Source of the DNA: Candidatus Planktophila limnetica | GTDB taxonomy: Bacteria > Actinomycetota > Actinomycetes > Nanopelagicales > Nanopelagicaceae | Assembly (NCBI RefSeq): GCF_002288365.1 | Contig: NZ_CP016782.1 | Location: forward strand, 186,001 to 250,000 | Length of the DNA stretch: 64,000 nt | Direction of reading: 5' to 3' | Shown here: positions 1 through 64,000 of the stretch, one piece after another | Position numbering within the stretch: position 1 is the first letter of the stretch | How the letters are laid out: each line of letters starts with the position of its first letter | The notes under the pieces: model-generated | Database searches by the model: none | What the model was told of the DNA's origin: nothing | Seen by the model: the letters and a program-made list of their open reading frames with translations, nothing else | Made by a program: the position numbers and the translations under genes

Positions 1-45
1 AGCAAGCAAATAATGCGTGAGATTGCGCAGCAAGAGGCGCGGTAG
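1..45 (+). CDS. 3' end of an upstream gene (partial)
   Basis: An open frame enters from the left edge and stops with TAG at 43-45. The 14 visible residues read SKQIMREIAQQEAR. This is too short to identify the protein. In other Actinobacteria genes such as mazG or a lipoprotein gene precede eno, but nothing here decides between them. The 38 bases before eno contain its ribosome binding site and no obvious terminator, so read-through into eno is possible. Confidence 0.35.
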   Translation, partial: SKQIMREIAQQEAR

Positions 46-83
46 GATTAGGCATTGCAACAACGAATTTAGAGGAGAATTAA

Positions 84-1361
<1,278 letters not shown>

Positions 1362-1772
1362 GTGATGGCACGACGTCGTCGATTAAATTTTAATAAACGA
1401 CGCGGTAATAGTCGTGTGCTAACTCTTGCAACCATTCTTTTTTTGATGGCTTTAACTATTGCGCCACCAATAAAGCATTACTTCACTCAACGCGCTCAAA
1501 TAAGTGCGCTTAAATCACAAGTTGAAAGTAACAATGAAGCACTCGAGCAGGCGCGCAAAGAGTTATTAATGTGGAGAGATCCCGAATATGTTAAATCTCA
1601 GGCACGTGAACGTCTGCACTTTGTCCTACCCGGTGAGCGTCAATACATTGTTACTGATTCAGCGGGACAGTACACAGAAGAAAGTGGCACAACCGTTGCA
1701 AGCAAGATTCCAGATGGACAACCTTGGTATGCGCGAATGATTGCATCGATTACGGAAACTCGAAATCAGTGA
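1362..1772 (+). CDS. FtsB/DivIC-family septum formation initiator
   Basis: Small bitopic division protein. FtsB/DivIC members form a coiled-coil complex with FtsL and FtsQ/DivIB at the septum. The 136 residues show a basic cytoplasmic start rich in Arg, one hydrophobic span at about 20-38 (containing ATILFLMALTIAPP), a heptad-rich stretch at about 42-67 (ISALKSQVESNNEALEQ), and the family-typical WRDPEYVKSQARERLHFVLPGE segment. Translation starts directly after the eno stop, at GTG 1362 or the adjacent ATG 1365. Position after eno and before DUF501 is the standard actinobacterial arrangement. The family assignment is firm; the exact role is inferred. Confidence 0.9.
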   Translation: MMARRRRLNFNKRRGNSRVLTLATILFLMALTIAPPIKHYFTQRAQISALKSQVESNNEALEQARKELLMWRDPEYVKSQARERLHFVLPGERQYIVTDSAGQYTEESGTTVASKIPDGQPWYARMIASITETRNQ

Positions 1773-2272
1773 AAGATGTTCAATCCCGCGATCTTGATTG
1801 CATCCAATTTCAATTAGGTCGCACTCCAAGAGATGTGCATGCAATTGGTTACAGGTGTCCATGTTCAATGCCAGCAGTTGTGCAGACGCCTCCGCGACTC
1901 AGTGATGGCACACCATTTCCAACTTTCTACTATGCAACGTGTCCACGACTTACCGGTGCAATCTCTACTCTTGAATCATCAGGATTAATGGCAGAGATGA
2001 ATGATCGCTTAGCCACTGACGCTGATTTAGCTGCTGCTTATGCAAGTGCACATAAGGCTTACTTAGCAGATCGCGACGCCCTGGGAATAGTTGTTGATGA
2101 AGTTGAAGGTATTTCTGCGGGTGGAATGCCTGATCGTGTGAAGTGTTTGCACTCACTCGTTGCACACTCACTCAGTGCTGGCCCAGGTGTGAATCCCCTA
2201 GGAGATGAAGCGTTAAGTAAATTGCCACAGTGGTGGATTGAAAATCCGTGTAATTCGGAGATGGATGCATGA
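1769..2272 (+). CDS. DUF501 domain-containing protein
   Basis: Conserved actinobacterial protein of unknown function. The frame is open upstream, but the best start is GTG 1769, which overlaps the stop of the FtsB-like gene by 4 bases and gives 167 residues. The DUF501 core is recognisable from a CPCSMPAV motif, the PTFYYATCPRL motif and a C-terminal region with DRVKCLHSLVAHSLSAGPG and GDEAL. The conserved cysteines suggest metal binding or redox chemistry, but that is inference. It ends with a 4-base overlap with the Ppx gene, so the four genes from eno are probably co-transcribed. Confidence 0.85.
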   Translation: MKDVQSRDLDCIQFQLGRTPRDVHAIGYRCPCSMPAVVQTPPRLSDGTPFPTFYYATCPRLTGAISTLESSGLMAEMNDRLATDADLAAAYASAHKAYLADRDALGIVVDEVEGISAGGMPDRVKCLHSLVAHSLSAGPGVNPLGDEALSKLPQWWIENPCNSEMDA

Positions 2273-3183
2273 GAGTTGCAGCAATAGATTGTGGAACAAA
2301 TTCAATTAGATTATTAATTGCAGATATTGAAGGAACAAATTTTCGAGAAATTTATCGCACAATGGAGATTGTGCGACTTGGTCAGGGAGTCGACCAGACC
2401 AAGGCTTTTCATCCAGATGCCATTGCACGCACCCTTGCGGCGGTAGATTCATTTGCACAAGAGATTTCAAAGCGTGGAGTAGAGAAGATTCGTTTCTGTG
2501 CAACTAGTGCCACACGCGATGCCACAAATAGAGAGATATTTATAGATGGCGTGAAGCAGCGTCTAGGAATCGAACCTGAAGTTATTTCAGGAGAAGAAGA
2601 AGCAAAGCTCTCATTTATTGGCGCTACAAAAGAGTTTGCTGCAGATCAAGCACCATTTTTAGTCGTTGATATCGGTGGGGGATCTACCGAGTTTGTTTTC
2701 GGGCACTCTGACGTTGAATTCGCAAAGAGCGTGAACATTGGATGCGTGCGAATGACAGAGCGAAATATTCACTCGGATCCACCAAAATCTGAAGAAATCG
2801 AAAATACTCGAAATGACATTCAAGAAGCAATAGCGTTAGCTGCAACAATCGTTCCAATTACAAAAGCCAAAACTCTTATTGCTGTTGCTGGCACTGCAAC
2901 TTCGGTGGCAGCAAGTGCATTAGAACTCGAGCAATACGACCGTCACTTAATTCACCTTGCCCGCGTTAGTGCTGAACAGACACACTTAGTTGCACTGAAA
3001 TTTGAAAAAATGAATGCAGAGCAAAGATCTCATGTTGGTTTTTTACACCCGGGCCGTGCTGATGTGTTCGCTGCTGGTTCACTTGTTCTTTCAGAAATCA
3101 TGAAGGCCACAGGGGCCACAGAATTTGTGGCATCCGAATCTGATATTTTGGACGGAATCGCCTGGTCTTTGGCCAGAAACTAA
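2269..3183 (+). CDS. ppx: Ppx/GppA-family exopolyphosphatase
   Basis: Member of the ASKHA-fold phosphatases that hydrolyse terminal phosphates of polyphosphate or convert pppGpp to ppGpp. The 304 residues contain the N-terminal AIDCGTNSIRLLIAD phosphate loop, the SATRDATNRE motif, GEEEAKLSF and the second loop VVDIGGGSTEF near residue 138. It ends soon after the RADVFAAGS block, so it lacks the C-terminal HD-like domain of long E. coli Ppx, as is usual for the short actinobacterial forms. ATG 2269 overlaps the DUF501 stop. Sequence alone does not separate polyphosphatase from pppGpp phosphatase activity. Confidence 0.93.
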   Translation: MRVAAIDCGTNSIRLLIADIEGTNFREIYRTMEIVRLGQGVDQTKAFHPDAIARTLAAVDSFAQEISKRGVEKIRFCATSATRDATNREIFIDGVKQRLGIEPEVISGEEEAKLSFIGATKEFAADQAPFLVVDIGGGSTEFVFGHSDVEFAKSVNIGCVRMTERNIHSDPPKSEEIENTRNDIQEAIALAATIVPITKAKTLIAVAGTATSVAASALELEQYDRHLIHLARVSAEQTHLVALKFEKMNAEQRSHVGFLHPGRADVFAAGSLVLSEIMKATGATEFVASESDILDGIAWSLARN

Positions 3184-3230
3184 GGGGAATAAACCCCGAG
3201 CACTCCCTGTTTTATAAGTGGTTTCTGCGC

Positions 3231-3259
3231 TTGGGAAAACGGGTAGATTTGCCTACGTT
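3231..3259 (+). promoter_or_regulatory. Candidate promoter of the tRNA(UAA) gene
   Basis: A TTGGGA hexamer at 3231-3236 and a TACGTT hexamer at 3254-3259 are separated by exactly 17 bases. TACGTT fits the actinobacterial TAnnnT -10 consensus. The predicted start point near 3266 lies a few bases before the mature tRNA 5' end at 3272. A short GGGG/CCCC hairpin at 3184-3197 lies between the Ppx stop and this promoter. Confidence 0.5.
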
Positions 3260-3271
3260 GTAAAAAACGTG

Positions 3272-3344
3272 GCCCCTGTAGCCCAATGGCAGAGGCAGAG
3301 GACTTAAAATCCTTCCAGTGTGGGTTCGACCCCCACCGGGGGCA
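3272..3344 (+). tRNA. tRNA with UAA anticodon (tRNA-Leu by anticodon), class I shape
   Basis: A 73-base cloverleaf. Acceptor stem 3272-3278 pairs with 3337-3343 (one G-U), followed by discriminator A3344. The D stem GCC/GGC has 3 pairs. The anticodon stem 3298-3302 pairs with 3310-3314 around the loop CTTAAAA, giving anticodon TAA at 3305-3307. The T stem GTGGG/CCCAC encloses TTCGACC. The variable region is only five bases (3315-3319), whereas bacterial tRNA-Leu normally has a long class II variable arm. The anticodon reads UUA, a common codon in this window. CCA is not encoded. The amino-acid identity is therefore less certain than the anticodon suggests. Confidence 0.85.
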
Positions 3345-3381
3345 CGAGCACTTACAAATACAAAAAGGAGAGCCACAAGTT

Positions 3382-4158
3382 ATGCAAAGTTCAAACCCAG
3401 TACTGAACCGGTCATTTAAAAATCCGGGTTATGCAGCGGTTGATCCAAATAAACTTGAAGAAATCTATAACGCGCCGGCGGCATCATCTGCACGCACTGG
3501 TCGCATGACAATGGATGATGTTATTACTCGCACAGGAATGCTTCTTGCAGTTTTAGTTGCTGCAGGCGCAGTTTCATGGACACTAAATCTTGGTGGTGGA
3601 GTAGTTCTCATTTCACTTCTTGCAGGCTTCGCTCTTGCAATGGTCAATACATTTAGCAAAACAATTCGACCAGCTTTAATTCTTGCTTATGCTGGCGTGC
3701 AGGGCATCGCACTCGGTGCAATCAGCCACGTTCTTAACAGCGCTTATCCTGGAATTGCTGGACAAGCAGTTATGGGAACAATTTGTGCATTCGTAGGCAT
3801 GCTCGTTGCTTATCGCAGTGGACGCATTCGTGTGACACCAAAGTTTACAAAGATGCTTATTGGCGCAGCAATGGGATATTTGTTGTTAGGTCTTGTCAGC
3901 ATGATTGGTTCATTCGCTGGTCTGGGTGGCGGACTTGGACTCTTTGGAATTTCAGGTGTCGGTCCAATGATTGCTATTGCCGGCGTTGCACTTGCTAGCT
4001 TTTTCTTGATTTTAGATTTTGATGCGATTGAAAAGGGAGTTGCAGCAGCAGCCCCAGAGCAAGAGTCATGGCGAGCAGCCTTCGGACTTATGGTCACAAT
4101 CGTCTGGCTCTATATGGAAATCTTGCGACTTCTATCTATTTTGCGTGGTCGCGACTAA
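3382..4158 (+). CDS. Bax inhibitor-1 / YccA-family membrane protein
   Basis: Integral membrane protein of the BI-1 (TMBIM) superfamily; bacterial members include BsYetJ, a pH-sensitive calcium leak channel. The frame is open back to 3286 across the tRNA gene, so I place the start at ATG 3382 behind AAAGGAG at 3364-3370, giving 258 residues. After a soluble N-terminus of about 45 residues come about seven hydrophobic spans, including GMLLAVLVAAGAVSWTL and the C-terminal FFLILDFDAIEKGV, which holds the family's paired aspartates. The function in this organism is unknown. A hairpin at 4178-4210 probably terminates it. Confidence 0.88.
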   Translation: MQSSNPVLNRSFKNPGYAAVDPNKLEEIYNAPAASSARTGRMTMDDVITRTGMLLAVLVAAGAVSWTLNLGGGVVLISLLAGFALAMVNTFSKTIRPALILAYAGVQGIALGAISHVLNSAYPGIAGQAVMGTICAFVGMLVAYRSGRIRVTPKFTKMLIGAAMGYLLLGLVSMIGSFAGLGGGLGLFGISGVGPMIAIAGVALASFFLILDFDAIEKGVAAAAPEQESWRAAFGLMVTIVWLYMEILRLLSILRGRD

Positions 4159-4165
4159 ATACAAA

Positions 4166-5389
4166 TTACTTACTAGATTGCCCGAGATGCGAAGTGCGCG
4201 TCTCGGGCAATTTTGTTGCCACAGCAATTACTAAGAAGACAAGTAATGCACTAATTGCGAATGTTGCTCTGAAACCATAATGATCGGCGATGAAGCCAAG
4301 TGCTATTGGCGCAATCATTGCGCCAGCATCTCCAGACATTTGATAGAGCGCAATTACTTGCCCGCCCTTGCCTCTTAATACGTCGCCAACAATTGCTGCT
4401 GGAGTTGTTGAAAGAAAAGCCGAACCAAAGGCGCCAACAAACATAGAGAGTAGAAAGATCCAAGGATGAAAGGTGAGAACGAGAAGAACAACTGAGGTTC
4501 CAAGCAGTATGAGACCTGAGATAGCAGAGAATTTTCGACCACGCTTATCTGAAAGCCCTCCGGCTTTGAGTAAAAAAAGCCCTTGAACTACAGCTGAAAT
4601 TGTAAAACCAACTCCAATAAATCCTGCAGATGATTTCATGTCTTCAACCATAAATAGTGGCAATACCGAACGACTCATCCCGAAGAGAACCCACGCTGTT
4701 ACAAAAGAGATCATCAGTGCAATCACATAAGGCTTCATAGCTAGTGCATCACGGATTGATGTTTTAACAACAATAGATTTTTCTGTCGGTCTGGCAGCTA
4801 GAACAGAGTTACGAAGTAAGAAGCCACCGGCGACACTAGCAACTACAAGCAGAGCGGCATAAACAAGAAGAGGCGCTCTCAAAGAAATTGCAGTTAAAAA
4901 CCCACCAATGACAGGCCCAGCCATCATGCCGACTAAGAAACTTCCGTTATATAAAGATTGTGCACGTGCCCGCTGATCATCGCTGACGGCGCGCAAAAGC
5001 ATTGAACCTGCAGCAACAGAGAACATTGAAGAACCGAGTCCACCCGCAGCTCTAAAAATTAATAACTGTTCGTATGACTGAGCAAGCGCTGCGGCAAAAG
5101 AGGAGAGGGCAACGAATGCGATACCGACGGTAAAGACCAATCGCTCACCAAATTTATCAACGAATTTTCCAGAGATTAGTCCTGAAGCAAAGCGAGCAAG
5201 GGCAAATGCAGAAATGATCGAACCCACTTGAGCATTATTAACACCAAAAGATTTAGCAAAGAGTGGAATAGTCGGTGCGATAATTCCGAATCCAACTGCT
5301 ACAAAAAATGAAGCAAAGACAAGCACACCAACCTCTCGCGGAAACTCCGCAAAAGGGTTGGTGAAGCCATTCTTAAACTTATTAGTCAA
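4166..5389 (-). CDS. MFS transporter (12-TM drug/efflux type)
   Basis: Major facilitator superfamily permease of 407 residues with about 12 hydrophobic spans. The motif-A-like loop GKFVDKFGERLVF sits between the second and third spans, and a related loop GLSDKRGRKF lies between spans 8 and 9, as expected for two six-helix halves. A motif-C-like MAGPVIGGF near span 5 points to drug:H+ antiport rather than sugar import, though the substrate is unknown. The start is TTG 5389, three bases after the stop of the upstream DHA2 transporter and without a clear Shine-Dalgarno, so the two are almost certainly co-transcribed and perhaps translationally coupled. Confidence 0.9.
   Translation of the reverse strand: MTNKFKNGFTNPFAEFPREVGVLVFASFFVAVGFGIIAPTIPLFAKSFGVNNAQVGSIISAFALARFASGLISGKFVDKFGERLVFTVGIAFVALSSFAAALAQSYEQLLIFRAAGGLGSSMFSVAAGSMLLRAVSDDQRARAQSLYNGSFLVGMMAGPVIGGFLTAISLRAPLLVYAALLVVASVAGGFLLRNSVLAARPTEKSIVVKTSIRDALAMKPYVIALMISFVTAWVLFGMSRSVLPLFMVEDMKSSAGFIGVGFTISAVVQGLFLLKAGGLSDKRGRKFSAISGLILLGTSVVLLVLTFHPWIFLLSMFVGAFGSAFLSTTPAAIVGDVLRGKGGQVIALYQMSGDAGAMIAPIALGFIADHYGFRATFAISALLVFLVIAVATKLPETRTSHLGQSSK
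4178..4214 (+). terminator. Rho-independent terminator after the BI-1 gene
   Basis: TTGCCCGAGA at 4178-4187 pairs perfectly with TCTCGGGCAA at 4201-4210 (10 bp, 13-base loop) and is followed by TTTTG. The hairpin lies inside the last codons of the convergent MFS gene, so the same bases encode the transporter C-terminus and fold as the terminator for the plus-strand transcript. Confidence 0.7.
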
Positions 5390-5392
5390 TTG

Positions 5393-6991
5393 TTATCCGA
5401 CTGCTTCGCCAGCGGCTTCTTCACGAGCGGCTGCATAATCTTTGTTTGTGCGAAGAGGTACTTCTCGAAGCATTAGAGCAAAGATAATTCCAAGAGCTGT
5501 AACAGGAGCTGCAGCAAGGAAAACCACGTGGAAAGAGTTCACAAATGCATCGAGTGCGGTGTTCTGTACAACTACTGGAAGATCTTTGAGAACTGCCGTA
5601 TTTGAAGAAAGTTGCTTTAATTTTTCTGGGTCGAAACCGGAAACCGCGGATGGATTTGTAGCAGCCAGCTCGGTAAAACCTGATTGTAAATAATGAGTTA
5701 CACGATTTGTCAGAATACTTCCAAATAGTGCGGTACCGAAAACGCTACCGAGTGATCTAAAGAATGTATTCGAACTTGTTGCAACACCCATATCTTTAAA
5801 ATCTACAGAGTTTTGAAGCGCAATAACAATTGTTTGCATTGAAAGCCCAAGCCCTGCGCCGACCAGAATTGAAAAAATCGATAACTGCCAGAACGGTGTT
5901 TCGCGAGTGAGTGTGACCATAAGCAAAATACCAATGGTCATCAGGGTTGTTCCCATAACTGGGAATTTCTTATACTTACCAGATTTTGAAATTGCTTTTC
6001 CACTAAAGATTGAAGTTGAAACAATTCCGAGCATGAGAGGAATTAATTTAAGCCCTGCTTCAGTAGCAGAAGCTCCCTTAACTACCTGTAAGTACAGAGG
6101 CAACATGACAATAGCCCCGAACATTCCTGCGCCAATAACTGCACCCAAAATAGAGGTTAATGTGAACGTGTGATTTTTAAATAGCTCAAGCGGCAAGATT
6201 GGTTCTTGTGCTTTTGATTCCCAGTAGATGAAGAGAATTACAAGCACGATACCTGCAATGAAGTAAGCAATAGTTCGTGAATCTAACCAACCATGTTCTG
6301 GCCCGTAAATTGAAACGGTAAGGAGAATTGAAACTGTTGCAGCAACCATGAGAAGAGCGCCGAGATAATCGATTTTATGCTCGCGCTTAACTTTTGGAAT
6401 ATGAAGCACTGCAGAAGTAATAAGCAGCGCAGCAATTCCAAATGGCAAGTTAATATAGAAAATCCACCGCCATCCAGTGATACCAAGAATGGTTGCGTGA
6501 TCAGAGAAAAAACCACCAAGTAGTGGACCGGCAACGGAAGAAAGTCCCCACACTGCACCGAAATAACCTTGATAGCGACCACGTTCACGTGGAGGAACGA
6601 TGTCTCCGATAATCACAAATGTCAGTGCCATTAATCCACCAGCACCAAGACCTTGAAGTGCACGAGTTGCGATGAGCTGGGTCATATCTTGTGAAGCACC
6701 AGCTAAGAATGATCCGATAAGAAAAGTAACAATTGCGAATTGGAAAACAACGCGTCTTCCATAAATGTCAGAGATTTTTCCGTACAAAGGCGTTGAAGCT
6801 GTTGAGGTCAATAAGTAAGCAGTGACAACCCATGTGTAATGGTTTAAACCATTGAAATCTTCGACAATACTCTTTAGCGCCGTAGAGACAATGGTTTGAT
6901 CGAGTGCTGCAAGGAGTAGGCCGGTCATTAGCCCACCAAGGATGACCATAATTTCGCGGTGTGTATGTTCTTTCGTCGGAGCATTGCTCAT
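5393..6991 (-). CDS. MFS transporter, DHA2 family (EmrB/QacA type)
   Basis: Proton-driven multidrug exporter of 532 residues, the expected size for the 14-span DHA2 group. Visible marks are the motif-D1-like [11 protein letters not shown] in span 1, motif A as [10 protein letters not shown], the [11 protein letters not shown] helix, and motif C as [11 protein letters not shown] followed by [13 protein letters not shown]. The C-terminal tail is charged ([16 protein letters not shown]). ATG 6991 follows a GAAAGG Shine-Dalgarno. It is first in a two-gene minus-strand operon with the 12-TM MFS gene, and diverges from the ABC exporter starting at 7068. The substrate is not predictable from the sequence. 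Confidence 0.93.
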
Positions 6992-7055
6992 TTAAAAGCC
7001 TTTCAAATCATTATTTACATTGCTTTGTATGTGGCAAAGTCATCTGCAATAGCGG

Positions 7056-7061
7056 TAAGTT
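7056..7061 (+). promoter_or_regulatory. -10 box for leaderless transcription of the DrrA-like gene
   Basis: TAAGTT fits the TAnnnT consensus and lies exactly six bases before GTG 7068. No Shine-Dalgarno sequence is present. Transcription starting about 7 bases after the box would begin at the start codon. Confidence 0.55.
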
Positions 7062-7067
7062 TACTCC

Positions 7068-8024
7068 GTGAAATCAGTAATCGCGGACAATCTGGTGAAG
7101 ACCTATAACAAAGGTAATGTGAAAGCACTTGATGGTTTGAGCCTTGATGTTGAAGAAGGCACTGTTTTAAGCGTGCTTGGTCCAAATGGTGCTGGTAAAA
7201 CTACAACTGTGAGAATTCTTGCAACGCTGCTCACTCCCAATTCCGGAAGCGCAACAGTGGGCGGAATCGATGTAATTAAGCATCCTGAAAAAGTTCGGCA
7301 GATTATTGGACTTTCAGGCCAGTATGCAGCAGTAGATGAAACGTTGACCGGCTGGGATAACTTAGTCATGTTCGGTCGTTTGTATCACTTGAATAAAAAA
7401 GCAGCTATTAAACGTGCAGATGAATTACTAGAGCGATTTTCTTTAACTGATAGTGCAAAGCGGCCGATCAAAACTTATTCGGGCGGAATGCGTCGCCGCT
7501 TGGATTTAGCAGCATCACTGATTGTGCAACCTAAAGTTTTATTTCTAGATGAACCAACGACTGGATTGGATCCTCGTGGTCGTCAGGAAATGTGGGGCGT
7601 CATTGAAGAGTTAGTTAAAGGCGGAGTGACCTTACTTTTGACAACCCAGTACTTGGAAGAAGCAGATCAACTTGCAGATGACATTGTTGTTATTGACCAT
7701 GGAAAAGTTATTGCGCGTGGCACATCAGATGCCCTAAAGAGAGAGGTCGGCGGAGAGCGCTTAGAAGTTGTTGTTGATCACGCAGACATATCCAAGACTT
7801 TAGAAATAGTTGCTCGCGTCAGCGGAAATAAAGCAAGCCTGGATGAAGGACTTCGCAGAATTTCAGCACCTGTCTCAACAGGCTCCATGGCGCTGATGGA
7901 AGTATTGCGTTCTATGGACTCTGAAGGAATACACGCCCTCGATGTTGGTTTAAAGCGTCCATCCCTTGATGATGTATTTATGTCTCTTACTGGTCATGCT
8001 GCAGAAGTAGAGGAAGTGAAATAA
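7068..8024 (+). CDS. ABC transporter ATP-binding protein, DrrA-like
   Basis: Nucleotide-binding subunit of an ABC-2 type exporter. The 318 residues show Walker A GPNGAGKTTT at about 39-48, the signature YSGGMRRRLDLA near 138, Walker B VLFLDEPTTGLDP near 158, the switch region LLLTTQYLEEADQLAD, and the roughly 90-residue C-terminal extension typical of the daunorubicin-resistance (DrrA) group. The extension ends with LKRPSLDDVFMSLTG. The start is GTG 7068, probably on a leaderless mRNA. Its TAA stop shares a base with the ATG of the permease gene, so the two subunits are coupled. The exported compound is unknown. Confidence 0.95.
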   Translation: MKSVIADNLVKTYNKGNVKALDGLSLDVEEGTVLSVLGPNGAGKTTTVRILATLLTPNSGSATVGGIDVIKHPEKVRQIIGLSGQYAAVDETLTGWDNLVMFGRLYHLNKKAAIKRADELLERFSLTDSAKRPIKTYSGGMRRRLDLAASLIVQPKVLFLDEPTTGLDPRGRQEMWGVIEELVKGGVTLLLTTQYLEEADQLADDIVVIDHGKVIARGTSDALKREVGGERLEVVVDHADISKTLEIVARVSGNKASLDEGLRRISAPVSTGSMALMEVLRSMDSEGIHALDVGLKRPSLDDVFMSLTGHAAEVEEVK

Positions 8025-8815
8025 TGAACGCCATTAGCGATTCAATAGTTATTACAAAGCGCCAACTACTTCAGTTGGCTCGCGTTCCTGAAGTTTTAAT
8101 CTTTTCAACAATTCAGCCGGTGATGTTTGTTTTACTCTTTAGATATGTATTTGGTGGCTCCATTGAAACAGGACAACCAGGTGGTTACGTTCAACTCTTA
8201 ATGCCTGGAATCTTTGTGCAGACAGTAGCCTTTACATTGGCTGCAACAGCTTCTGGTCTTGCAGAAGATATGAAAAAGGGTTTAATAGATCGATTTAGAT
8301 CACTTCCAATCGCGCGTTCTGCTCTCATCCTTGGGCGAACACTCGGTGATTCATTACTTAACATCGTCGTACTTGCCGTGATGGGTATTGCAGGTTTCGT
8401 TGTGGGATGGCGTCCAACCTCTGGCGTATTTAGCATTATTTTGGCCTTTTTGTTCTTACTATTTTTTGGTTACGCACTTTCATGGGTTGGTATTTACATT
8501 GGTCTTTCCGCACGAGATGCGCGCGTAGTTCAAAACGTAAGCTTCTTGGTTACTTTCCCATTAACATTTTTATCAAATGCTTTCGCGCCAACAACGGGAA
8601 TGCCAAGACCACTTCAATACGTGGCAGAATGGAATCCAGTTTCAACGATGGTTGCTGCTTGTCGCCAACTCTTTGGACTTGAAAATGAATTTGGCGCGAC
8701 GGCAGGATCGTTTCCCAGTGAGAATCCGCTGACGATGTCACTTATTTATATGGCAATAATTATGATTATTTTTGTGCCGATGAGTGTGAAGAAATATCAG
8801 AACGCGAGTAATTAA
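8024..8815 (+). CDS. ABC-2 type transporter permease, DrrB-like
   Basis: Membrane subunit partnered with the preceding ATPase. It has 263 residues and about six hydrophobic spans, with the ABC-2 hallmarks: an amphipathic N-terminus (TKRQLLQLARVPEVL), the LMPGIFVQTVAF segment, GLIDRFRSLPIARSA between spans 2 and 3, and the SFLVTFPLTFLSNAFAPTTGMPRPLQ block before the last span. ATG 8024 overlaps the DrrA-like stop by one base. The final TAA shares TTAA (8812-8815) with the stop of the convergent greA gene, leaving no intergenic space for a terminator. Confidence 0.94.
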   Translation: MNAISDSIVITKRQLLQLARVPEVLIFSTIQPVMFVLLFRYVFGGSIETGQPGGYVQLLMPGIFVQTVAFTLAATASGLAEDMKKGLIDRFRSLPIARSALILGRTLGDSLLNIVVLAVMGIAGFVVGWRPTSGVFSIILAFLFLLFFGYALSWVGIYIGLSARDARVVQNVSFLVTFPLTFLSNAFAPTTGMPRPLQYVAEWNPVSTMVAACRQLFGLENEFGATAGSFPSENPLTMSLIYMAIIMIIFVPMSVKKYQNASN

Positions 8816-9288
8816 GAGTAATTCTCTGCGTGCTTGATTTGAACTGAAATAGTTTTTCCATTGGGTGCGGTATATGAAACGTTTTCTCCAACTTTGGCGC
8901 CCATCACAGCAGAGCCAAGTGGAGATTTCTCGCTATAAACATCTAGGTCACCGGATGCAATCTCGCGCGAACCGAGTAGAAATTTAGTTTCATCTCCAGC
9001 CACAATTGCTGTGACAACCATTCCCGCACCAACGACACCATCGGCGCTAGCCGGTGGAGTTCCGATGTGAGCATTTTCTAACATCTGCTTGAGCTGACGA
9101 ATACGCGCTTCAATTTTGCCTTGCTCATCACGTGCAGCGTGGTAGCCACCATTTTCTTTTAAGTCACCTTCGGCGCGTGCTGCTTCAATTTTTTTAATAA
9201 TTTCTGTGCGCGCTTCGCCTTCAAGGTGCGCCAATTCAGCAGCTAAACGATCAGCTGCTTCTTGGGTGAGCCACGTCTGAGTAGTCAT
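8812..9288 (-). CDS. greA: Transcription elongation factor GreA
   Basis: Binds the secondary channel of RNA polymerase and stimulates cleavage of backtracked RNA. The 158 residues comprise the N-terminal coiled coil (about 1-75; LTQEAADRLAAELAHLEGEAR and the tip segment EARAEGDLKENGGYHAARDEQ, with the tip acidic residues D and E) and the C-terminal FKBP-like domain with the LGSREIASGDLDVYSEKSPLGSAVMG block. Length and domain order are normal for the family. It lies downstream of the DUF4307 gene on the same strand, a common actinobacterial neighbour pair. Confidence 0.96.
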   Translation of the reverse strand: MTTQTWLTQEAADRLAAELAHLEGEARTEIIKKIEAARAEGDLKENGGYHAARDEQGKIEARIRQLKQMLENAHIGTPPASADGVVGAGMVVTAIVAGDETKFLLGSREIASGDLDVYSEKSPLGSAVMGAKVGENVSYTAPNGKTISVQIKHAENYS

Positions 9289-9332
9289 AAGGGGAGTAAC
9301 GGTAGCGAATGCTCCAGTAATTGTGAATTGAG

Positions 9333-9728
9333 TTATTTCACTCGGCAGCGTGCAACGATCGCTGTGGCTGCAGCGCTACGCGTAGGAACCTCTGTAATGC
9401 GTTCGAATTTTGCAAGGCCAGGGGTGATTTCATCCTCGATTTCGCCCACGATATTTTTCTTAATATCTCTTGCCTGCAATGTGCAGGTAGCCGCAGAGCT
9501 TGCATCATTTCGTTGAACTGCGTATCTGATTGAAACCTTTTCATCAGAGAGCACGGAGAAAGAAATAAGTGTGGTTCGAAACTCGGGTTTTGCTTGATAC
9601 AAACCTGCCCAGAAAATCCAGATGATTCCGACAATGGCAATAAGTGTTGCGGGCAACTTCCATCCTTTAGATGCTCGCACCCCATACCTATCCTCGTATG
9701 AGAATTCTGAGGACCCCGTTGAATTCAT
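9333..9728 (-). CDS. DUF4307 domain-containing membrane protein
   Basis: Actinobacterial protein of unknown function, typically encoded beside greA. The 131 residues comprise a short cytoplasmic N-terminus with DRYG, one hydrophobic span near 28-44 (ATLIAIVGIIWIFWAGL), and an extracytoplasmic domain with two cysteines (AATCTLQA and ARCRV near the end) that could form a disulfide. I prefer ATG 9728 over the in-frame GTG 9734, because TAATCT lies exactly six bases before ATG 9728 and there is no Shine-Dalgarno, which suggests a leaderless transcript. The 44 bases to greA hold no terminator, so co-transcription is likely. Confidence 0.85.
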   Translation of the reverse strand: MNSTGSSEFSYEDRYGVRASKGWKLPATLIAIVGIIWIFWAGLYQAKPEFRTTLISFSVLSDEKVSIRYAVQRNDASSAATCTLQARDIKKNIVGEIEDEITPGLAKFERITEVPTRSAAATAIVARCRVK

Positions 9729-9734
9729 GTGCAC

Positions 9735-9740
9735 AGATTA
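9735..9740 (-). promoter_or_regulatory. -10 box for leaderless transcription of the DUF4307 gene
   Basis: Read on the minus strand this is TAATCT, followed by six bases and then the ATG at 9728. It fits TAnnnT-N6-start. The small plus-strand gene at 9766 begins only 37 bases away, so the two promoters must overlap or interdigitate. Confidence 0.5.
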
Positions 9741-9765
9741 TCGTGGAAAGTGAGAGGATTTATAC

Positions 9766-9903
9766 ATGCAAAAAAGTGTTGATATGGGCCTTGCAGGCTC
9801 TCTAACGATGATTTTCTTAACAGTTGCGGTCGTGTTATTACTTCGCAATTTCTACAAACGATTTAACAGATTACAAAAAAGTAAAGACGAAGAACAGAGT
9901 TAA
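9766..9903 (+). CDS. Small membrane protein, 45 residues, unknown function
   Basis: A short frame beginning MQKSVDMGLAGSLTMI. It is preceded by GAGAGG, a good Shine-Dalgarno, at about the normal distance from ATG 9766. One hydrophobic span at about residues 9-26 (GSLTMIFLTVAVVLLL) is followed by a basic and then acidic tail (RNFYKRFNRLQKSK, DEEQS), predicting a single-pass protein with a cytoplasmic C-terminus. The stop at 9901-9903 lies just before the SURF1 start, and codon use resembles its neighbours. It could assist SURF1 or respiratory assembly, but that is only guilt by association. Confidence 0.65.
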   Translation: MQKSVDMGLAGSLTMIFLTVAVVLLLRNFYKRFNRLQKSKDEEQS

Positions 9904-9911
9904 ATTCTCCT

Positions 9912-10604
9912 GTGGTTAAGAAGTTTTTTGAGTACACAGCCCTTGTTCTTATCGCTGCGGTTTTTGTTGGACTCGGGTTATGGCAATTAGATCGAGCACG
10001 CGATTTAAAGATCATTCTCAATGCTCCGGCCCCTGCGATAACAGCGCCGGTGGCGCTACAAGTTCTTGCCAAACCACGCACTGCCCTAGACACCGCAGTA
10101 GATAGCAAAACAATTAGTGCCTCTGGTTTCTATGTGGCAAATTTTAAAGCTCCCAATCAAGTAGATGGCACAGGTGTTGTCAATGATTGGGAAGTTGCAC
10201 TGATGCAAGTCGATACGACTGCGGCAATATTGGTAGTTCGTGGTTTGTGGTCAGAGCGATTAAATGAGCCACAACTTTCAATGTCGAATCGAATAGAACT
10301 GACTGGAATATTGCGAGCACATCAAAATGAAGATCGAGCGCTGAACTCTGCCGGTGTGATTTCCAGACTTGATAGCAGCGTCATCGTTGGGCTGACAGAT
10401 CTAGATCTCTATGACGGATATGTCATAGCAGTGGATGAAAAATTACGTGATGGTGATATTTCTCGAGCACGAGTAACGCCAGAGATGCGGACTGCTCGAA
10501 TACCTGGCTTTTATTGGCAACATATTTCATATGTTGTAGTTTGGTGGCTCATGGCGGCGGTGGTTCTTTACCTTCCGATATATCGTCGTAGAGTTGCGCA
10601 CTAG
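9912..10604 (+). CDS. SURF1-family cytochrome oxidase assembly protein
   Basis: SURF1/Shy1 proteins sit in the membrane and help insert heme a into subunit I of cytochrome c oxidase. The 230 residues have the family layout: an N-terminal span (ALVLIAAVFVGLGLWQLDRA, holding the conserved GxWQLxR motif), a long extracytoplasmic domain with LVVRGLW and IELTGILR, and a C-terminal span (YVVVWWLMAAVVLYLPIY) preceded by ARIPGFYWQHISY. GTG 9912 has no Shine-Dalgarno; TAAATT at 9901-9906 sits five bases upstream and overlaps the previous stop. The organism therefore probably has an aa3-type oxidase. Confidence 0.88.
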   Translation: MVKKFFEYTALVLIAAVFVGLGLWQLDRARDLKIILNAPAPAITAPVALQVLAKPRTALDTAVDSKTISASGFYVANFKAPNQVDGTGVVNDWEVALMQVDTTAAILVVRGLWSERLNEPQLSMSNRIELTGILRAHQNEDRALNSAGVISRLDSSVIVGLTDLDLYDGYVIAVDEKLRDGDISRARVTPEMRTARIPGFYWQHISYVVVWWLMAAVVLYLPIYRRRVAH

Positions 10605-10613
10605 GAGGCAAAT

Positions 10614-10913
10614 ATGAGCGGTGTATTAATGCGATTTAGAGTGATGGCGATTATTGCTGGAGTTATGTCACTTCTCTTATGGTTTGGCTATATGCCTGCT
10701 AAATACCTGCTTGATAATCCATCACTTGTAGATCTCGTGCGATGGGTACCAATAGTTCATGGCTATCTCTATCCAATTTATATTTTGACTGCAATCCAGT
10801 TTGCAGCGGTGGCACGTTTTCCACTCAAGCGCATGATTGGATTTATCTTGGCCGGAACTCTTCCAGTTGCTTCTCTGATTGCGGAGCGCCGTGTTGTTAA
10901 GCAGTTCTCGTAA
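10614..10913 (+). CDS. DUF3817 domain-containing membrane protein
   Basis: Ninety-nine residues with three hydrophobic spans (about 8-24, 43-63, 72-92), matching the DUF3817 family that occurs beside SURF1 or GMP-synthase genes in Actinobacteria. The marks seen are VMSLLLWFGYMPAKYLL, the central VHGYLYPIYILTA helix with its histidine, and the C-terminal RRVVKQ. A strong AGGAGG Shine-Dalgarno precedes ATG 10614. The function is unknown. Its last codons overlap the likely start of the prenyltransferase gene, suggesting coupling. Confidence 0.85.
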   Translation: MSGVLMRFRVMAIIAGVMSLLLWFGYMPAKYLLDNPSLVDLVRWVPIVHGYLYPIYILTAIQFAAVARFPLKRMIGFILAGTLPVASLIAERRVVKQFS

Positions 10914-11691
10914 ATTAATTAAATCTGCACTCTATCCACTCTATGAGTGGAGACTTGTTCGTGCTCTAGATTTTTCGCAAACCCCACACCACGTCGGTGT
11001 AATTCTGGATGGAAACAGGCGATGGGCAAAAGCCAATCAATTAGATTCAACAGATATTGGTGTCACAAATTCATCCAGAGGTCACCGAGCGGGCGCTGAA
11101 AAGATTATTGAATTCTTAGGCTGGTGTGATGAAGCAGAAGTTCGTGTTGTCACTCTATGGCTGCTTTCAACAGATAATTTCAAAAGGTCAGAAGAAGAAC
11201 TAGAAGCGCTGCTTCGAATCATCGGTGAAACAGTCGATGCCCTGGCTGCCACAAAGCGTTGGAACATCAAGGCTGTGGGAGCGCTGGATTTGCTGCCAGA
11301 GTGGTTAGCCAAGAAGTTAACTGATCTCAAACCATTTAGAAACGATGGCGTGGAAGTAAATGTGGCAATTAGTTATGGTGGGCGTCGAGAAATTGTTGAT
11401 GCGGTAAAAACATACTTACAAACCAGCGCCGATCAAGGCAAGAGCTTGAGTGATGCCACAGCGGCTTTGGACTCAGATGAAATTTCCAAGTACTTATACA
11501 CCGCAGGCCAACCAGATCCTGAGTTAATAATTAGAACATCTGGTGAACAAAGACTCGGTGGCTTCTTGTTGTGGCAGAGCGCACTTTCTGAGTACTACTT
11601 TTGTGAAGCTTATTGGCCAGACTTTCGTCGTGTCGATTTTTTTAGAGCCCTCAGAGCCTATTCTTTGCGACATAGGCGATTCGGGGGATAA
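10891..11691 (+). CDS. uppS: Isoprenyl (cis-prenyl) transferase, UppS family
   Basis: Condenses isopentenyl diphosphate in the cis configuration to make polyprenyl diphosphate for cell-wall lipid carriers. The motif GVILDGNRRWAK carries the catalytic Asp and the phosphate-binding GNRRW. Further blocks are GHRAGAEKIIEFLGWC, LWLLSTDNFKRS, VAISYGGRREIVDAV and the C-terminal PDPELIIRTSGEQRLGGFLLWQSALSEYYF. The frame opens at TTG 10879, but GTG 10891 is the more likely start (266 residues). Actinobacteria often carry two paralogues, a short-chain Z-farnesyl and a long-chain enzyme; the product length here cannot be decided from the sequence. Confidence 0.93.
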   Translation: MLLSSSRKLIKSALYPLYEWRLVRALDFSQTPHHVGVILDGNRRWAKANQLDSTDIGVTNSSRGHRAGAEKIIEFLGWCDEAEVRVVTLWLLSTDNFKRSEEELEALLRIIGETVDALAATKRWNIKAVGALDLLPEWLAKKLTDLKPFRNDGVEVNVAISYGGRREIVDAVKTYLQTSADQGKSLSDATAALDSDEISKYLYTAGQPDPELIIRTSGEQRLGGFLLWQSALSEYYFCEAYWPDFRRVDFFRALRAYSLRHRRFGG

Positions 11692-11694
11692 CGA

Positions 11695-13008
11695 TTGACT
11701 GCTAGTAACAAAGGGCGAAAGACATATGTTCTAGATACCAGCGTATTACTTGCAGACCCGGGGGCCCTGGCTCGCTTTGCCGAACATGAAGTTGTAGTTC
11801 CCATCACTGTTATTGGTGAGTTAGAAACAAAACGCGATCATCCTGAATTGGGATATTTTGCGCGTGCAGCACTTCGCTCACTCGATGACATTCGCTTGAA
11901 ATACGGTCGTCTCGATCAAGAAATTAAAATTAATGCAGAGGGCGGAACTCTCTCAGTTGAGTTAAACCACACAGACCTGAGCTCAATGCCTCACGGATTC
12001 TTACGGGATGGCACAAATGATTCACGCATTCTGGCTATTGCAAAAAACTTGATGTCAGATGGCAAAGACGTCGTTCTAGTCACAAAAGATTTGCCACTTC
12101 GTGTGAAGGCATCTTCAGTCGGCGTTGAAGCAGAAGAGTATTTAGCCGAATTAGTTTCAAATAGTGGCTGGACTGGGATCGTTGAACTCAGTGTTGGCTC
12201 AGGTGTGATTGATGATTTATATGCATCAGATTTTGCCGATCACGAAGAAGCGCATTCGTTGCCAATTCATACAGGCGTTGTCCTTCACTCTGATCGCGCC
12301 AGCGCCCTTGCCAGAGTGACACCAGATAAAAGATTGCAATTAGTCCGTGGAGATCGCACCGCCTTTGGGCTACATGGCAGAAGCGCCGAACAGAGAATTG
12401 CGTTGGATTTATTACTCGATCCTGAAATCGGAATTATCTCCATGGGTGGTCGAGCCGGTACCGGAAAATCCGCGCTCGCATTATGTGCCGGACTTGAAGC
12501 GGTCATGGAGCGAAGGGCTCACAAGAAGATTGTGATATTTCGCCCCCTCTATCCAGTTGGTGGCCAAGAGTTGGGATATCTACCTGGCAGTGAAGGCGAA
12601 AAAATGTCGCCGTGGGCCCAAGCTGTCTTTGACACTCTCGGCGCCCTGGTTAGCCAACCGATTATTGATGAAATCATTTCAAGAGGTTTAATTGAAGTGC
12701 TGCCTTTGACCCATATTCGCGGTCGCTCACTGCATGACTCATTTGTGATCGTCGATGAAGCCCAATCACTAGAACGCGGAGTCTTGCTCACCGTGCTCTC
12801 TCGAATCGGACAGGGCTCAAGAGTTGTACTAACCCACGATGTTGGACAGCGAGATAACCTTCGAGTCGGCCGCCACGACGGAGTCGTCGCAGTAGTTGAG
12901 ACTTTAAAGGGCCATCCGCTCTTTGCCCACGTGACGCTGACCCGCTCAGAGCGCTCAGCGATTGCAGCCCTGGTCACAGAAATGCTGGAAGGTCCGATTT
13001 CTAGCTAA
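11695..13008 (+). CDS. PIN-PhoH fusion ATPase (PhoH2-type)
   Basis: Two-domain protein of 437 residues. The N-terminal PIN ribonuclease domain (about 8-145) shows its acidic residues in [27 protein letters not shown] and [10 protein letters not shown]. The C-terminal PhoH ATPase has Walker [16 protein letters not shown] near 250, the [16 protein letters not shown] block and Walker [11 protein letters not shown]. Mycobacterial PhoH2 with this layout is an RNA helicase/ribonuclease; the same activity is inferred here. The start is TTG 11695, three bases after the uppS stop, so it probably belongs to the same operon. Confidence 0.92.
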
Positions 13009-13240
13009 AGTTTAATCTCACACTCACATTTGCGACATTTCGGACTTTCCCAGCGCTGACCTGCGCTTTTACTTATCCCCACCTTGCGACTTTTATATGA
13101 ATTTGCGACTCACGCCCGTATTAAGTTGCTCGACTCACCCCTACAAGACACTCTAAAGCCATTCCCCTTGGCATCGAGCCCTGAAATTTTCAGGGCCTTA
13201 GGCGCTGCGGGTAGAAATCGAGACAGGTAAGGAGGGCGTC
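13009..13240 (+). other. 232-base intergenic region before the transglycosylase gene
   Basis: Non-coding. It holds three copies of TTGCGAC (13030-13036, 13084-13090, 13103-13109) and a stem GCCCTGAAA/TTTCAGGGC near 13174-13195. The last bases give a strong Shine-Dalgarno (AAGGAGGG) for the gene at 13241. I could not match it to a known riboswitch. The hairpin has no T-run, so terminator function is doubtful. Confidence 0.4.
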
Positions 13241-13822
13241 ATGAGAAAGACAATGCTTGCGATCTGGGCAAGTGTGGCGACCCTACTTTTCGTTACCAGC
13301 GCTCAACCAACTGCCTATGGTCTTGAATTTCCGATGACCACCAGACTTGTTCTTCCGGAATCGCCAGCGGCGACTCCTTTATTAGTCGCCGTTCCTTCAA
13401 CTGCGACCTCTATCTCGGCTTCCCTGACTTCGGCCCTGGATTCCAGACGGACAGTTTTTTCACATGAGATCGCCTTGGTTTCGGCCAAGAGTCTTTTCAT
13501 AGAAGCTGCTCGCGAACCAAACGGGGCTAAGCGAATTGCCAAAGAGATGATGGCCTCTGAATATGGCTGGGGCGAGAATCAATACACATGCCTTAATCGC
13601 CTATGGACAAAAGAGAGTCACTGGAATTACAAGGCACGTAACCCTCGTTCAGGTGCACACGGAATTGCCCAAGCCCTTCCTGCTACGAAGATGGAAAAAG
13701 TCGGAGCAGATTGGCGAACAAATCCAGTTACCCAAATTCAGTGGGGATTACTTTATATTTCAGAACGCTATGGCACACCTTGCGCGGCCTTTAGCAAATG
13801 GCGCAGAAGTAACTACTACTAA
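13241..13822 (+). CDS. Secreted lytic-transglycosylase-like (SLT domain) protein
   Basis: Predicted exported cell-wall hydrolase of 193 residues. A signal peptide covers about 1-27 (MRKTMLAIW, a hydrophobic core, then SAQPTAYG). A low-complexity Ala/Thr/Ser linker follows. The C-terminal 85 residues form the goose-lysozyme-like SLT fold: [20 protein letters not shown] with the candidate catalytic Glu, [18 protein letters not shown], and [21 protein letters not shown] with a likely disulfide between the two cysteines. Similar short proteins are common in Actinobacteria. A strong Shine-Dalgarno precedes ATG 13241. The TAA stop overlaps the TAG stop of the convergent fumarase gene. Confidence 0.88.
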
Positions 13823-15474
13823 AGCGGCTTCTTTCCGATTGTTAGCGGCTTAGAAGTTTCTGCAAAAAAATCATTTCCTTTATCGTCAACAACAATAAAT
13901 GCTGGAAAATCAACGACATCAATTTTCCAGACTGCTTCCATACCTAACTCTTCATAATCCAGGACTTCAACTTTTTTAATGCAATCTTGAGCAAGTCTGG
14001 CAGCAGGTCCGCCAATAGAACCAAGATAAAAACCACCGTGCTCTTTACACGCATTGGTCACAGGCAGCGAGCGATTTCCTTTTGCCAACATGACATATGA
14101 ACCACCGCGTGATTGGAAATACTCGACGTATGAATCCATACGGCCAGCAGTTGTCGGACCAAAAGATCCCGATGCATATCCGGCAGGAGTCTTTGCGGGG
14201 CCGGCGTAATACACAGCAAAATCTTTTAGGTAAGAAGGCATCGGCGCGCCAGCATCCATCGCCTCTTTAATCTTTGCATGCGCTAAATCGCGCGCCACAA
14301 CAAGGGTTCCAGAGAGTGATAGTCGAGTCTTTACTGGGTGCTTGGATAACTCTGCACGGATTTTTTCCATTGGTTGATTAAGGTCGATGTTTACAACACC
14401 ATCGTTGAGATGTTCATCGTGAGTATCGGGTAAGAAGCGAGCAGGATCTCGCTCCATTTCCTCAATGAAAACGCCCTCTTTAGTGATCTTCGCTTTTGCT
14501 TGGCGGTCTGCAGAACAAGAGACAGCTATTGCGATTGGCAGTGATGCACCATGTCGCGGTAATCGCACAACTCGAACGTCGTGACAAAAGTACTTTCCAC
14601 CAAATTGTGCACCGATTCCTAATGTGCGAGTGAGTTCGAGAACTTGTTTTTCTAATTCAATATCTCTAAATCCATGGCCTGTTTTGGCATCTCCTGAAGT
14701 AGGTAGTGAATCCAAGTAATGCGTGCTTGCTAACTTTGCTGTCTTGAGAGTGTGCTCGGCGCTAGTGCCACCAATAACAATTGCAAGGTGATACGGAGGA
14801 CAAGCCGCAGTTCCAATTGAACGAAGTTTTTCATCCAGCCATGTCATAAAGCTTGCAGGATTAAGCACTGCTTTGGTTTCTTGATACAAAAATGATTTAT
14901 TGGCGCTTCCGCCACCTTTGGCAATAAACAAAAAGTTGTATTCATCTGGGTGATCGCTATCGGCCATGATTTCAATCTGTGCGGGCAAGTTATTGCCTGT
15001 GTTTTTCTCTTCCCAGGTAGTAACTGGAGCAAGTTGTGAATAGCGAAGATTCAAAGTTGTAAAGGCGTTATAGATTCCCTTTGAAATAACCTCTTCATCT
15101 TTACTCTGCGTAAAAACATTTTGTCCTTTTTTGGCCATGACAAGTGCGGTACCTGTGTCTTGGCACATAGGCAAAATTCCACCTGCAGAGATATTGGCAT
15201 TCTTCAAAAGATCTAAGGCCACGAAACGATCATTGGGAGAGCTCTCTGGGTCTTTTAAAATACTTGCTAATTGCTCGAGATGCTCAGTGCGCAAATAATG
15301 TGAAATATCGTGCATCGCAGTTGAAGTCAGCGCTTCAATAGCTTCTGGTGCGATTGTAAGGATTTCTCGGTTGCCAATTTTTTCTGTGGAAACCCCAGCA
15401 GTGCCTAAATTGCGGTACTTAGTTGAATCTTTTCCAAGTGGCAATAAATCACTATATGAAAAATCAGGTGCCAT
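13819..15474 (-). CDS. fum: Class I fumarate hydratase (iron-sulfur)
   Basis: Interconverts fumarate and malate in the TCA cycle. The 551 residues are the full length of the homodimeric FumA/B type, with the 4Fe-4S ligands at Cys104 ([10 protein letters not shown]), Cys225 (GTAACPPYH) and Cys320 (AVSCSAD). The C-terminal beta domain contains [23 protein letters not shown]. Many Actinobacteria use the iron-free class II enzyme instead, so this organism's enzyme should be oxygen-sensitive. ATG 15474 begins three bases after the xseB stop with no obvious Shine-Dalgarno, making it third in the xseA-xseB-fum transcript. Confidence 0.96.
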
Positions 15475-15476
15475 TT

Positions 15477-15677
15477 TTATTCTGCTTTGGGTTTCGCAGC
15501 GCTTAACTTTTTACGCGCACCATCTAGCCACTCTTGGCATATTCCAGCTAACTCTTCGCCACGCTCCCATAACTTCAGTGACTCTTCCAAGGTTGCGCTT
15601 CCGGCTTCGAGCAAGGAAACAACTTGCGCTAACTCTTCGCGCGCTGCTTCATAGGAAAGCTTTTTCTCCGTAGCCAT
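15477..15677 (-). CDS. xseB: Exodeoxyribonuclease VII small subunit
   Basis: Sixty-six residues, the usual size. XseB helices assemble with XseA into the single-strand exonuclease that works in mismatch repair and trims DNA. The family pattern is clear: [37 protein letters not shown]. The tail is lysine-rich. It sits 20 bases after xseA and directly before the fumarase gene, the normal xseA-xseB order. Confidence 0.94.
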
Positions 15678-15697
15678 GTGATAAATGTACTCCTTGC

Positions 15698-16900
15698 TTA
15701 TTTATCTGTAACTGTGGCGTTGGTCTCGCCGGCTGCAAGTCGCAAGCGAAGTTTTTGACCAAATTTCAAACTCTTGGCATCTCGAGCTATCGAGCCATCT
15801 TCTAATTGCACAACTGAATAACCGCGATCCAAAGTCGCTTGAGGCGATAGCGCTCTGACGCGAGCCCGAACGTGTGTGAGATCTTCGGCTGCAAGAGTTA
15901 ATCGAGATGTGAAACTGCGAACGCTGCGATCTCGTAATCCAGAAACTATTTCTTCGCGGCTCGTCACAATCACCATGGGATCACGCAAAACTGGGCGATT
16001 AGTTAAATTCTCAATTCGCGATGTTTCAAGGTCAAGGTGGGAGAGTATGAATCGCTTGGCCCGATCGCGCAGCGCTTTGATTAATTCAATCTCTTCTGCA
16101 ATATCTGGAACGACTCTCTTTGCCGCATCTGTCGGCGTTGAGGCACGAACATCTGCCACTAGGTCTAAAAGCGGTGAATCCTTTTCGTGACCAATCGCGC
16201 TGACAATCGGTGTAATGCACGAGGCTGCAAGACGTACTAATGATTCATCACTAAAGGGAAGTAAATCTTCAAAGGAACCACCACCGCGCGTAATGATGAT
16301 GACATCAACATCTGCCATTGCTTCTAATTCAGATAAGGCTGCAGAAACTTCAACAACTGCAGCAGCGCCTTGCACTGTTACTTCACGAATTTCAAATTCA
16401 ACAGATGGCCAGCGGCGTTTGGCGTTTTCAACAACATCTTTTTCGGCATCAGTATTTCGACCGCAAATCAAACCAATTTTCTTTGGAAGCAACGGAAGCG
16501 CAACTTTTCGTTCGAGTGCGAAGAGCCCCTCACTTGCCAGCAGAGTTTTCAACTCTTCTAAACGAGCCATTAGTTCACCTATTCCAACCTGACGAATTTC
16601 ACGAGCGGAAAGAGTCAGTGATCCATTTTTTGTGTACCACGATGCTTTGGCATACATAACGACTCGTGCATTTTGTGGCAGTGGTGAAACGCTAGACAAA
16701 ACTGATTTATGACACATGACAGAGATGCTCATATCAACACTTGTGTCTCTAAGGCGCATGAAAGCCATGCCACCACTACGTTCATTGAGTTCAGAGATTT
16801 CGCCTTCAATCCAAATTGCTCCGAGGCGATCTACATAATCTTTGATTGCTTCAGTGACCACGCGCACTGGCGCTGGAGACTCACTTGAAGTTTCGAACAT
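15698..16900 (-). CDS. xseA: Exodeoxyribonuclease VII large subunit
   Basis: Catalytic subunit of ExoVII, 400 residues. It has an N-terminal OB-fold that binds single-stranded DNA (about 10-100, with WIEGEISELNERSGGMAFMRLRD), the nuclease domain with KIGLICGRNTDAEKDV, VIIITRGGGSFEDLLPFSDE and IGHEKDSPLLDLVADVRASTPTDAA, then a helical region and a C-terminal beta segment RGYSVVQLEDGS. ATG 16900 has no Shine-Dalgarno and is preceded by TAGGCT at exactly six bases, so translation is probably leaderless. The divergent ispH start is only 25 bases away. Confidence 0.96.
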   Translation of the reverse strand: MFETSSESPAPVRVVTEAIKDYVDRLGAIWIEGEISELNERSGGMAFMRLRDTSVDMSISVMCHKSVLSSVSPLPQNARVVMYAKASWYTKNGSLTLSAREIRQVGIGELMARLEELKTLLASEGLFALERKVALPLLPKKIGLICGRNTDAEKDVVENAKRRWPSVEFEIREVTVQGAAAVVEVSAALSELEAMADVDVIIITRGGGSFEDLLPFSDESLVRLAASCITPIVSAIGHEKDSPLLDLVADVRASTPTDAAKRVVPDIAEEIELIKALRDRAKRFILSHLDLETSRIENLTNRPVLRDPMVIVTSREEIVSGLRDRSVRSFTSRLTLAAEDLTHVRARVRALSPQATLDRGYSVVQLEDGSIARDAKSLKFGQKLRLRLAAGETNATVTDK

Positions 16901-16906
16901 GAGGCG

Positions 16907-16912
16907 AGCCTA
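16907..16912 (-). promoter_or_regulatory. -10 box for leaderless xseA
   Basis: On the minus strand the hexamer is TAGGCT, followed by six bases (CGCCTC) and ATG 16900. It fits TAnnnT-N6-start. One base (16913) separates it from the oppositely oriented -10 box of ispH. Confidence 0.55.
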
Positions 16913-16913
16913 A

Positions 16914-16919
16914 TAGACT
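16914..16919 (+). promoter_or_regulatory. -10 box for leaderless ispH
   Basis: TAGACT at 16914-16919 is followed by six bases (GCGCCT) and ATG 16926. There is no Shine-Dalgarno. RNA polymerase bound here would cover the xseA box, so the two promoters cannot be occupied together; any -35 element lies inside the xseA coding sequence. Confidence 0.55.
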
Positions 16920-16925
16920 GCGCCT

Positions 16926-17879
16926 ATGGCCAAGAGAATTCTCCTTGCTGCGCCGCGCGGTTATTGCGCAGGCGTTGACCGCGCCGTTATTACTGTTGAA
17001 AAAGCTCTCGAACTTTATGGGGCACCCGTTTATGTTCGTAAAGAAATTGTCCATAACAAACACGTTGTTTCAACACTAGAAGCCCGTGGTGCAATATTTG
17101 TTAACGAAACTGATGAAGTGCCAGAAGGTAAAACTGTGGTTTTTTCGGCGCACGGTGTATCTCCAGCAGTACACGAACAAGCAGCATCTCGAAGTCTAAA
17201 AACTATTGATGCCACATGCCCGCTTGTGACCAAAGTCCACAACGAAGCAAAACGATTTGCATCAGAAGATGCCGAAATTTTATTAATTGGCCATCACGGC
17301 CATGAAGAAGTTGAAGGAACTGCTGGAGAAGCAGTTGGAAAAGTTAAAATTGTTGATGGATTAGATGGTGCCAGAACTGTGCAACCTACCCCTGGAAAAA
17401 AACTTGTGTGGTTGTCACAAACAACTCTCAGTGTCGATGAAACACTAGAAACAGTAAAAATACTCAAAGAGCGCTTTCCAGAAATTTCAGATCCACCCAG
17501 TGATGACATTTGTTATGCCACACAAAATCGACAAGAAGCGATCAAGGAAATTGCTCCACAATCTGATCTTGTCATCGTTGTGGGTTCTCAAAACTCTTCT
17601 AACTCAGTTCGCCTAGCTGAAGTGGCACTTGAATACGGCGCAAAAGTTTCACACCTGGTTGATTTTGCTCAAGAAATACAGGAACACTGGCTAAATGGTG
17701 TGGAAACAATTGGTCTCACAAGTGGAGCATCCGTTCCAGAGATCCTTGTCAAAGATGTTCTCGCGTTTTTATCTGAACGTGGATTTAACGATGTGCAAAC
17801 CATTACTGCAAAAGAAGAGACGCTACTTTTTTCTTTACCCCCTGAGCTTCGTAAAGACCTCAAAGCAGCAGGAAAGTGA
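16926..17879 (+). CDS. ispH: 4-hydroxy-3-methylbut-2-enyl diphosphate reductase
   Basis: Last enzyme of the MEP pathway, reducing HMBPP to IPP and DMAPP with a 4Fe-4S cluster. The 317 residues carry the cluster cysteines in [10 protein letters not shown] (Cys14), DATCPLVTK (Cys98) and [11 protein letters not shown] (Cys196), plus the [10 protein letters not shown] and [10 protein letters not shown] motifs. It supplies the building blocks for the cis-prenyltransferase at 10891. ATG 16926 is probably translated from a leaderless mRNA. The stop TGA overlaps the GTG start of the oxidoreductase gene by 4 bases, so the two are co-transcribed. Confidence 0.97.
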
Positions 17880-18826
17880 AAGCAATTCAGATCACCTCTT
17901 TTGGTGGTCCAGAAGTAATGTCCATTAGCGAAATCGCTGATCCGATTGCTGGTGCTCATGAAGAGTTAATTGATGTCTCTTCTATAGGAATTAACTATGC
18001 AGACACTCATCAAATCGAAAACGGTTACTTAGCACCACAAAAACTTCCACTGATTCCAGGACTTGAAGTTGTCGGGACAACACGGAGTGGACGAAGAGTT
18101 TTGGCATCTGTGAGCGGCGGGGGATATGCACAAAAAGCTCTTGCCAATAAAGCAGTAATGATTGATATTCCAGATGGTGTTTCTGATGCTCAAGCGCTGT
18201 GCATGTTAGTTCAAGGCACAACCGCGTGGCATATCTTAAAAACTGTTGGCCACGTCAAAGCTGGCGAAAGCGTTGTCATCCATGCTGCCGCTGGTGGTGT
18301 TGGAACGATTGCAATTCAATTAGCAAAAATGTGGGGCGCAAAAGTTATTGCAGTTACGTCATCATCTGAAAAATCAGCACTTGCAACAAAACTTGGCGCA
18401 GACGCTGTTGTGGATGCAACATCGCAGAATTTGGCAGCGGACATGCTCGCTGCAAACGGTGGCAAGCCAGTGGATTTAGTACTCGAAATGGTTGGCGGGA
18501 AAACACTTGATGCATCCTTAGAAATATTGGCACCATTCGGGCGCTTGATTACCTATGGCAATGCCTCTCGCACAGCTGCAAAAGAGATTAATCCAGGATC
18601 TCTCATGGGTGGAACAAAGACCATCACCGGATTTTGGTTGGCACATTGTTTTGGCAACAAGGCGTTACTCAACGATGTCATCGAAGAATTATTCGCACTC
18701 GTTCTTAGTGGAAAATTAAAACCAGTTGTCGGTGCAACATTTGGATTGAGCCAAGCCCGCCAAGCACATGAAGCGATGCTTGCACGTCAGACAATGGGAA
18801 AAATTACCCTCGACCCTGCGTTGTAA
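17876..18826 (+). CDS. Zinc-independent quinone oxidoreductase (MDR family)
   Basis: Medium-chain dehydrogenase/reductase of 316 residues, similar to NADPH:quinone reductase (QOR). The N-terminal GroES-like domain has the [11 protein letters not shown] opening and [15 protein letters not shown]. The Rossmann domain has [24 protein letters not shown] with the nucleotide-binding AxxGGVG motif near 140. No catalytic zinc cysteine cluster was seen, as expected for QOR-type members. GTG 17876 overlaps the ispH stop. NADPH use and quinone specificity are inferred from the family, and a role linked to isoprenoids is only suggested by the neighbour. Confidence 0.9.
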
Positions 18827-18881
18827 ACGCTCTCTTTTTCATTTTTTGCACGTGAGGTTGTACGCTCACACTTCTACCACT

Positions 18882-18954
18882 GCCCCCCTAGCTCAGTTGG
18901 TAGAGCGTTTCCATGGTAAGGAAAAGGTCACCGGTCCGATTCCGGTGGGGGGCT
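18882..18954 (+). tRNA. tRNA-Thr (GGT anticodon)
   Basis: Acceptor GCCCCCC at 18882-18888 pairs with GGGGGGC at 18947-18953; the discriminator is T. The anticodon stem TTTCC/GGAAA encloses ATGGTAA, giving anticodon GGT for ACC/ACU codons. The T arm is ACCGG-TCCGATT-CCGGT. CCA is not encoded. It lies 55 bases after the quinone oxidoreductase gene and 37 bases before tRNA-Met, so the two tRNAs are probably one transcript. Confidence 0.95.
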
Positions 18955-18991
18955 CGAACATGAAATAATAAAGATGTAGAAATACATCTAA

Positions 18992-19065
18992 GGCGGGGTA
19001 GCTCAGCTTGGTAGAGCAAGCGGCTCATAATCGCTGTGTCGTGGGTTCAAATCCCGCCTCCGCTA
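18992..19065 (+). tRNA. tRNA-Met (CAT anticodon, elongator type)
   Basis: Acceptor GGCGGGG at 18992-18998 pairs with CTCCGCT at 19058-19064, including a G1-U72 wobble; the discriminator is A. The anticodon loop CTCATAA gives CAT. The 1-72 pair and the absence of three consecutive G-C pairs at the base of the anticodon stem argue for an elongator rather than the initiator. The 78 bases before rpmG contain a GCGTTA/TAACGC hairpin at 19077-19094. Confidence 0.94.
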
Positions 19066-19143
19066 CTAGTAGTTCAGCGTTAATTTCGTAACGCGAAGGG
19101 CCTCAGGTAATCTGAGCCCCTCAATCGATGAAGGAGTAAGACC

Positions 19144-19314
19144 ATGGCAAGTAAGAGCGCGGACGTTCGTCCAAAGATCACCATGGCATGCGTTGATTGC
19201 AAAGAACGTAATTACATTACAAAGAAGAACCGCCGCAACGATCCAGACCGCATGGAACTTAAGAAGTTCTGTCCACGTTGCAAATCTTCAACACTTCACC
19301 GCGAAACTCGTTAA
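19144..19314 (+). CDS. rpmG: 50S ribosomal protein L33
   Basis: Fifty-six residues of the large subunit. Two zinc-ribbon pairs are present, CVDC near residue 16 and CPRC near 43, so this is the zinc-binding (C+) form. The family [23 protein letters not shown] core is intact. GAAGGAG precedes ATG 19144. The TAA stop shares its final A with the ATG of the first hydratase gene. In mycobacteria rpmG precedes the hadABC genes, and the same order is kept here for the first two. Confidence 0.96.
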
Positions 19315-19703
19315 TGCTCAATCCCGATAGCGTCGGGCGCACCTTCGCGGGTGTAGATGTCATCACAGTTACCCAAGAAGAAATTAACGCCTTCGCTGCC
19401 GTTATTGGTGAAAAAAATACATCCGTTGCGCCGCCAACATTTTCAATCAGAATTTCACTTCGGGAGTTTGAAAGTATTTTGACCAAACCTGAGATTGGAT
19501 TGGATTGGACTCGTCTGGTCCATGGCGATCAGAAATTCGAAATATTTCGTCCCATTGTCGCAGGGGATTGTTTGAGCACATCGGCAACTATTGAAAACTA
19601 TAGAGTCGCAGCAGGAAATGAAATTGTGACTGTTCGCTCCGATTTATTCAGCGGCGCTGAAAAAGTTGTTTCATCGTGGTCAACTCTGGTGGTCCGAGCA
19701 TGA
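19314..19703 (+). CDS. MaoC-type dehydratase, FAS1-like N-terminal family (HadA-like)
   Basis: Hot-dog fold protein of 129 residues related to the HadA subunit of (3R)-hydroxyacyl-ACP dehydratases. It starts [11 protein letters not shown] and contains APPTFSIRIS, the LVHGDQKFEIFRPIVAGD segment typical of the non-catalytic or structural partner, and SDLFSGAEKVV. The start is ATG 19314, overlapping the rpmG stop. Its TGA overlaps the ATG of the next gene. With the HadB-like neighbour it likely forms a heterodimer in fatty-acid elongation; substrate length is unknown. Confidence 0.87.
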   Translation: MLNPDSVGRTFAGVDVITVTQEEINAFAAVIGEKNTSVAPPTFSIRISLREFESILTKPEIGLDWTRLVHGDQKFEIFRPIVAGDCLSTSATIENYRVAAGNEIVTVRSDLFSGAEKVVSSWSTLVVRA

Positions 19704-20101
19704 TTGAAGTGGGCGCAACAATTGCATCACACCAATTCGATATTGATAGGGCATTGCTGAAGCAATATGCCGATGCAAGTGGTGACCAAAACCCGATTCA
19801 CCAAGATGAAGCTTTCGCTAAATCTGTTGGTCTTGCCGATGTCATCGCTCATGGAATGTTGACCATGGCACTTGCTGGAAAATACATCAGCGATTGGGCA
19901 GGCGGTCCACAGAATGTAAAAGAGTTTTCTGCGCGATTTATAAAACCTGTGATTGTTCCTGCAGGAAAAAGCGTTGATCTCACTGTCTCTGCAACTGTTA
20001 TAGAAGTTACTAGCGCAGGTGTTCGACTTGAAATCTCAGCAACATCTGCAGGAGTAAAAGTATTAGGAATGGCCAAAGCATTCGTAGAGCAAGGAAATTA
20101 A
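19700..20101 (+). CDS. MaoC-type dehydratase, catalytic subunit (HadB-like)
   Basis: Hot-dog fold hydratase of 133 residues. The hydratase-2 motif is intact in YADASGDQNPIHQDEAFA, with the catalytic Asp and His, and is followed by GLADVIAHGMLTMALAGKY. It would dehydrate 3-hydroxyacyl-ACP or hydrate enoyl-CoA. ATG 19700 overlaps the stop of the HadA-like gene by 4 bases, so coupled expression and a heterodimer are likely. No hadC homologue follows; the next gene is unrelated. In mycobacteria HadAB works in mycolate synthesis, but whether this lineage makes such lipids cannot be told here. Confidence 0.9.
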   Translation: MIEVGATIASHQFDIDRALLKQYADASGDQNPIHQDEAFAKSVGLADVIAHGMLTMALAGKYISDWAGGPQNVKEFSARFIKPVIVPAGKSVDLTVSATVIEVTSAGVRLEISATSAGVKVLGMAKAFVEQGN

Positions 20102-20102
20102 A

Positions 20103-20993
20103 GTGAGTGCGCCAGAGAAATTGCACGAACTTGGTAGAGCCAGACAAGAAGCCCGGGCAGATAAGAATTTTGCACTAGCCGATCAACTTCGAGATCAAAT
20201 TGCGCAAGGCGGATATGAAATTGTTGATGTGGCAGGTGGCTTTGAATTACATGAAAAGTCTTTAGTAATCACGATTGCTGACATTGGAAAACTGAAGAAT
20301 TTACCTAAATCTGCACACCAAATCACGGTGGCAATTATTGTCAATGGATTCCATGAGGATGCAATCAAAAGCATTACTGCCATCAAAGAACATAGTTCTG
20401 CAGAGATTGTTGTCCTGGCAACCCAACCCGCCAAAGATTTAGGTGTTGTTGTTGATTCTCACACACATGTTTTTTACTTAGAAAAAGATCCAGGATGGGG
20501 CGAATGCGCAAATGCACTTCTTAAAATTGCATCCACACCGTATGTGGTCATTATGGATCCATCCACCACATTTACCGGTGATGCAATTACTCCAGTGTTG
20601 GAAGAATTAAATAAAAAAGAGTTTGTAGCAGTTGGGTGGCGCGGGGGATTAGTAAACATTGAAGATCAGTGGCGCAGTGTCGATGATAAAGGCGCAGGAG
20701 AAGTCGATGTTTTATTCTCATATTTCTTTGCACTCGATAAAGATGCCGCCCTTGCAGCCGGTGGTTTTAATGTTCGAGCAATTTATTACCGAAATGCAGA
20801 TATGGAGTTTTCACTTCGATTAAAGCACGCAGCGGGCCGATTATTACAAATGGATTTACCACTGGTGCAAGGACGCCATCATGGTTATTACGACACTGAA
20901 GAGAGTTTCCGTGATGCACAATCAAAGAAGAATTATGATCGCATTCTCGAGCGCTTCCGGGGTAAAGAAGCAATTCTTAGCCCTCGTCGGTAA
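20103..20993 (+). CDS. CysRS-tail-like / glycosyltransferase-like fusion protein
   Basis: I do not know a characterised homologue. Residues about 5-50 look like the C-terminal helical tail of cysteinyl-tRNA synthetase: RQEARADKNFALADQLRDQI followed by GYEIVDVAGGFEL. Residues about 70-296 resemble a GT-A glycosyltransferase: alternating strands and helices (TVAIIVNG, SAEIVVLATQ), a YVVIMDPST segment where a DxD would be expected, AAGGFNVRAIYYRNADMEFSLRLKHAAGRLLQM, and QGRHHGYY. The second Asp of DxD is missing, so catalysis is uncertain. GTG 20103 has an AAGGA Shine-Dalgarno. It lies between the hydratases and murB. Confidence 0.6.
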   Translation: MSAPEKLHELGRARQEARADKNFALADQLRDQIAQGGYEIVDVAGGFELHEKSLVITIADIGKLKNLPKSAHQITVAIIVNGFHEDAIKSITAIKEHSSAEIVVLATQPAKDLGVVVDSHTHVFYLEKDPGWGECANALLKIASTPYVVIMDPSTTFTGDAITPVLEELNKKEFVAVGWRGGLVNIEDQWRSVDDKGAGEVDVLFSYFFALDKDAALAAGGFNVRAIYYRNADMEFSLRLKHAAGRLLQMDLPLVQGRHHGYYDTEESFRDAQSKKNYDRILERFRGKEAILSPRR

Positions 20994-20996
20994 CCT
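20991..20996 (+). promoter_or_regulatory. -10 box for leaderless murB
   Basis: TAACCT fits TAnnnT and is followed by six bases and ATG 21003. It overlaps the TAA stop of the preceding gene. No Shine-Dalgarno is seen, so murB can be transcribed as a leaderless mRNA independently of the upstream genes. Confidence 0.5.
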
Positions 20997-21002
20997 TTAC
21001 CT

Positions 21003-22022
21003 ATGGCTGAGTTATCTGATTACACATCATTGCGTGTGGGTGGTCCTGCCAAGAAATTCATAGAAGTTTCTAGTGAAAAAGAAATAATTGAGGCAATAGA
21101 AGGCGCGGCAGATTCTCCTATTTTAATTATGGGCGCTGGCACAAACATGTTGGTTAGCGATGACGGATTTGCAGGAACTGTGATCCGAATTTCAAATAAC
21201 AAAATAGAAGCAGAAGTCGATGCGTGCAGTGGTGCAACCCTGACAATTGGCGCAGGTGAAAACTGGGATGAATTTGTAAAAACAACCATCTCTCGCGGTT
21301 TTGCAGGACTTGAAACTCTCAGTGGAATTCCGGGCACAGTTGGCGCTGCGCCCATTCAAAACATTGGCGCCTACGGTCATGAAGTCAGCGAATTTATTAC
21401 ACGAGTGCGAACCTATGACCGCCAAGTAAAAGCATTAAAGACTTTTACAAACCAAGAGTGCGAATTTTCTTATCGCAACTCTCATTTCAAAGCCCACCCT
21501 GGCAGATATGTTGTGCTTGACGTTGCTTTTCAATTACGAATTGGTGAAGTTACAACGCCAATTACTTACATTGAATTAGCTAGTGCTCTTGGAATATCAG
21601 TGGGTGAAAAGAGTTCGGTGGTTACGTGCCGCGAAAAGGTTCTAGAACTTCGATCACGCAAAGGAATGTTGTTATCAGATAGCGACCACGACTCGTGGTC
21701 TGCAGGTTCTTTTTTCACAAATCCCATTGTGAGCGCAGAAGTTGCCGCGCAACTTCCACTAGATGCACCACGGTGGCCACAAACAGATGGACGCGTAAAA
21801 ACTTCTGCTGCATGGTTAATTGAGCACTCAGGAATAACAAAGGGTCAATCAATTGGCGGTGCGCGAATTTCTACAAAGCACGTATTAGCTTTAACAAATA
21901 GTGGAGGAGCCAAAGCTTCAGAGATTGCAGCACTTGCAAAATTAGCTCAAGAAAAAGTTAAAGCAACATTTAATATTGCCCTGGAACCTGAAGTGAATTT
22001 AGTTGGGCTTAACCTTCTGTAA
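21003..22022 (+). CDS. murB: UDP-N-acetylenolpyruvoylglucosamine reductase
   Basis: FAD enzyme that reduces enolpyruvyl-UDP-GlcNAc to UDP-MurNAc, the second committed step of peptidoglycan synthesis. The 339 residues start [16 protein letters not shown]. They include the FAD-binding [38 protein letters not shown], the YRNSHFK loop, SAGSFFTNP with the catalytic Ser near 236, and a C-terminal AAWLIEHSG / [10 protein letters not shown] block. It is a long type I MurB of normal length. Its last 14 bases overlap the convergent aminotransferase gene. Confidence 0.97.
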
Positions 22023-23205
22023 GTAATTTCTTAATTCGCCCAATTCCTTCAACAATGTCTTCATCGCCTAGAGCGTATGAAAAGCGCAGATAACCAGAAG
22101 GTCCAAAGGCTTCTCCAGGCACTGCAGCAACTTCTACTTCATCCAAAATTATGGTTGCTAATTCAGCCGAAGTTTTAGCAACTTTGCCGCGAATTGTTTT
22201 ACCTAATGCACCTTTAACTGATGGATAGACATAGAAAGCACCTGTTGGCATGGGGCATTGGAAACCGGGAACATCATTGAGCAGACCGACGATTAATTTG
22301 CGCCTGCGATCAAATGCTTCTCCCATTTTGTGAACAGCTGAAAGATCGCCAGTTAGGGCTGCGATTGCTGCGCGTTGTGAAACATTTGAAACATTTGAAG
22401 TCAGATGCGATTGCAGGTTGGTCGCGGCTTTGATGACATCTTTAGGTCCGATCATCCAACCCACACGCCAACCAGTCATTGCATATGTCTTTGCAACTCC
22501 GTTGATAATAATTGTTGAATCTGCAAGTCCAGGTACTACTACAGGCATACTGGGTGCTTTTGCACCGTCATACAAGAGATGTTCATAAATTTCATCAGCA
22601 ATAATCCAAATATTATTTTTAAGCGCCCATTCACCAATTGCTTTTACTTGCTCAGGTGAATAGACAGATCCTGTTGGGTTAGATGGAGAACAAAAAAGAA
22701 GTGCCTTAGTTTTTGGTGTGCGCGCAGCCTCAAGTTGTTCTACAGAGACCAAATAGTTTTGAGATTCATCTGCAAAGACTTCGACGGTTTTGCCGCCAGC
22801 TAATTTGATGCACTCGGGATACGTTGTCCAAAATGGTGATGGAAGAATTACTTCATCGCCTGGATCAATAATTGTTGCAAATGCTTGGTAGACAGATTGC
22901 TTTCCACCATTTGTTACAAGAACTTGATCGGCAGTAATTACGTAATTTGAATCACGCTTTGTTTTAGCAACGATTGCATCGCGCAATTCTGGTAATCCAG
23001 GAGTTGGTGTGTAACGATGATTTGCAGCAACACCTGCAGCACTAGCAGCGGCTGCAACAATGTAATCAGGAGTAGGAAAATCAGGTTCGCCTGCACCAAA
23101 ACCAATAACCGGACGACCAGCGGCCTTGAGTGCTTTGGCTTTTGCATCAACTGCAAGCGTGGCTGATTCAGCAATTGCTGCGATTCGGCTGGAAATTCTG
23201 CTCAT
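22009..23205 (-). CDS. aspC: PLP-dependent aminotransferase (aspartate aminotransferase type)
   Basis: Fold-type I, class I/II aminotransferase of 398 residues, likely transferring amino groups between aspartate and 2-oxoglutarate. The marks are [48 protein letters not shown] near 172, [12 protein letters not shown], the PLP lysine Lys239 in [14 protein letters not shown], and LRFSYAL near the C-terminus with the carboxylate-binding Arg. The gene lies upstream of tRNA-Trp and secE in many Actinobacteria. No Shine-Dalgarno or perfect TAnnnT-N6 signal precedes ATG 23205. Substrate preference is inferred. Confidence 0.92.
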
Positions 23206-23330
23206 AGGGGTAAGTCTGCCCTATGAGCCCTCATGCTCATGCGCGAGTTAGACCTAAGTGCATCTGTGCGTCTACACTTCTGCACTCACGAGGATTTGGT
23301 AATTCCTATGGTTTCGCCATGCTCTCGCGA

Positions 23331-23404
23331 AGGGCAGTAGCTCAATTGGCTAGAGTTGCCGTCTCCAAAGCGGCCGGTTGGGGGTTCGAGTCCCTCCTGC
23401 CCTG
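23331..23404 (+). tRNA. tRNA-Trp (CCA anticodon)
   Basis: Acceptor AGGGCAG at 23331-23337 pairs perfectly with CTGCCCT at 23397-23403, with discriminator G. The anticodon stem GCCGT/GCGGC encloses CTCCAAA, giving CCA. The T arm is TTCGAGT within GGGGG/CCCTC. It directly precedes secE, the classical actinobacterial tRNA-Trp-secE-nusG order. CCA is not encoded. Confidence 0.96.
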
Positions 23405-23455
23405 CACAGTTTTAAAGAGTTCTACTAAATATGAAACGAAGAGAAAGGAACGCAG

Positions 23456-23677
23456 ATGAGTGAAGATCTAAAAGAAGCCGAGAAGCTCGGTCCATTTGCG
23501 CGCCTTGGACTTTATTACCGTCAAATTGTTTCTGAACTTCGTAAAGTTGTTTGGCCTACACGTAATCAACTCACAACCTATACGGCTGTGGTTTTGGTTT
23601 TCGTATCCTTTGTCATCGCAGTTGTCTCTGTCCTTGATCTCATACTCACAAAAATCGTTTTTTGGGTTTTTGGGTAA
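23456..23677 (+). CDS. secE: Preprotein translocase subunit SecE
   Basis: Essential small subunit of the SecYEG channel. The 73 residues have the single-span short form: a cytoplasmic amphipathic segment with YYRQIVSELRKVVWPTRNQLTTYT, which holds the conserved WPT motif, followed by one hydrophobic span (AVVLVFVSFVIAVVSVLDLIL). AGAGAAAGGA precedes ATG 23456. It is followed after 9 bases by nusG and is the partner of SecY encoded at 48476. Confidence 0.96.
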   Translation: MSEDLKEAEKLGPFARLGLYYRQIVSELRKVVWPTRNQLTTYTAVVLVFVSFVIAVVSVLDLILTKIVFWVFG

Positions 23678-23686
23678 GGAAAAAAT

Positions 23687-24451
23687 ATGAGCGATGACCA
23701 GAATTTAAATACGGCGCAGCCTGATGCTTTTGAAGCAGCGCTCGCGCAATCAGCTACTGACCTTGCAACCCCACAGGTTGAAGAAGTCATCGAAGAAGTA
23801 ATTACAACAACTACTTCTTCAGATTCAGATGTCGCACTCGCCTCCGATGAAGATGGCGATATCGAATCAGATGAGAATGATCCCAATGCAGAGTTTCGCC
23901 GCGCCCTTCGCGTTGCACCTGGTGATTGGTATGTAGTCCACTCTTATGCAGGATATGAGAAGAAGGTAAAGGGCAACCTCCAGAACCGAATTCAGTCACT
24001 GAATATGGAAGATTACATTTTCCAAATTGAAGTACCTGAAGAAGAAGTGATGGAAATAAAGAACGGCCAGCGCAAGCAAGTAAAGCGCAATATTTATCCA
24101 GGCTATGTTCTAGTTCGCCTTGATCTCACTGATGAATCATGGTCTGCAGTACGTAACACTCCTGGAGTAACAGGTTTCGTTGGAAATGCTCATCACCCAA
24201 GTCCTTTAAGTCTTGATGAAGTAGAAAAGATTTTGGCACCACGTCCGAAGAAGGCTTCAGACAAACTAGATATTCGAGTCGTTGATTTCGAAGTAGGCGA
24301 GTCAGTCACCGTTATGGATGGCCCATTTGCAACTCTTCCAGCATCAATTTCAGAGATCATGCCAGAGCAGGCAAAGCTGAAGGTATTGGTATCAATCTTT
24401 GGACGCGAAACTCCGGTTGAGCTTTCATTCCACCAAGTACAAAAGATTTAA
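23687..24451 (+). CDS. nusG: Transcription termination/antitermination factor NusG
   Basis: Binds the RNA polymerase clamp and couples transcription to Rho and ribosomes. The 254 residues include an acidic N-terminal extension of about 75 residues (rich in Glu, Asp, Ser and Thr), the NGN domain starting [19 protein letters not shown], and the C-terminal KOW domain with [21 protein letters not shown] and the terminal [12 protein letters not shown]. The extension is common in Actinobacteria but absent from E. coli NusG, and its role is not known. GTAAGGA precedes ATG 23687. Confidence 0.97.
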
Positions 24452-24497
24452 TTTCCACGATTTATAAATAACGAGAAACGAAAAAAGAGGAAAAGAA

Positions 24498-24926
24498 ATG
24501 GCACCAAAGAAGAAGGTAACTGGATTCATCAAGTTGCAGATCCAGGCTGGAGCGGCAACACCTGCTCCACCAGTAGGTCCTGCCCTTGGTCAGCACGGTG
24601 TCAACATCATGGAGTTCGTTAAGGCATATAACGCTGCAACGGAATCTCAAAAGGGTCAGATCATTCCGGTAGAAATTACTGTCTACGAAGATCGCTCTTT
24701 CGACTTCATCACAAAGACTCCTCCAGCATCACGCCTTATCTTGAAGGCAGCAGGAATCGAAAAGGGTTCAGCTATTCCTCACAAGAATAAAGTTGCAAAT
24801 ATTTCTATGTCTCAGGTGCAAGAAATTGCAAAGACAAAGATGGCAGATCTCAATGCAAACGATATTGATGCAGCAAGCAAGATCATCGCTGGCACAGCTC
24901 GTTCAATGGGAATCACTGTCGGATAA
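24498..24926 (+). CDS. rplK: 50S ribosomal protein L11
   Basis: Component of the GTPase-associated centre that contacts EF-G and EF-Tu, 142 residues. The N-terminal domain has the proline-rich [28 protein letters not shown], the site of thiopeptide action, and the C-terminal RNA-binding domain has the family [11 protein letters not shown] ending. A GAGGAAAAG Shine-Dalgarno precedes ATG 24498. It is separated from rplA by 101 bases containing three RNA hairpins. Confidence 0.98.
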
Positions 24927-24933
24927 CTAACTT

Positions 24934-25014
24934 TCTCTTTCTCATGGTGAGAAAGAGATGTGGGAGAACCTCGCTGGTTCGCTAACCACAACCGCTAACT
25001 CTTAGAAATAAGAG
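24934..25014 (+). promoter_or_regulatory. Structured rplK-rplA spacer, candidate L1 binding site
   Basis: Three hairpins lie in tandem. TCTCTTTCTCA at 24934-24944 pairs perfectly with TGAGAAAGAGA at 24948-24958. TGTGG at 24959-24963 pairs with CCACA at 24986-24990 and AACC at 24967-24970 with GGTT at 24976-24979, leaving an asymmetric internal loop GAG opposite CGCTAA. CTCTTA at 24999-25004 pairs with TAAGAG at 25009-25014 over a GAAA tetraloop just before the rplA ribosome binding site. The GTGGGAG element resembles known L1 mRNA targets. L1 control of this operon is established in other bacteria; its placement here is inferred. Confidence 0.5.
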
Positions 25015-25027
25015 AAAGAAGGATGAA

Positions 25028-25732
25028 ATGAAGCGCTCAAAGAAGTACATCGCAGCGGCTGCAAAGGTTGATGCAGATCGTCTTTACACACCGCTAGAGG
25101 CAGTAACACTTGTCCGCGAAACATCGACAACTAAGTACGACTCAACAATTGATGTTGCACTCTGCCTTGGTGTTGACCCAAAGAAAGCAGATCAAGCAAT
25201 TCGCTCGACAGTAAACCTTCCTCACGGAACTGGTAAAACTTCTCGAGTACTTGTATTTGCAAACGGAGAACGTGCCGATGAAGCACGCGCTGCCGGTGCT
25301 GACATTGTTGGTGGAGACGAACTCATCGATGAAGTGTCAAAGGGACGTTTAGATTTCGATGCAGTTGTTGCAACACCAGATCTCATGGGTAAGGTCGGTC
25401 GTCTCGGTAAAGTTTTGGGACCACGTAACTTGATGCCAAACCCAAAGACCGGAACTGTTACAACAGATGTGACAAAGGCTGTTAAGGACATCAAGGGTGG
25501 AAAAGTTGAATTCCGTATTGATAAGAATTCAAACCTTCACTTCATTATTGGTAAAGCATCATTTACTGCTCAACAACTTGCAGAGAACTACGCAGCAGCA
25601 CTAGATGAAATTAACCGCTCAAAGCCAAACTCTTCCAAGGGTCGCTTTATTAAGCGCGCTGTAGTTTCAACAACGATGGGACCTGGAATCAACGTAGATC
25701 CAAACCTCGTTCGCGAAGCAGTGGCTCAATAA
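25028..25732 (+). CDS. rplA: 50S ribosomal protein L1
   Basis: Builds the mobile L1 stalk of the large subunit near the E site and represses its own operon in many bacteria. The 234 residues show the two-domain fold: domain I halves at both ends ([30 protein letters not shown]) and domain II in the middle ([43 protein letters not shown]). AGAAGGATGA precedes ATG 25028. Confidence 0.98.
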
Positions 25733-25786
25733 GAACAGAATAAATTTGACGGGGGCGGGCCGAAAGGCCTACCCTCGCCATATAAC

Positions 25787-25897
25787 CAAAGACCGCAGGT
25801 CTTGAAACTTCCACAAGAAGTTTCGCTAAATGAGTGAAAACTCAGCCCGCGTAGGTGTGAACGTTAACCCGTGCGCTCCTATGCGTTCGGGTTTTTT
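25787..25897 (+). promoter_or_regulatory. L10 leader with intrinsic terminator before rplJ
   Basis: The rplA-rplJ spacer folds like the ribosomal protein L10 leader. It contains the AGACCGCAGG element, the hairpin GAAACTTC/GAAGTTTC (25804-25811 with 25817-25824), the hairpin TGAGT-GAAA-ACTCA (25831-25844), and the downstream CCCGCGTAGGT strand. Next comes AACCCG (25866-25871) pairing with CGGGTT (25888-25893) and a run of T to 25897, an intrinsic terminator. GAACG (25859-25863) could instead pair with CGTTC (25884-25888). This suggests control of rplJL by attenuation when free L10-L12 binds. Confidence 0.65.
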
Positions 25898-25948
25898 ACA
25901 TTTAGCGGCTGTTATTGCACAACCTACGTACCAGGAAAGGTGAACCGA

Positions 25949-26593
25949 ATGGCTCGCCCAGATAAAACAGCAGCAGTTGCTGAACTGACGGAAGACTTCC
26001 GTACAGCTACCGCAACTGTTCTCACCGAATATCGCGGTCTAACCGTGACTTCGATGAAAAAGTTACGTCGTGCACTTGGCGCAGATACAAAGTATTCAGT
26101 AGTCAAGAACACTCTTACAAAGATTGCAGCAAAAGATGCTGGCGTTGATCTCTCAGCAGATCTACTAGCTGGACCATCAGCAATTGCATTCATCAAGGGT
26201 GACCCAATCGCAGCAGCAAAGAGCATGCGTGATTTTGCTAAAGAAAATCCACTACTAATTATCAAGGGTGGAATTTACGAAGGCAAAGCAATCACGCCTA
26301 AAGAGCTTATGGAACTCGCAAATCTTGAATCACGCGAAGTTCTATTGGCCAAGCTTGCTGGCGCAATGAAGGGCTCATTCGCAAAAGCAGCTCGCATTAT
26401 TGATGCACTACGTATCAAGATGGAAGCAGGCGCACCAGCTCCTGCAGTTACCGAAGTTGCGGCACCAGTTGCCGAAGCACCAGTTGCGGAAGCAGCACCA
26501 GTTGCTGAAGCTGTAACAGAAACTGCTCCAGAAGCAGTAACCGAAGAAGTAACAACCCCAGAAGCAACACCTGAAACAGAAGAGAAGGAATAA
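25949..26593 (+). CDS. rplJ: 50S ribosomal protein L10
   Basis: Base of the L7/L12 stalk, 214 residues. The globular domain starts [17 protein letters not shown] and includes [16 protein letters not shown] and [13 protein letters not shown]. The helix that recruits L12 dimers follows (AAFAKA-like region near 150; [13 protein letters not shown]). The last 50 residues are an Ala/Pro/Glu/Thr-rich acidic tail made partly of APVAE repeats, longer than in E. coli L10 (about 165 residues). The frame is open back to 25871, but that stretch is leader RNA; ATG 25949 follows AGGAAAGG. Confidence 0.97.
26462..26509 (+). repeat. 15-base repeat in the 3' end of rplJ
   Basis: Three near-identical units GCACCAGTTGCnGAA lie at 26462-26476, 26477-26491 and 26495-26509 (3 bases intervene before the last). 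They encode the APVAE repeats of the L10 tail. Length variation by slippage is plausible. Confidence 0.75.
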
Positions 26594-26598
26594 CGAAC

Positions 26599-26985
26599 AT
26601 GGCAAAGCTCAACACACAAGACCTATTGGCACAGTTTAAAGAAATGACATTGGTCGAGCTCTCAGAGTTCGTTAAGTCATTCGAAACTGAATTCGATGTA
26701 ACAGCAGCAGCACCAGTAGCAGTTGCAGCAGCAGGTGGCGCAGCCGCCGGCGGTGCAGCAGATGGCGCACAAGATGAGTTCACAATCATTCTTGAAAACG
26801 CTGGTTCACAGAAGATTGCAGTGATCAAGGAAGTTCGTGCACTTAACTCAGCACTTGGCTTGAAAGAAGCCAAGGATCTAGTTGATGCAACTCCAGCAAC
26901 ACTTCTTGAGAAGGCAAACAAGGAGACAGCGGACAAGGCAAAGGCAGCTCTAGAAGCAGCTGGCGCAACGGTCACAATCAAGTAA
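26599..26985 (+). CDS. rplL: 50S ribosomal protein L7/L12
   Basis: Multicopy stalk protein that recruits translational GTPases. The 128 residues have an N-terminal dimerisation helix ([21 protein letters not shown]), an Ala/Gly-rich hinge (about 36-56), and the C-terminal globular domain with [28 protein letters not shown] and the terminal AAGATVTIK. It follows rplJ after 5 bases and ends before a strong terminator. Confidence 0.98.
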
Positions 26986-26994
26986 CTTCTTCAC

Positions 26995-27030
26995 AAAAAG
27001 ACCCTTCGGCTATTGCCGGGGGGTCTTTTT
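26995..27030 (+). terminator. Rho-independent terminator after rplL
   Basis: AAAAAGACCC pairs with GGGTCTTTTT across the loop TTCGGCTATTGCCGGG (which holds an inner pairing). The run of T closes the hairpin. It separates rplJL from rpoBC. A further GCACC/GGTGC hairpin follows at 27040-27059 in the rpoB upstream region. Confidence 0.85.
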
Positions 27031-27171
27031 GCTGTATAAGCACCCGGTTGGACAGGTGCGGGGGTGGGGCGATACCCTTCGCGTTCGCACAAAAACTTCT
27101 ATGGTCAGGGCATATAGCGGCTGAGACCTAATAGTTGTGCGTTTCCGCAAAACTGTCTGGAAGGACATCTC

Positions 27172-30100
27172 TTGGCCGCGAAGAAAAGTTCAGTAGCTCC
27201 CCGCCGAATCTCTTTTGCAAAGATTCGCGAACCACTCGAAGTTCCAAATCTTCTAGCACTGCAAGTTGAAAGTGTTGACTGGCTTCTCGGTAACGAAAAG
27301 TGGCGTGCACGTCTATCAACTGCAGAAGCAACCAATCGTGGAGAAATTCCAACGACATCTGGTCTAGAAGAAATCTTTGAAGAGATCTCACCAATTGAAG
27401 ACTTCCAAGGATCAATGAGTCTTTCATTCCGTGATCACCGCTTCGAGCCACCAAAGTTTTCAGTTGAAGAGTGCAAAGAGCGCGATACAACTTATTCGCA
27501 ACCACTATTTTTAACAGCAGAGTTTACAAATAACATCACTGGTGAAATTAAGTCTCAAACAGTATTCATGGGCGACTTCCCAGTTATGACTCCTCGCGGA
27601 ACATTCGTAATTAACGGAACAGAGCGCGTTGTTGTTTCACAGCTAGTTCGTTCACCTGGAGTTTATTTCGAACGCACAATTGAAAAAACTTCAGATAAAG
27701 ATATTTTCTCTTCAAAGATTATTCCAAGCCGCGGTGCTTGGCTTGAATTTGAAGTAGATAAGAAAGATCTTGTTGGCGTACGTATCGATCGTAAGCGCAA
27801 GCAATCAGTAACAGTTTTCCTTAAGGCACTTGGTTGGACTGCAGAACAAATTCGTGAAGAGTTTGGCGAGTTCGAATCAATGATGGCAACTCTTGAAAAA
27901 GATACTGTCAATACACAAGATGAAGCGTTGCTAGATATTTATCGCAAGCTTCGTCCAGGTGAGCCACCAACAAAGGAAGCTGCACAAAACCTCATTGAAA
28001 ACCTTTACTTCAATCCAAAGCGTTATGACTTGGCTAAGGTCGGTCGCTTTAAGGTTAATAAGAAGTTAGGTCTTGACCTTGCACTCGATGCGTCCCTTCT
28101 AAGCATTTCTGACATCGTCGCAACACTTCGCTATTTAGTAGCGCTGCACCGTGGCGATCTGACTATGGAATATGGCCGCGAAGTTCGCGTAGAAAAGGAC
28201 GATATCGATCACTTCGGTAACCGTCGTCTACGTACTGTTGGAGAATTAATTCAAAACCAAGTACGTATTGGTCTCTCACGTATGGAACGCGTTGTTCGCG
28301 AACGTATGACTACGCAAGATGTCGAAGCGATTACGCCACAGACACTTATTAATATCCGTCCAGTAGTTGCATCAATTAAGGAGTTCTTCGGAACTTCTCA
28401 ATTGTCACAGTTCATGGATCAGACAAACCCATTGTCAGGACTTACACACAAGCGCCGTCTTTCAGCACTTGGACCTGGTGGTTTATCTCGTGACCGTGCG
28501 GGCTTTGAAGTTCGCGACGTTCACCCATCTCACTACGGTCGCATGTGTCCAATTGAAACTCCTGAAGGACCAAACATTGGTCTTATTGGTTCACTTGCAA
28601 CTTATGGTCGCGTAACAGCTTTCGGATTTATCGAAACTCCTTATCGCAAAGTTGTTAAGGGTCGCGTTACAGATCAAGTTGATTACCTAACAGCTGATGA
28701 AGAAGATGAGCACATCATTGCTCAGGCAAATGCTCCATTAACTGAAGACAGTCACTTTGCTGAAACGCGCGTACTCGTTCGTCGTCGTGGTGGAGAAGTT
28801 GAATACATCCACGGTGATGAAGTTGATTACATGGACGTTTCACCGCGCCAAATGGTTTCTGTTGCAACTGCAATGATTCCATTCCTTGAGCACGATGATG
28901 CTAACCGTGCGTTGATGGGCTCTAACATGATGCGTCAATCTGTTCCATTGATGCGCTCTGAAGCCCCACTAATTGGTACTGGCATGGAGTTCCGTGCAGC
29001 AGTTGATGCTGGCGATGTTGTTACAGCAACTAAGGCTGGTGTTGTTACAGAAGTTTCTGCTGACGAAGTTAAGGTCATGGCAGATGATTCGACATACCAA
29101 ACTTATTCACTTGCTAAATTCCGTCGTTCAAACCAAGGCACTTCATACAACCAACGCGTTGTTGTTTCTGAAGGTCAAAAGGTTGAATTTGGCTCAGTAA
29201 TCGCTGATGGTCCATGTACCGATAGCGGTGAAATGGCTCTCGGTAAGAACTTGCTCGTGGCATTTATGTCATGGGAAGGCCATAACTACGAAGATGCGAT
29301 TATCTTGTCGCAGCGCCTAGTTCAAGACGATGTTCTTACTTCAATTCACATTGAAGAGTATGAAGTTGATGCTCGCGATACCAAGCTCGGTGCCGAAGAG
29401 ATCACACGCGATATTCCAAACGTTTCAGAAGAAGTTCTGGCAGACCTAGATGAGCGCGGAATTATCCGCATCGGCGCCGATGTTGTACCTGGCGATATCT
29501 TGGTTGGAAAAGTTACACCTAAGGGTGAAACAGAACTGACTCCAGAAGAGCGTTTGCTTCGCGCAATCTTTGGTGAGAAGGCTCGCGAAGTTCGCGATAC
29601 ATCTCTTAAGGTGCCACACGGTGAATCAGGAAAAGTTATTGATGTAAAGGTTGTGGAGTCTTCAGAAGATTTCGAACTCGGAGCAGGCATTAACCAACTT
29701 GTTCGCGTATACGTTGCACAAAAGCGCAAGATTCAAGATGGTGACAAGCTCGCTGGTCGCCACGGTAACAAGGGTGTTATTTCAAAGATTCTTCCGCAAG
29801 AAGACATGCCATTTCTTGAAGATGGAACTCCTGTTGACGTAATTCTTAATCCACTCGGTGTACCTGGACGTATGAACGTTGGTCAGGTATTAGAAATGCA
29901 CCTCGGTTGGGTTGCAAAGACTGGTTGGGATCTCAGCGGAATTGATCAGGCTTGGCAGAAGCACCTTAAAGACATTGGCGCAGAAAAGGGTGCACCAGGA
30001 ACAAATCTTGCAACACCTGTTTTCGATGGTGCACTTGAAGATGAAATCACTGGTCTGCTTTCAAGCACACTTCCAAACCGTGATGGAGTTCAACTAGTTG

Positions 30101-30624
30101 GTAAAAGCGGAAAGGCTAAGTTATTTGATGGCCGTTCCGGTGAGCCATACCCAACTCCAATTTCAGTTGGATACATGTACATCTTGAAGCTGCACCACTT
30201 AGTAGATGACAAGATTCACGCTCGTTCTACTGGTCCATACTCAATGATTACGCAACAACCATTGGGCGGTAAGGCTCAATTCGGTGGTCAGCGCTTTGGT
30301 GAAATGGAAGTGTGGGCACTGGAAGCTTATGGCGCCGCATACACACTCCAAGAATTACTCACAATTAAATCTGATGACGTGCTTGGTCGCGTAAAGGTTT
30401 ATGAAGCAATCGTTAAGGGTGAAAACATTCCTGAACCTGGAATTCCAGAATCATTCAAGGTTCTTATTAAGGAAATGCAATCACTATGTCTCAATGTGGA
30501 AGTTCTCTCTTCAGAAGGTGTAGCAATTGAAATGCGCGACACTGATGAAGAAGTATTCCGTGCCGCCGAAGAGCTAGGTATCAACTTGTCACGAGTTGAG
30601 CCAAGCAGTGTTGAAGAAGTCTGA
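27172..30624 (+). CDS. rpoB: DNA-directed RNA polymerase subunit beta
   Basis: Catalytic core subunit, 1150 residues, the compact actinobacterial length. The rifampicin region spans about 407-434 and reads [28 protein letters not shown] in register with E. coli 507-534; residue 418 is Thr where E. coli 518 and mycobacteria have Asn. Other marks are [52 protein letters not shown] and the C-terminal clamp segment [24 protein letters not shown]. The start is TTG 27172 behind GGAAGGA. It is followed by rpoC after 14 bases. Confidence 0.98.
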
Positions 30625-30638
30625 GAGGGAAAATAACT

Positions 30639-33600
30639 ATGTTAGATGTTAACTTCTTTGATGAATTGCGAATTGGTTTAGCTTCGGCTGACCACATCCG
30701 TGAGTGGTCATTTGGCGAAGTAAAGAAGCCAGAGACAATTAACTACCGCACACTAAAGCCTGAAAAGGATGGACTCTTTGACGAGAAGATCTTCGGACCA
30801 ACTCGTGACTGGGAATGTTATTGCGGTAAGTACAAGCGCGTGCGCTTCAAGGGAATTATCTGCGAACGTTGCGGTGTTGAAGTTACTCGCGCAAAGGTAC
30901 GTCGCGAACGTATGGGACACATCGAACTTGCTGCTCCAGTAACACATATCTGGTACTTCAAGGGTGTTCCATCACGTCTTGGATATTTACTAGACCTTGC
31001 ACCTAAGGATCTAGAAAAAGTAATTTACTTTGCTGCCTACATGATCACAGAAGTTGATAAAGAGGCTCGCGAAGAAGATATGCCACAACTTGAAAAGAAG
31101 TTGGCAAATGATCGCAAGAAGATTGAAACACGTCGCGATAACGATCTAGACGTTCGCACCAAAAAGCTCGAGGCAGATATTGCTGAACTCGAGTCAGAAG
31201 ATGCGAAGTCAGATGTAAAGCGAAAAGTACGCGAGAGTGCTGAGCGCGAACTCAAGGGACTTCGTGATCGTTCAGAGCGCGAACTCAATCGTTTAGAAGA
31301 TGTGTGGACTCGCTTTAAAAACCTTAAGGTTCAAGATCTCGAAGGTGATGAAAACCTTTACCGCGAAATGCGTGATCGTTATGGAATGTATTTCAAGGGA
31401 GATATGGGCGCGGCTGCAATTAAGAAGCGCCTTGAAACTTTCGATCTTGAAACTGAGTACAAGATTCTTACCGATCTTTCTGAGAACGGAAAAGGCGCAA
31501 AGAAGACTCGCGCTATCAAGCGTCTAAAGGTCGTTAATGCATTCATGACAACAAGTAACCACCCAGCATCAATGGTTCTTGATTGCGTTCCAGTTATTCC
31601 GCCTGATCTACGTCCGATGGTTCAACTAGATGGTGGTCGTTTTGCGACTTCAGATCTCAACGATCTTTACCGTCGTGTTATTAACCGCAACAACCGTTTG
31701 AAGCGTCTTGCTGATCTCGGTGCACCAGAAATTATCGTTAACAATGAAAAGCGCATGCTTCAAGAAGCAGTTGACGCACTCTTTGATAACGGTCGTCGTG
31801 GACGTCCAGTAACAGGTCCAGGAAACCGTGCACTTAAATCACTTTCAGACATGCTCAAGGGTAAGCAAGGACGTTTCCGTCAGAACTTGCTCGGTAAGCG
31901 CGTTGATTATTCAGGTCGTTCTGTAATTGTTGTTGGCCCACAGTTGAAGTTACATCAGTGTGGTCTTCCAAAGCAGATGGCACTGGAACTCTTTAAGCCA
32001 TTCGTAATGAAGCGTCTTGTTGACCTTAACCACGCGCAGAACATTAAATCTGCAAAGCGCATGGTTGAACGTGCTCGTCCAGTTGTGTGGGATGTTCTAG
32101 AAGAAGTTATTGCAGAACACCCTGTACTACTTAACCGTGCACCAACCCTGCACCGTCTAGGTATTCAAGCTTTTGAACCACAATTGGTTGAAGGTAAAGC
32201 AATTCAGATTCACCCACTCGTATGTACAGCATTTAACGCTGACTTCGACGGTGACCAGATGGCTGTTCACTTGCCGCTATCTGCTGAAGCGCAGGCCGAA
32301 GCACGTATCTTGATGTTGTCTTCAAACAACATTTTATCTCCTGCTAATGGTCGTCCAATTACTACACCAACACAGGACATGGTTCTTGGTCTTTATTGGC
32401 TCACAATGGAGCGCGAAGCAGAACTCGGCGAAGGCCGCGCATTCTCTTCAGTTGCTGAAGCAATCATGGCTCATGATCAGCACACAGTTTCATTGCAAGC
32501 AAAGGTAAAGATTCGCCTATCTACAACGGGTCAAACTCTTTCTACAACTGTTGGTCGCGCATTGTTTAATGAAGCGCTTCCTGCAGATTTTCGTTTCGTA
32601 GATGTTGACGTAACAAAGAAGCAACTAGGACAAATCGTTGACGAACTCGCTGAGTTCTATCCAAAGGTTGTCGTTGCTGAAACTCTCGATGCACTGAAGT
32701 CACTTGGTTTCCACTGGGCATCACGCGCCGGTGCAACTATTGGTATCGAAGATGTTGTTACACCTCCTCGTAAACTTGAAATTCTTGAAACCTATGAAAC
32801 ACAGGCTGACAAGGTTCAATCACAATACGAAAAGGGACTCATCACAGATGACGAGCGCCGTCAAGAACTCATTGAGATCTGGACAAAGGCAACAGCTGAA
32901 GTTGGTAAAGAGATGGAAGAAAACTTCCCTCGCGTCAATCCAGTGTGGATGATGGTTACTTCAGGTGCTCGTGGAAATATGATGCAGATTCGTCAGATCG
33001 CAGGTATGCGCGGACTTGTCGCTAACCCAAAGGGTGAAATTATTCCTCGCCCAATTAAGTCAAACTTCCGCGAAGGTCTTTCTGTACTTGAGTACTTCAT
33101 TTCTACTCACGGTGCACGTAAGGGTCTTGCAGATACAGCGCTTCGTACCGCTGACTCTGGTTACCTCACACGTCGTCTCTGCGACGTTGCACAAGATGTA
33201 ATTATTCGTGAAGAAGATTGCGGTACTGATCGCGGTCTAGTTCTTCCAATTGCATCTCGTCAACAATCAGGTGGACTTGTAAAGCATGATCACGTTGAAA
33301 CATCTGTATACGGTCGAACCCTTGCTGATGACATCGAAGTTGATGGCAAAGTAATTGCAACTGCTGGTACAGATCTTGGTGATCGCGTTATCGCAGCACT
33401 TGTTGAAGCAGGCGTGGACGAAGTAAAGATTCGCTCAGTTCTTACTTGCGATAGCAAGGTCGGACAGTGCGCAGCTTGCTACGGTCGCTCACTTGCATCA
33501 GGTCAACTCGTTGCAGTTGGTGAAGCAGTCGGAATCATTGCAGCACAATCAATCGGTGAACCAGGTACACAGCTAACAATGCGTACCTTCCACACTGGTG

Positions 33601-34451
33601 GTGTTGCAGGAGATGACATCACTCACGGTCTTCCACGTATCGTTGAACTCTTCGAAGCACGCACACCTAAGGGTGTTGCACCAATTGCAGAAACCGCGGG
33701 TGTTGTTTCATTCCGTGAAGATGCAAAGGGCAAGAAGATCATCGTTACACCAGATGATGGTGGCGAAGAAGTTGCTTACCCAATTACACGTCGTCAGAAG
33801 TTACTTGTTGAAGAAGGTTCACGCGTTGATGTCGGCCAGAAGATGGTTGTCGGTGCGATTGATCCAAAGCAGGTACTTCGTATTCTTGGACCACGTGCAA
33901 CTCAAGTTCACTTGGTAAATGAAATTCAATCTGTATACCGCTCACAAGGTGTAGGTATTCACGATAAGCACATCGAAGTAATTGTTCGTCAAATGCTCAA
34001 GCGCATTACAGTGCTTGAAGCAGGCGATGCTGATCTACTTCCAGGTGAACTCGTTGAACGCGGTCGCTTTGAGACAGAAAACCGTCGCGTTGTCACAACT
34101 GGTGGCAAGGCAGCATCTGGTCGTCCAGAACTTATGGGAATCACGAAGGCGTCCCTTGCAACTGAGTCATGGTTATCAGCTGCTTCCTTCCAAGAAACCA
34201 CTCGAGTTCTAACCGATGCGGCCCTGTCTGAGAAGAGCGATCCACTTCTTGGCCTCAAGGAGAACGTCATCATCGGTAAGTTGATCCCAGCTGGAACCGG
34301 TCTTGCTCGTTACCGCAATATCCGAGTTGAGCCAACGGAAGAAGCAAAGGCAGCGGTTTATGCGGCCTATGACGAGTATGACTTCACACCATTTGAGTCA
34401 GCCGGCTCAGGTGAAGCAGTTCGCCTCGATGAAGTAGAGGTTCCTCGCTAA
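30639..34451 (+). CDS. rpoC: DNA-directed RNA polymerase subunit beta'
   Basis: Catalytic subunit of 1270 residues. The N-terminal zinc ribbon is CYCGKYK with ICERCGVEV. The active-site NADFDGDQM places the Mg2+ aspartates at 535, 537 and 539. The bridge and trigger helices ([23 protein letters not shown]) and the second zinc site ([16 protein letters not shown]) are intact. The coiled-coil region near 130-210 is charged. Co-transcribed with rpoB and ended by the hairpin at 34491. Confidence 0.98.
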
Positions 34452-34490
34452 GTAGGGCCGAACCTCTTAAAAATAAGTATCGGCGTGTCG

Positions 34491-34534
34491 AAACGGGCTC
34501 TTTTACTCCATCAGGAGTAGAAGGGCCCGTTTTG
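34491..34534 (+). terminator. Rho-independent terminator after rpoC
   Basis: AAACGGGC at 34491-34498 pairs with GCCCGTTT ending near 34532, with an inner CTACTCC-like pairing (ACTCC with GGAGT) that extends the stem. TTTT lies at the end of the stem. The following 170 bases to rpsL hold a GGGTG/CACCC mini-hairpin near 34632 and presumably the str operon promoter, which I could not place with confidence. Confidence 0.8.
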
Positions 34535-34709
34535 ACCTAATCGCCCCCGCTCAGATACCTTTCTCCTCTGCTCATTTTTGAGCGCTTGATGACGTGCCCT
34601 GATTAGAAATTTTCAGTTCACAACTGCAGTTTGGGTGCAACACACCCGAGCGCGTGGGTCGTTCATTAAGCGTAATAAATTGAAGTAGTAACGAATGGAG
34701 AAGATGTAA

Positions 34710-35090
34710 GTGCCAACAATTCAACAGCTAGTTCGACGTGGTCGTGCAGAAAAGACTACGAAGACAAGCACACCTGCGTTAAAGGGTTCACCTCAACGTC
34801 GTGGTGTTTGCACACGTGTTTATACAACAACACCTAAGAAGCCAAACTCTGCGCTTCGTAAAGTTGCACGTGTTCGTCTAACTAGCGGTATGGAAATTAC
34901 TGCATACATCCCTGGCGAAGGTCACAACTTGCAAGAGCACTCCATTGTTCTTGTACGTGGCGGTCGTGTTAAGGATCTTCCTGGAGTTCGTTACAAAATT
35001 ATTCGCGGTTCACTCGATACACAAGGTGTAAAAAATCGTAAGCAATCACGTTCGCGTTACGGTGCCAAGAGAGAGAAGAAGGCTTCCTAA
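34710..35090 (+). CDS. rpsL: 30S ribosomal protein S12
   Basis: Decoding-centre protein of 126 residues. The streptomycin-relevant lysines are wild type in [15 protein letters not shown] and [12 protein letters not shown], and the latter also holds the Asp that is methylthiolated in E. coli. The start is GTG 34710 with AATGGAGAAG upstream. Its TAA shares a base with the rpsG ATG. Confidence 0.98.
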
Positions 35091-35560
35091 TGCCACGTAA
35101 AGGTCCTGCAGTAAAGACTCCTGTAATTTCTGATCCTGTTTACAACTCACCAGTTGTTACATCACTGATTAACAAACTTCTTTTGCACGGTAAGCGTTCA
35201 ACAGCTGAAGCAATTGTTTATGGTGCTCTTGAAGGATGCCGCGAAAAAACTCAAGTAGATCCAATTATTACTTTGAAGCGCGCACTTGAAAACATCAAGC
35301 CAGCAGTTGAAGTTCGCTCACGTCGTGTGGGTGGAGCAACGTATCAAGTACCGGTTGAAGTTAAAGCTGGTCGCTCAACAACTTTGGCACTTCGCTGGTT
35401 AGTTGATTTCTCTCGCCTACGTCGCGAGAAGTCAATGGCAGAGCGTCTGCAAAATGAATTAATCGATGCAAGCAATGGCCTTGGCGCCGCTGTTAAGCGT
35501 CGCGAAGATACTCACAAAATGGCAGAAGCAAACAAGGCGTTTGCTCACTACCGCTGGTAA
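35090..35560 (+). CDS. rpsG: 30S ribosomal protein S7
   Basis: Primary assembly protein of the 30S head, 156 residues, the usual bacterial length. It begins MPRKGPAVK and contains [43 protein letters not shown] and the C-terminal [20 protein letters not shown]. It overlaps the rpsL stop by one base, giving the typical rpsL-rpsG coupling. Confidence 0.98.
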
Positions 35561-35608
35561 CACTTAACTAAAAAGACGAATTAGACCCGACGAGAAGAGG
35601 AACACTAA

Positions 35609-37711
35609 GTGGCCGCAGAGAACATCGACCTAGCCAAGGTTCGCAACATTGGAATCATGGCTCACATCGACGCGGGCAAAACTACAACCACTGAGCGCAT
35701 CCTTTTTTACACCGGTATCAATTACAAAATTGGTGAAGTCCACGAAGGCGCAGCAACGATGGACTGGATGGAGCAAGAGCAAGAGCGCGGTATCACTATT
35801 ACATCTGCGGCTACTACTTGTATGTGGCACGACCATCTGATCAACATTATTGACACACCTGGTCACGTTGACTTCACAGTAGAAGTAGAACGTTCACTTC
35901 GTGTTCTAGATGGAGCAGTTGCAGTATTCGATGGTGTTGCAGGTGTGGAGCCACAATCAGAAACAGTATGGCGCCAAGCAGATCGTTATTCAGTTCCTCG
36001 TATTTGTTTTATTAATAAGTTAGACCGCACAGGTGCAAACTTTGATATGTGCGTTGGCATGATTAAGTCTCGTCTTAATGCTGTTGCACTAGTTCTTCAG
36101 ATTCCAATTGGCAACGAAGCTGACTTCCTCGGAGTTGTAGATCTCATTGCGATGAAGGCACTTGTTTGGCCAGGAGAAACTAAGAAGGGTGAGGATTACC
36201 TCGTAGAAGAAATCCCAGCGAATCTTTTGGAAAAGGCAAAGCAAGCTCGTCACGAAATGATTGAAACTCTTGCTGAAAATGATGACACAGTCATGGAGAA
36301 GTACCTTGAAGGTATTGACCCAACTGAAGATGAAATTATTGCCGGTATCCGTCGCGCAACACTTGCAGCAAAACTCACACCAGTTCTTACAGGTTCTGCA
36401 TTTAAGAACAAGGGTGTTCAGCCAATGCTTGATGCTGTTACTCGTTATCTTCCAAGCCCACTCGATGTTGAAGCAATCGTGGGAACAGATATGGATGACA
36501 AGACAATCGAAATCAAGCGCTATCCAAAGAATGACGAACCATTCTCAGCACTTGCATTTAAAATCATGTCAGATCCACACCTTGGAAAACTTACATTTAT
36601 TCGTGTGTACTCAGGTGTTCTTGAAACTGGCTCATCAATTCTGAACTCAACTAAGGATCGCAAAGAACGTATCGGAAAGATTTATCAGATGCACGCAAAC
36701 AAGCGCGAAGAACGCGACTCTGTTGGTGCTGGAATGATCGTGGCAGTGATGGGTCTTAAGGACACCACAACGGGTGAAACACTCTGTGACACTGCAAAGC
36801 CAGTAATCCTTGAATCAATGGATTTCCCAGCACCAGTTATCTCTGTGGCTATTGAACCTAAGACAAAGGGTGACCAAGAAAAACTCGGCGTTGCTATTCA
36901 GCGTCTGTCAGAAGAAGATCCAACATTTCACGTTAAAACTGATGAAGAAACTGGTCAGACAATCATCGCTGGTATGGGTGAATTACACCTTGAAATTCTT
37001 GTAGACCGTATGCGTCGCGAATTTAAAGTCGAAGCTAACGTTGGTAAGCCACAAGTTGCTTACCGCGAAACACTTCGTAAGGCTGTTGCGCGTCACGATT
37101 ACACACACAAAAAGCAGACTGGTGGTTCTGGACAGTTTGCAAAGATTCAGATTGCAATCGAACCTCTTCCAACTGGTGTTGTTGAAGGTGGTTACGAATT
37201 CGTAAACAAGATCACTGGTGGTCGCGTTCCACGCGAGTACATCCCATCTGTTGATCAAGGGTGCCAAGAAGCAATGACCTCAGGTCCTCTTGCTGGTTAC
37301 CCACTCACTGATGTACGCGTAAGTCTTCTTGATGGCGCTTATCACGATGTTGACTCATCGGAATTGGCCTTCAAGATTGCTGGTATCGCAGCATTTAAGG
37401 AAGCAGCAAAACTTGCTGATCCTGCGATTCTCGAACCAGTTATGAAAGTCGAAGTTATTACCCCTGAAGACTTCATGGGTGATGTCATCGGCGATATCAA
37501 CAGTCGTCGTGGTCAAATCCAGGCCATGGACGAGCGGTCAGGTGCCCGCGTTGTTAGGGCGCTAGTTCCGTTGTCAGAGATGTTCGGCTATGTCGGAGAT
37601 CTCCGCTCCAGAACACAAGGTCGCGCGAGCTACAGCATGGAGTTCGATTCGTATGCAGAAGTACCAGGCAACGTAGCGAAGGAAATCATTGCAAAAGTTC
37701 GTGGCGAATAA
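35609..37711 (+). CDS. fusA: Elongation factor G
   Basis: Translocation GTPase of 700 residues. The G1 motif [13 protein letters not shown] begins near residue 18, followed by [27 protein letters not shown] and the five-domain layout through domain IV ([22 protein letters not shown]) to domain V ([10 protein letters not shown]). The start is GTG 35609 behind GAAGAGGA. It follows rpsG after 48 bases and precedes tuf after 65 bases, the standard str operon order. Confidence 0.98.
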
Positions 37712-37776
37712 CCCTACAAACTAACAAAAGCACAAACCCTAATAACTAAGCACTAGTAAACGAAAGAGGAACCAAA

Positions 37777-38970
<1,194 letters not shown>

Positions 38971-38979
38971 ATCTTGTAA

Positions 38980-39006
38980 GCCCGGCGGCGTAAAAAACCG
39001 CCGGGC
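38980..39006 (+). terminator. Hairpin terminator after tuf
   Basis: GCCCGGCGG at 38980-38988 pairs perfectly with CCGCCGGGC at 38998-39006 (9 G/C-rich pairs). There is no T-run (AATCAAGG follows), so it is the U-less type often proposed for Actinobacteria, or it protects the mRNA 3' end. It separates the str operon from the S10 promoter. Confidence 0.65.
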
Positions 39007-39020
39007 AATCAAGGAAAAGT

Positions 39021-39049
39021 TTGACAATTAAATTTAAGCAGTATTACGA
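39021..39049 (+). promoter_or_regulatory. Candidate promoter of the S10 operon
   Basis: A perfect TTGACA -35 box at 39021-39026 is followed after 17 bases by TTACGA (39044-39049), or after 15 bases by TATTAC (39042-39047). The site lies 18 bases upstream of rpsJ and directly after the tuf hairpin. Confidence 0.5.
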
Positions 39050-39066
39050 GATAAGAGGAGAAGCAC

Positions 39067-39375
39067 ATGGCGGGACAGAAGATCCGCATTCGACTCAAGG
39101 CATATGACCATGAGGTGATTGACACTTCAGCGAAGAAAATCGTTGAAACTGTTGAGCGCACTGGTGCAACTGTCGCGGGTCCGGTACCGCTACCCACAGA
39201 GAAGAACACGTACTGCGTGATTCGCTCTCCTCACAAATATAAGGACAGCCGCGAGCACTTCGAGATGCGCACACATAAGCGCCTCATCGACATCATCGAC
39301 CCAACTCCTAAAACAGTTGATTCATTGATGCGTCTTGATTTGCCAGCTGGCGTCGACATCGAGATCAAGCTCTAA
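39067..39375 (+). CDS. rpsJ: 30S ribosomal protein S10
   Basis: Head protein of the small subunit that also binds NusB in antitermination; 102 residues. It begins [19 protein letters not shown] and contains [34 protein letters not shown] and the terminal [22 protein letters not shown] precedes ATG 39067. First gene of the long S10-spc transcript. Confidence 0.98.
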
Positions 39376-39391
39376 GGAAAGGACGATAACC

Positions 39392-40084
39392 ATGAATTAC
39401 ACAACTCAAGCAAGCGGATCGTCCATCAAGGGCGTTCTCGGTAAGAAGCTTGGAATGACACAGGTTTTTGATGCGAACAACAAAATGGTTCCAGTAACCG
39501 TTGTTGAAGCAGGACCATGCGTTGTTACACAGATTCGTACTCCTGAAAAAGATGGATATTCAGCAGTTCAAATCGCATACGGCGCAATTGATCCTAAGAA
39601 AGTTACAAAGCCATTAGCTGGTCACTTTGCAAAAGCTGGCGTAACACCACGTCGCAGTGTTGCTGAACTTCGCACACTCTCTGCTGGTAATTACACAGTT
39701 GGACAAGAACTCGGTGCAACTGTGTTTGCCGCCGGAGAAATTGTTGATGCAACAGGAACAAGCATTGGTAAAGGAACTGCTGGTGTAATGAAGCGCCACA
39801 ACTTCGGCGGTATTGGTGCATCACACGGTGTAGACCGTAAGCACCGCATGCCAGGTTCTATTGGTGCATGTTCAACACCAGGTCGCGTTTTCAAAGGTAT
39901 GCGCATGGCTGGTCGTATGGGTGGAGAGCGCGTTACAACGCAAAATCTTCTTGTGCACTCAGTTGATGCAGAGCGCAATTTGCTACTCATTAAGGGATCA
40001 GTTCCTGGTTCAGATGGCTCACTTGTATTTATTCGCTCAGCTGCAAAGCATGCAGTATTTGAGACAGTAAAGGCTGGTGCATAA
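39392..40084 (+). CDS. rplC: 50S ribosomal protein L3
   Basis: Large-subunit protein reaching toward the peptidyl transferase centre, 230 residues. The frame is open back to 39335 inside rpsJ, but ATG 39392 has AAGGAAAGGA upstream. The first 12 residues ([12 protein letters not shown]) extend the usual start at [14 protein letters not shown]. The RNA-contacting loop [13 protein letters not shown] and the [26 protein letters not shown] motif, with the glutamine-methylation region, are present. Confidence 0.97.
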
Positions 40085-40086
40085 CC

Positions 40087-40758
40087 ATGACACTATCTAT
40101 TGATGTAAAGAATTCATCTGGCGCAAAGGTTGGTTCTGTTGATCTTCCTGCAGACATCTTTGACGCACAGACAAATATTCCTTTGATCCACCAAGTTGTG
40201 ACCGCACAACTTGCTGCTGCACGCCAAGGTACTCAGAAGTCAAAGAACCGTGGTGAAGTAAGCGGTGGTGGTAAGAAGCCATTTAAGCAAAAGGGAACAG
40301 GTCGCGCTCGTCAGGGTTCTTCACGTTCACCTAACCAAATCGGTGGCGGTACTGCACACGCAGTTCGTCCACGTAAGTATTTCCAACGCACACCAAAGAA
40401 GATGATTGCTGCAGCACTTCGCGGCGTTCTCTCTGATCGTGCACGTAACTCACGTATTCACGTACTTGATTCAGTATCAAATGCAGCATCAACTAAGTCT
40501 GCAATTGCCGCTGTTCGCCAATTTAGTGATCGTAAGAATTTGCTTGTAGTTGTAGCTCGCACAGAAGATCTTGCTTGGCGTTCACTTCGTAACGCTGATG
40601 ACATGCACCTTCTTGTGCCTGATCAACTCAATGCATATGACGTACTAAAAAGCGATGACATTGTCTTCTCTGAAGCTGCGATGAAAGCTTTCCTCAACGG
40701 TCCTGCTAAAGGCAAGAGCGCAACAGCAGTTGCACGTGAAAGTGAGGTCTCAGCATGA
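40087..40758 (+). CDS. rplD: 50S ribosomal protein L4
   Basis: Lines the exit tunnel, 223 residues. The extended loop [21 protein letters not shown] is intact, with no macrolide-resistance change obvious, and is followed by [13 protein letters not shown]. In E. coli L4 represses the S10 operon; no matching leader was recognised here. It starts two bases after rplC stops and overlaps rplW by 4 bases. Confidence 0.97.
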
Positions 40759-41048
40759 AAGAGCACCGCGAAGTACTTCTAGCACCTGTTGTCTCTGAAA
40801 AGAGTTATGGATTGCTTGATGAAAACAAGTACACATTTATTGTTGCTCCAGATTCCAACAAGACTGAAATCAAGATTGCAGTCGAGAAGGTATTTGGCGT
40901 AAAAGTTGTCAGCGTTAACACCATGAACCGTCAGGGCAAGAATAAGAAGACCCGTTTCGGTGATGGAAAGCGTAAAGACACTAAGCGCGCAATTGTGCAG
41001 GTAGCAGCTGGCGACCGTATCGACATCTTTGGAGGCCCAGTTTCGTAA
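40755..41048 (+). CDS. rplW: 50S ribosomal protein L23
   Basis: Tunnel-exit protein that docks SRP and trigger factor, 97 residues. It shows [42 protein letters not shown] and the basic loop [27 protein letters not shown] 40755 overlaps the rplD stop by 4 bases. Confidence 0.97.
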
Positions 41049-41088
41049 GGGCAACCTTATGAAACTAGGGATCTAGAAAAGGACCATC

Positions 41089-41922
41089 ATGGCACTTCGT
41101 AAATTAAAGCCAACGACCCCGGGTCAACGCGGCGCATCTGTTCCAGATTTCGCTGAATTAACTCGTTCGACTCCAGAGAAGTCACTCGTACGTCCAATTC
41201 ACTCAAAGGGTGGACGTAACGCATCAGGTCGCATCACCGTTCGCCACCAAGGTGGCGGTCACAAGCGTGCGTTCCGTCTAATCGATTTCATTCGTAATGA
41301 TAAAGATGGTGTGCCAGCAAAGGTCGCACACATTGAATACGATCCAAATCGCACAGCGCGTATTGCACTTCTTCACTATGCAGATGGAGAAAAGCGTTAC
41401 ATCATCGCGCCAAATAAACTTGAGCAAGGTGCAACAATTGAAAACGGTCCAAAGGCCGATATCAAACCTGGAAACAACTTGCCTCTTCGTAACATCCCAG
41501 TAGGTACTGTCGTTCACGCAATTGAACTTCGTCCAGGAGGCGGCGCAAAGATTGCTCGTTCAGCAGGTGCAAGTGTTCAACTCGTTGCTAAAGAAGGTGC
41601 GTACGCGCAACTTCGTATGCCATCAGGTGAAATTCGCAACGTTGATGTTCGCTGTCGTGCAACTGTTGGTGAAGTTGGAAACGCAGAACAATCCAACATC
41701 AACTACGGAAAAGCTGGACGTATGCGTTGGAAGGGCAAGCGCCCATCTGTTCGCGGTGTTGTTATGAACCCTGTTGATCACCCACACGGTGGTGGTGAAG
41801 GTAAGACTTCTGGTGGACGTCACCCAGTGACTCCATGGGGTCAACCTGAAGGCCGCACTCGTAAGAAGAAAGCATCAGATTCAATGATCGTCCGTCGTCG
41901 CAAGTCGAATAAGAAGCGGTAG
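41089..41922 (+). CDS. rplB: 50S ribosomal protein L2
   Basis: Essential for subunit joining and peptidyl transfer, 277 residues. The marks are [21 protein letters not shown], the SH3-like core, and the C-terminal [28 protein letters not shown] with the conserved functional histidine. AGAAAAGGA precedes ATG 41089. Confidence 0.98.
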
Positions 41923-41930
41923 GAGCCCTA

Positions 41931-42215
41931 ATGCCACGTAGTTTAAAGAAGGGTCCATTCGTTGATGGACATCTACTCAAGAAAGTAGATGCTCAAAATT
42001 CAGCGAATACCAAGAACGTGATCAAGACATGGTCACGCCGCTCAATGATCATTCCTTCAATGATCGGACACACCATCGCTGTACACGATGGTCGCAAGCA
42101 CATTCCTGTATTCGTAACTGATGCAATGATCGGTCACAAGCTTGGTGAGTTCTCACCAACTCGTACTTTCCGTGGTCACATCAAGGGTGAAGATCGGAAG
42201 GCTACTCGTGCCTAA
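41931..42215 (+). CDS. rpsS: 30S ribosomal protein S19
   Basis: Head protein of 94 residues, with the family [19 protein letters not shown] start, [26 protein letters not shown] and [23 protein letters not shown] precedes ATG 41931. The stop overlaps the GTG start of rplV by 8 bases. Confidence 0.98.
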
Positions 42216-42624
42216 TACAACTGATAAAGCTGTTACACCAGCGGCTCCAACGACACCTTCGGATGTGTTGATTGCTCGTGCAATTTTGCGCGACATTCGC
42301 CACACACCACAGAAGGCTCGTCGTATCGTCAATCTCATTCGTGGGCAACGCGCTGATGAAGCACTCTCAATTTTAAAGTTCGCACCACAAGCTGCAGGAC
42401 AAGATGTGTACACACTTCTTGCTTCCGCTATTGCTAACGCAAAGCAGAAGAACCCAGCAATTCGTGATGCATCTGAACTCTGGGTCGTTGAAGCACTAGT
42501 TGATGAGGGACGCACAATGAAGCGTTTTCGTCCACGTGCTCAAGGTCGCGGTTTCAGAATTCTTAAGCGAAGCAGCCACATTTCAGTTGCTGTTTCAGAT
42601 AACAAGAAGGGAGCGACCAAGTAA
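42208..42624 (+). CDS. rplV: 50S ribosomal protein L22
   Basis: Tunnel protein of 138 residues with a beta-hairpin that reaches the constriction ([17 protein letters not shown]). It also shows [22 protein letters not shown]. The frame opens at 42142 inside rpsS, but GTG 42208, overlapping the S19 stop, fits the family; the first 20 residues ([17 protein letters not shown]) are a lineage extension. Its TAA shares a base with rpsC. Confidence 0.95.
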
Positions 42625-43442
42625 TGGGTCAAAAAGTAAACCCACACGGCTTCCGTCTTGGAATTACCACTGAGTTCAAATCACGTTGGTATGCAGACAA
42701 GTTGTACAAGGATTATGTAAAAGAGGACGTTGAAATTCGTCGTCTTATGCAAAAGGGCATGGAGCGCGCAGGCGTTTCACGCATCGAAATCGAGCGCACA
42801 CGCGATCGTGTTCGTATCGACCTTTACACAGCGCGTCCAGGAATTGTTATTGGTCGTCGCGGACAAGAAGCAGATCTTCTTCGTCAACGTCTTGAGAAGT
42901 TAACTGGCAAGCAAGTTCAGTTAAACATTCTTGAAGTTAAAAACCCTGAAATTGATGCACAACTTGTTGCACAAGGAATTGCAGAGCAGTTAGCTGCTCG
43001 TGTTTCTTTCCGTCGTGCAATGCGTAAGTCAATGCAGACAGCGATGAAAGCTGGAGCACAAGGTATTCGTGTTCAGTGCGGTGGACGTCTTGGTGGAGCA
43101 GAAATGTCTCGCTCAGAGTTCTATCGTGAAGGCCGCGTTCCTTTGCACACACTTCGTGCAGATATTGATTACGGTTTCTACGAAGCGCACACAACATTTG
43201 GTCGTCTTGGCGTAAAGGTCTGGATCTACAAGGGTGAAGTAATTCAATCTCGTACAGAACGCGCTGCTGAAGCACTTGCTGCAGCGCGCGCTCCAAAACC
43301 AGAGCGTCGCGGACCTCGCACCCCACGTGCACCACGCGGTGAAGTAACACGTTCTAATGTCAACGATGCAGCTCCTGTTTCAGATTCAGCAGTTGCAACT
43401 CTTGAAGCACCAGTTGCTGGTAGCGAAGGAGGCGAGGCATAA
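42624..43442 (+). CDS. rpsC: 30S ribosomal protein S3
   Basis: Forms part of the mRNA entry tunnel and its helicase activity, 272 residues. The KH domain carries [22 protein letters not shown], and the C-terminal domain [34 protein letters not shown] long Ala/Pro-rich tail of about 55 residues follows, as in many Actinobacteria. ATG 42624 overlaps the rplV stop. Confidence 0.98.
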
Positions 43443-43856
43443 ATGTTAATTCCACGTCGCGTTAAGCACCGTAAGCAGCACCACCCTTCACGTAAGGGAC
43501 CTGCAAAGGGCGGAACAGTTGTTGCCTTTGGTGACTACGGTATTCAAGCACTTGCACCTGCTTACGTAACAAACCGTCAGATTGAAGCAGCACGTATTGC
43601 TATGACTCGTTACATCAAGCGTGGTGGAAAGGTATGGATCAATATTTATCCAGACCGTCCACTAACAAAGAAGCCTGCTGAAACTCGTATGGGTTCCGGT
43701 AAGGGATCTCCTGAATGGTGGATCGCAAACGTAAAGCCAGGGCGCATTATGTTTGAAATTTCTGGTGTTACAGAAGCAATCGCTAATGAAGCTATGCGTC
43801 TTGCTATTCACAAGCTTCCAATGAAGTGTCGTGTTGTTCGTCGTGAGGAGGCATAA
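43443..43856 (+). CDS. rplP: 50S ribosomal protein L16
   Basis: Organises the A-site side of the peptidyl transferase centre, 137 residues. It shows [51 protein letters not shown], and [24 protein letters not shown]. It begins directly after the rpsC stop and is followed immediately by rpmC. Confidence 0.98.
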
Positions 43857-44075
43857 ATGGCTACTACAAATACAAATGAAGTATTACGCCAATTATCAGC
43901 AGATGAGTTAAGTGCGAAGTTGCGTGAAGCAAAGGAAGAACTTTTCAACCTTCGTTTCCAAGCAGCGACAGGACAACTCGAAAGCCATGGCCGACTCGGC
44001 GCGGTACGCAAAGAGATCGCTCGCATCTACACGATCGTTCGCGAACGTGAACTAGGAATCGGAGGCGCAGCATGA
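43857..44075 (+). CDS. rpmC: 50S ribosomal protein L29
   Basis: Small helical hairpin protein at the tunnel exit, 72 residues. The family pattern [47 protein letters not shown] is clear. ATG 43857 starts right after the rplP stop with GAGGAGG as ribosome binding site. It overlaps rpsQ by 4 bases. Confidence 0.97.
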
Positions 44076-44341
44076 GCGCAGTAAAAGACGATCGCGGTTC
44101 ACGTAAGACTCGCGAAGGAATTGTTGTTAGCGACAAGATGGATAAGACCATCTCTGTTGAAGTTTCAGATCGTGTTAAGCACGGTCTGTATTCAAAAGTT
44201 ATGAGCCGTTCAAGCAAACTGAAGGCACATGATGAGAAGAATGAAGCTGGTCTCGGTGATCGCGTATTGATCATGGAAACTCGCCCAATTTCTTCAACTA
44301 AGCGCTGGCGTTTAGTTCAAATTATCGAGAAAGCTAAGTAG
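44072..44341 (+). CDS. rpsQ: 30S ribosomal protein S17
   Basis: OB-fold primary 16S binding protein, 89 residues. It shows [32 protein letters not shown] and [23 protein letters not shown]. Overlaps the rpmC stop by 4 bases. Confidence 0.97.
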
Positions 44342-44350
44342 GAGGAAAAA

Positions 44351-44719
44351 ATGATTCAACAAGAGTCGCGCCTTCGCGTGGCGGATAACACTGGAGCTAA
44401 AGAGCTTCTCTGTATTCGCGTACTCGGTGGCTCCTCCCGACGTTATGCCGGTATCGGAGACATCATCGTCTGTTCCGTTAAGGATGCAATTCCTGGCGGA
44501 CAAGTAAAGAAGGGTGAAGTCGTTAAGGCTGTCATCGTTCGTACAGTTAAGGAACGTCGTCGTCCAGATGGTTCTTACATCAAATTTGATGAGAACGCAG
44601 CAGTAATTTTGAAAGCAGATGGCGAACCACGCGGAACTCGTATCTTCGGACCGGTTGCACGTGAACTTCGCGATAAGCGCTTCATGAAAATTATTTCCCT
44701 TGCTCCGGAGGTGTTATAA
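44351..44719 (+). CDS. rplN: 50S ribosomal protein L14
   Basis: Intersubunit bridge protein of 122 residues, the strict family length. It begins [28 protein letters not shown] and ends [19 protein letters not shown] precedes ATG 44351. Confidence 0.98.
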
Positions 44720-44722
44720 AAA

Positions 44723-45034
44723 ATGGCAAAGATTAAGAAATCTGACTCTGTTTTGGTAATCGCCGGAAAAGATAAGGGCGTTACAGGAAAAGTTATCGAT
44801 GTACTCGGTGACCGCATCCTCGTTGAAGGTGTTGCTCGCGTAAAGCGTCACACAAAAGAGCAGACTGGTGAGCGCGGCGTAAAAGTTGGCGGAATCATCA
44901 CTGTTGAATCTTCAATTCACATTTCAAATGTCATGGTTGTTGATGCAGATGGCAAGGCATCACGCCTTGGCTCTCGCAAGAACGATGACGGCAAAAATGT
45001 ACGCATCTCGCGTCGTACCGGAAAGGACATCTAA
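44723..45034 (+). CDS. rplX: 50S ribosomal protein L24
   Basis: Assembly initiator protein of 103 residues with a KOW motif in [19 protein letters not shown] and the [14 protein letters not shown] segment. ATG 44723 lies three bases after the rplN stop. The TAA shares a base with the rplE ATG. Confidence 0.97.
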
Positions 45035-45591
45035 TGTCGACGACACTTGATGTACGTCTAAAGTCTCGCTATCGCAGTGAAATTGCGCCAGCATTAAAAG
45101 CACAATTCGGTTTCAAAAACCCTATGCAGATCCCAACACTCGTAAAGATTGTTGTGAACATGGGTGTTGGTGACGCTGCTCGTGACTCAAAGCTCATCGA
45201 AGGCGCAGTACGCGACTTAACAATTATTACTGGCCAAAAGCCACAAGTAACTAAGTCACGTAAATCAATCGCACAATTTAAGTTGCGTGAAGGCCAGCCA
45301 ATCGGCGCCCACGTAACAATTCGTGGCGATCGTATGTGGGAGTTTGCAGATCGTCTGCTTTCAATCTCTCTTCCACGTATCCGCGACTTCCGTGGTCTTT
45401 CACCAAAACAATTTGATGGCAAGGGAAATTACACATTCGGTCTTACCGAACAAGTTGTATTCCCTGAAATCGAACAAGACAAAGTTGATCGTCCGCGCGG
45501 TATGGACATCACCATTGTTACTACAGCTAAAAACGATGACGAAGGTCGTGCACTTCTTAAAGCGCTCGGTTTTCCATTCAGGGAGGCATAA
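45034..45591 (+). CDS. rplE: 50S ribosomal protein L5
   Basis: Binds 5S rRNA and contacts the P-site tRNA, 185 residues. It shows [60 protein letters not shown] and [17 protein letters not shown]. Overlaps rplX by one base. Confidence 0.98.
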
Positions 45592-45594
45592 GAG

Positions 45595-45780
45595 ATGGCA
45601 AAGACATCGCTGAAGGTAAAAGCAGCTCGCAAACCTAAATTTAAGGTGCGCGGCTATACCCGTTGCCAGCGCTGTGGTCGTCCACACGCTGTCTACCAAA
45701 AGTTCGGCATCTGCCGTATCTGCTTCCGCGAAATGGCACACCGCGGTGAACTTCCTGGCATCACAAAAGCTAGCTGGTAA
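45595..45780 (+). CDS. rpsZ: 30S ribosomal protein S14, zinc-binding (type Z)
   Basis: Sixty-one residues. The short zinc form is shown by CQRCGRPH and [16 protein letters not shown], giving a CxxC-CxxC site; the zinc-free S14 would be about 101 residues. GGGAGG precedes ATG 45595. The 75 bases to rpsH contain only a small GGCC-ACA-GGCC-like hairpin and the Shine-Dalgarno. Confidence 0.97.
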
Positions 45781-45855
45781 TTTTTTAATCCAACAACTAC
45801 GAAGTAGGTCCATTAGATAAATGGAAACCAATTCGAGAAAGGCCACAGGCCACGT

Positions 45856-46260
45856 ATGACAATGACAGATCCGATCGCAGACATGTTGGCACGTCTGCGC
45901 AACGCGAACTCTGCCTACCACGATGCGGTTTCAATGCCGTCATCATCGGTAAAGGTTCGTATCGCAGCAATCCTTCAAGAAGAGGGTTTTATTGCTGGAT
46001 ATCGCGTTGATTCAAATGCAAATGGCGTAGGCAAGACATTAGTTCTTGACCTTAAGTTCGGCACTAACCGCGAACGTTCAATCGCAGGTCTTCGCCGAGT
46101 TTCAAAGCCAGGACTTCGCGTATACGCAAAGTCAACTGCACTTCCAAAAGTTCTTGGGGGTCTGGGCGTTGCAATCATCTCAACATCATCAGGTTTGTTA
46201 ACTGATAAGCAAGCTAACAAGAAGGGCGTAGGCGGAGAAGTTCTCGCTTACGTATGGTAA
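45856..46260 (+). CDS. rpsH: 30S ribosomal protein S8
   Basis: Central-domain assembly protein of 134 residues that also represses the spc operon in E. coli. It shows [21 protein letters not shown], the FIAGYRV segment, and the RNA-binding [36 protein letters not shown] ending. ATG 45856 and ATG 45862 (two codons later) are both possible starts. Confidence 0.97.
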
Positions 46261-46266
46261 TCACAG

Positions 46267-46806
46267 ATGTCACGTATTGGACGTATGCCAATTACCGTTC
46301 CTAGCGGTGTTGAAATAACAATTTCTGGTCAGAACGTTGCAGTGAAGGGACCTAAAGGTTCACTTGCACTAAACGTTGCTGAGCCAATTCGAGTCTCACA
46401 AGAGGGAAGCGTCATCACAGTGGCTCGCCCAAATGAAGAGCGCATTACTCGTTCACTTCACGGTCTATCTCGCACACTCGTTGCTAATTTGATTGAAGGC
46501 GTAACCAATGGTTACACACTCTCAATTGACATCGTTGGTGTTGGTTACCGCGTTGCTGAAAAGGGTAAAGATCTTGAGTTCCAACTCGGTTACAGCCACG
46601 TAATTAATTTCCCTGCACCAGCAGGAATTACATTCAAGGTTGAATCACCAACAAAGTTGTTTATCTCAGGAATTGATAAGCAGCAGGTTGGCGAAACTGC
46701 CGCAAAGATTAAAAAGCTTCGCAAGGCTGATCCTTACAAGGGCAAGGGCTTGCGACTCACAGGCGAAGTTGTTCGCCGTAAGCAAGGAAAGACAGGTAAG
46801 AAGTAA
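46267..46806 (+). CDS. rplF: 50S ribosomal protein L6
   Basis: Two-domain protein near the sarcin-ricin loop, 179 residues. It begins [17 protein letters not shown] and ends with the family [25 protein letters not shown]. Its TAA shares a base with rplR. Confidence 0.98.
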
Positions 46807-47183
46807 TGGCTATCGGTGTAAAGGTCCGTAAAGGTTCGGCAACAAATGCTCGCGCCCGTCGTCACTTCCGAGTGCGCAAGAAGGTCTCCGGAACTTCTGC
46901 TCGCCCACGTCTAGTTGTGTCTCGCTCTGCTCGTCACTTATTCGTGCAGATCGTTGATGACTCAACTGCAAAAACTCTTGCTTATGCATCAACCATGGAA
47001 GCAGATCTTCGCAACGACAAAGGTGATAAGACTTCAAAGTCTCGCCAAGTTGGTGTGTTAATTGCTAAGCGTGGAAAAGAAGCAGGCGTTTCTACCGTTG
47101 TCTTTGACCGCGGTGGCAATAAATATCACGGTCGTATCGCAGCTCTTGCAGATAGTGCACGAGAGAATGGATTGGAGTTCTAA
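46806..47183 (+). CDS. rplR: 50S ribosomal protein L18
   Basis: 5S rRNA-binding protein of 125 residues, with [35 protein letters not shown] and the terminal [18 protein letters not shown]. Overlaps both neighbours by one base (TAATG junctions). Confidence 0.98.
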
Positions 47184-47800
47184 TGGCTATTGATCCAACC
47201 TCAGCACCATCAACTGGTGGTAATGCACCAGGTAAAGGTGGTCGCGAACGTCGTGAACGTCGTGATGATCGTCAACAAGAGAAGAGCCCATACACAGAGC
47301 GCGTGGTTTTCATTAACCGCGTATCTAAAGTTGTAAAGGGTGGTCGTCGCTTCTCATTCACAGCACTAGTTGTTGTGGGAGATCAGAACGGAACTGTCGG
47401 AATTGGTTATGGAAAATCTAAGGAAGTTCCACAAGCCATTGCTAAGGCAGTAGAAGAAGCAAAGAAATCTTTTTTCGTTGTTCCTCGTATTCAAGGAACA
47501 GTTCCTCACCCAGTTCAAGGTGAAACTGCAGCAGGCGTTGTTCTACTTCGCCCAGCTAGCCCAGGTACCGGAGTTATTGCCGGTGGCCCAGTGCGTGCGG
47601 TACTTGAATGTGCAGGAATCACTGACGTTCTTACAAAATCACTCGGATCAAATAACGCAATCAACATGGTTCACGCAACCGTTGCTGCGCTAAAGATGCT
47701 TGAGTCACCAGCAGCAATTGCTGCCCGTCGTGGTCGTCCGCTCGAAGATGTTGCACCAGCTGCAATTATTCGTGCATCACAGATAACAGTAGGTGCCTAA
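47183..47800 (+). CDS. rpsE: 30S ribosomal protein S5
   Basis: Small-subunit accuracy protein of 205 residues. A disordered N-terminal extension of about 35 residues (Gly/Arg-rich) precedes the dsRBD-like core [29 protein letters not shown]. The C-terminal domain has [30 protein letters not shown]. Overlaps rplR and rpmD by one base each. Confidence 0.98.
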
Positions 47801-47982
47801 TGCCACGTTTGAAAGTTACTCAAGTACGTTCAAAGGTTGGCAATAAGCCAGAACTTCGCGAAACACTTCGCTCTCTTGGACTTAAGAGAATTAACGATGT
47901 TGTTGTCAAAGAAGATCGTCCAGAAATTCGTGGCATGGTTTACGCCGTTCGCCACTTGATCAAGGTTGAGGAGGTTGAATAA
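47800..47982 (+). CDS. rpmD: 50S ribosomal protein L30
   Basis: Sixty residues, with the family [30 protein letters not shown] and [17 protein letters not shown]. It lies between S5 and L15 as usual and overlaps rpsE by one base. Confidence 0.97.
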
Positions 47983-47984
47983 AG

Positions 47985-48425
47985 ATGACACTAAAACTTC
48001 ATCATCTTCGTCCAGCCCCTGGTGCTAAGAAAGCTAAGACTCGTAAGGGTCGCGGTGAAGCATCAAAGGGTAAGACTGCTGGTCGTGGTGGCAAGGGAAC
48101 TCGCGCCCGTAACCAGGTTCGTGCAGGTTTCGAAGGTGGACAACTACCTTTGGTAATGCGCTTACCTAAGTTGCGCGGATTTAAAAACCCAGCACGCGTT
48201 GAATACCAAGCTGTCAATGTTTCTACAATTAATGCTCTCTATCCAAAGGGTGGAGATGTATCAGTTGCAGATCTCATTGCAAAGGGTGCAGTTCGCGACA
48301 GCCTTCCTGTAAAGGTTCTAGGCAATGGCGAAATTTCAGTCAAAGTAAATGTGATCGCACATGGATTCTCTGGTTCAGCAATTGAAAAGATTGCTGCAGC
48401 AGGCGGATCTACTAAGACTCTGTAA
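47985..48425 (+). CDS. rplO: 50S ribosomal protein L15
   Basis: Late assembly protein of 146 residues. It has the Gly/Arg/Lys-rich N-terminal tail ([21 protein letters not shown]), [18 protein letters not shown] and the C-terminal [27 protein letters not shown] 47985 lies two bases after rpmD, with GAGGTTGAAT as ribosome binding region. Confidence 0.97.
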
Positions 48426-48475
48426 TTGAACTAGTAATTAAATTAGAGATTGATTAGGAAGAGGGAGAAAATCTG

Positions 48476-49771
48476 ATGCTTTCAGCATTCGGTATGGCCT
48501 TTAAGACCCCTGAACTACGAAAGAAGATTTTCTTCACTCTTTCAATCATGGCTCTATTTCGTTTTGGTTCTGTTGTTCCAACCCCAGGTGTTTCATACAC
48601 AAACGTTCAACAGTGCCTTACTCAGGTTCAATCTGGTGGGCTCTTTGGGTTGATTAACCTTTTCAGCGGTGGAGCGCTCTTGCAGTTATCTGTATTCGCA
48701 CTCGGCATCATGCCTTACATCACCAGCTCAATTATTATTCAACTCTTAACAGTTGTTATCCCTCGCTTTGAAGCACTTAAGGCTGAAGGACAATCTGGAA
48801 CAGCAAAACTTACTCAGTACACACGTTATTTAACTATCGGTCTTGCGATTTTGCAGTCAACTGGCTTGATTGCAGTTGCACGCACACCTGGTCGTTTAAT
48901 CTCTGGTTGCGATCTAGCAATCATTCCTGATACTTCATGGCAGCGAATTCTGACAATGATCTTTGTTATGACAGCTGGAACATCAGTAATCATGTGGCTT
49001 GGAGAATTAATCACAGATCGTGGTGTTGGTAACGGTATGTCCATCCTTATCTTCACATCTATTGCAGCTGGTTTCCCTGGAAACTTGTGGAGCATCAGAT
49101 TACAAAAGGGTCTATTTGCTTTCATCTTCGTAATTTCAGTGGGAATTTTGATTATTGCAGCCGTTGTTTTCGTGGAGCAAGCACAGCGACGTATTCCAGT
49201 TCAATACGCAAAGCGCATGGTTGGACGTCAAAGCTACGGTGGAACAAGTACGTATATTCCAATTAAGGTAAACCAAGCTGGCGTTATTCCAGTGATCTTT
49301 GCATCTTCACTTCTTTATATTCCATCGCTGGTCGTGAACTTCACCAATAGCCAGGCTGGTTGGGCTGTATGGATTAGCCGTAACTTTGTTACTGGCGATC
49401 ATCCAATTTATATTGCAACCTATGCCGCGCTTATTATTTTCTTCACATACTTCTATGTGGCAATCACATTTAATCCAGATGAGGTTGCAGATAATATGAA
49501 GAAGTACGGTGGTTTCGTTCCTGGAATCCGTGCAGGCCGTCCAACATCTGAATATTTACAATATGTTCTTTCACGTATTACTGCCCCAGGTTCACTTTAC
49601 TTAGCACTTGTTGCAGTAATTCCAATCGGTGCTCTTATTCTCTTTGGTGCAACACAGAACTTCCCATTCGGAGGTACTGCGATCTTGATCGTGGTCGGTG
49701 TTGGTTTAGATACTGCAAAGCAGATTGAAAGCCAGTTGCAGCAACGTTCATATGAGGGGTTCTTGCGCTAA
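48476..49771 (+). CDS. secY: Preprotein translocase subunit SecY
   Basis: Central channel of the Sec translocon, 431 residues with ten membrane spans. It shows FRFGSVVPTPGV in span 1, the plug region FSGGALLQLSVFALGIMPYITSSIIIQLL, GVGNGMSILIF, the cytoplasmic loop RRIPVQYAKRMVGRQ, VNQAGVIPVIFASSLL and the C-terminal IESQLQQRSYEGFLR. GAAGAGGGAG precedes ATG 48476. The TAA shares a base with adk. Confidence 0.98.
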   Translation: MLSAFGMAFKTPELRKKIFFTLSIMALFRFGSVVPTPGVSYTNVQQCLTQVQSGGLFGLINLFSGGALLQLSVFALGIMPYITSSIIIQLLTVVIPRFEALKAEGQSGTAKLTQYTRYLTIGLAILQSTGLIAVARTPGRLISGCDLAIIPDTSWQRILTMIFVMTAGTSVIMWLGELITDRGVGNGMSILIFTSIAAGFPGNLWSIRLQKGLFAFIFVISVGILIIAAVVFVEQAQRRIPVQYAKRMVGRQSYGGTSTYIPIKVNQAGVIPVIFASSLLYIPSLVVNFTNSQAGWAVWISRNFVTGDHPIYIATYAALIIFFTYFYVAITFNPDEVADNMKKYGGFVPGIRAGRPTSEYLQYVLSRITAPGSLYLALVAVIPIGALILFGATQNFPFGGTAILIVVGVGLDTAKQIESQLQQRSYEGFLR

Positions 49772-50337
49772 TGCGTTTAGTCCTGGTTGGACCACCAGGT
49801 GCGGGTAAAGGTACGCAGGCACAATTCCTCTCCAAGCACTACTTAATTCCACATATTTCAACGGGCGATATTTTTCGTGCCAATTTAAAAGCTGGCACAC
49901 CACTGGGCGTAGAAGCGCAAAAATTTATGGATGCTGGCGAATTAGTTCCAGATTCAGTAACAAATGAAATGGTTAAAGATCGCCTGACACATGCCGACAC
50001 AGCAAATGGGTTTTTACTAGATGGTTTTCCAAGAAATGTGGCACAAGCACAAGTACTTTCAATTATTTTGACGGAAAAGAAGACACCGCTAGATGCTGTC
50101 CTTGAACTTAAAATCGATGATTCAGAGATTGTTGCGCGTTTGAATAATCGCAGAAGTGTTGAATCTCGAGCCGATGATGCCGAGGAAGTAATTGTTCATC
50201 GCCTGAATGTCTATCACGAGCAGACAGCGCCGATTATTGATTATTACCGCACCGAAGGATCACTGATCACAATTAGTGCAACGGGCGCAGTTGATGAAAT
50301 TACAACACGCGCCATCACTGCTCTCGGCAACAAATAA
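49771..50337 (+). CDS. adk: Adenylate kinase
   Basis: Converts ATP plus AMP to two ADP. The 188 residues carry the P-loop GPPGAGKGTQA at 7-17, the AMP-binding STGDIFRANLKAGTPLG and GFLLDGFPRNVAQA. The LID region is the short form, without the zinc-finger insertion, as in other Actinobacteria. ATG 49771 overlaps the secY stop by one base. Confidence 0.97.
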   Translation: MRLVLVGPPGAGKGTQAQFLSKHYLIPHISTGDIFRANLKAGTPLGVEAQKFMDAGELVPDSVTNEMVKDRLTHADTANGFLLDGFPRNVAQAQVLSIILTEKKTPLDAVLELKIDDSEIVARLNNRRSVESRADDAEEVIVHRLNVYHEQTAPIIDYYRTEGSLITISATGAVDEITTRAITALGNK

Positions 50338-50348
50338 GTAGTACGCAC

Positions 50349-51161
50349 ATGGCAATTCAAATTAAAAGCCTTGATGAGTTAAAAATCATGCGACAAGCAG
50401 GGTTATTAGTCGCACACACTCTAGATTTGATGCGCGAGTCAATAAAAGTTGGAATGCGCACCGATGCCATTGATGCGATAGCAGCTGCAAATATTAAGCG
50501 AGGCGGCGCAACATCTAATTTCAAGGGCTATCACGGCTATCCCGCAACAATTTGTATTTCACTCAATGAAGAAATTGTTCACGGCATTCCGGGGGATCGA
50601 ATAATTGAAGATGGCGACGTTGTTTCAATAGATTGCGGAGCAATAATTAATGGCTGGCATGGAGATGCGGCTTTTTCAGTAATTGTTGGAAAGGCAAATC
50701 CAGAAGATCAAAAGATGCTCGATGTCTGCGAAGAGTCAATGTGGCGTGGTATTGCAGCGGGAAAATCTGGCGCACGATTAAGTGATATTGGTTATGCAAT
50801 TGAGCAATATATTAATTCGCAAGGGCGTTACGGAATTTTGCAAGAGTACGGTGGCCACGGAATTGGCACAGAGATGCATCAAGAGCCGCATGTTCTAAAC
50901 TTTGGCAAGGCCGGCAACGGACCAGAGATAACTCCAGGATTTGCACTGGCCATCGAGCCGATGATTACTCGTGGAAGTGCGAAGACTCGGGTACTCGCAG
51001 ATGAGTGGACAGTTGTTTCACAAGATAATTCACGTGGTGCACACTTTGAAAACTCTTATGCAATTGCACCTGATGGAAAACCTTTTGTTCTTACCGCCAT
51101 CGATGGGGGCCGGGCTAAGTTAGCCAGCCTTGGCGTTGAGATCAGCTCACTACTTTCCTAG
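50349..51161 (+). CDS. map: Methionine aminopeptidase, type I
   Basis: Removes the initiator Met from nascent proteins with a dinuclear metal site. The 270 residues show the catalytic His in GYHGYPATICISLNEEIVHGIPG, metal ligands in VSIDCGAIINGWHGDAAFS, GGHGIGTEMHQEPHV and FALAIEPMI. No N-terminal zinc-finger extension is present. It starts 11 bases after adk without a clear Shine-Dalgarno. Confidence 0.97.
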   Translation: MAIQIKSLDELKIMRQAGLLVAHTLDLMRESIKVGMRTDAIDAIAAANIKRGGATSNFKGYHGYPATICISLNEEIVHGIPGDRIIEDGDVVSIDCGAIINGWHGDAAFSVIVGKANPEDQKMLDVCEESMWRGIAAGKSGARLSDIGYAIEQYINSQGRYGILQEYGGHGIGTEMHQEPHVLNFGKAGNGPEITPGFALAIEPMITRGSAKTRVLADEWTVVSQDNSRGAHFENSYAIAPDGKPFVLTAIDGGRAKLASLGVEISSLLS

Positions 51162-51164
51162 GCT

Positions 51165-51283
51165 CAAGGGCGGGGAAAAACCCCAAAAACCTTGAAAGAT
51201 CTATGCGTGAATAGCAAGATTTCTACCCAGATTAGGGGTATAACCCCGGATTTCCCTTAGTGGGGGCAGTGCCTTTAGACTGC
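51165..51283 (+). promoter_or_regulatory. map-infA intergenic hairpins
   Basis: Three hairpins are visible. CAAGG (51165-51169) pairs with CCTTG (51190-51194) around GGGG-AAAAA-CCCC (51172-51184), a likely terminator for the secY-adk-map transcript. GGGGT-ATA-ACCCC is at 51235-51247. GCAGT (51266-51270) pairs with ACTGC (51279-51283). The infA promoter should lie in this region, but I could not place it with confidence. Confidence 0.45.
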
Positions 51284-51324
51284 ACCTTCGCACTCCATGC
51301 ATTAATAGAGAAGTAGGTACACGC

Positions 51325-51546
51325 TTGGCAAGTAAAGATGGTGCAATCGAAATCGAAGGCACTGTTGCCGAAGCACTACCTAACGCGATGTTTCGCGTGG
51401 AGCTTACGAATGGGCACAAAATTCTTGGGCACATCAGCGGAAAAATGCGAAAGAACTACATTCGTATTTTGCCCGGTGACCGTGTCATCGTTGAATTAAG
51501 TCCATATGACCTCACCCGAGGTCGAATTGTCTTCCGTCACAAGTAA
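51325..51546 (+). CDS. infA: Translation initiation factor IF-1
   Basis: S1-domain protein of 73 residues that blocks the A site during initiation. It has [51 protein letters not shown], the complete family sequence. The start is TTG 51325, with GAAGTAGG upstream. It begins the infA-rpmJ-rpsMKD-rpoA-rplQ group. Confidence 0.98.
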
Positions 51547-51561
51547 TTAGGAGCAGTAATA

Positions 51562-51675
51562 ATGAAGGTACAACCAAGCGTTAAGAAGATTTGCGATAAG
51601 TGCAAAGTCATTCGACGCAAAGGTCGTGTCATGGTTATCTGCGAAAACTTGCGACACAAACAACGTCAGGGATAA
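51562..51675 (+). CDS. rpmJ: 50S ribosomal protein L36
   Basis: Thirty-seven residues, starting [19 protein letters not shown]. The zinc ligands CDKC, Cys27 and the following His are present, so it is the zinc-binding (C+) form. AGGAG precedes ATG 51562. It lies between infA and rpsM as usual. Confidence 0.97.
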
Positions 51676-51708
51676 ATCCCTAACGAACAAAACGCGTTGT
51701 GCGACTTT

Positions 51709-51754
51709 CTAATTAGAAATTAATTAGCAAGACCTCTGGACCGGTAGGCCAGAG
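51709..51754 (+). promoter_or_regulatory. rpsM leader with two hairpins
   Basis: CTAATTA (51709-51715) pairs perfectly with TAATTAG (51721-51727). CTCTGG (51734-51739) pairs with CCAGAG (51749-51754), with inner CC/GG pairs. They lie in the 124-base rpmJ-rpsM spacer, the position where ribosomal protein S4 represses the alpha operon in E. coli. An S4 target here is inferred from position only; the fold does not obviously match the E. coli pseudoknot. Confidence 0.4.
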
Positions 51755-51799
51755 AACAGCATGACGGAGGACCTTCCGGATTAAAGAAATGGCATAAAC

Positions 51800-52177
51800 A
51801 TGGCACGTCTTGTTGGTGTCGATCTTCCCCGCGAAAAGCGCGTAGAGGTCGCACTTACCTATATCTTCGGAATGGGTTTAACCCGTTCTCAAAAAACACT
51901 AGCCGCAACTGGCATTAGTCCAGATACTCGCGTTAAGGATCTCCAAGAGCCTGAGCTTGCAAAGCTACGCGAATACATTGAGGCAAACTTCAAGATTGAA
52001 GGCGATCTTCGCCGTGAAATCTCCGGTGACATCCGTCGCAAAGTTGAAATTCAAAGCTACCAAGGCATTCGTCACCGTAAGGGACTTCCTGTTCGTGGTC
52101 AGCGCACACATACAAATGCACGTACTCGCAAGGGTCCACGTAAAGCAATTGCAGGTAAGAAGAAGGTGACTAAGTAA
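51800..52177 (+). CDS. rpsM: 30S ribosomal protein S13
   Basis: Head protein contacting the P-site tRNA and L5, 125 residues. It shows [31 protein letters not shown] and the C-terminal [27 protein letters not shown]. Its TAA shares a base with rpsK. Confidence 0.98.
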
Positions 52178-52596
52178 TGGCCGCTCCTAAAGCAAAGACT
52201 GCTGCTCCAGTAAAGGGCAAAGTCAAAACGCGTAAGAAAGAAAAGAAGAATGTTGCTGTTGGAAATGCTTACATTAAGAGCACTTTCAATAACACAATCA
52301 TCTCTATTACTGACACAACAGGCGCTGTTATCTCTTGGGCTTCATCTGGCCAAGTTGGTTTCAAGGGTTCACGTAAGTCCACTCCTTTCGCCGCGCAGCT
52401 AGCAGCAGAATCAGCAGCTCGTCGCGCACAAGAGCACGGACTTAAGAAAGTTGATGTTTTCGTTAAGGGTCCTGGTTCAGGACGCGAAACTGCAATCCGT
52501 TCATTGCAAGCAGCTGGTTTGGAAGTTGGTGCCATCTCTGATGTAACACCTGCTCCACACAATGGCTGCCGCCCAACCAAACCACGTAGAGTTTAA
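52177..52596 (+). CDS. rpsK: 30S ribosomal protein S11
   Basis: Platform protein of 139 residues, with [48 protein letters not shown] and the terminal [18 protein letters not shown]. Overlaps rpsM by one base. Confidence 0.98.
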
Positions 52597-52609
52597 GGAG
52601 GAATAGAAA

Positions 52610-53236
52610 ATGGCTCGTTATACCGGAGCAGACTGCAAGCGTTGCCGTCGCGAAAAAGTAAAACTATTCCTTAAGGGATCTAAGTGCGATGGACCAAAGT
52701 GTCCGATCGAATCACGCCCATATCCACCAGGACAACATGGTCGTGGCCGTGCCAAGGAATCTGAGTACCTATTACAGATGCGCGAAAAGCAAAAGTGCGC
52801 ACGTATTTACGGTGTTCTCGAAAAGCAATTCCGTGGATATTACGAAGAAGCAAACCGCAAGCAGGGCAAGACTGGTGAAAACCTTCTTGTGTTTCTTGAA
52901 ACTCGTCTAGATAACGTCGTCTTCCGCGCTGGCTTTGCAAAGAGCCGCGACATGGCACGCCAACTAGTTCGTCACGGACACTTCGTTGTTAATGGCAAGA
53001 AGGTAAACATTCCTTCATATCGCGTATCTGCGATGGACATCATCGATGTTCTTCCAAAGTCACTCGATCTCACACCATTTATTGTGGCAAGTGCTGAACT
53101 TGGTGAGAAATCTGTTCCTGCATGGATGGAGGTTGTTGGTTCGCAAATGCGCATCATCATTCACTCAGTTCCTGCTCGCGCAGTTATCGACACCCAAATT
53201 CAGGAGCAGTTGATCGTTGAACTTTATTCCAAGTAA
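52610..53236 (+). CDS. rpsD: 30S ribosomal protein S4, zinc-binding type
   Basis: Primary 16S assembly protein of 208 residues. It begins MARYTGADCKRCRREKVKLFLKGSKC; the four N-terminal cysteines (CKRC, CDGPKC) predict a zinc site, as in Thermus S4. The S4 RNA-binding domain has RLDNVVFRAGFAKSRDMARQLVRHGHFVVNGKKVNIPSY. AAGGAGGAAT precedes ATG 52610. Besides its structural role, S4 is a translational repressor in several bacteria. Confidence 0.98.
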   Translation: MARYTGADCKRCRREKVKLFLKGSKCDGPKCPIESRPYPPGQHGRGRAKESEYLLQMREKQKCARIYGVLEKQFRGYYEEANRKQGKTGENLLVFLETRLDNVVFRAGFAKSRDMARQLVRHGHFVVNGKKVNIPSYRVSAMDIIDVLPKSLDLTPFIVASAELGEKSVPAWMEVVGSQMRIIIHSVPARAVIDTQIQEQLIVELYSK

Positions 53237-53245
53237 TTTTTAAAA

Positions 53246-53272
53246 GTTTAACGGCCCCCCTGGCTGTTAAAC
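53246..53272 (+). promoter_or_regulatory. Hairpin between rpsD and rpoA
   Basis: GTTTAACGGCC (53246-53256) pairs with GGCTGTTAAAC (53262-53272), 11 bp with one G-U pair and a 5-base loop. It is preceded by AAAA and lacks a T-run. It may partly terminate transcription or set the rpoA level relative to the ribosomal genes. Confidence 0.45.
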
Positions 53273-53341
53273 ACCCGCACGATCGCAGTACCAAACAGGA
53301 GATCAAATAGAGGTTCTCCGAGAGAAGAAAGAGGAGCAACA

Positions 53342-54355
53342 GTGCTAATTGCACAACGTCCCACCCTCAGTGAAGAAGTAGTATCCGAAAATCGTTCACG
53401 ATTCATTATTGAACCGCTTGAACCAGGTTTTGGTTACACACTCGGCAACAGCATGCGCCGTACATTGCTTTCATCTATTCCAGGTGCAGCAGTGACAAGC
53501 ATTCGAGTCGCTGGAGCACTCCATGAGTTCACCACTCTTGAAGGAATTAAAGAAGATCTCACAGATATCGTTTTGAATATCAAGAACTTGGTTCTTTCAT
53601 CAGATAACGATGAGCCAAGCGTTCTATATATTCGCAAATCAGGTGCTGGAAGCGTTACTGGAGCAGATATTGCAGTGCCAACAGGCGTTGCAGTTCACAA
53701 TCCAGAGCTTCACCTTGCAACTCTTAATGGAAAAGCAAACCTTGAAATCGAACTCACAGTAGAGCGCGGTCGTGGTTATGTAACTGCTGTTCAGAATAAG
53801 CAAGCAGGAGCAGAAATTGGTCGCATTCCTGTTGACTCAATTTATTCTCCAGTTCTTAAGGTCACATACAAAGTTGAAGCAACTCGCGTTGAACAGCGCA
53901 CAGACTTCGATCGTCTAGTCGTTGATGTTGAAACAAAGCCATCAATGAAGCCACGTGATGCTGTTGCATCAGCTGGAAAGACACTTGTAGAACTCTTCGG
54001 TCTTGCTCGTGAACTAAATGTTGACGCAGAAGGAATCGAAATGGGACCTTCCGTGATGGATGCAGCACTTGCTGCAGATCTTGCTCTTCCAATTGAAGAT
54101 CTCGATCTCACAGTTCGTTCATACAATTGCTTAAAGCGTGAAGGTATTCACACTGTCGGTGAACTTGTTAACCGTTCAGAAGCTGACCTTCTAGATATCC
54201 GCAACTTTGGTTCAAAGTCCATCGATGAGGTCAAGGCAAAGCTTGTCTCAATGGGAATGTCTCTTAAGGACAGCCCAGCTGGATTTGATCCAACGAAGCA
54301 CCAAAACTACAACGCAGCAGTTGACGATGATTTCGTCGATGCAGATCAGGCCTAG
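53342..54355 (+). CDS. rpoA: DNA-directed RNA polymerase subunit alpha
   Basis: Scaffold subunit of RNA polymerase, 337 residues. The N-terminal domain shows [33 protein letters not shown] and the dimer interface. The C-terminal domain after about 245 has [51 protein letters not shown], which binds UP elements and activators. The start is GTG 53342 behind AAAGAGGAG. It follows rpsD after 105 bases. Confidence 0.98.
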
Positions 54356-54367
54356 GAGAAATAACTC

Positions 54368-54733
54368 ATGCCAAAACCAACTAAAGGTCCTCGTCTGGGC
54401 AGCGGCCCATCACACGAGCGTCTCATCCTAGGAACACTTGCAGAGCAATTGTTCGAGCACGGAAAGATCACAACTACTGAAGCAAAGGCGAAGCGTCTTC
54501 GTCCACTTGCTGAAAAGTTAATTACCTTTGCAAAAAAGGGTGATCTTGCAGCTCGTCGCCAAGTTATGGCAACAATTGCAAACAAGGGCGTTGTACATAC
54601 GTTGTTTACTGAAATTGGTCCACGTTTCGTTGCACGCAACGGTGGATATACACGTATTACAAAGATCGGACCACGTAAGGGCGATAACGCACCTATGGCG
54701 GTTATCGAAGTATTAACTGAGAAAGATAACTAA
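54368..54733 (+). CDS. rplQ: 50S ribosomal protein L17
   Basis: Tunnel-exit protein of 121 residues. It begins [58 protein letters not shown] and ends with [19 protein letters not shown] precedes ATG 54368. Last ribosomal gene of this group. Confidence 0.98.
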
Positions 54734-54754
54734 GCACTAGCTTTCTTTACTCTT

Positions 54755-55591
54755 ATGACTGAACCCACTCTCTATCCCGAGAGTGGGTTTCGTCGTTTAC
54801 GGATAGATCTGGCTTATGACGGAACTAATTTCGCAGGGTGGGCAAAACAACCAGATCAACGCACAGTTCAAGAGTGCCTTGAAGAATCCCTTGGAAAAAT
54901 TTCACAAATTAGCCCAGAAACAATTGTTGCCGGCCGCACTGATGCAGGAGTACACGCCACAGGACAAGTAATTCACGTGGATCTTCCGGAAAACCTTTCA
55001 CTCGATGATTTGGTTTATAAACTCAATCGGCTCTTAGACCAAGATATTCGTGTCCACAAAATTAGTCTTGCGCCAGAAGCATTTCATGCACGCTTTTCAG
55101 CGCTTCGTCGTAAATACAGATACAAAATTCTCGATGACAATCGAGTGCTAGATCCTCTTGCTCGACTAGATGTTGCAACGTGGTATCGAGCATTAGATGT
55201 TGATGTAATGAATAAAACTAGTCAGCTCTTGCTGGGCAAACACGACTTTGCTGCCTTTTGTAAGTTTCGAGAGGGCGCAACCACGGTTCGCACATTAGAA
55301 AAATATGAGTGGATGCGTAACGCTGATGGCTTTCTTGTTGCAGATATTGTGGCCGACGCGTTCTGCTATTCAATGGTGCGAAATCTTGTTGGCGCTGTTG
55401 TTTGTGTTGCAGATGGACGATTTGATCCGCAATGGATTCAAGGAGTTCTCAATAACAAAGAGCGCGTCTCTGATTCTTTAGTTTTTCCTGCTCGAGGTCT
55501 AACGCTGTATCAAGTGGATTACCCAAATGATGAAGATCTCTTAGAGCGAGCCAAAGAATCCATCGCTCGTTGCAATGAAGAGAATAATTAA
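54755..55591 (+). CDS. truA: tRNA pseudouridine synthase A
   Basis: Isomerises uridines 38-40 in the anticodon stem of tRNAs. The 278 residues carry LAYDGTNFAGWAKQPDQRTVQ, the catalytic Asp63 in VAGRTDAGVHATGQVIH, and FHARFSALRRKYRYKI. The 21-base gap after rplQ has no clear Shine-Dalgarno. Its TAA shares a base with the ABC-F ATG. rplQ-truA linkage is common in bacteria. Confidence 0.96.
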   Translation: MTEPTLYPESGFRRLRIDLAYDGTNFAGWAKQPDQRTVQECLEESLGKISQISPETIVAGRTDAGVHATGQVIHVDLPENLSLDDLVYKLNRLLDQDIRVHKISLAPEAFHARFSALRRKYRYKILDDNRVLDPLARLDVATWYRALDVDVMNKTSQLLLGKHDFAAFCKFREGATTVRTLEKYEWMRNADGFLVADIVADAFCYSMVRNLVGAVVCVADGRFDPQWIQGVLNNKERVSDSLVFPARGLTLYQVDYPNDEDLLERAKESIARCNEENN

Positions 55592-57192
55592 TGGGACATA
55601 TTGATGTCAGCGGAGTTGAATTCGCTTTATCTGATGGACGAGTACTTCTTAATGATGTTTCATTTAGAGTTGGAGATGGAGCCAAAGTCGCATTAATCGG
55701 TGCAAATGGTTCTGGTAAAACAACTTTGCTAAAAATGATTTCAGGTGACCTGCTTCCAGATGATGGAAGCGTTGCAATTACTGGTGGTCTAGGTGTTATG
55801 CGCCAGTTCATTGGTTCTGTGAGAGATGAATCAACGGTTCGCGATCTTCTAATCTCCGTTGCGCCACCAAGGATTAGAGATGCAGCAGCTCTTGTTAAAA
55901 AAACTGAAGAGTTAATGAATTCGCGCAACACTGAAAAAGACCAGATGAATTACGCCCAAGCAATAATTGATTGGGGCGATGCTGGCGGATATGACAGCGA
56001 AGTTATTTGGGATTTATGTTGCACAGAAGCACTTGGTAAATCTTTTGATTCAGTCGCTGATCGTCAGGTAAATACTCTTTCTGGTGGCGAACAGAAAAAA
56101 TTAGTTTTACGAGCACTCCTTGAAGGACCAGATGAGGTGCTGCTCCTGGATGAACCAGATAACTATTTAGATGTTCCCTCCAAGCGATGGCTTGAAGAAG
56201 TTATTTCATCAACAAAGAAGACAGTTTTGTTTGTGAGCCACGATCGAGAACTTCTTGAACGTACTGCTACTCGAATCGTTACTCTCGAACAAGGTATTAG
56301 TGGAAACACAACGTGGGTGCATGGCGGAAAATTCTCAACCTGGCACGATGCACGCAAAGCACGTAATGCACGTTTTGCTGAAATATTGCTGCGATGGGAA
56401 GAAGAACACCAACGACTAAAAGACCTTGTTCGCACACTGCAAGTTCAAGCTGCAAATAGCCCAGACATGGCATCAAAGTATCGAGCAATGCAGACTCGTT
56501 TGCGCAAGTTTGAAGAGGTGGGACCACCGGAGGCACCACCTATCGAGCAAGATGTCAGAGTTGGCTTACGTGGTGGTCGTACCGGATTACGTGCACTTAC
56601 TTTTGAAAATCTTGCAATTGAAAACCTTACAGAGCCATTTAATTTCGAAGTATTTTTTGGTGATCGCATTGCAGTACTAGGCAAAAATGGCACTGGTAAA
56701 TCACATTTCTTGCGACTAATTTCTGGAGATAGCAACGTGAAATACACCGGAAATTTTAAGGTAGGCGCTCGTGTGGAAATTGGTTATTTTGCCCAGACAC
56801 ATGCCCACCCAGAGTTTGAAAGTAAGACTCTTCTTGAAATTTTGTGGCAGACATATTCATTGCAATTAGGGCCTGCAAAAAGCGTTTTACGAAAGTATGA
56901 AATACATGATCAAGCAGAGCAAAAATTTTCATCACTCTCTGGTGGACAGCAAGCACGTTTTCAAGTCTTACTACTTGAGCTCTCGGGTTCAACTTTGTTG
57001 TTATTAGATGAGCCCACAGATAACTTAGATTTAGCCAGCGCTGAAAGTTTGGAACGAGCACTAGATGAATATGAAGGAAGTGTTATTTCAGTAACGCATG
57101 ATCGATGGTTCACCCGAGGATTCACTCGCTTCTTAGTTTTTGGAGCCAATGGCGCTGTTTATGAGAGCCCAGAGCCTGTTTTTGAGCATTGA
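55591..57192 (+). CDS. ABC-F family ATPase
   Basis: Soluble protein of 533 residues with two ATP-binding cassettes and no membrane spans, the ABC-F layout of ribosome-binding translation factors and ribosome-protection proteins. Cassette 1 has Walker A GANGSGKTTLL near 39, signature LSGGEQKKLVL and an unusual Walker B region LLLDEPDNYLD (usually DEPTNHLD). The linker at about 270-320 is charged. Cassette 2 has GKNGTGKSHFL, LSGGQQARF and LLLDEPTDNLD. Whether it throttles translation (EttA-like) or gives antibiotic tolerance cannot be told. It overlaps truA by one base and precedes rplM. Confidence 0.9.
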   Translation: MGHIDVSGVEFALSDGRVLLNDVSFRVGDGAKVALIGANGSGKTTLLKMISGDLLPDDGSVAITGGLGVMRQFIGSVRDESTVRDLLISVAPPRIRDAAALVKKTEELMNSRNTEKDQMNYAQAIIDWGDAGGYDSEVIWDLCCTEALGKSFDSVADRQVNTLSGGEQKKLVLRALLEGPDEVLLLDEPDNYLDVPSKRWLEEVISSTKKTVLFVSHDRELLERTATRIVTLEQGISGNTTWVHGGKFSTWHDARKARNARFAEILLRWEEEHQRLKDLVRTLQVQAANSPDMASKYRAMQTRLRKFEEVGPPEAPPIEQDVRVGLRGGRTGLRALTFENLAIENLTEPFNFEVFFGDRIAVLGKNGTGKSHFLRLISGDSNVKYTGNFKVGARVEIGYFAQTHAHPEFESKTLLEILWQTYSLQLGPAKSVLRKYEIHDQAEQKFSSLSGGQQARFQVLLLELSGSTLLLLDEPTDNLDLASAESLERALDEYEGSVISVTHDRWFTRGFTRFLVFGANGAVYESPEPVFEH

Positions 57193-57232
57193 ATATGGGG
57201 CAAAAGGCCATTTTGACCCTACGCGAGCGCGC

Positions 57233-57269
57233 AGGTACCCTTTACCTCTTGCGCCTGTTCAAGGGCGCA
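57233..57269 (+). promoter_or_regulatory. rplM upstream region with two hairpins
   Basis: AGGTA-CCCTT-TACCT at 57233-57247 is followed by TGCGCC (57250-57255) pairing with GGCGCA (57264-57269). They lie 45 to 80 bases before rplM. They may terminate the upstream transcript or act as a leader; no T-run follows. Confidence 0.4.
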
Positions 57270-57313
57270 GCACACAGGATTTAAAAGCGATATAAAAGAG
57301 AGAAGTGAAGAGC

Positions 57314-57766
57314 ATGCGTACATATAGTCCAAAGGCTGGCGATGCAGTGCGTAATTGGCACATCATCGACGCACAAGATGTCGTTTTGGGACGTCTTGCA
57401 AGTCATGCTGCAGTTCTTCTTCGCGGTAAGCACAAAGCAACATTCGCGCCACACATGGACATGGGCGATTTCGTAGTTGTCATCAATGCCGAAAAAATTG
57501 TGCTCACTGGTCAAAAAGTTAAGCAAAAGTATTCACATATGCACTCTGGTTTCCCAGGTGGTTTAACATCAACTGTTTACGGCGAATTGATTGAAAAACA
57601 CCCAACTCGCGCTGTTGAAAAAGCGATCAAGGGAATGTTGCCAAAGAATCGTCTTGGTCGTGCAATGTCAGCAAAGCTCAAGGTTTATGCAGGTGCTGAG
57701 CACCCACATGCAGCACAAGCACCAAAGCCATACGTATTCACCCAAGTTTCACAAATCATCAAGTAA
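57314..57766 (+). CDS. rplM: 50S ribosomal protein L13
   Basis: Early assembly protein of 150 residues. It begins [30 protein letters not shown] and contains [24 protein letters not shown] and [16 protein letters not shown]. An in-frame GTG at 57305 abuts the purine-rich AAAGAGAGAAG, which is too close for initiation there, so ATG 57314 is chosen. In other bacteria L13-S9 form one operon, as here. Confidence 0.96.
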
Positions 57767-57795
57767 TCGCCGAAGAAAAAAGGGAAAAATAATTC

Positions 57796-58284
57796 ATGTC
57801 TGAAAATACATTCGTTGACGAAGTTGATGAGAACGAGATTCCAACTTCGTACACATCAGCAACACCTGCTCCAGCGACAAACCGTCCTGCACTAACAGGA
57901 CCTGGCGGCGGAGTCGGTCGTCGTAAGGAAGCTGTTGCACGCGTTCGCCTAGTTCCAGGAACAGGCCGCTGGGTTGTTAACGGAAAGACACTTGAGAATT
58001 ACTTCCCAAATAAAGTTCACCAACAATCAGTTTCAGAACCATTTCGCACAGTAGGTGCTGAAGGCGCATATGATGTTTTTGCTCGCATCAATGGTGGTGG
58101 AGTTTCAGGTCAAGCTGGTGCACTACGTCTAGGCGTTGCACGCTCCCTTAATGAAATTGATGCAGAAGCACACCGTCCAGCACTTAAGAAAGCTGGATTC
58201 CTTTCACGCGATGCACGTGTGATTGAACGTAAGAAGTACGGTCTTAAGAAAGCACGTAAGCGTTCTCAATACAGCAAGCGCTAA
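57796..58284 (+). CDS. rpsI: 30S ribosomal protein S9
   Basis: Head protein of 162 residues whose C-terminal KRSQYSKR tail reaches the P-site tRNA. An N-terminal extension of about 35 acidic and Ala/Pro-rich residues precedes the core [19 protein letters not shown] and the [19 protein letters not shown] block. AAGGGAAAAAT precedes ATG 57796. Confidence 0.97.
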
Positions 58285-58311
58285 TTTCTATCGTATTTGG
58301 AGGCAATCTCC

Positions 58312-59652
58312 GTGGCCCTATTCGGCACTGATGGAATTCGTGGCTTAGCAAATGTTGATCTCACGGCTGAATTAGCACTAGATGTTGCTGTTGCTGCCGC
58401 CCATATTTTGGTTGAATCCTTAGGCGATAAAAGTAAACGTCCACACGCAATTGTTGGGCAAGACTCTCGTGCATCTGGTGAATTCCTTGAAGCAGCAGTT
58501 GTTGCAGGTTTAACTAGTGCTGGCGTTGATGTTTATCGCGTGGGCGTATTACCGACTCCTGCAATTGCATTTTTGGTTGCAGAAAGTGGCGCAGATCTAG
58601 GCGTCATGATTTCAGCATCACATAATCCTGCTCCAGATAATGGAATTAAATTATTTGCTCGCGGCGGAGAAAAACTCCCAGATTCACTAGAAGCTGCAAT
58701 CGAAGCGCGAATGGGTGAACCGTGGCAACGTCCAACAGGTGCCCACGTTGGTCGCGTAATTGAAGATGCCAGCGCTCGCGAAAAATACATTGCGCACTTA
58801 CTCAATAGCCTTGATGTCTCACTAGCAGGAATAAAGGTTGTCGTTGATTGCGCCAATGGCGCAGCCTCATTTGTGGCACCTATGGCGCTAGAAAAAGCGG
58901 GGGCAACAGTTATTGCTATCGCCAACAAACCAGATGGTCTCAATATCAACGATGGTGTTGGTTCGACTCACTTAGATTTTCTGCGAGATGCGGTACTCAA
59001 GAACAAAGCTGATATCGGAATTGCCCACGATGGCGATGCTGATCGTTGTCTTGCCATCGATGCTGCTGGAAATGTAATTGATGGCGATTTCATTTTGGCG
59101 ATCTTGGCGCAAGGGTTTAAATCTCGTGGAAAGCTCAATGAAGCAACTGTTGTGGCAACCGTTATGAGCAATCTTGGTTTTCTTATCGCGATGAAAGATG
59201 CCGGAATAAATGTTGTGAAAACTGCAGTGGGTGATCGTTACGTACTAGAAAACATGCTGGAAAATAAATACACATTAGGTGGCGAACAATCTGGCCACAT
59301 TATTATGCGCGAATTCGCCGGCACGGGGGACGGACTTCTCACCGCGCTCCAACTAATTGCAGAGATGGCTCGTTCGAAGAAATCTCTTCAAGAGCTCTCA
59401 AAAATTATGAATCGATTCCCACAAGTGTTAATAAATGTTTCGGGAGTTGCAAAAGAAAAACTTGATTCATCGACAGCAATAAAAGCAGCAGTTGCCAAGT
59501 ATGAAGCAGAACTAGGTGATGCCGGGCGAATTCTTTTGCGCGCATCTGGTACAGAATCACTTGTTCGAGTCATGGTTGAAGCTCAAAGTGATAATATCGC
59601 CAAAGAAATTGCAGAAAAACTTGCCGCAGTTGTTAAAGAAGAATTGAGGTAG
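58312..59652 (+). CDS. glmM: Phosphoglucosamine mutase
   Basis: Converts glucosamine-6-phosphate to glucosamine-1-phosphate for UDP-GlcNAc and peptidoglycan. The 446 residues begin [10 protein letters not shown] and carry the phosphoserine Ser103 in [15 protein letters not shown], the Mg2+ site [16 protein letters not shown] and the C-terminal phosphate-binding [12 protein letters not shown]. The frame opens at TTG 58297, but GTG 58312 fits the family and has GGAGG nine bases upstream. It lies next to glmS, the previous step of the same pathway. Confidence 0.97.
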
Positions 59653-59656
59653 GCAC

Positions 59657-61498
59657 GTGTGCGGAATTGTGGGTTACACAGGGCCACACAATGCAATCAC
59701 GCCCTTAATCGAAGGATTACGTCGCCTGGAATATCGCGGCTATGACTCTGCCGGTATTGCACTGGGCACACCGAATAAGTTATTCATTGAAAAACGTGCA
59801 GGCAAACTAAATAATTTGGAACAATCACTTTCATCAATTCCAACCGCACGTTCAGGAATTGGCCATACGCGCTGGGCAACCCACGGTGGCCCAACAGATA
59901 GCAACGCGCATCCTCATGTTGATAACGATGGAAAATTAGCAGTCATTCACAATGGAATTATCGAAAATTATGCTGAACTAAAAGCAGTGCTTGAAAGCAA
60001 GGGCCACACTTTTTCTTCAGATACTGACACCGAATCTGTGGCTCACCTGCTCAGTGATTTAAGAAAAAAACATGGTGGAGATTTATCTGCTGCAATGCGT
60101 GAGGCAGTTAAGTCTTTACGTGGATCATTTACATTAGTTGCAATTCATGCCGATACTCCAGATGTGATTGTTGGAGTCCGTCGAAACTCACCACTGGTTG
60201 TGGGCTTAGGCAAGAATGAAAACTTTATGGCATCCGATGTTGCAGCCTTCATTGAGCACACAAAGCGTGCAATCGAATTGGGACAAGATCAGGTTGTGAC
60301 TCTGACACCCACAACGGTTTCAATCACAGATTTAGATGGCAAAACCGTTACCCCAAAAGAGTATGAAATAACGTGGGATGCGAGTGCGGCGCAAAAAGGT
60401 GGATTCGCGCACTTTATGCTTAAAGAAATCTTTGAACAACCTAAAGCTGTAGCAGATACCTTGATTGCGCGGCTTAGTGATAATAAGCAGATAGTGCTCG
60501 ATGAGATTGCCTTAACTGCTGCAGAGATTAAGTCACTAGAAAAAATTGTTGTTATTGCCTGCGGTACTGCCTATCACGCAGGAATGATTGCAAAGTATGC
60601 GATTGAAAAATGGGCAAAAATTTCAGTAGAAGTTGAAATCGCCAGTGAGTATCGCTACAGAGATCCAATAATTAATAAGAACACACTGGTCATCGCCATC
60701 TCGCAATCTGGTGAAACGATGGATACGTTGATGGCGCTTCGCCATGCAAAGGCTGCAGGTGCTCGAATTCTTGCAATCTGTAATACAAATAGTTCAACAA
60801 TTCCACGTGAGTCAGATGCTGTGATTTATACCCACGCTGGCCCAGAAATTGCAGTTGCCTCAACAAAGGCTCTGCTGACTCAAATTGTGGCTGTGTATCT
60901 CATTGGCTTGCACTTGGCTCAAGTTCGATCACAACTTACTGATGATCAAGTTGCCGATCTTTACAATGAAATGCTTGAGCTACCAGGAAAGATTGAGCAG
61001 ATCCTTGAAACTGTCGAACCGCTACGTGCGCTTACAAGAAAATTTGCTGATGCAAACACCATTTTATTTCTCGGCAGAAACATCGGTTATCCAGTTGCGC
61101 TAGAAGGTGCGCTGAAGTTAAAAGAGCTGGCATACATTCACGCAGAAGGTTTTGCAGGTGGTGAACTCAAGCATGGGCCTATTGCATTGATTGATTCAGT
61201 TTCGGCCACTCCAGTCATTGCGATTTTGCCTGCAGGCCATGAACACTCACTCGATGAAAAAATGGCGAGCAATATTCAAGAGGTCAAAGCGCGTGGTGCA
61301 AGAGTTATTGTGATTGCAGAAGAAGGTGCCAATGTTGTCGGTGCCGAATATGTCATTCGTATCCCTGTGACAAATCCGCTCTTTCAACCAATTCTTGCAA
61401 CTGTGCCACTACAAGTCTTTGCTTATGAAATCGCAGTTGCTCGCGGAAGCGATGTAGATCAGCCACGCAATCTGGCTAAATCTGTAACGGTGGAATAA
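59657..61498 (+). CDS. glmS: Glutamine-fructose-6-phosphate aminotransferase
   Basis: Makes glucosamine-6-phosphate from fructose-6-phosphate and glutamine. The 613 residues have the N-terminal glutaminase domain with nucleophile Cys2 (CGIVGYTG), RRLEYRGYDSAGIA, GHTRWATHGGPTDSNAHPH, and two SIS isomerase domains (CGTAYHAGMIAKY, SQSGETMDTL; RNIGYPVALEGALKLKE, HAEGFAGGELKHGPIAL). The C-terminal PRNLAKSVTVE is canonical. GTG 59657 follows GAGGTAGG. No glmS ribozyme is expected or seen in the 4-base gap after glmM. Confidence 0.98.
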   Translation: MCGIVGYTGPHNAITPLIEGLRRLEYRGYDSAGIALGTPNKLFIEKRAGKLNNLEQSLSSIPTARSGIGHTRWATHGGPTDSNAHPHVDNDGKLAVIHNGIIENYAELKAVLESKGHTFSSDTDTESVAHLLSDLRKKHGGDLSAAMREAVKSLRGSFTLVAIHADTPDVIVGVRRNSPLVVGLGKNENFMASDVAAFIEHTKRAIELGQDQVVTLTPTTVSITDLDGKTVTPKEYEITWDASAAQKGGFAHFMLKEIFEQPKAVADTLIARLSDNKQIVLDEIALTAAEIKSLEKIVVIACGTAYHAGMIAKYAIEKWAKISVEVEIASEYRYRDPIINKNTLVIAISQSGETMDTLMALRHAKAAGARILAICNTNSSTIPRESDAVIYTHAGPEIAVASTKALLTQIVAVYLIGLHLAQVRSQLTDDQVADLYNEMLELPGKIEQILETVEPLRALTRKFADANTILFLGRNIGYPVALEGALKLKELAYIHAEGFAGGELKHGPIALIDSVSATPVIAILPAGHEHSLDEKMASNIQEVKARGARVIVIAEEGANVVGAEYVIRIPVTNPLFQPILATVPLQVFAYEIAVARGSDVDQPRNLAKSVTVE

Positions 61499-62158
61499 GT
61501 GCCTTCAATACGCAGAGAACAAATGTTTCGTGCAGTGAAGTGGTCAACCCTATTTTTTGTCGGATTTATCGTTGTCACCCAACAGGTAATAACAAATGGT
61601 CCACTGATTGCTTTAGATGCACGAATTGCAAACGCAAAGAGAGTCGATTTCCCAACGTGGATAGATTTTATCCTGATGCGAATCGATGATCTAGGACTGC
61701 GTGGCTTAACGGCTAGCGCGCTTATGATTGCCGCAATTTATATTGCACGACGTTTTAAAACATGGAGACCACTTAATTTGGCGATACTTTCAATCATTGC
61801 GCTTAACTTAATTGTTGGACTTGCTAAGTTATTAATTGGTAGAACAAAACCTCAACTCAATGTCGATCTAATTTATGCAGGTGGCCTTTCATATCCAAGC
61901 GGTCATGCTTCTAATGCGATTCTTTCGTGGGGAGTACTTGCTTATTTAATTTATAGATATGCCCACGTGGATCGTTATCGTGGGCGTCTTGCTAGCGCTG
62001 GAGTAGCACTCATTTCACTGAGCGTATGTGTGGTTTCCCTCATTAGAAATACTCACTGGCTCTCAGACTTAGTCGGTGGATTATTTATTGGCGCAGCCTT
62101 ACTCGTTATGGTCATCGCAATCGATCGCTTTGTAAAATCTAATAGCCAACTCTCGTAG
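61499..62158 (+). CDS. PAP2-superfamily membrane phosphatase
   Basis: Integral membrane phosphatase of 219 residues with about six spans. The three PAP2 motifs are KLLIGRTKP near 116 (Lys where the consensus second Arg stands), PSGHASNA with the catalytic His, and [12 protein letters not shown] with the nucleophile His and its Asp. PAP2 enzymes dephosphorylate lipid phosphates. Undecaprenyl-diphosphate recycling fits the cell-wall neighbours glmM, glmS and alr but is inferred. GTG 61499 directly follows the glmS stop. Confidence 0.88.
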
Positions 62159-62165
62159 TTCTTAT

Positions 62166-62171
62166 TACTAT
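62166..62171 (+). promoter_or_regulatory. -10 box for leaderless acpS
   Basis: TACTAT fits TAnnnT and is followed by six bases (TGCCAA) and ATG 62178, with no Shine-Dalgarno. It lies in the 19-base gap after the PAP2 gene, so the acpS-alr-livG group can be transcribed on its own. Confidence 0.5.
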
Positions 62172-62177
62172 TGCCAA

Positions 62178-62525
62178 ATGATTGAGGGCGTGGGAATCGA
62201 TGTAGTAAACATCGATCGTTTCAAGGAATCCCTAGAGCGAACACCTGGATTAAGTGAGAAGTTATTTACCGAATCAGAGCGAACAAAAAACGTTCAATCT
62301 CTTGCTGCGCGTTTTGCAGCCAAAGAAGCACTTGCAAAAGCTCTCAGTGTTGGGCACGGATTACAGTGGCATGAAGCCGAAGTAATCAATCTAGAAAATG
62401 GCAAACCAGAGTTTTTATTCCGTGGTGAAATTGCAGATCTAATAAGTGGATCACGGGTGCATCTCTCGTTGTCACACGATGGAGGCATTGCCTCGGCAAT
62501 AGTTGTTATTGAGGAAAAAGCATGA
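62178..62525 (+). CDS. acpS: Holo-[acyl-carrier-protein] synthase
   Basis: Transfers 4'-phosphopantetheine from CoA to acyl carrier protein. The 115 residues have the Mg2+ Asp in [12 protein letters not shown] near residue 8, LFTESE, and [12 protein letters not shown] with its Glu near 56, followed by [13 protein letters not shown]. Length is normal for the AcpS group. Its stop overlaps the alr start by 4 bases. In many Actinobacteria a NAD(P)HX epimerase gene lies between acpS and alr; it is absent here. Confidence 0.96.
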
Positions 62526-63637
62526 GTGATCGCGCAGAATTTCTCATAGATCTGAGTGCGCTCAGCACAAACATCGCACGGTTAAAAAAAGAGTGTGGCG
62601 TGGATGTGTTGGCCGTTGTAAAGGCAGATGCATACGGGCACGGTCTTATTCGCGTTTCACATGCTGCGCTCAAAGCAGGTGCATCGTGGTTAGGTGTTGC
62701 ACTACTAGAAGAAGCAATCACTCTTCGAGAAAATGGCGTTGAAGCACCAATTCTTGCCTGGCTTGTTTCACCTGGTTCTGATTTTGATTCTGCAATCACC
62801 CACAATATTGATATTGGCGTTTCAAGTATTAAGGGATTACGCGAGATAAGTGAATCTGCAAAGAGAGCGGGCAAGAAAGCTCGCATCCATATCGAAGTAG
62901 ATACTGGAATGAGTCGTGGGGGATTCTTAGATGAGTGGAAAGATTTACCCACAGAAGATTTTTCTCAGGTTGATGTAATAGGAATCTTTTCTCACTTTGC
63001 TCGGGCAGATGAACCAGGTGAGCAACAAAATATCGATCAAATTCAGCGCTTTCAGCAGATGGTGCAAGAGCTTGGCGATATTGGAATAAACCCACCAATA
63101 AAGCACTTAGCAAATTCGGCTGCAACGATGAAAGATTCACCTTCCTACTTCACAATGGTTCGAGTTGGAATTGCTATGTATGGGTTGACTCCAGATCTCA
63201 CACATTTAGGAACAAGTAAAGATTTGGGATTGCGCCCGGTAGGACAATTGCGAGCAAAACTTCATCTTGTTAAAAGCGTTCCAGCGCATTCACCTGTTGG
63301 CTATGGTGCAAGTGCAATGACGCAATCAGATACAAAATTAGGCGTTGTTGCAATTGGATATGCCGACGGAATTCCTCGCATTGCACAAGGCGCGGGAGTT
63401 TTTTTCAAGGGTAAGAAAGCTCCAATAATTGGTCGAGTTTCCATGGATCAATTTGTTGTAGACCTGGGTTCTGATAGCACGGCGCAGTCAGGGGATTGGG
63501 TAATAGTTTTTGGTGATGGTTCTCATGGCGAATACACCGCAGATGATTGGGGACGCGCAAGTTCGAGCATAAATTATGAGATTGTCACCCGAATTGGGCC
63601 ACGTGTGCCTAGAATCTACCAATCTCATGAGTACTAA
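62522..63637 (+). CDS. alr: Alanine racemase
   Basis: PLP enzyme that makes D-alanine for peptidoglycan, 371 residues. The PLP lysine is Lys34 in [11 protein letters not shown], and the second catalytic base is Tyr261 in [31 protein letters not shown] and [13 protein letters not shown] are also present. ATG 62522 overlaps acpS by 4 bases. Its own end overlaps the start of the LivG-like gene by 11 bases. Confidence 0.97.
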
Positions 63638-64000
63638 TTCACAGTTATTAAGCATTAAAGACCTCTCGATATCTTTCGGAGGTCTCAAAGCGCTTAACAA
63701 AGTATCAATTGAGATCAATAAAAATGAAATCATCGGATTAATCGGTCCAAATGGTGCGGGTAAGACAACTTTATTTAATGCCCTCTCTGGACTGGTAGAA
63801 ATTGATAGCGGTGTTCTAGAAATTAATGGAACACAGCACGAATGGCCAAAACCGTATGAATTAATTGATCTTGGAATATCTCGCACACTTCAAGGAGTTG
63901 GACTCTTTCCTGAGTTAACTGTTTTAGAAAATGTGATGATTGGAGGGTCTAACTTTGCCCGCAGTGGATTAATCTCGGCAGCCCTTGGATTAAGTGCAAA
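63627..64000 (+). CDS. LivG-like ABC transporter ATP-binding protein (partial, runs off the window)
   Basis: The first 124 codons are visible and no stop is reached. Walker A GPNGAGKTTLFNAL begins near residue 41, after LSISFGGLKALNKVSIEI. GISRTLQGVGLFPELTVLENVMIG is the Q-loop region in the form typical of branched-chain amino acid (LivG/HAAT) transporters, where GIxRTFQ is usual. Permease and LivF partners would be expected downstream. The start is ATG 63627, inside the last codons of alr. Confidence 0.88.
   Translation, partial: MSTNSQLLSIKDLSISFGGLKALNKVSIEINKNEIIGLIGPNGAGKTTLFNALSGLVEIDSGVLEINGTQHEWPKPYELIDLGISRTLQGVGLFPELTVLENVMIGGSNFARSGLISAALGLSA

Follow-up and report, generated by a model that had tools for sequence, protein, structure and literature searches.

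The gene described here lies in a window of 64,000 nucleotides (the whole stretch of DNA that was analysed) from a 1.33 Mb genome assembled as a single contig, the near relatives of which are labelled Ca. Nanopelagicaceae or Planktophila. The order in the window is rpmG, HadA, HadB, the glycosyltransferase (GT) fusion gene, murB and aspC (on the opposite strand), followed by tRNA-Trp, nusG, rplK and rplA (Table 1). An earlier note on this DNA placed the gene between a MaoC pair and murB, which is correct, both MaoC genes being upstream. The HadA ORF as listed (19278-19703) begins within rpmG, and its likely start is the ATG at 19314.

Table 1. Features of the fusion gene and its neighbours (positions in the window)
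Feature	Position	Strand	Basis or remark
rpmG (ribosomal protein L33), first gene of the run	19144..19314	+	read from sequence
HadA-like MaoC dehydratase; ATG overlaps rpmG stop	19314..19703	+	
HadB-like MaoC dehydratase; stop adjoins GT start; own start proposed at an internal ATG	19700..20101	+	
Fusion gene, 296 aa, GTG start	20103..20993	+	ORF calling, orthologues
N-module, residues 1-52, CysRS-type anticodon-binding, helix-helix-strand-strand	20103..20258	+	Pfam CysS_C 24.9 bits; profile vs PDB CysRS 3e-6; Foldseek 1u0b probability 1.00, 1.3 A
R14, R18, F23, D27 (E. coli CysRS R423, R427, W432, D436) and D42 (D451)	20142..20228	+	conservation in 48 copies; contacts PMC12684709
Variable linker, residues 53-72	20259..20318	+	dN above both domains
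GT-A / GT2-like glycosyltransferase domain, residues 73-296	20319..20990	+	AF2 model, Foldseek, PDB profile search
DxD slot D152-P153-S154-T155	20556..20567	+	class alignment; aligned with TagF and K4CP DxD
G-loop G178-W-R-G181-G182	20634..20648	+	G178, G181 invariant phylum-wide
xED slot R230-N-A-D233-M-E235	20790..20807	+	D233 candidate catalytic base, invariant phylum-wide; K4CP GGED alignment weak
C-His motif R258-H259-H-G-Y-Y-D264	20874..20894	+	H259 candidate metal ligand, invariant phylum-wide
murB, 9 bases downstream of fusion gene	21003..22022	+	

The ORF is a real gene: of 60 close genomes, 36 carry an intact relative, in most cases a true orthologue. It encodes a two-domain protein composed of a module of the cysteinyl-tRNA synthetase (CysRS) type and a GT-A glycosyltransferase. 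No description of such a fusion was found in the literature searched, most subscription papers lying outside its reach, which agrees with the earlier statement that the combination has no described function. The top phmmer match, a lactate dehydrogenase (E 0.016), was dismissed as chance since the profile search misses it. Comparison with PHROGs yielded nothing useful for the fusion protein.

The C-terminal anticodon-binding module of CysRS recurs in residues 4-51 as a genuine copy, as the earlier note had supposed from the likeness of the first 50 or so residues to a CysRS tail. Pfam CysS_C (PF23493) covers residues 4-38 with 24.9 bits against a cut-off of 23, and the tail is the sole match, the Class I synthetase domain being absent from the protein by Pfam. 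A profile built from 30 family members detects the tails of solved CysRS structures at E-values of 3e-6 to 0.002. The same profile detects CysRS tails in other Actinomycetota genomes, down to approximately 1e-15 per genome, and those that were checked were confirmed as CysRS by full-length comparison. Predicted alone, the module forms two helices (5-19 and 23-35) and two strands (38-43 and 46-51). In a Foldseek search with a separate prediction of the N-terminal 58 residues, the best match was 1u0b, the E. coli CysRS:tRNA-Cys complex (probability 1.00, 1.3 A over 48 columns); 3sp1, a Borrelia CysRS, was the only other structure above 0.5. The Foldseek E-value is merely 0.08 because the module is short. 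A UVR-type hairpin was rejected, as UvrB covers just 31 hairpin residues at a probability below 0.5.

The anticodon contacts of the synthetase are retained in the module. In 1u0b, Arg427 and Asp436 hydrogen-bond G34, Trp432 stacks and Arg423 participates in a water network (PMC12684709). Among 48 non-redundant copies of the module from several classes of the phylum (mean pairwise identity approximately 48%), the equivalents of Arg423 and Asp436 and an aromatic residue at 432 are found in 48/48 and that of Arg427 in 47/48. The equivalent of Asp451, which we take to be a further anticodon contact, is likewise present in all 48. The four G34 positions have a mean entropy of 0.27 bits, and the module as a whole has 1.60 (permutation p 0.003). 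P4, R30 and G37 have no known anticodon role and are equally invariant, so the fold contributes as well and the conservation of the module may in part be structural. Nevertheless, retention of the complete G34-contact set at this level of divergence favors the tRNA-binding reading.

Across 41 genomes surveyed, CysS_C is confined to CysRS-size ORFs and the fusion gene; it is therefore not a general-purpose domain, and the idea of a promiscuous domain was rejected. A look in other classes for an adjoining cysS from which the tail could have been captured found none beside the gene. The module shares its fold, sequence and all G34-contact residues with the E. coli domain. It differs from CysRS in forming the N-terminus of a glycosyltransferase, without the HIGH/KMSKS catalytic domain. 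That the module would bind tRNA is well motivated.

The remainder of the protein has the GT-A fold that was originally proposed for it. The full AF2 model (mean pLDDT 88, pTM 0.80) places this fold in residues 73-296, and its Foldseek matches are GT-A enzymes, with GalNAc-transferases at the top and K4 chondroitin polymerase (K4CP), SpsA and PcManGT also among them. Pfam Glycos_transf_2 (PF00535) gives the window protein 22.5-23.2 bits against a cut-off of 23.3, and 32 of 35 family members reach E<0.01, the best of them 1e-17. The polypeptide GalNAc-transferases (GT27) also deviate from DxD (they have DxH), but unlike the fusion protein they are much longer, carry a lectin domain and are retaining; sequence identity is approximately 10%. 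With GT2 / GT-A enzymes such as K4CP, SpsA, the TagF N-domain and PcManGT, the family shares the G-loop, the xED Asp and the C-His in addition to the fold. The first DxD Asp of these enzymes is D or E in the fusion family. The differences are a third DxD residue that is Ser/Thr (replaced by Ala, Gly or His in part of the members from other classes), an Ala in place of the xED Glu, and the fused anticodon module itself.

The GT-A core consists of DxD, G-loop, xED and C-His, and the xED Asp serves as the base of inverting enzymes (PMC7185993). In profile alignments D152 and S154 fall on the two DxD Asp residues of TagF and K4CP, and A232-D233 align with the ED of the K4CP GGED motif, within a weak stretch. 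The D152-P-S-T and R-N-A-D-M-E motifs are located where the earlier note put them. Its description of the domain as degenerate does not hold. The pattern is [DE]-x-[ST] rather than DxD in the own class and D-x-[SAGH] in other classes, while [DE]-x-[ST]-[ST] and RNADxE are kept almost throughout 91 class members. The Asp of RNAD corresponds to the xED Asp and is invariant in 35/35 members of a phylum-wide alignment that has nine invariant columns (D86, G178, G181, Y207, Y229, R230, D233, H259 and S274). The altered metal site is a signature of the family and not decay. With the core motifs kept, and with active GT-A families known in which DxD is altered or lost (GT27 DxH, GT14; PMC7185993), the family looks like an inverting glycosyltransferase with a changed metal site.

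The same residues bear on whether the domain might bind a nucleotide or nucleotide sugar without transferring it, the protein then being a regulator linked to tRNA-Cys. No member has the second DxD Asp, the xED Glu is replaced by Ala, and dead GT-A scaffolds such as COSMC are known (PMC7185993). However, COSMC has lost both DxD and xED, whereas the xED Asp, the C-His and the G-loop glycines are invariant here, and active enzymes with aberrant DxD motifs exist. We consider such a pseudo-glycosyltransferase quite unlikely. Of the earlier suggestion of a tRNA- or nucleotide-sugar-binding regulator, the tRNA-binding part is strengthened by the kept G34-contact residues, and a purely non-catalytic role has become less likely.

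Both domains are under purifying selection. Between close relatives omega (dN/dS) is approximately 0.05 in each, and dN is higher in the linker. On this ground and on motif conservation, the idea of a degenerate or dying glycosyltransferase was rejected. The fusion is present in several classes of Actinomycetota, yet its distribution is patchy: the gene was found in 64 of 394 genomes of the class and is missing from most of those sampled. A phylum search gave 75 raw matches, mostly CysRS tails or unrelated GT2 proteins; in the phylum sample, GT-domain relatives occur in 18 genomes from other classes, with 15 matched from the module onwards. The patchiness, and one strongly divergent member (L121) with no module and altered motifs, could be taken to indicate a functionless relic or a mis-annotated fusion. 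That reading is very improbable, being already contradicted by the constraint data, by retention across the phylum and by survival of the GT where adjoining dehydratases were deleted. L121 has a low-complexity N-terminal insertion and altered RN/RH motifs, and it is possibly decaying.

In a tree of 89 GT domains, rooted by midpoint only, presence of the module changes nine times, at least eight of them on supported branches; a few rows scored as lacking the module are contig ends (e.g. L059). Because the module occurs in both of the clades that separate first under this root, a single old fusion followed by several losses accounts for the pattern most simply. The module would thereby have been lost approximately eight times with the transferase retained. 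Losses that leave the GT intact make tRNA binding dispensable for its role in those lineages.

The neighbourhood has a history of its own. The order HadA-HadB-GT-murB-aspC is nearly universal in the own family. Outside of the class, the families f57, f60 and f87 keep HadAB-GT, with nusG-rplK-rplA next where the contig extends, and murB was not found beside the GT in these three; in f54, f55 and f81 the neighbours differ. The GT became linked to the MaoC pair and the nusG cluster before it was linked to murB, so that the murB linkage proposed at the outset is real but secondary. At L109, L111, L112, L113, L122 and L124 the search detected no murB adjoining the GT, though it did detect aspC or HadAB; there murB may have been relocated or have diverged past the reach of the search. 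At five acI loci (L042, L044, L045, L049 and L053) the GT lies directly behind the end of rpmG with no adjoining MaoC genes. At these loci the start of HadA (MPNPDSLGS) runs into the GT frame, the HadA-HadB pair having apparently been deleted, which suggests that the fatty-acid dehydratase has changed in these lineages. An obligatory partnership with either murB or HadAB was rejected: in other classes and in some families of the own class the gene occurs with no murB found beside it, and several acI loci without either MaoC gene keep the GT, which is therefore independent of both.

These observations also weigh on a rival explanation, in which an ordinary glycosyltransferase acts on an envelope or small-molecule acceptor and the CysRS module, no longer reading tRNA, is an accessory surface for contacts with protein or RNA that might serve, for instance, stability, localisation or dimerisation. 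Repeated loss of the module from an intact GT fits this explanation, as does the presence of murB and HadAB dehydratases among the own-class neighbours. Further support comes from TIGR03965, the model of the mycofactocin glycosyltransferase MftF, which is the nearest NCBIfam model for 19/35 members and matches up to 1.5e-17; the window protein gave no match to it at 0.01. MftF differs from the family in its neighbours and has no anticodon module. Against this explanation, the specific G34-contact residues, and not the hairpin core alone, are invariant across several classes, the murB link is missing in other classes, and the GT persists where HadAB is gone. We regard an ordinary glycosyltransferase as possible, though short of probable.

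The reading we prefer, and to which we give an even chance, is that binding of the tRNA-Cys anticodon arm steers or gates an active, inverting glycosyltransferase. The N-module, as a duplicated CysRS anticodon-binding domain, would still bind the anticodon arm of tRNA-Cys or of another G34 tRNA. The GT-A domain would catalyse inverting transfer with D233 as the base and a non-standard donor/metal site formed by D152, S154 and H259. The bound tRNA would either bring the transferase to its substrate (most simply the tRNA itself) or, in the case of tRNA-Cys, gate it. The analysis shows the domain architecture and the folds, the conservation and constraint, and the distribution of the family, whereas tRNA binding and catalysis are what we infer. 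The location beside rpmG, tRNA and nusG-rplKA genes favors this mechanism, as do the low omega and the invariance of the core residues (xED Asp, C-His, G-loop glycines). The approximately eight module losses, the missing second DxD Asp, the Ala at the xED Glu and the rarity of the gene in the class count against it.

A more specific and tentative version, which we think rather doubtful, is a bacterial tRNA glycosyltransferase in which the CysRS-derived module reads the tRNA-Cys anticodon arm and the sugar is added to that tRNA. Retention of the transferase without the module in some lineages weakens tRNA as the acceptor. To our knowledge, no tRNA glycosylation has been described in these bacteria. 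The sole functional precedent for sugar addition at the anticodon would be the eukaryotic queuosine glycosyltransferases (QTMAN and its galactosyl counterpart), which act on queuosine in tRNA-Asp/Tyr (PMC12518689).

If the preferred reading is correct, the union of an anticodon-reading part of a synthetase with a sugar transferase would link tRNA and glycosylation: the link could be a new modification of tRNA, or tRNA-Cys could control the activity of a glycosyltransferase. The former would represent a tRNA modification so far unseen, in Actinomycetota. The fusion is carried by freshwater acI bacteria with genomes of 1.3 Mb, in which few dispensable genes are left.

The genome also contains two CysRS-type genes, each with a CysS_C tail (L127, 265..1683; L128, 1489..2862). 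One is followed by rlmB, and the other is divergent and adjoins an mshB-like gene. Two CysRS-size ORFs with CysS_C are found in most near relatives as well.
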